Of a DNA stretch of 23,451 bases, positions 1-23,451 are shown one piece after another. The translations under genes were made by a program, and so were the position numbers. Under the pieces are notes generated by a model, which was not told the origin of the DNA, ran no database searches, and saw only the letters and a program-made list of their open reading frames with translations. This DNA is from Larix sibirica (Eukaryota > Streptophyta > Pinopsida > Pinales > Pinaceae), in assembly GCA_004151065.3 (NCBI GenBank), contig NWUY0300103499.1, positions 1 through 23,451 on the forward strand, written 5' to 3'. Position 1 is the first letter of the stretch. The number at the start of each line of letters is the position of its first letter.

Positions 1-291
1 TCTCATCTTTCTTGATTGCATATGTTAAGAGAAATTGGTCTTCTCATCTTTCTTTGTGAACCTTTAATGAAACATAGTTTTATATCTTTGTATATCTCAT
101 TTTTTCATCTATGTTGAATGCCATATTGAACTACTTTTTAATCTACTTTTTGTTTTTTTAAATCATTTGAATTGCATTATTTTTATTTTTATGACTTTTT
201 TTCTCAAATCCCATGAACCAATTTTCTAATCACTTAGTATATAATTAATTTAATTGAAAATAGTCCAAAGATTACATCATAACAAAAAAAA
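1..291. other. AT-rich flank, no gene seen
   Basis: Very AT-rich sequence with short T and A runs. I see no reading frame with recognisable protein similarity, no RNA gene and no clear repeat until the tandem tract that follows. Confidence 0.6.
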
Positions 292-713
292 TCATATCAT
301 TATAATATAACCATATATTATGTTTAATAAGTTATTTTATTTATTTATTTTGAACACAATAATTATGTCACTGTAATATACCTACATATTATGTTTAACC
401 AGCCATTTTTTATTTTTATTTTGGTATGTGAAGACTTTTAACTTTTGGACACAAGAATTATGTCACTATAATATATCTACCTATTATGTTTAACCAGCCA
501 TAATTATGTCACTATAATATATCTACCTATTATGTTTAACCAGCCATAATTATGTCACTATAATATATCTACATATTATATTTAACAAGCCATTTTTTTA
601 TTTTGGTATATGAAGACTTTTAACTTTTGGACACAAAAATTATGTCACTATAATATATCTACATATTATGTTTAACCAGCCATTTTTTTTTGGTATGTGA
701 AGTCTTTTAACTA
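292..713. repeat. 46-bp tandem repeat with interspersed spacer (compound satellite)
   Basis: A 46-bp unit, beginning AATTATGTCACTATAATA and ending AACCAGCCAT, occurs at 361-406, 456-501, 502-547, 548-593 and 638-683, with a degraded copy near 292-337. Copies at 456, 502 and 548 abut directly. The others are separated by a second repeated segment of about 44-49 bp containing TTTTGGTATRTGAAG and ACTTTTGGACACAA (407-455, 594-637, and partly 684-713). The tract therefore mixes a simple 46-bp period with a compound period of 90-95 bp. No coding potential is visible. Confidence 0.9.
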
Positions 714-1094
714 ATCAACGAGAAGCTATAAACATCAACTCCACATTAACACGATATGAACATGGATTGTAATGTAAGGGGAGAAATTTAATCTTGGACT
801 CTAACACGTAAAAGCAAAGAATCTACGTATTGATCACAAGGTAATCCATTGTTTATTTCACCATTTTCTAAATGTGAAGACATTTTTTTATGTGCATATC
901 AAGCTTTATTTTTTGGTTTAGTTGATCTCCATCCAACATTCTAATTTAGAATATCCTCGATGTAATTTAGGCCTTTGGTAAGCTTTCATGATGGGAAAGT
1001 CTTGCCATATTCATCACATGCTTTGTTGCACCATGAAGCGAGGTGCTTTACTTATGGGCATGGGGAGGATTTACCAATTTTTTAGTGTATGTAA
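714..1094. other. Unassigned AT-rich DNA
   Basis: No convincing reading frame, RNA gene or repeat was recognised here. Confidence 0.5.
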
Positions 1095-1235
1095 CAATGC
1101 ATTGAATCTAGTCAGTGTATTAAATATATTTAATTGAAAATTATCATAACATAAATTATTATTAAAAAAAAATCAATGTATTGATTTTAGTTAGTGTATT
1201 AAGTATATTGTATTGAAAATTATCATAACACAAAT
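1095..1235. repeat. 79-bp period tandem duplication
   Basis: The segment 1095-1156 recurs at 1174-1235 with about 85-90% identity by eye; both copies contain GAAAATTATCATAACA. It is an AT-rich local duplication with no coding content. Confidence 0.8.
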
Positions 1236-2375
1236 ATATCTAAATATGAATTTTATATACACTATCAGGTTGAGTAGTGCAAAATTGTATCAATTGAGTT
1301 CATACAAATGATTGATGTATTGAATATTATATTTTTAAATATATTTCAAGTTTTAAAACCCTGATGTAAATATCAAACTTGAGATTATATGAGTTTGTTA
1401 TGTTACCCAATATAACCTTATAAGATATGTTGCAATGAAATATACCACATGGCTTGTATTTCCTTGAATACAAATACATCAATACCACCATCATTAGTTA
1501 ACTAAGATGATTGCAAACATAGGGCTAGGGATTACTTGAGTGAGCCCAAGATCTTGTTTAACTTTGAATTAGAAAGGGTGATCTTGATTGGTCAACCTTT
1601 CAAAAAAATCTTCATATTGACAACTAAATTGCCTAATGATAAAAAAGGGCAAACATATTAACATAAATGATACATATCCAAAATTGTCGTTGGATGGGCT
1701 CTCATAAAGAACAGCCTTCAGGTGGTGTCATTAGAGGGATGATCGTAATGTATCAAATCCCTACAGGGAAATTTCCAATCCATTACTTATCAACACATTT
1801 TGAGGGAATTTAACACCATGGCGTACAACCTCTCTAAACAAGCTCTAGCGTTTCCATTTGGACACCTACTTCTTGAGTTGGTTATTGACTCATCAATCGC
1901 TTTTGAGGGATCGATACCTATCTTCTAATCTTTATTTTCTTAACGCAGATCTCTCTTTCCTCTTTTTGTCATTTTTGTCTCTTCCAGGAGTGATGATCTT
2001 TTAATTAATCTTGGAATTCTCTTTTGGATGATATATCAAGTTCTTAATCTTTTGTTAAAGATCGGGTTGTAAGGTATTTTAGTATCTTTCGTATGTATTT
2101 TTGGTGCGTGAATCTTTCTGATGAATATTATCTTGGAAATATTTGTTTCTATGTATCTTTATGTTATGGGAATTTGATAGTCTCCCTACTAACTGTAATA
2201 TGTTGTTGCTTCCCTCCTCTAGTTTGTTTAGATCGGGGCTGGTGGATTATTTACGAGCATCTGACAAGTAGAAAGGTGCAAGACAACTTGCTTTGCATAT
2301 TTGCAGCCTCTGGAATATCATGTTATCTTATACTTTTTTAATACAAGTATAGATTTTTTTTCTACTTGAAAAAAA
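1236..2375. other. Unassigned DNA left of the Gypsy element
   Basis: No recognised gene. Two short open frames are visible and neither resembles a known protein. One has 36 codons at 1818-1928 with a good ATG context (ACCATGGCG). The other has 82 codons at 2093-2341 and is rich in Leu, Cys and Tyr. I regard both as chance frames or unrecognisable transposon remains. Confidence 0.5.
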
Positions 2376-2598
2376 TGATACATGTCCCAAGAGAGACATT
2401 GGAGGACGATAGTGCTACAACACTATAGTGCATTTAAGAAGTAGTTAGATTTTATTATTAAATAAAGGGGATGACACAATCAAAATAACTAGCCCCATTT
2501 TGAATATGCCTATAAATTAAGGCTCTAACTATGTATGCAAATAGTTTTTGGAGTTAATAGAAATTCAATTCTACACTCTTTATTCCATTTATATATCA
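2376..2598 (+). repeat. 5' LTR of the Gypsy element
   Basis: A 223-bp repeat bounded by TGATA and ATATATCA. It aligns over its full length with the two 3' copies at 8902-9151 and 9166-9390, at roughly 80-85% identity by eye. Shared blocks include GATAGTGCTACAACA (A/G variants), GCATTTAAGAAGTAGTTAG and TTTTTGGAGTTAATAGAA. The divergence marks an old insertion. Confidence 0.9.
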
Positions 2599-2600
2599 AT

Positions 2601-2615
2601 TTGCTATTAGAGTCT
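2601..2615 (+). other. Degenerate primer-binding site (tRNA-iMet type)
   Basis: TTGCTATTAGAGTCT lies two bases after the 5' LTR end. It resembles the common plant retrotransposon PBS TTGGTATCAGAGC with three substitutions. Position and partial match support the call; the degeneration fits the age of the element. Confidence 0.6.
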
Positions 2616-2757
2616 ACTTCCATGACCATATAAAAGGGATCCTCTCCCTTATGCCTCTAACCTCTAGGACCTTGATAGGGATCCACTCCCTACAACCTTC
2701 AACATTTTTTTAAGAGGAACACTTCTCATGTTATTCCATGACCTCAATAAGAACTTC

Positions 2758-3689
2758 ATGGCTCCCCCCAAGAACTCCAATCATGAGGATTTTTCATTTG
2801 CGGAAGCACATATGCAATTTTTCTAGTAGCAGCAACAAATTATTCAACATCAAAATAAACTTCTTCGGGAGCACACCCAAGTGATGCATGATTTGGCTAC
2901 AAAACTACAAGATTTGAATCTCAATAATACCACTTATCAACCAACCTCTAGACTATGTGGGGATGCTAAATTGACCTTGCCATAGTTTTCAGGTGATTTG
3001 GATGGAAATCAAGTTGAGGTTTGGATGTGAGCCCTCTCTTCATATTTCCAACATCATACCATGCTTTAAAAAAGAGACAAAGTCATTTTGGCAGCTTGCC
3101 ATCTTCAAGGATTAACTGCCCAATGGTGGGATTAGTCCAGACACATGGGTGACATTGCATAATCCCTTTGCATATAACCCAATGAGGAGAGGGTGAGTTC
3201 ATCTTCTAGTGGAATCAATACCTAGGAGAGGGTGAGTTTAAAGGGAGAGTTCATCTTCTAGTGGAATCAATACCTAGGAGAGGGTGAGTTCATCTTCTAG
3301 TTATGCACTGCACTTGAAGAGTATTTCTATCCATCTAGCTATGTTGAGACCATTTGGGAATGTTGGCTTCATCTCCATCAACTTTCCACTCATACAATTT
3401 AATAATACATTGAAATATTATGCAAAATCAAGGTGCAACTTTCAATTCCAAATCCATTTAGGTATTGGTAATTACATTTAATTATGTTCTACTCCTTGCT
3501 TTGTGCCATGAAGTTACTTTGGTGCATAACTCTTCTCTTTCATTATATTTTCAACATGCTCTTGTTGCTCAAAAGAACATAGGGAAACCTTGGTGCCCCT
3601 TTGTTCTACATCTTGATTCCCCCATTCACAATAGAGCTCCCCCATGGCTATCCCTTCTCATATGGATTCCACAGCCCCACCCCCCATAG
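2758..3689 (+). pseudogene. Gypsy gag, broken
   Basis: Capsid-like gag of the Gypsy element, starting at ATG 2758 (Met-Ala-Pro-Pro-Lys). The first frame carries a basic/Gln-rich coiled segment, then a block typical of Gypsy gag: FSG, DLDGNQVEVWM, LSSYFQHH, and DKVILAACHLQGLTAQWWD near 3070-3130. After a local tandem repeat the similarity resumes in other frames, with YPSSYVETIWE near 3330 and HEVTLVHNSSLSLYFQHALV at about 3495-3557, so at least one frameshift lies near 3470. In-frame stops are mainly TAG/TAA where CAG/CAA would fit and TGA where TGG would fit (3004-3028). No zinc knuckle could be made out after 3560. Confidence 0.8.
3186..3300. repeat. Tandem repeat inside gag
   Basis: A unit of about 39 bp (GGAGAGGGTGAGTTCATCTT, then CTAGTGGAATCAATACCTA) begins at 3186, 3225 and 3277. 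The middle copy is expanded to 52 bp and the last is truncated. It is a local expansion within the gag coding region, after the element stopped being constrained. Confidence 0.85.
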
Positions 3690-4025
3690 GTCAATATTGC
3701 ACATTCCATAAGTCATCCTCTCACAACACAATAGAGTGCCATGTTGTATAGTGACCACGCTCTTTCAATACCTCATTCCCTGACCCTGACACACAACATT
3801 TCCCTCCAAATGTTTCCATTGATGAAACCTCATTCCGATGACATGGTCAACCTCTCCCACCTGTCCCATGCGCTTTACGTAGAATTTCCATATTGAAGAT
3901 TGTCTCGTTAAGCTCGTGATGGGAAACAATATCCAAAATAACTTGGTCTATGTAGACCTTGTCAAATCACAATCTTTGTCCCTCGGCCACACCATCTCTG
4001 GTGGGTGAATGAGAGCACTTAGTCC

Positions 4026-4911
4026 TTGTTTGTGACCCAGCAATGTAATATTTTCTTTTCCATTGGCCCTCATTTTCAAGGCACATTGTTGTGTGATGTT
4101 ACTCCACTAGATTACATCGACTTACTGCTAGGGATACCTTACCAACATGAGTGTTATACCACGTATGCTTATCACACCAACAATACATACACTCTCACTA
4201 AGGATGGTCGACACTTTGGATTCCACTTATCTACTACTTCCTCTCTAAAAACCCTATCAAGTAATGATGATGTATGCCAAGTCACCCTTCATAAATGTTT
4301 ACATCTGTGTTTCGAGAAGCTAAGCCTGATCAACCCCCCCCCTTCCTTCACATTACTAAAACCCCTCCTCTGGGCTACCACTTTGTCATGCCCATGGCAT
4401 ACCAAACATACCATTGAAATTTTGCTTAGTGCTCCTCTTCCCAATACCCACCCCTATCATTTGACCCCTACCGAGATAAATGAGATTGACAATTAGATTT
4501 AGGCATTGCTACACATTGACAAGATTCATGCTAAATCCTCACCTTGTGGTTCGCCTACCTTTATTATCCCTAAGAAAGAAACCTATGAACAACAACTAGT
4601 CATTATAGAGCTCTCCATAAGGTGGCCATCAAGAATAGATACGCATTGCCTCGTATTGAGGATTGGTTGGACCATTTATAAGGTGCTAGTTAATTTTCAA
4701 AGTTGGATCTAACTTTAGGATACTATAAAGTTATAATGAAGGAAACTGATGCATGGAAGACAACGTTCAAGACCAAATATGGGCTTCATTAATGGTTGGT
4801 TTATGTCCTTTGGTCTCACCCTGCCCTTGCTACTTTTATGAGACTCATTAATGACCTATTATGTCCCCACCTTAGACATTTTTTCATTATTTATTTGGAT
4901 GATATCTTGAT
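4026..4911 (+). pseudogene. Gypsy pol, first part: protease C-terminus and RT fingers/palm
   Basis: The frame at 4026-4496 carries the protease-to-RT linker. CDVTPLDYIDLLLGIPYQ matches the Gypsy pattern 'CDV-PLD---LLG-P', and it ends with HTIEILLSAPLPNTHPYHLT, the conserved segment before RT. RT then runs through SSPCGSPTFIIPKKE (about 4530-4580), NRYALPRIEDW (shifted frame, about 4632), KLDLTLGYY (about 4702), ETDAWKTTFKTKYGLH (about 4744) and ATFMRLINDLLCPHLRHF to the catalytic YLDD at 4892-4903, which is intact. Several frameshifts and stops occur. The retropepsin active-site region upstream (about 3850-4000) is too degraded to place. The frame is cut at 4911 by the nested Penelope-like element and resumes at 6694. 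Confidence 0.88.
4899..4911 (+). repeat. Left target-site duplication of the Penelope-like insertion
   Basis: ATGATATCTTGAT, identical to 6694-6706. It is the Gypsy RT coding sequence directly after YLDD, duplicated when the nested element inserted. Confidence 0.9.
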
Positions 4912-5294
4912 TGTAAAAAGATTATGGATTGGACTGTGTTTGGATTTAGAATTCCCAACATTTCGAGTGGACACTCCACCCATCATCAGGGGAACGGACC
5001 AAGCTCGTCATAATGTGGAAAAGAGTGGAATTCAAGTAGCTAAATAGAGCTTAAGAGTAATGACCATTGAATATATAATAAAATAATAAGGTCGGTTATG
5101 AGAGTAGAGAGGACATAATAAGTAAATCAAATAATTATTAATGAATTAAAGTTAAATAAAAGTAAAATACGAAAAGAGGGGAAATTGATTACAAGCTAAG
5201 AGTATGTTTGTTAGATATTAGTTAGGAACGGGTGAATTAAGAGAAAAAGTAAAAGTTAATTAAGAATTGGTTGATATAAGTATAATGAGGAAGA
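4912..5294 (+). repeat. Left inverted terminal repeat of the Penelope-like element
   Basis: It begins TGTAAAAAG directly after the target duplication and pairs along its length with the reverse complement of 6268-6661, at about 80-85% by eye with small indels. Strongly shared blocks include ATTGGACTGTGTT, GACCAAGCTCGTCATAAT, GAAAAGAGTGGAATT and ATAAGTATAATGAGGAAGA. On the coding (minus) strand this is the 3' terminal repeat and carries the hammerhead-like fold. Confidence 0.9.
4950..4995 (-). ncRNA. Hammerhead-ribozyme-like motif in the terminal repeat
   Basis: Read on the minus strand (sense of the element): GTTCCC, then CTGATGA, an 18-nt segment, GAAA, TGTT, and GGGAAT. Core strands CUGAUGA (4989-4983) and GAAA (4964-4961) match the hammerhead consensus. 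The segment between them forms a 7-bp stem (GGGUGGA with UCCACUC, one G-U) closed by GUG, with one extra U after CUGAUGA. GUUCCC and GGGAAU pair as a 6-bp helix I at the right place for a type I hammerhead, with U as residue 17. Helix III would be a single A-U pair at best, so activity of this copy is doubtful. Hammerheads are established in Penelope-like elements. The right arm keeps stem II only with wobble pairs and has lost CUGAUGA. Confidence 0.5.
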
Positions 5295-5504
5295 ATTAAT
5301 TAAGAAACACATGATCATTTAATGTGAGAGAATTAATTATAAGCTAAGTCAACAATTATACTAGAAGGGGGAAGGAGGGTTTATAATTGGACTAAAAAAG
5401 AAGGGGAGTAGAGAGCAAGATGAGGATGCACAGAGGTCACGAAGGGAGGATAGAGAAAAGAGGAAAGTATAAATTAGGGTTACTTTCTTTGATGGAAGTT
5501 TAAT

Positions 5505-6288
5505 TAATGGATAATGGGTTTCAAGGATTAACTAAGCTTGTAGCCATCCTCACGATTAAATCTGTGAGGATGTTTTTCAATTTCAAGGAATTCTCGGACG
5601 AGGCAAGTAGAGTAGTAAGGTTGGGCGCCAAGGTTCTAGCTTAATCAAAACAAATGAGGTGTTTGGTGGTGAAGGAGTGCTCGATGATCACAAATTTTGA
5701 AAGACGACTATGATAAGCATTCACCATGTGTTCTGTTAGCCTTGTTTGGATGGATCTTCTTGTCTGCCTGATGTAGGATTTGTCGCATGAACAAGGGATT
5801 TGGTAGATGCCTTGGGAAAGAAGTGGGTATGATTTGTCTTTGACAATACGAAATAATTGTTTAAGAGTTTTGTGAGGTTTGAATATGGTTATGATATTCT
5901 TTTTGGACAAGATTTTGAAGATATATGGTCCCTGATGCCACAAATATGAGGCGAGGAGATAAGAGAGGGGAGAGGGTTATCAAGGGACTTTTGGGGTTTA
6001 GGATGAAGGGAAGGCTGAAAAGCTCTATTGATTTGGGTCAAGGAGAATCCATTAGCCAGGAAGCATTTGGTAAGATGGGTTATTTCGAGATGGAGATGTT
6101 GTGGATCAAAGATGTAGATATAATCCCTATAGATTAGGGTTTTATGCACTAGATGTTTTTTAGCAAGGTGGTGGTGGGATTGGGCATGCAAGTATGTGTC
6201 AGTGTGGGTTTTCTTTCTATAAACTTTATGAGAAAGGGAGGCATCGAGTTGATGGGATACTAGGACATCTTCCTCATTATACTTATAC
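5505..6288 (-). pseudogene. Penelope-like RT thumb and GIY-YIG endonuclease, broken
   Basis: Minus-strand reading begins at the arm boundary with VLVSHQLDASLSHKVYRKKT, then HTDTYLHAQSHHH, matching the VYRKPTHTD-YL---SHHH segment of Penelope RT. ITHLTKCFLANGFSLTQIN follows. After a frameshift near 5900-5940 come IITIFKPHKTLKQLFRIVKD and then GIYQIPCSCDKSYIRQTRRS, which is the GIY-YIG nuclease of Penelope elements, with its Cys-x-Cys and EH residues. The catalytic-motif glycine after YI is Arg (YIR for YIG), consistent with one G-to-A change. Beyond the stop at 5641 another frame continues with REFLEIEKHPHRFNREDG (about 5540-5595), the usual C-terminal end. The enzyme would nick target DNA and prime reverse transcription; this copy is dead. 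Confidence 0.88.
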
Positions 6289-6661
6289 CAACCAATTCTT
6301 AATTAACTTTTACATTTTATCTTAATTCACGCATCCCTATCTAATCTCTAACAAACACACTCAACTTCTAATAAATTCCCCCCCTTTCCATTTTTTTATT
6401 TTATTTTATTTTTATTTAAATTTTAGTTCATTAATAGTTAATTTGGTTTACTTATTCTATCATTTCCACTCTCATAACAAACCTTGTTATTTTATTATAT
6501 CTTCAACAATCACTACTCTTAAGCTCTGTTTAGCTACCTAAATTCCACTCTTTTCCATATTATGACGAGCTTGGTCCATACCCTCTATGATGGGTGGAGT
6601 GTTCACTAGAAACACTGGGCATTCTAAATCCGAACACAGTCCAATACAAAAGATTTTTACA
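6268..6661 (-). repeat. Right inverted terminal repeat of the Penelope-like element
   Basis: It is the reverse complement of the left arm and starts abruptly at 6268, where similarity to 5294 ends and coding sequence begins. It is slightly longer than the left arm through A-rich and C-rich expansions near 6375-6420. Confidence 0.88.
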
Positions 6662-6693
6662 AAATTACTAACTATGAAAAAATACACTCTAAT
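6662..6693. other. Extra terminal tail of the Penelope-like element
   Basis: A 32-bp AT-rich segment lies between the end of the right arm and the right target duplication. It has no counterpart at the left end, so the two ends are asymmetric. It may be a short tail of the element or filler DNA added during insertion. Confidence 0.6.
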
Positions 6694-6706
6694 ATGATAT
6701 CTTGAT
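6694..6706 (+). repeat. Right target-site duplication of the Penelope-like insertion
   Basis: ATGATATCTTGAT, identical to 4899-4911. Gypsy RT reading (DILIFNKTWVEH) restarts here. Confidence 0.9.
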
Positions 6707-8887
6707 CTTCAACAAGACCTGGGTTGAACATGTCCTCCATATTTGGCAAGTGGTGGATATTTTGTGCTCCAATCAAGAACATGTAAAACTAAAAAAAGAT
6801 ATGTTTTGTTTCTTATTTGGGATTTTCAATTTATGTAGAAGGTATTCATCCATAATCTTGTAATGTCAAGGCCCTCCTTGTTTTCCCTTACCCACATTGA
6901 GGTTGACCTTAAAAGTGTTATGGGTGATGCCAATTTTTATCAAAAGTTCACTTTCCATTTTTCTAAGCTAGCATGTCCTCTCAATGTATTCTCCAATCAA
7001 TCTATTTTTTATTGGACCCTTGACATTGAAACTACCTTTTAACACTACAAGCACCTCTTGTGTTATGCATCCATCCTTATATGCATGACTTCAAACAACT
7101 CTTTGAGATCAAGTGTGATGCTTCAAATTACGTTATTAGGGCCATTCTCAAATAGGGATCCCATCGTGTAGCATATCTTTTGGAAGCTTTGTCAACAACC
7201 AAATTGAAGTACATCATATATTGCAAGGAATCCCATGTATTAGTTCAACGTTTAAAACAATGGAGTCATTATTTTTTTGGTAAAGAAATCGTGCTCCACA
7301 CAAATCACCATCCATTAATCTTTCTAAATTCACAACCTAAGCTTTAGGAAGAACGTCACCTAGTGTTCAAATACAAGAACGGATCACACGATCAAGTAGC
7401 ATATATGTTGATTCATCCATTTATTCCAGTGTTACAACTTTTGGAGGCGAGAGTGCCCACTTTTGATGACTGTAAACAACTACATGTCATCAATCTAGTG
7501 GTTGGAATGATTACACACATCCTACAACACCATACGACAATGAACCAAATACCATTTATGGATTACACACTCAAAGAGGGTTGCTTGTACCACTTGCAAT
7601 AGATTTGTGTGCCTACTACTAGGGCTCATTTGCTACTAATCGGGGGAGCACATTCTTCACTCTACAGGGGACACTTCGAAATCTAGAAGACTCTCTTGCA
7701 TCTATAGGAACATTTTTATTGGCCTTATATGTTCCAACAAGTTAGTGATTTTGTGAGGCATCGTACTTTGCGTAGCTAGAATAATCCTGCCAATCACAAG
7801 CTTGGATTATACCAACCACTTCTACTTCCTACACATCGTTGGGAGGATGTTTCTATGGATTTTATTTTAGCCATTTTATTGACCCTTTAGAAACATGACT
7901 GTGTTTTTGTTGAAGTATGTTGTTTTTTAAAGATTGCCTTGTCCATGCCATATAACAAGCAAATTACTACACAATAGAGAGTATATTTGTTTTTTCTACC
8001 ATGTTTTGACATCTTTTGGCCTTCCTTGCACCATCACTTCTAATAGGGAAACTAATTTTCTCAGTTATTTTTAGAATGCACTTTGGAAAATGTTGGAGTG
8101 CAAGCGACAATACTCTAATGCTTTCCACCCCTAAACTGATGGCCAAATTAAAGTATTCAATCATACCTTAGTCCAACTACTCCATTTAGGCTATTCCCAA
8201 AATTAGGCCGTGGGATAAGGCCTTGAACATAGTGCAATATTGTTATAATAGAGTAGTGCACTCTATCATAGGATATTCTCCTTTTGAAGTTTGAAGTGTG
8301 TTATGGGTACTAGCCAATTTCCCCTTTTGAGTTCTTAGCCACCTTACCAGCTCCTATTTTGCAACAACAACTTAATGCCCATAAGCATGTTGTTGCATTT
8401 GTGAAAGATTTGTCCCATATTCATCTATAGGTACACAATGTCCTTCAGAGTAACCAAGCACACATCAAGATGCTATGTGATTGGAATTGCATCCCTACAT
8501 CCTTCTAGGTCGGTGATAAGGTATGGTTATAACTTTAGAAACAATGCTTTAGGGGGGCTAAACATCTTAAGCTTCATCCAATCCATTATGCCCATATCAA
8601 ATTTTGCAGTAGGTCGATGAAAATTACTTCAAACTGGAGTTTCCACTACAAGTGGGTATTCATTCGGTAGTTAATGTCTCCCAACTCAAGTTGTATGAGA
8701 CTTCCTAGTTGGATGAAGACATTCCCATCTCTCATCTAGTGGACAATGTTCCATATTTATAGCCATTGATAAAAAAAAAAGATATCTCGCTAGAAGTGTG
8801 CCACCAATCCACTCATCATAGTATTATAGCTACATACCTCATTGGTAGCAATGGTAAATTGCCTACCCAAACTAAATGGTTAATGCG
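6694..8887 (+). pseudogene. Gypsy pol, second part: RT end, RNase H, integrase, chromodomain-like tail
   Basis: RT resumes with DILIFNKTWVEHVLHIWQVV. RNase H follows with CDASNYVIRAIL (from 7113), VAYLLEALSTTKLKY, LKQWSHYFFGKEIVLHTNHH and PLIFLNSQPKL (about 7310). The integrase zinc-binding region has AHSSLYRGHF and HFYWPYMFQQVSDFVRHRTL (about 7650-7770). The core has WEDVSMDFIL with catalytic Asp at 7858-7860, SNRETNFLS where the second Asp is Asn (8042-8044), and DGQIKVFNHTLVQLL where the catalytic Glu is Lys (8150-8152), keeping the 35-residue spacing. PFELLATLPAPILQQQLNA and GDKVWL follow. The tail CHQSTHHS, then YLIGSNGKLPTQTKWL, looks like the end of a chromodomain. Many stops and frameshifts are present. 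Confidence 0.9.
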
Positions 8888-8890
8888 AAA

Positions 8891-8901
8891 TGGGGAGGAA
8901 A
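8891..8901 (+). other. Polypurine tract, first copy
   Basis: TGGGGAGGAAA lies directly before the TGATA start of the first 3' LTR copy, the position expected for priming plus-strand DNA synthesis. Confidence 0.85.
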
Positions 8902-9151
8902 TGATATGAATTCCAAGAGAGAGGAAATAATATGAATTCCAAGAGAGAAGTTGGAAGACAATAGTGCTACAACATAATAATGCATTTAAGAAGTAGTTAG
9001 GTTTTATTATTAAAATAAAGGGGATGACACAGTCAAAGTAACTACCCCTTTTTTTAATATGCCTATAAACGAAGGTTTGAGTTATGTAAGAAATTAGTTT
9101 TTGGACTTAATAGAAGTTTTAGTTTTACACTCTTTATTATGCTTATATATC
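8902..9151 (+). repeat. 3' LTR, first tandem copy
   Basis: A 250-bp LTR copy from TGATA to ATATATC(A). It differs from the second copy mainly by an internal 25-bp duplication (GAGGAAATGATATGAATTCC, then AAGAGA, repeated at 8895 and 8920). Elsewhere the two copies are about 96% identical by eye. Confidence 0.9.
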
Positions 9152-9154
9152 AAA

Positions 9155-9165
9155 TGGGGAGGAAA
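9155..9165 (+). other. Polypurine tract, second copy
   Basis: TGGGGAGGAAA occurs again, immediately after the first LTR copy and immediately before the second. The duplicated unit is therefore PPT plus LTR, not LTR alone. Confidence 0.85.
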
Positions 9166-9390
9166 TGATATGAATTCCAAGGGAGACGTTGGAAGACAAT
9201 AGTGCTACAACATAATAATGCATTTAAGAAGTAGTTAGGTTTTATTATTAAAATAAAGGGGATGGCACAGTCAGAGTAACTACCCCTTTTTTGAATATGC
9301 CTATAAATGAAGGTTTGAGTTATGTAAGAAATTAGTTTTTGGAGTTAATAGAAGTTTTAGTTTTACACTCTTTATTATGCTTATATATCA
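9166..9390 (+). repeat. 3' LTR, second tandem copy
   Basis: A 225-bp LTR from TGATATGAATTCC to TTATATATCA, with perfect 6-bp terminal inverted repeats TGATAT and ATATCA. It is the best-preserved of the three LTR copies. Confidence 0.92.
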
Positions 9391-9696
9391 ATAAAAACTT
9401 CCTCAGGGGGACATTAGGGAAGAAACTATTTACCCTCTGGCATATCCACATTCTACAACGAGCATCCTCTCTAATATAGTGGGTAGCTTATCTATCGTTA
9501 GAGATGTTGGCTTTTGAATCTACCCCTATAATAATAACATAAAATGGAAATGTTACAAGAGATCTTGGAGGACAAAATAAAAGGTAATTAGTCAATCACC
9601 AATAAGACCTCTCTCACTTTGGGATGAATGCTTCTCTGATTCAAGGAAAGTGTCCTTAAACTTATAACAATATTTAGTGTAGATTGTGTACTCATC
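9391..9696. other. Unassigned DNA right of the Gypsy element
   Basis: No reading frame, RNA gene or repeat could be supported here. Confidence 0.5.
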
Positions 9697-9985
9697 GAGG
9701 GGTTAACAACTCAATTGGTAAGGAAGTAAGTTTCACACTCTCCCTACTCAGGTTCAATTCCCCAATGAGACATTGGTCTGCTATGATAAGGCTAAAAAGG
9801 TAGATGCCCATTGGGATAGAGGTTCCGACTGGTGTGCCTTGAGATGTCTTGACCCTTCCTAAGTTATACACTGTTGGTATACTGGCTTGTAGGTTGTTGA
9901 ATATACTCTTGGGTTATAGTGACAACCGACCAAATTTGAACCTGGGTCTTGCCAAGATAATCCTGACCAATTACCAATTCCTATG
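9697..9985 (+). mobile_element. tRNA-derived SINE-like element
   Basis: The head resembles a tRNA. A box-A-like stretch AACTCAATTGGTA (9708-9720) is followed 34 nt later by a perfect box B, GGTTCAATTCC (9751-9761), close to tRNA spacing. These are the internal RNA polymerase III promoter elements of plant SINEs. The body continues without coding potential to an AT-rich end near 9985. On the minus strand near 9938-9975 a second tRNA-like pair occurs, TAATTGGTCAGG and then GGTTCAAAT. I could not find clear target duplications, so the right border is a guess. A decayed tRNA pseudogene is the main alternative. Confidence 0.55.
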
Positions 9986-10200
9986 ATTATAATAAATAAA
10001 TTATACTCTAAATGGGATAGAGCCCAAAAAGTTTGTTGAAAACAAGTTTTGATGAATGCTCTAAATTACCAAGTTTGGTCACAAAGCCTCGATGCCTACT
10101 ATCATTGGGTAATTGAGTCAAATGAATTTTAAGGATACAAGTCATTAAAAGAGGAGCCATAGCTATTTTCTCTTAACAACTTGGTGTACAAATATATTTT
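9986..10200. other. Unassigned DNA
   Basis: Nothing recognisable apart from generally AT-rich sequence. Confidence 0.5.
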
Positions 10201-10350
10201 GCAAGGCAAAGGTAAATCAAGAAACTTGCCAAATGAGTACATGGAGATATTTGCAAGGCCAAAACAATCCAAGAATTTTGCTAATGTGCATAGAGATATT
10301 TTACTAGCCAAAAGTAAACCAAGAATTTTGTCAAGAAAAATTTATAGATT
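10201..10350. repeat. Degenerate tandem repeat, about 52-bp period
   Basis: Units begin near 10201 (GCAAGGCAAAGG), 10253 (GCAAGGCCAAAAC) and 10306 (AGCCAAAAGTAAACC). They share CCAAGAATTTTG and GAGATATTT blocks and give about 2.5 diverged copies. Confidence 0.7.
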
Positions 10351-10835
10351 CAAGTCATAAATCTAAAAAAGGCAATGAAATGAACATGAAACCAAATACA
10401 AGTAACTTGAATTTGTCATCATATTATCATGTATGCTTTAATACACATCGTGGTATGATAAATGAGTTTCCTAATATCCTCCAATCATAGGTGATTATAA
10501 AATCATAATTTCAATTTTTGTTGATTCTAGATTTTCAAAGATAAATTAATTGTAGAAGGAAAGGACAAATTATATATTTAAGCTCTTGTGATTGTAAAAT
10601 TGCAACTTAAATGAAGTATAGATGAGAGATGGATATATCTCCATTGTAAAAAAAATAAGGATCAATGTTAAAGGATGCAAACTCTTATTCACAGTGTTGG
10701 TCTCAAGCATATCATTTAATCTTTTTGTTTTTTTAACAAGAAGGAGTATAATTTGCATTAAAATTTGATCGTGGTCAAACCATACAACAATTTAACACAA
10801 AGAAAAAAAATAGTCCTAAAATCACTATTTCAAAA
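10351..10835. other. Unassigned AT-rich DNA
   Basis: No gene was recognised. The short minus-strand open frame at 10570-10758 has no family features. Confidence 0.5.
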
Positions 10836-10976
10836 TCTCCCAAAAATTCAAAATTACCCCAATAACTTAGCTATACACATGAACCCAACTTGTATACTGC
10901 CTAATGTCCCCAAAATCCAAATTACCCCCCAATAACTTAGCCATACCTATGAACCCAACTTGCATATTGCCTAATA
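10836..10976. repeat. 70-bp direct tandem duplication
   Basis: The segment containing AATAACTTAGC, CATGAACCCAACTTG and TGCCTAAT occurs at about 10836-10906 and again at about 10911-10976, shifted by 70 bp and about 90% identical by eye. It is non-coding. Confidence 0.85.
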
Positions 10977-12190
10977 AACTGATTCAACAGTAAAAATGTT
11001 TTGACAAACATTACATATAACCATGCTTATTAAAGGATTTTTGCTTGACACCAACCTAGGAGTTGGTTATTTATTTACTTGGCCCAATTTCCATGCAGTC
11101 GCCATTGTGGGCTTGGCCTTGCTGCATTGTCTCCTCCTCTTTTAGTATGTTCATATCAAAATGAAGCAATGGATATATTAAGGGTGAGGGGCGTGGGGTG
11201 GAAGCAAGGATTGCAAGATTCTTCTAAAAGATCACAACCCATCTACAAATTGGAGATCATTCCCCGCATAACGTTAAATCTTGCTTCCAACTTTTTATAC
11301 TTTTTGTTGTAACTTTACATGAATACTATAAATGACTTTTCTTTTTTTCCTATGAGCTTCAAGCCGAAGAGAAGTACCATGCACATTTTTCTCTTATGTG
11401 TCCACATCAACCTTATACTCCCAATCCTCTTTCCGACCTTCCCATTTTGTGATTGAAAGAGCTAATGGATCTCAAACCTAAAACATCTAGTGCTTGTACC
11501 TCCTCATACCCTTAATGAAAATTAGACATGAATATAAAACAATTGAACCATACCCTTGCAAGGCACTCCAAACTCTAAGCTTAGACCAATTCCTTGTTTT
11601 ATTGCTCCAAACTCCACTCTCATTTCCTTCTCTATTACAAGAACCCAAAACAATGTCATTGTGCTCCACACCCCATCTTTCTCCACAAAAGACGATAAAC
11701 TTAGCCCCAAGATTCAAATTAGAAGTGGAGGTGCTACCGCTACAACACCATCAAAAACCTTGCAGAGTAGATGTCCTTAAAATTGTGCATGCCCTCAATC
11801 AATTGTGAACACCAAACAAAATACAAGGATCATATACCCAATCTTCATGCTCATAAAACCACATTTACATCCCCATCCCATCATGATTGTTCTTTTATGT
11901 TAAACTCAAACAAAATGGGATATGGAGGTAGGACTACCTGTAGGGTCTTTATTTCCTATTGCATCTCCATTCTTGAGTTGTGTCACTTGTCACTCCAACT
12001 CACATGCATTTGAATTATTGTTATCGAGGAGTAAGTCATGGGAGGTGGGATGTGCAATTCCCTTCATTTATCCAAACCTTTCCAACTTCGCTTGCTACAA
12101 CATTGTTGGCTTTTAAGTTTGATAAGGTGTTATGAGCTCTCAAAACCTAGAAGGATCCAATGCTATCATAATTTACCACCATCACCCGAG
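10977..12190. other. Unassigned DNA with overlapping short open frames
   Basis: Between 11487 and 11808 both strands are open in several frames for 60-104 codons. None has a recognisable motif, and compositional bias (few A/T stop triplets) is enough to explain them. Because a LINE-type RNase H lies just to the right on the minus strand, part of this stretch may be the unreadable 3' part of that element. Confidence 0.45.
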
Positions 12191-12209
12191 GCCGTTGAAT
12201 GAATCTCCT

Positions 12210-12420
12210 AAATCTTATGTCTTGAAGGATCATGCGATACTAGATATGACAGTGTAATATTGAAGAGTTTCACACCACTGTGGTCTAATCTCTTCAACGA
12301 AGACAATCCTTGATATAATGCCAATGCCTCTATTTCATTCTTCATTGTGATTCCAATCTCACAAGCCAAACTAATTTCCTGATTTCCCTCGAGATCAATG
12401 ATGTCCCCTCCCCCACACCT
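12210..12420 (-). pseudogene. LINE-type RNase H fragment
   Basis: On the minus strand a 50-codon open stretch (12413 down to 12256) reads DIIDLEGNQEISLACEIGIT, then MKNEIEALALYQGLSSLKRL. This matches the plant RNase H pattern in which a 'G-I-D-EG' strand is followed by '(N)NEAEALAL--GL', with the second catalytic Glu retained in NEIEAL. The preceding frame carries AGVGEG, as expected, and a frameshift separates it. The first catalytic Asp is lost, and the 'GDS' strand is only dimly visible in another frame (near 12240). RNase H of this type sits at the C-terminus of plant LINE ORF2 or in some LTR elements. No RT was recognised beside it. Confidence 0.6.
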
Positions 12421-12440
12421 GCTTCCCTCGTATCATTTAA

Positions 12441-12904
12441 TCATATGGATAACCCCTACATTAATTACCTTCCATCTCTTGAGTGAAGTAGGTATATTAA
12501 TGATCTAACATGGTTCTAACAAGGATGGATGCACTAATTAAATTCCATGATCCCTGCATTTATTTAACTTTGTTTTCCATCATGGGAATCAAGCATGTGC
12601 CTTTTGATTATATATCTTCTATTATGGTCCATCATTGCAATTCCCTTTCTTCTTGCCTTTTAAAGAGGATTGACACCCAAAAGTTGACAAAAACCTACTT
12701 AAGAGGATCACCACTCAAAATACTACACTTCATGTTGAAATTCACAAACCCTCTAATGACAGGCCCCACCTCCATTTCCATTTGATAATTGGTCATGTCA
12801 CTGCGCGTTGGTATTGACTCATGTTCTTATGGCATATTTGGAACCCTTGTGGATTTGAAATTTTTCTAAAACACACCCTTGGTATGGCTCAAGGGTATTT
12901 ACAT
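12441..12904. other. Unassigned DNA
   Basis: No supported feature. A 91-codon open frame at 12510-12785 on the + strand has no recognisable motif. Confidence 0.5.
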
Positions 12905-12907
12905 GAT

Positions 12908-13312
12908 GTTGACAAGACCTTCATCAATGAGCAATCATGAATGAGCACTTTGTTGATAGGGCATCCATCACCAGAGCAATTACTAACAAGATAGATGTCG
13001 ATGAGGCCTACTCTAATGGGACATTTGTTTATGAGCTTGACATTGATGAGAAGCTTTGTCGATGAGATTTATGTCAATAGAGAGTTTGTTGACGAGCTCG
13101 ACGTTGTTGATGCCTTTGTTGATGAGCCATCCATTGACAAGACACTTGTTTACGAGCCAAACATCAATAAGATCTTTGTTGAAAAGCTTGACATCCATCA
13201 AGAAGATCTTTATGTGATGAGCCCAATGTTAACGCGATCTTGTCGACATGCATATGTTGTTAGAACCTCTATCAACAAGCTCGACATTGATGAGACTTTT
13301 ATTAATAAGCCA
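12908..13312 (+). repeat. 30-bp minisatellite reading as a decapeptide repeat
   Basis: A 30-bp unit resembling TTTGTTGATGAGCTCGACAT followed by TGATGAGACC repeats with exact 30-bp phase at 13055, 13085, 13115, 13145, 13175 and 13205. More diverged units extend to about 12908 on the left and 13312 on the right, with one 31-bp slip at 13024. Because 30 is divisible by 3 the + strand stays open at 12995-13342. It encodes acidic decapeptides of the type FVDELDIDET (FVDELDVVDA, FVDEPSIDKT, LVYEPNINKI, FVEKLDIHQE). I know no gene of this form. No promoter, splice sites or flanking coding sequence support a real protein, so I treat it as a minisatellite. Confidence 0.8.
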
Positions 13313-13941
13313 TACCCCTTGTTCCAGAATCACAACCGCTAGATTTGGGCCCATATCTATATATTAGAAAGTCACCTAGAACCTTTGTTAAATTTAGAAT
13401 CATTTAGACTTGCAACTATTACAAGAATTAACCTTTGTAATGTAAGGTATATATCCATAAATTAACTCGACAGGATCCCAACACTAGTTTGGTTGGTTAA
13501 TCTACTTCTTATGACACCAAATTAATGATGATGGAAAATCTAAACTTATACAAACTCAAACCATATAACAATAATCCTCCAGTAATAACTTTTGTATATT
13601 ATCAGTTTAGCTGGTGATCCGGATTTAGAGAGGGAGCTGCAATCTTTTTTAGATCTATAATAGGTGATGATGAAAATATGATATATGGAGCTATGTATGT
13701 AATGACTGTTATAGTACTATGCTTTCTTTGGGAGTAAGCTAATCTCTAGACGATTTGCACCTTCTCTGGTGGTTTTGGCCGGAATCCGACGATGGAGAAA
13801 TTACTGAAATTGCAATTTCGGTTGCTGGAATTGCAATTATGATTGCAGAAATGGATTCAACATCCTCAATTACCCTTCGGGCACCCTAATTATACAATTC
13901 TAACAACCCAAAATTGCCATTTCAACAATTTCAGCCAAATT

Positions 13942-13947
13942 TTGACC
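13942..13947 (+). promoter_or_regulatory. W-box (TTGACC)
   Basis: TTGACC matches the WRKY-binding W-box TTGACY and lies 515 bp before the WRKY start codon. WRKY genes are often auto- or cross-regulated through such sites. A single hexamer is weak evidence by itself. Confidence 0.4.
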
Positions 13948-14203
13948 AAAAACTCACCATATTTTGAATACAAATCGTATAAAGTTTAGCTCACACCATT
14001 TCTTTGATTCGCATAAATAACAAAAGAAACAATTTTTTCATTCTTAAAAAAACAATGAACTACTTCTTCACATCAACCACTTAGACTTTTTACACATGAA
14101 AATGGATTCTAACAAGAAAACTAAATCCCTACCTCGATCAATTTTGTCGTCATTCCAACACACACTACTATGTAAGAAAGCATAATTCACAAACTCAAAA
14201 GGA

Positions 14204-14209
14204 AGTCAA
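14204..14209 (-). promoter_or_regulatory. W-box (TTGACT, minus strand)
   Basis: AGTCAA on the + strand is TTGACT on the minus strand, 253 bp upstream of the WRKY start codon. It is the second W-box hexamer in the proximal promoter. Confidence 0.4.
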
Positions 14210-14272
14210 TAAAAGTCATAACCCCCACTCCCTAGTGCACATTTGGGATTTAGAGTGGCCAAGAACTTGCCA

Positions 14273-14276
14273 TATA
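14273..14276 (+). promoter_or_regulatory. Possible TATA element of the WRKY gene
   Basis: CCATATACGC is the only TATA-like stretch close to the gene. Initiation about 30 bp downstream (near 14303) would skip the two upstream ATGs at 14289 and 14301, which head an out-of-frame frame running past the real start. The match is weak. Confidence 0.25.
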
Positions 14277-14461
14277 CGCTTTCATTAAATGTCGACTGCA
14301 ATGGAAAACAACAAAAAAAATTACATTTTTGTCAACACACACCCACAAAAAAAAATATCATACGAGGAAAGTTTGCAGATTTCCAGTAGTCTTCTTCGGA
14401 CAAAGGTCCGATTCTCATCTTCCCGTCAGTGCACGAGCATAGCTTTACTTCCCACGGTTCC

Positions 14462-14926
14462 ATGGAAGGCAAAGAAAGCAGGTCCTCCGTTGCCATTGGC
14501 GATGGAGGAGGGGGCGTTTTGCTCACCAAGCCAGCCCCCTCCCGGCCCTCATTAGCCCTCCCTCCTCGCCCCGAGGGGGGTATAGGCATCAGCAGCATAA
14601 GCCCCGGTCCCATGACTCTGGCCTCTTCCTTCTTCTCCGACCACGACGCCGATTCCGAATGCAAGTCCTTCTCGCAGCTCCTGGCCGGCGCGATGGCCTC
14701 TCCTCCCCCCGCTAAGGATACTAAACCCACGGTTACCACCACCACCAGTTCCTCACAGCCCACACCCCCTCATCCTCCCCCTCCCAAGGGGTCTTCCTGT
14801 AGCGCCAAGTTCAAGTGCATGCCCCCCTCCAGCATTCCAATTCCCCGCTCTCCTTTTCTGAGTTTACCTCATGGCTTGAGCCCCAGCACGCTTCTGGATT
14901 CCCCTATGCTCTTATCCAACTCACAG
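14462..14926 (+). CDS. WRKY: Group I WRKY transcription factor, exon 1 (N-terminus)
   Basis: The first coding exon gives 155 codons from ATG 14462 to the donor CAG|GTCAGT at 14926/14927, phase 0. Group I WRKY proteins are nuclear DNA-binding regulators of defence and stress with two WRKY domains. This exon shows their conserved N-terminus. SRPSLALPPRP is at about residues 27-37. Residues 47-80 include SPGPMTLASSFFSD and KSFSQLLAGAMASP, as in the WRKY3/WRKY4 type. A Thr/Ser/Pro-rich linker follows, then the proline-directed phosphorylation cluster SPFLSLPHGLSPSTLLDSP near the end, the region MAP kinases target in group I members. The exon is strikingly GC-rich against its surroundings. A GTG-headed extension upstream is in frame, but ATG 14462 fits where similarity begins. 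The WRKYGQK domains are not in the window, so the gene is partial. Confidence 0.92.
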
Positions 14927-16437
14927 GTCAGTTTTCTCAACTGGGTTTTAGAAAATCGGATACAATTCTGTTGATGGGAATTTTTTTCGTTGGAAGTCAT
15001 GTCTGATGAACTATGCTCCTCATAAAATCATGTTTCTCTGGTATGTTTGGGTTGAATTTGAGCTTTCTGAATTGAGTTCCGCATAATAATTTTTTCCTGT
15101 TTAGGGTTTGGCAGTGGGTTTTTTCTATTGGATCGATGGATTATTGTTGGAAAATTCGTTTTGATGTCGGGGGCTGAATTTGTATTTTCTGAACATCGTT
15201 TAGCATGGAAACGTTTTTATTTCGATTGTTTCTCTTTGATTGGATCATGGGATAGCACTGGGACTTTGTTTACTGGGATGAATTTATGTTTTCTGGTTTT
15301 GGGTTTGCTTAAAAAATATAAATTTTTTAAGGTTTTTGCAATGATCTTTTTATTAAATTCATGGACTAGTGCAGGGAATTTGCTTTTTTGGTTTGAATTG
15401 AGATGTCTGCCCCGATGCAGCTGTGGCCTTCTTCACGCCTATTTGTATTTTTCTCGTTTTTGCTGAAAGATTGCGAATTTTCTATGTGTACTCCTTTGTT
15501 ATACAAAATTATCATACAGTGTATGAAAAGTTGAGAAATGCGTGTTCCTGCTTTATCTTGCTTTACCTTTTATCTTTGCTGTTTGCTTTTATCACCTTAA
15601 ACAATGTTAAAAGTGCTTTATTTTGTTTTAATGACCAGCCTTAGAGAAATTGTTCAATTTGTGCATTGAAGCCATTTGGAAAAAGGAATTGCTGACTTTG
15701 TGTGCCCAAACTGCCTTCCAAAAACAAAATCTGATTTTACATTCTTAGGTTGTCATTTCGTGGAAGGATTGCAAAGTTTAAGTGTTCACATTTTTGACTT
15801 GTATGTAAGTTTATGAAAATTGTGGTATATATAATATAATATCTATTATAATAATAAAACATGTTATATATAGAATCTTATATATGTGTGCGCTTCCACT
15901 TAGATAAATGCAAATAAAATTTAAACCAATCTAGAAATTTGAAAAAAAGACTAGATTTTAAAATCCCTTTACTGATTGATCTGTCACACGAAAGAGTTTA
16001 TTTTATAGATATAGATAGGTAATTCCTATAATTTAATTTATAAATTTTCAGAACATATGTGTAATGGCTTGTACATGTCTGCTACCTCAGACTGGCACGA
16101 GAATGCAGCTGAATTTTTCTTGAATCTGTTTTGAAGGAAAGTACATGAGTATTTGTTGTTTATTGGATATCCTTGATCAGTCCTGAATTGTATATCCGTG
16201 AGTTGTCCAACTGCTGCTTTTGGTTCAGAAATCATGAGAGTTTAAATATTCTTTCAATAACTTTAAAGGGAAAAGGTTTCCATGAAAATTATTTTCCACG
16301 AACTTTACTACTATGCATGTGCGCAATGTTTGCATTCCAATCGCATATTATATGATATATTAGTCAATTTTTTTTATTGATGTTGCATTTGAAAAGAATT
16401 ATGCTTGACTCAAGAAATATCTGTTGGAAATCAACAG
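14927..16437 (+). other. WRKY intron 1
   Basis: A 1511-nt phase-0 intron with GT donor (GTCAGT) and acceptor TCAACAG. It is T-rich as plant introns usually are, with an AT-dinucleotide-like stretch near 15825-15890. Open frames within it (for example 15128-15466) are T-rich chance frames without family features. Confidence 0.88.
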
Positions 16438-16542
16438 GTTGAGCCCTCACCAACAACGGGAAATTTCCCACTTGCTCCTATTAAAGAAGAGAGTTCAGAG
16501 CAGGAAAGTGGATTAAATTATGTGTTTAAACAATTTCCAAAG
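16438..16542 (+). CDS. WRKY: Group I WRKY transcription factor, exon 2
   Basis: A 105-nt exon (35 codons, phase 0 at both ends) between acceptor AACAG and donor AAG|GTGGGT. It begins VEPSPTTGNFPLAPIKEE, directly continuing exon 1 (LLSNSQ). The joined stretch 'SN-Q-EPSPTTG-F' is the hallmark that follows the SP cluster in group I WRKY proteins, which confirms both splice sites. The rest (SSEQESGLNYVFKQFPK) is acidic and then basic, in the variable region before the first WRKY domain. The next exon is not certain. Confidence 0.9.
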
Positions 16543-17348
16543 GTGGGTACCAGTAATTCCAATTAGCAACCTTTGAAGGCTTCTTTGTGTGTGATTGTGG
16601 TCGTTTTGCATACTTGTAATTGTCTATTGCAATTAGCAGTTTTCCTTCCCCCATGTTTGTTTTTGACTTACGAAAACTACATCTGAATATGCAAACAACG
16701 TTAAGCTATTCTCGTCATGTTTGAATTTGATTAGTGAAAATTGTGTATGTTCATCGTCAAAAGATGAATTGCGTTTTGACAGAAGCATGCTTCATGATTA
16801 AAAAGTACCCAATGCATAAATTCATATTCCTTTCACAAGGTTACTGACATATGATTTGCAGCAAATGACGGGTGCTTGGAGATATAAATAGTATTGATGG
16901 GCATTTCTGTCCATGTGTGTGTGTAAGGTTTTCTTGTTTGACTTTTATTGGTTAAGGTATTTGTTTGTCTTACATTATTTGCTTTCAATGGATGAATTGG
17001 TATGCTAAAGTTATAATAGTGAGTTGTAGGTAATTGTTAATATGTGGTCACTGTTGTAGATCTCATACATTGGTATAATTGAACAGATATTATACGTTCT
17101 ATTGTGAAAGGTGAATGCAAACAACAGAGACACTAGACCTTTTCTGTCTTAAGAGATCTGAGCTTACATTGGTTCCTTTGCCTTCAATGTTGCCAATTGT
17201 ACTAATAATGTCAGCTTTTAGCATTCCTCTCTGTGGACACTAGACGTCTTCCTGGAGCCTAACCCCTCTATGGCTCTGACATATCTTTCCCTCTTTTTCT
17301 ATTATTCTCTGTTAAGCTGCTGCTATTTCATTAAAATGGTTTTAATAG

Positions 17349-17390
17349 AAGCATCAGTTTGCTGTTGAAGGCAAAGTGAAAGGAACCAAG
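17349..17390 (+). CDS. Candidate 42-nt WRKY microexon
   Basis: It lies between acceptor TTTTAATAG and a strong donor AAG|GTAAGC. It is 42 nt long, phase 0 on both sides, and would add KHQFAVEGKVKGTK after exon 2. Length, phase and splice sites all fit, but the peptide matches no WRKY motif I know and the acceptor lacks a good pyrimidine tract. It may equally be chance. Confidence 0.25.
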
Positions 17391-17419
17391 GTAAGCTCAA
17401 ATCTCTCCATTATGTTGTC

Positions 17420-17860
17420 CATAACTCACATACCGATGTCTTCAGCATGCACATCACGTTCCTCTCATATGCACTCCAAAAATCAACATTGATCCTGCCA
17501 CAAAATGAGAGATAACACTGACTGCAAGACCTGTATCTGGACTGTTTGATGCAAGATATGTCATTGTGTCAAGTCACCAACCGCTTGTATGGCCATTGAC
17601 TCATTAGCATTATTAGAGTCATTGTTGGCCAACAAATTCAGTTTACCCACTGCAGATGTGGAAGTTGATTTGAACTCCAATAAGTGGCTCTTTTCTACAC
17701 CTAGTTAGGGAAGTATATCAATGCTAAAAAAATCAGGGCTTTGGGGGCATGCCTTAAGCCATAAATAGTCTTGTCGGCAAGATCCCTCTTACCTGTAAAC
17801 TTCAAAAGTTCAAACCCTGTAGCTGTTTTTATATCCAATCTGCAAATCCACCACCATCGC
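17420..17860 (-). pseudogene. Ty1/Copia RT fragment, degenerate
   Basis: Minus-strand reading gives DKTIYGLRHAPKAL (17739-17785), corresponding to the Copia RT block 'K-LYGLKQAPRAW'. Some 200 nt later comes MTYLASNSPDTGLAVSVISH (about 17500-17560), corresponding to 'M--TRPDI-YAV--VSRFM', followed by a decayed 'HW-A--R' region. Stops and frameshifts separate the pieces. No LTR for this fragment was recognised. It lies antisense within the WRKY intron. Confidence 0.7.
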
Positions 17861-18228
17861 TGGCACTAAATTGGATATGTCCAACTTTCTTGTAGTATCA
17901 ACTTTTTCTTCAATCACTATAATTGCTTATTTCCACTCATCTTTTCCTTTTGCCTTTCCATCAATCTGAGGTTAAAAAGAATTTAAATCAATAGACAACA
18001 AAACAAAAGAACTTGTTGTACACCTTGTCTACCTCCTTTTTTTTAGCTTTACACTTATTCCCTTACCCACTGAGTTTTGGATCTCCATCCTTCACATCTG
18101 TAGACTTGCATTCCACTACTTTACTAGTTGAATTGATGCCATCTCCCACTTCCCCTAAAGCATTTTCTTCACACCCATAAATTGGAGATCGATCACCACA
18201 TCTAGTGGTCGGATACATTTCATTATTA

Positions 18229-18294
18229 TGCCACATACAGGAGACCGAGTTAGAGGGATATCTCATTTTTCAGTGTCCTATCTACTATGAGATT
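18229..18294 (+). pseudogene. LINE C-terminal zinc-knuckle fragment 1
   Basis: The reading CHIQETELEGYLIFQCPIYY, followed by EI, parallels the zinc-knuckle-like C-terminus of the large LINE in this window (CHLYESEMEEHFIFHCAIYY, at 21572). Upstream bases GATCGATCACCACATC also match the LINE at 21531-21544, so this is a solo LINE fragment and not a chance peptide. Confidence 0.7.
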
Positions 18295-18448
18295 ATATCT
18301 ATATTGGGACTTGGTGAGTTTCATTTCTACTTTCTTTTAAACTCATTTCTACTTTCTTTTCTATCTCAATTCCTTGGCTAGTTTCGGGTGGGTTCTCACT
18401 GGTTTTTTGGTGGAAACCAATAACCTCATCCAACGGTTGGATAAGATT

Positions 18449-18523
18449 TGCTAATAGGAGATTGAGTCAGAGGAACATCTCATTATCGTAAGTCCCATAT
18501 ACAGTGAGATGAGAAGGAGATAT
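18449..18523 (+). pseudogene. LINE C-terminal zinc-knuckle fragment 2
   Basis: The reading C-stop-stop-EIESEEHLIIVSPIYSEMRRRY aligns with the LINE C-terminus at 21572. The second Cys is replaced by Ser (AGT for TGT) and two stops are present. It lies 220 bp after fragment 1 in the same orientation. Confidence 0.65.
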
Positions 18524-19799
18524 TACTGACTTTACTGGTACTCACGGAGCTCCCTCCTCTTATTTTGCTATCCTAACTAGAGGTGCTTCTCTCTCTTCCT
18601 AAGAGAGGTTCTTAGACATAGATTGCAATGTTTGCATAACCCCACCTTGTTGGAAACCATAAGAAGGATGGCCTCTTTCTTCCTTATTGTCTTGTTAACT
18701 CATTGCAACAAGTGGCATTTTGAGATCCATGCTTCTTTGGATTCTAGAACAGTAACAGCTCAGGTTTCTCCGTCACCCCCCCAACGCCGGGTTGGTCGAC
18801 TTCCTCAAGATCCTTAAGGAGTTGTTGCTCTAGACGTGAGAACAAAGATCACCAATGCAACAAATGGATTAGTTCTAGGAGATCCCATTGTTGGAATCCC
18901 CACATAAAGTACTGCCTTTTAGGTTGGTCGAATAATGAATCCTATATCTAGAGCTTCTTCCCCACAACCTCAGGAGAGATGGACACTTACTCTTGTGCCC
19001 CTCCTAGGATCTTGTAACTAGGGCCCCTCAACCTCAAACATCCTCTAGCTAACATCATTAGATAGAGTGTCGACCCTCTTCACAGTGATAGATGACATGA
19101 CTGAGGAGCTTAGTTTTGAATTTTGATCAAATTTCCTAGTTTAGACTTTAGATGATTGTTGTCCTTATGTTTTCAATCAAACAAATCAAACGCATTTTAT
19201 TTAATCACATAATTTTAACTTTTGAACATAGCAACAATCACACAATAACTAGAAAAGTAAATTGTGGAAGCGTAAATCAATTACACACATACATAGGTGT
19301 TTTTCTCCTTCAAAATCAATTTATCATTTCATTAAACAAAGCTTACAAGGAAACCTTCACACTCTGCAAACACTAGCAACAATAAGGTTGTAAAACCACC
19401 CTAAACTGAAGTGTACGACATGCACAAGGAAAAAGATAGCCACCGTATGACATGCTGTATGACATTGTATGACCTGTTGTATGGCCTCTTCTTCTTCATC
19501 ACGCCCTTCTCCATATTCCCACTTCTCACCCTCTACTTCGGAATTCTATCGTTCTTTGTTTTGTTACAAGAAACACCTCTTCCTTTCCTAGAGGAGATGT
19601 GAATTGCGCAAAGTCATCTGCCACTCCCCCAAAGCCTTTTGGTGTATTGTTTTTCCTCGCCACTTCAACCTCCCTGCTGACCTTAATCTCCATTTCATGT
19701 TCACCCATACCACTGCACTCTACGATGTTCCAAGACAGAACCTCATTTTAGTCACCACCCTCCTCCAAGTACCATGCTACTTGTTTTACTACATTGATA
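18524..19799. other. Transposon debris, not resolved
   Basis: No clear domain. 18780-19120 (short frames with PISRASSPQPQERWTLTLVP and VIDDMTEEL) could be a LINE ORF1-like remnant but lacks a diagnostic motif. 19140-19400 is AT-rich and LTR-like in composition. 19445-19484 carries a short array of GTATGAC-based units of 10-13 bp. 19640-19790 may be the 5' part of the LINE ORF2 that follows. Confidence 0.4.
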
Positions 19800-22500
19800 T
19801 CCAATAGGCCATTTGGGAGATGAATACCAGGTGAGGGGTTTCAAGTCGATCTTTTCAAACATGGTAGACTAACTCTTCCGAATTACATCGTTGATTTGTT
19901 TAACCATGTGGTTTGCTCTAGGATCCCTCCATCTTGGTCCCGCCACACTATTCACTTGATTCACAAATTGGGGGCTAGTGCTGACCTGAATAATTATAGG
20001 CCAATCATGGTTGTCCATACTTTCTCCAAGCTCTACACTACTGCCTTTCATTTATGGTTATTAGGAGAGCTCGATAGGAGACATATTTGAGCTAGAGGTT
20101 AGGCAAGCTTCAGGTTGGAGCACCACATTGTTGACCATATATTTACACTCCAGTCCATTATCGAGGAGGCGAGGCATCGCTCTTTGAAAGTCTTTTGTTG
20201 CTTCTTTGACTTTTGAAAGGTGTTTGACTTTGGGAGGCCCTATTTTAGAGACTCGAAGACATTGGTATTTCAAAGATCCTTATCACAACAATTATGCGTC
20301 TTTATGATTTAGTTCCGGGTAGACTTCTCACTACTCATGGGGTGTCATATTTCATTTGGAGCACCATAGGGGCGAAGTAGGGGTGTCCTTTCCCCCTTAC
20401 ATCTGTTTGGGAAATACATTGATAAATTGGAGTCTTTTCTCCAAGTGCATATCCAGATGGGGGACGGGTGTCGCCTCCACCAGTTCTTGATATCCATCCT
20501 TTTTTTTGCCGATCACGTGGTTCTCCTATCCTCCACTCCAGAGGGTTTAAAAAGACAACTTGATGCCTTATCTAGTTTTTGCAATCATCATTAGTTGATG
20601 GTCAATCTTGGCAAAACCAAGATCATGATCTTCAATGGGTCGAAGAATGTCCTTTTTGTGTTTCATTTTTTATTTTGAGGGGTGGATGTAGAGTTCACCA
20701 TTGCAGCGTATACCCACTTGGGAGTTCAGTTCTCGAGGCCTAGATTTAACCTGAGGAAAGCCCTGCAGCCCTGAATCATGAAGGTCTATGGCTTCCTCGC
20801 TTTCCTTGAGTGTCAGTGTTTTTAGAATCATATCTAGGATTATCTTGCCCAAAATCGACCTCATGGACAACATTATCAGACCCATGGTCCTTTATGGCTT
20901 AGAGATTTGGGACCTTCGCTTATTGGAGTCTAATTGGTTTGTGGCAAAGAGGGTTTAAGTTCGCATGCTTTGTCGCACCATCAAATGGAAGAGGCTAATC
21001 CTGTAGGCCATTATTTAGGCAGAGTTTGCGGCCCACCCCCTTAGGATTGAAAAAACCTTAATCTTGGTTTCCCTTTTGCATCGAGTTCGTTGCTTCGCTA
21101 AATCATTTGCTGACAAAGAGCGCTACCCTTATCTTGCTTGCTGTTCTTTGGAGGCCATCGCCACTAGAAACTCTCCCTGTCGAGCTCATTGTTGGTTTGC
21201 GGAGGTATCTTGATTTCTCCATTTTGTTGGCATCTTGATGGACTGCCCCCCCGTTCAATTATTCTCTTGATGCCCCTAGCAGTTTCCTGTCAACTAAATA
21301 AGAGTCGAACAGGTTTATCAAAGAGGACATCTACAACTAGTGCATTCGGGTTACTTGGGTAGACTCACCATGTGGGCTAAAACCCAAGATGGCCTTCTAT
21401 TTGGAGCTTTTGTCGGAGTTGAGAGACAACCTTATTTTTCGGTTGACATACATTCCTTGGCATTGGATGCATGCTCGTAGGATTCCTTTGGGGTAGTTTT
21501 AGGTTGATTCACATTGACTTTGGGTTGAAACCGATCACCACATCACACAGGAGGACAACATCTACCAGCTTTGCCATCTTTACGAGTCCGAGATGGAGGA
21601 GCATTTCATTTTTCATTGTGCCATCTATTATGAGATCAGAGGATGTTTCTATTGTCTTTTTAAGGAGTCTCATAACTCTCTCTCTTCTTTCTTTCAGTTC
21701 CATAAGCAGAGATGTCTGGCCATGTTTATGAGGAAGGCCCTGGGACTTAGATTCCACTTGCTTTAACCACCTTTGCACATATTGGACACCTCCAAACCGA
21801 TTACCTCTTACTTCTCGATATTTCCAGTAGATAGAGGCACTAAGAGGTAGATACACAATAGCACTACATCAACAATTGGATTTGTGAGACCTAGGGAGGT
21901 CACTCATGAGCAGTTGGTGAGACCCTTGTTTAGTTGTCGCCTCAGATCTTGGGACGGTTAACACAACACCAACAGACAAACTAGCAGACCGAGGACCTCT
22001 TCCAAGACTCGACAGTGGCTTACATTGTTCAAATAGCGAGATATACCTTAGACCTATGTTTTCAACACTACGAGGTCCTTTGATCATTCTTCTATCTGGA
22101 ACTTCCTCCTATCAACCTTTGATGTTAGGAGAGATGCAAATACAAGTACTGGGACCTTATTCTTAGGAGAGGGAAGCTACCCCTACCCCCCTCCTCATCC
22201 TTAGTAGGCTGCTTTAGGAGGCCTTGATCCGAGTCCCTTTGGTGAGACATCCTCCTACACAAAGATTGGGAGTTCTTTTGGTTTTGGTTCTCAACAACTT
22301 TATTTGTGGTTCAACCATGCTTTATGTTGCTCAGTTTTAGATTTTAGATCTTATTTAGCATACATTAGACTATATTTGATCGCGTATGTTTTTCTAGGAG
22401 AGGCTTTGGCACTCCCACATTGTACTATGTACTATTGTACTTAGTCCCATTGGCCTTTTTTGTGGTCATTCGTTGGACATTAATAAAATTATCTTATCTT
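19800..22500 (+). mobile_element. LINE (non-LTR retrotransposon), ORF2 remnant with 3' tail
   Basis: The RT begins around VDLFKHGRLTLPNYIVDLFN (about 19845) and continues through SRIPPSWSRHTIHLIHK, LNNYRPIMVVHTFSKLYTT (LINE RT 'NYRPI-----KL') and ASFRLEHHIVDHIFTLQSII ('Q-GF----S--D-I----'). SILFFADHVVLLSSTPEG follows, where the catalytic FADD is FADH (20505-20516), and then NLGKTKIMIFNGSKN ('N--KT--M-F'). HLGVQFSRPRFNL (about 20716) is the thumb. The C-terminus at 21572-21649 has CHLYESEMEEHFIFHC, a CCHC-like knuckle typical of LINE ORF2 ends. The 3' UTR ends with AATAAAATTATCTTATCTTATT at about 22478-22500, a short (ATCTT)-type tail. Multiple stops and frameshifts make it inactive. The 5' end is undefined. 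Confidence 0.85.
22483..22500 (+). repeat. (ATCTT)n 3' tail of the LINE
   Basis: ATTATCTTATCTTATT follows AATAAA at the 3' end of the LINE and marks its right border. Simple-repeat tails are usual for some LINE clades. Confidence 0.6.
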
Positions 22501-22811
22501 ATTATTTGATGTGCCTTGCTCTCTCCTCTATTCAGATCTCTCTATGTTGTTTGTCTTCATACTTTGTCAGAAAACCTAAACTACCAAAACCCTAATCTCA
22601 TATTGAGCTGTACAGTTGAGATTAAATCCTAGTCTACGTCATTAATATATTAATTACACTTTATTAGACTAAACTACAAAACATTAGACTTCATTTTTTC
22701 CTAAAATGAATTACAAAATATAATTATTACGCACTCCTCTTAAGTGGTTAGTTTCGAGATTTCTCAAACCGCTTCTTGCGTGTTCACATTGAAAACTGTG
22801 CAAAAGTTAAT
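22501..22811. other. Unassigned DNA between LINE and LTR
   Basis: AT-rich sequence with no recognised feature. Confidence 0.5.
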
Positions 22812-23084
22812 TGCTAAGGCCCTAACAATAATTTATTATTATTATAATATTATATTAGTTATGGTTAGGTTGGCTTAGTATTAGGTTACATAATGACCAC
22901 TTCATCTCCTATTTATAATAAATGAGATTAATTTGTATAATCATCTCATGTTTTCTTGGTATTTAATACATTGTATAAAAAGGTTGTCTCCTTGAAGTGG
23001 ATTTGTATTCATATCTTTCTTCATTATTAAGGCATGGATTACTCTTTCTTAGTTAATTTATGCTCTTTTGGGGAATTTGGTGCA
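22812..23084 (+). repeat. Probable Copia-type LTR (5' LTR of an element leaving the window)
   Basis: It is bounded by TGCTAAGG and GGTGCA and contains a good TATA element (TGTATAAAAAGG, near 22973). It is followed six bases later by a primer-binding site. An in-window partner is absent, so the left border is inferred only from the TG and base composition. Confidence 0.6.
22975..22981 (+). promoter_or_regulatory. TATA box in the LTR
   Basis: TATAAAAA in the context TTGTATAAAAAGG, about 105 bp before the LTR end, the usual place for an LTR retrotransposon promoter. Confidence 0.5.
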
Positions 23085-23090
23085 TAAAAT

Positions 23091-23107
23091 TTGCAATCAG
23101 AGCTTGG
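23091..23107 (+). other. Primer-binding site (tRNA-iMet)
   Basis: TTGCAATCAGAGCTTGG differs from the widespread plant Copia PBS TTGGTATCAGAGCTTGG at two positions. It confirms that an LTR element continues to the right. Confidence 0.75.
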
Positions 23108-23451
23108 ATGCTTCCAAGTCGAGTCATCTTGGATTTTCCACTATAACTTTTTTGGGGATTTTTTAGACAACTAAACTTGGAGGGGATGTAGAAGACATAT
23201 TTAATTATCTTTGATATGATTTTCAAGTCTTGATTCATTATAGGTGTGGATTTATACCCTATGTAAGTTAGGGTTTTGACTAGTCTAAAAACTAGTTCCA
23301 AACAAATGTTTCAAGAAAAATTGTTATATATTCAAGCTTGGAAGATCCAAATTGTGTGACAATGGTTGCATATGATAGATGTGAAATTCTAATCACATCT
23401 GTAGCTAGTGTTTTCACACCAGCTAGTGCAAAAGGGAACCTACTAAGGATT
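23108..23451 (+). other. Start of LTR element internal region, no gag recognised
   Basis: Sequence after the PBS. One short frame near the end reads EDPNCVTMVAYDRCEILITS but matches no gag that I recognise. The gag or pol genes, if present, lie beyond the window. Confidence 0.4.

Follow-up and report, generated by a model that had tools for sequence, protein, structure and literature searches.

The window, by which we mean the whole stretch of 23,451 nucleotides that was analysed, contains a nested Penelope-like element, and a short motif in the terminal repeat of this element raises the question of whether it is a hammerhead ribozyme and, if so, what such a ribozyme would do for the element. 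We conclude that the motif is very probably a minimal type I hammerhead ribozyme, with cutting predicted, of an endonuclease (EN)-containing Penelope-like element of the Penelope/Poseidon clade, probably a conifer Dryad. The core in the left arm is intact, the motif is conserved across copies from the same genome, and the anatomy of the locus is that of a Penelope element; we infer that the host is a plant, more precisely a conifer. With this locus, a hammerhead of the Penelope type is on record in an element that probably belongs to a conifer and derives from arthropods.

According to the earlier note, CUGAUGA and GAAA are spaced 18 nt apart on the sense strand of the element, with a 7-bp stem between them and pairable GUUCCC and GGGAAU on the outside. 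Reading the minus strand from 4995 to 4951 bore this out, since its parts are, in order, GTTCCC, CTGATGA, T, GGGTGGA, GTG, TCCACTC, GAAA, TGTT and GGGAAT, the layout of a type I hammerhead (Table 1). All core positions in the left arm (C3-A9, G12-A15.1, U16.1 and H17) carry hammerhead bases. Helix I has 6 bp, one of them G-U, and helix III consists of the A15.1-U16.1 pair closing a loop of two bases, which falls short of the helix III of a type I hammerhead. A9 and the two bases that follow it (4983-4981, minus strand) form an ATG, and the cut is predicted after U17, between 4957 and 4956. In the right arm, the stem II region is as in the left arm, the core reads UCUAUGA, and U16.1 is replaced by C.

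Table 1. Features of the hammerhead-like motif and of the Penelope-like element in the window
Feature	Position	Strand	Basis
Hammerhead motif, intact core, left arm, element 3' end	4951..4995	-	Sequence, descriptor, fold, alignment
Helix I, 5' strand GUUCCC	4990..4995	-	Sequence
Core C3-A9, CUGAUGA	4983..4989	-	Sequence, alignment
Extra U between A9 and stem II	4982..4982	-	T in 39/41 aligned rows
Stem II, 7 bp, with 3-nt loop GUG	4965..4981	-	Fold, alignment pairing
Core G12-A15.1, GAAA	4961..4964	-	Alignment
Minimal helix III loop UG with U16.1 and U17	4957..4960	-	Sequence
Helix I, 3' strand GGGAAU	4951..4956	-	Sequence
Right-arm counterpart, broken core	6578..6622	+	C3, U4, G5, U16.1 changed; alignment, model scoring
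Penelope-like element, 1782 bp	4912..6693	-	13-bp target duplication, inverted arms, RT/EN fragments
Target site duplication, left, ATGATATCTTGAT	4899..4911	.	Sequence repeat
Target site duplication, right	6694..6706	.	Sequence repeat
Left terminal arm, short end, +72 from motif ATG	4912..5294	-	Arm comparison
Right terminal arm, inverted, tailed end, +104	6268..6693	+	Arm comparison
31-nt extension, right arm only, read as Penelope tail	6663..6693	+	Arm comparison; cf. PMC3846280
Broken GIY-YIG endonuclease frame	5641..5943	-	Protein relatives
Broken C-terminal reverse transcriptase frame	5889..6191	-	Protein relatives

A hammerhead descriptor applied to both strands of the whole window matched at this place only (4995-4951, minus strand). 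As a chance control, we used 316 Mb of first-order Markov sequence with the composition of the window and with spacing limits somewhat narrower than those of the window scan. The number of random matches expected per window was 0.012 when at least 4 pairs in helix I and 3 in helix II were demanded, 0.0007 for 4 and 5 pairs, and 0.00015 for 5 and 6 pairs, and at the observed strength (6 and 7 pairs) the 316 Mb gave no descriptor match. These low values and the recurrence of the motif across copies, described below, uphold the claim of the earlier note that a chance origin is unlikely.

Folding of the 45 nt gave a minimum energy of -16.9 kcal/mol (z -2.63, with 4 of 200 shuffles equally good), and helices I and II were present in this structure, which adds two pairs within the core and pairs the extra U to G12. 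The strict hammerhead pairing has -15.5 kcal/mol, 1.4 weaker than the minimum. With its flanks (58 nt), the motif reached a z of -1.66, and 14 of 200 shuffles were as good; the right arm, folded likewise, did not adopt a hammerhead-type fold. The probability of the hammerhead pairs depended on RNA length, being about 0.5-0.6 in 99 nt and 0.01-0.12 in 189 and 383 nt. A transcript of the whole window element was rejected as an RNA in which the motif folds internally, as 40 of the 45 motif bases pair with the other arm and none within the motif.

The element that carries the motif encodes a reverse transcriptase (RT) of the Penelope type and a GIY-YIG endonuclease, both as broken frames, with YIR in place of YIG in the endonuclease. 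Five protein relatives of the RT/EN frames were found, down to E 8e-45, and profiles raised the numbers to 267 and 1448 (120 of each listed); a Pfam search of the window gave no match above the cut-off for either frame. Among the matches listed were arthropods, reptiles and the entry PITA_32352, which, judging by its prefix, we take to be from Pinus taeda. P0147, a protein of Penelope type on a contig of 2.6 kb, has the label Escherichia coli and is probably animal contamination. None of the 21 long Penelope proteins that were examined starts with the peptide following the motif ATG, and the start-codon overlap is thus without protein confirmation.

The anatomy of the window element fits two 5'-truncated copies lying head to head, the left one at 4912-6267 (1356 bp) and the right one at 6268-6693 (426 bp), with the joint at 6267/6268 placed where the similarity of the arms ends. 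The target duplications of the window (13 bp) and of one related locus, L106 (11 bp), were longer than all 132 controls (longest 10), and those of the other ten paired loci (5-9 bp) did not exceed mismatched controls. Of 381 aligned sites, 56 are different between the two arms (K2P 0.165); the motif accounts for 11 differences in 45 sites, and the rest of the arms for 45 in 336 (p 0.07). The window copy is an old, broken fossil, because its frames are broken, the motif of its right arm is dead, and its own transcript would fold the two arms together. The frame into which the element is inserted has a YLDD motif at 4892, and we read it as Ty3/gypsy pol. This Ty3/gypsy-like region is flanked by repeats 84-97% alike (2387-2600, 8921-9153 and 9159-9391), possibly LTRs of which the right one is tandemly duplicated. 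Elsewhere in the window, overlapping direct repeats 78-98% alike occupy 287-712, and an open frame at 14429-14974 (plus strand) without a Pfam match includes the stretch LSPSTLLDSPMLLSNSQ, which presumably resembles the N-terminal exon of a group I WRKY factor.

We searched the genome itself (618 Mb, 19,862 contigs) with the 384-nt terminal repeat. The resulting list is a lower bound, because 40 of 102 first-look candidates were scored; it holds at least 43 matches, two of which are the window's own arms. Query bases 310-341, inside the motif (query 300-344), were common to all 41 other listed matches. Along the query, coverage by these 41 rose from 6 at position 289 to 22 at 301 and 41 at 310; 25 of them started at 299-302 and seven earlier. 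Similarity ran beyond the motif, with query 361 covered by 29 of the 41 listed matches and 373 by 18. If 38 short matches were placed at random, the probability that all contain 310-341 would be near 1e-40, a value to be read with the preference of the search for well-kept words. Among the genomic copies found, no part of the terminal repeat is better shared than the motif, and its position is that of published Penelope hammerheads. The proposal of the earlier note, a hammerhead within the terminal repeat of a nested element of Penelope type, is therefore supported as the best reading. DNA copies were also sought in viral_contigs (P0002, A2, A5) and genome_contigs (A5) without a confirmed relative, and motif patterns yielded no relatives in either set. 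The 29 loci matching a 17-letter pattern were discarded as chance, with loose descriptor matches in two (L006, L029) and a best score of 19.4 bits among the ten that were model-scored, compared with 77.9 for the left arm.

The copies for the family alignment were picked by their DNA similarity to the left arm; this alignment, A6, has 41 rows, made up of 39 of the 46 BLAST places in the fetched loci and the two window arms. We dropped the near-duplicates L047, L054, L060 and L064, the plus arm of L056 (duplicate), L051:412 (overlapping) and the plus match of L062 (truncated); alignment A7 and model R1 additionally leave out L051:439. The results showed that the hammerhead base is the majority base at every core position over the 41 rows, the outcome expected of a conserved core in the earlier note. 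C3 is C in 25 rows, G5 is G in 30 and G12 is G in 31, and the remaining core positions are kept in 38-41. These three positions, changed in 16, 11 and 10 of the 41 rows, vary more than stem II. The core is intact in 8 of the 41 rows, the left arm counted, and at least one core change is found in the other 33; among the 39 rows without the window, 7 cores are intact and 15 have core changes only of the types C3 to T, G5 to A and G12 to A. The commonest changes in or beside the core were C3 to T (9 of 41 rows), G5 to A (7), C to T at 11.1 (9) and G12 to A (9), and they fall at a CTG and a CG site. Transposons of Wollemi pine are described as highly methylated in CG and CHG contexts (PMC10473749). 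We read the changes at CTG and CG as decay at methylated C in a plant, a reading that C3 to A, found in six of the 41 rows, does not fit.

The mean frequency of the majority base was 0.88 in the motif, 0.50 upstream and 0.73 downstream. Over 39 rows, the three codon positions were equally conserved (0.92/0.94/0.92), so the constraint does not resemble a coding one. At the place of helix III, the four bases read ATGT in 21 of 41 rows, ACGT in 8 and ACAT in 7; as a suggestion, the self-complementary ATGT and ACGT would allow a short helix III between two RNAs. The extra U and the nearly absent helix III had been taken as possible signs of decay. Since T occupies the former position in 39 of the 41 rows and the lack of helix III is usual for Penelope hammerheads (PMC6155905, PMC7761336), neither marks decay.

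Two proposed checks did not turn out in favour of the hammerhead. At E<=10, Rfam detected no hammerhead in the whole window, in the separate arms or in 20 of the 38 related 1-kb loci, a search run without a known Penelope hammerhead as positive control. Covariation in the helices did not exceed the shuffled level, with 83.5% of cells pairing compared with 84.7% in shuffles and 486 of 500 shuffles as high; two-sided changes occurred in 3 of 13 helix pairs (shuffle mean 2.3). The RNAalifold structure of the 41 rows contained zero compensatory changes, and a different weak hairpin was favoured over the hammerhead pairing. Stem II, preceded by one unpaired U, is paired in 95.1% of cells over the 41 rows. 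Helix I is open and keeps 3-4 bp in the family, with 67.2% of cells paired across pairs 1.1-1.5; past 4 bp it is not conserved, pair 1.5 being unpaired in 29 of the 39 scored rows.

The genes beside the related copies were examined in 34 flank loci, of which 14 showed RT/EN similarity and 20 none. In 12 of those 14 (L076, L078, L081, L082, L083, L085, L087, L096, L099, L101, L102 and L103), the RT/EN stretch is on the strand of a motif and 0.4-1.2 kb upstream of it. L093 and L094, apparently duplicates of one another, have the frame on the opposite strand, as seen for the right arm of the window element. Five independent partner copies were noticed through their RT/EN frame, and the motif was present in four of them (L081, L082, L085 and L103) and absent in L093. 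L083 has no motif as a partner copy, but, being 99.9% identical to L082 over a match that ends short of the motif's position, it provides no separate test. In the contig of L082 and L083 (C7317), a 2975-bp stretch is repeated at 99.9% identity about 6.5 kb apart, possibly through a recent duplication or an assembly effect.

Outward-facing motif pairs were found in the window and in 11 of 36 other sources (L081, L082, L085, L089 and L103-L109). This count omits C16432, a near-duplicate of L104, and retains weak second motifs in L089 (24.6 bits), L105 (35.2) and L107 (34.4). One short and one tailed end were seen in 11 of the 12 paired loci, and L082 is tailless at both ends; inverted pLTRs, head-to-head order and a single tail are the arrangement of EN-containing Penelope-like elements. 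The tail consensus was written after six pairs and the window had been seen, and short (10-15) and tailed (19-45) scores were split by eye; of the five pairs seen only after the consensus (L081, L082, L085, L089 and L103), four have exactly one tail. The presence of a tail on exactly one end in 11 of 12 suggests that priming on the two strands uses different start sites in the RNA. L082, L085, L103 and L078 contain two C-terminal RT/EN fragments back to back and are two 5'-truncated copies joined head to head. Rfam microRNA-precursor models matched L046 (656-809) and L073 (198-410) with low E-values and far below gathering scores; the matches in L046 lie between two inverted motif arms and probably reflect this inverted repeat.

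Conservation of the block could also mean that it is a site where the RT/EN protein binds or primes, or the DNA target of that protein, with a mere resemblance to a hammerhead and no RNA cutting. We consider this improbable, although stem II is conserved more strongly than the catalytic C3, G5 and G12, similarity extends past the motif in many of the listed matches, and the hammerhead lacks an Rfam match and covariation. It also has a precedent in the anole protein, whose binding motif was placed by the authors in the first 172 nt of the ORF (PMC11167929). However, the majority base at all core positions is that of the hammerhead, and the commonest changes in the core region are those expected from decay at methylated C, with C3 to A in six rows excepted. 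Penelope elements in general are moreover described as having hammerheads (PMC6155905), and with protein the anole hammerhead cleaves in vitro (PMC11167929). One block could also serve both roles.

The broken right arm and the 33 rows with a core change could instead indicate that the family has lost its function, with the extra U and the missing helix III as marks of that loss. For single copies, such a remnant is compatible with a hammerhead family, but for the family as a whole we give it a small probability, because the extra U (39 of 41 rows) and the short helix III are the family majority, and hammerheads of other Penelope elements usually lack helix III as well (PMC6155905, PMC7761336). 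That the motif is a chance resemblance in a decayed repeat is hardly credible: the core is intact in one arm only and the z-score of the fold is moderate, but at most 0.012 matches are expected per window and the motif recurs in related copies.

We return to the minimal type I hammerhead and propose how it might work. The motif is located in the terminal repeat, on the downstream side of the EN gene; its ATG (A9-U-G) may start the next element unit. RNA from an active source copy would form helices I and II at the motif, while helix III would be one pair or a short self-complementary AYGU helix between two copies; cutting would follow after U17, perhaps with the aid of the protein that the element encodes, as in the reported case of the anole. 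Both implied RT start sites (+72 and +104) are downstream of the predicted cut, and the RNAs copied into the genome were therefore presumably uncut there, which would agree with the behaviour of PAc, the anole element. If genomic copies come from uncut RNA, the ribozyme more likely separates units, limits templates or removes the priming region than prepares the end of the template, and the role of Penelope hammerheads becomes testable with natural copies that have an intact core. A bolder possibility, which we hold to be unlikely, is that a plant Penelope lineage kept its hammerhead through long divergence, with a fixed extra U, AYGU for helix III, a start-codon overlap and a position between the RT starts and the body. 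Cutting, perhaps only between paired RNAs or on protein binding, would then strip the priming site and act as a transposition brake or copy-counting switch, not as processing.

Minimal type I hammerheads of Penelope-like elements were reportedly described by Cervera and De la Pena in 2014, and the Dryad elements of conifers are said to have been described by Lin et al. in 2016. The window's family shares with the former the type I layout, the location in the pLTR, the missing helix III and the possible action as a dimer (PMC6155905, PMC7761336); it may differ in the extra U that it keeps and in its host, which appears to be a plant. EN-containing Penelope elements of arthropod derivation, the Dryads, are reported in conifers (PMC9370799, PMC9033089, PMC10473749), and the window element resembles them in being EN-containing and in having arthropod relatives and a protein relative that we assign to Pinus taeda. 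In the accessible parts of the open literature on hammerheads in conifers, gymnosperms and Pinus taeda (including PMC6431247), we found no report of a hammerhead in conifer Penelope elements.

In a rotifer Penelope element, inverted pLTRs bound the insert, an optional 31-bp tail is present on one of them, and the duplication has 9 bp; the ORF's first codons are already part of the pLTR, and head-to-head order with a tail on one arm is described (PMC3846280). The window element shares the tail, the inverted pLTRs and the short target duplication with this element. For PAc, the Poseidon element of the anole, C3 and G8 are placed ahead of the start codon, and cleavage 26 bp past it; reverse transcription begins at 111-118 of the ORF, and the stretch separating two start sites forms the tail (PMC11167929). 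The window motif agrees with PAc in that C3 and G8 come before the putative start codon, the cut is 26-27 nt after it (predicted after +27 in the window), and RT would start downstream, at two sites; the difference is that the ends of the window element lie at +72 and +104. In vitro, the PAc hammerhead cuts only with protein and both DNA strands are cut and extended, and catalytic mutants left insertion unchanged (PMC11167929). Priming at both cuts is thus a plausible cause of the head-to-head order. Plant LTR retrozymes are likewise plant retroelements whose terminal repeats contain a hammerhead, but they are mostly of type III and belong to non-autonomous LTR retrotransposons (PMC4918200), whereas the element described here is Penelope-like.
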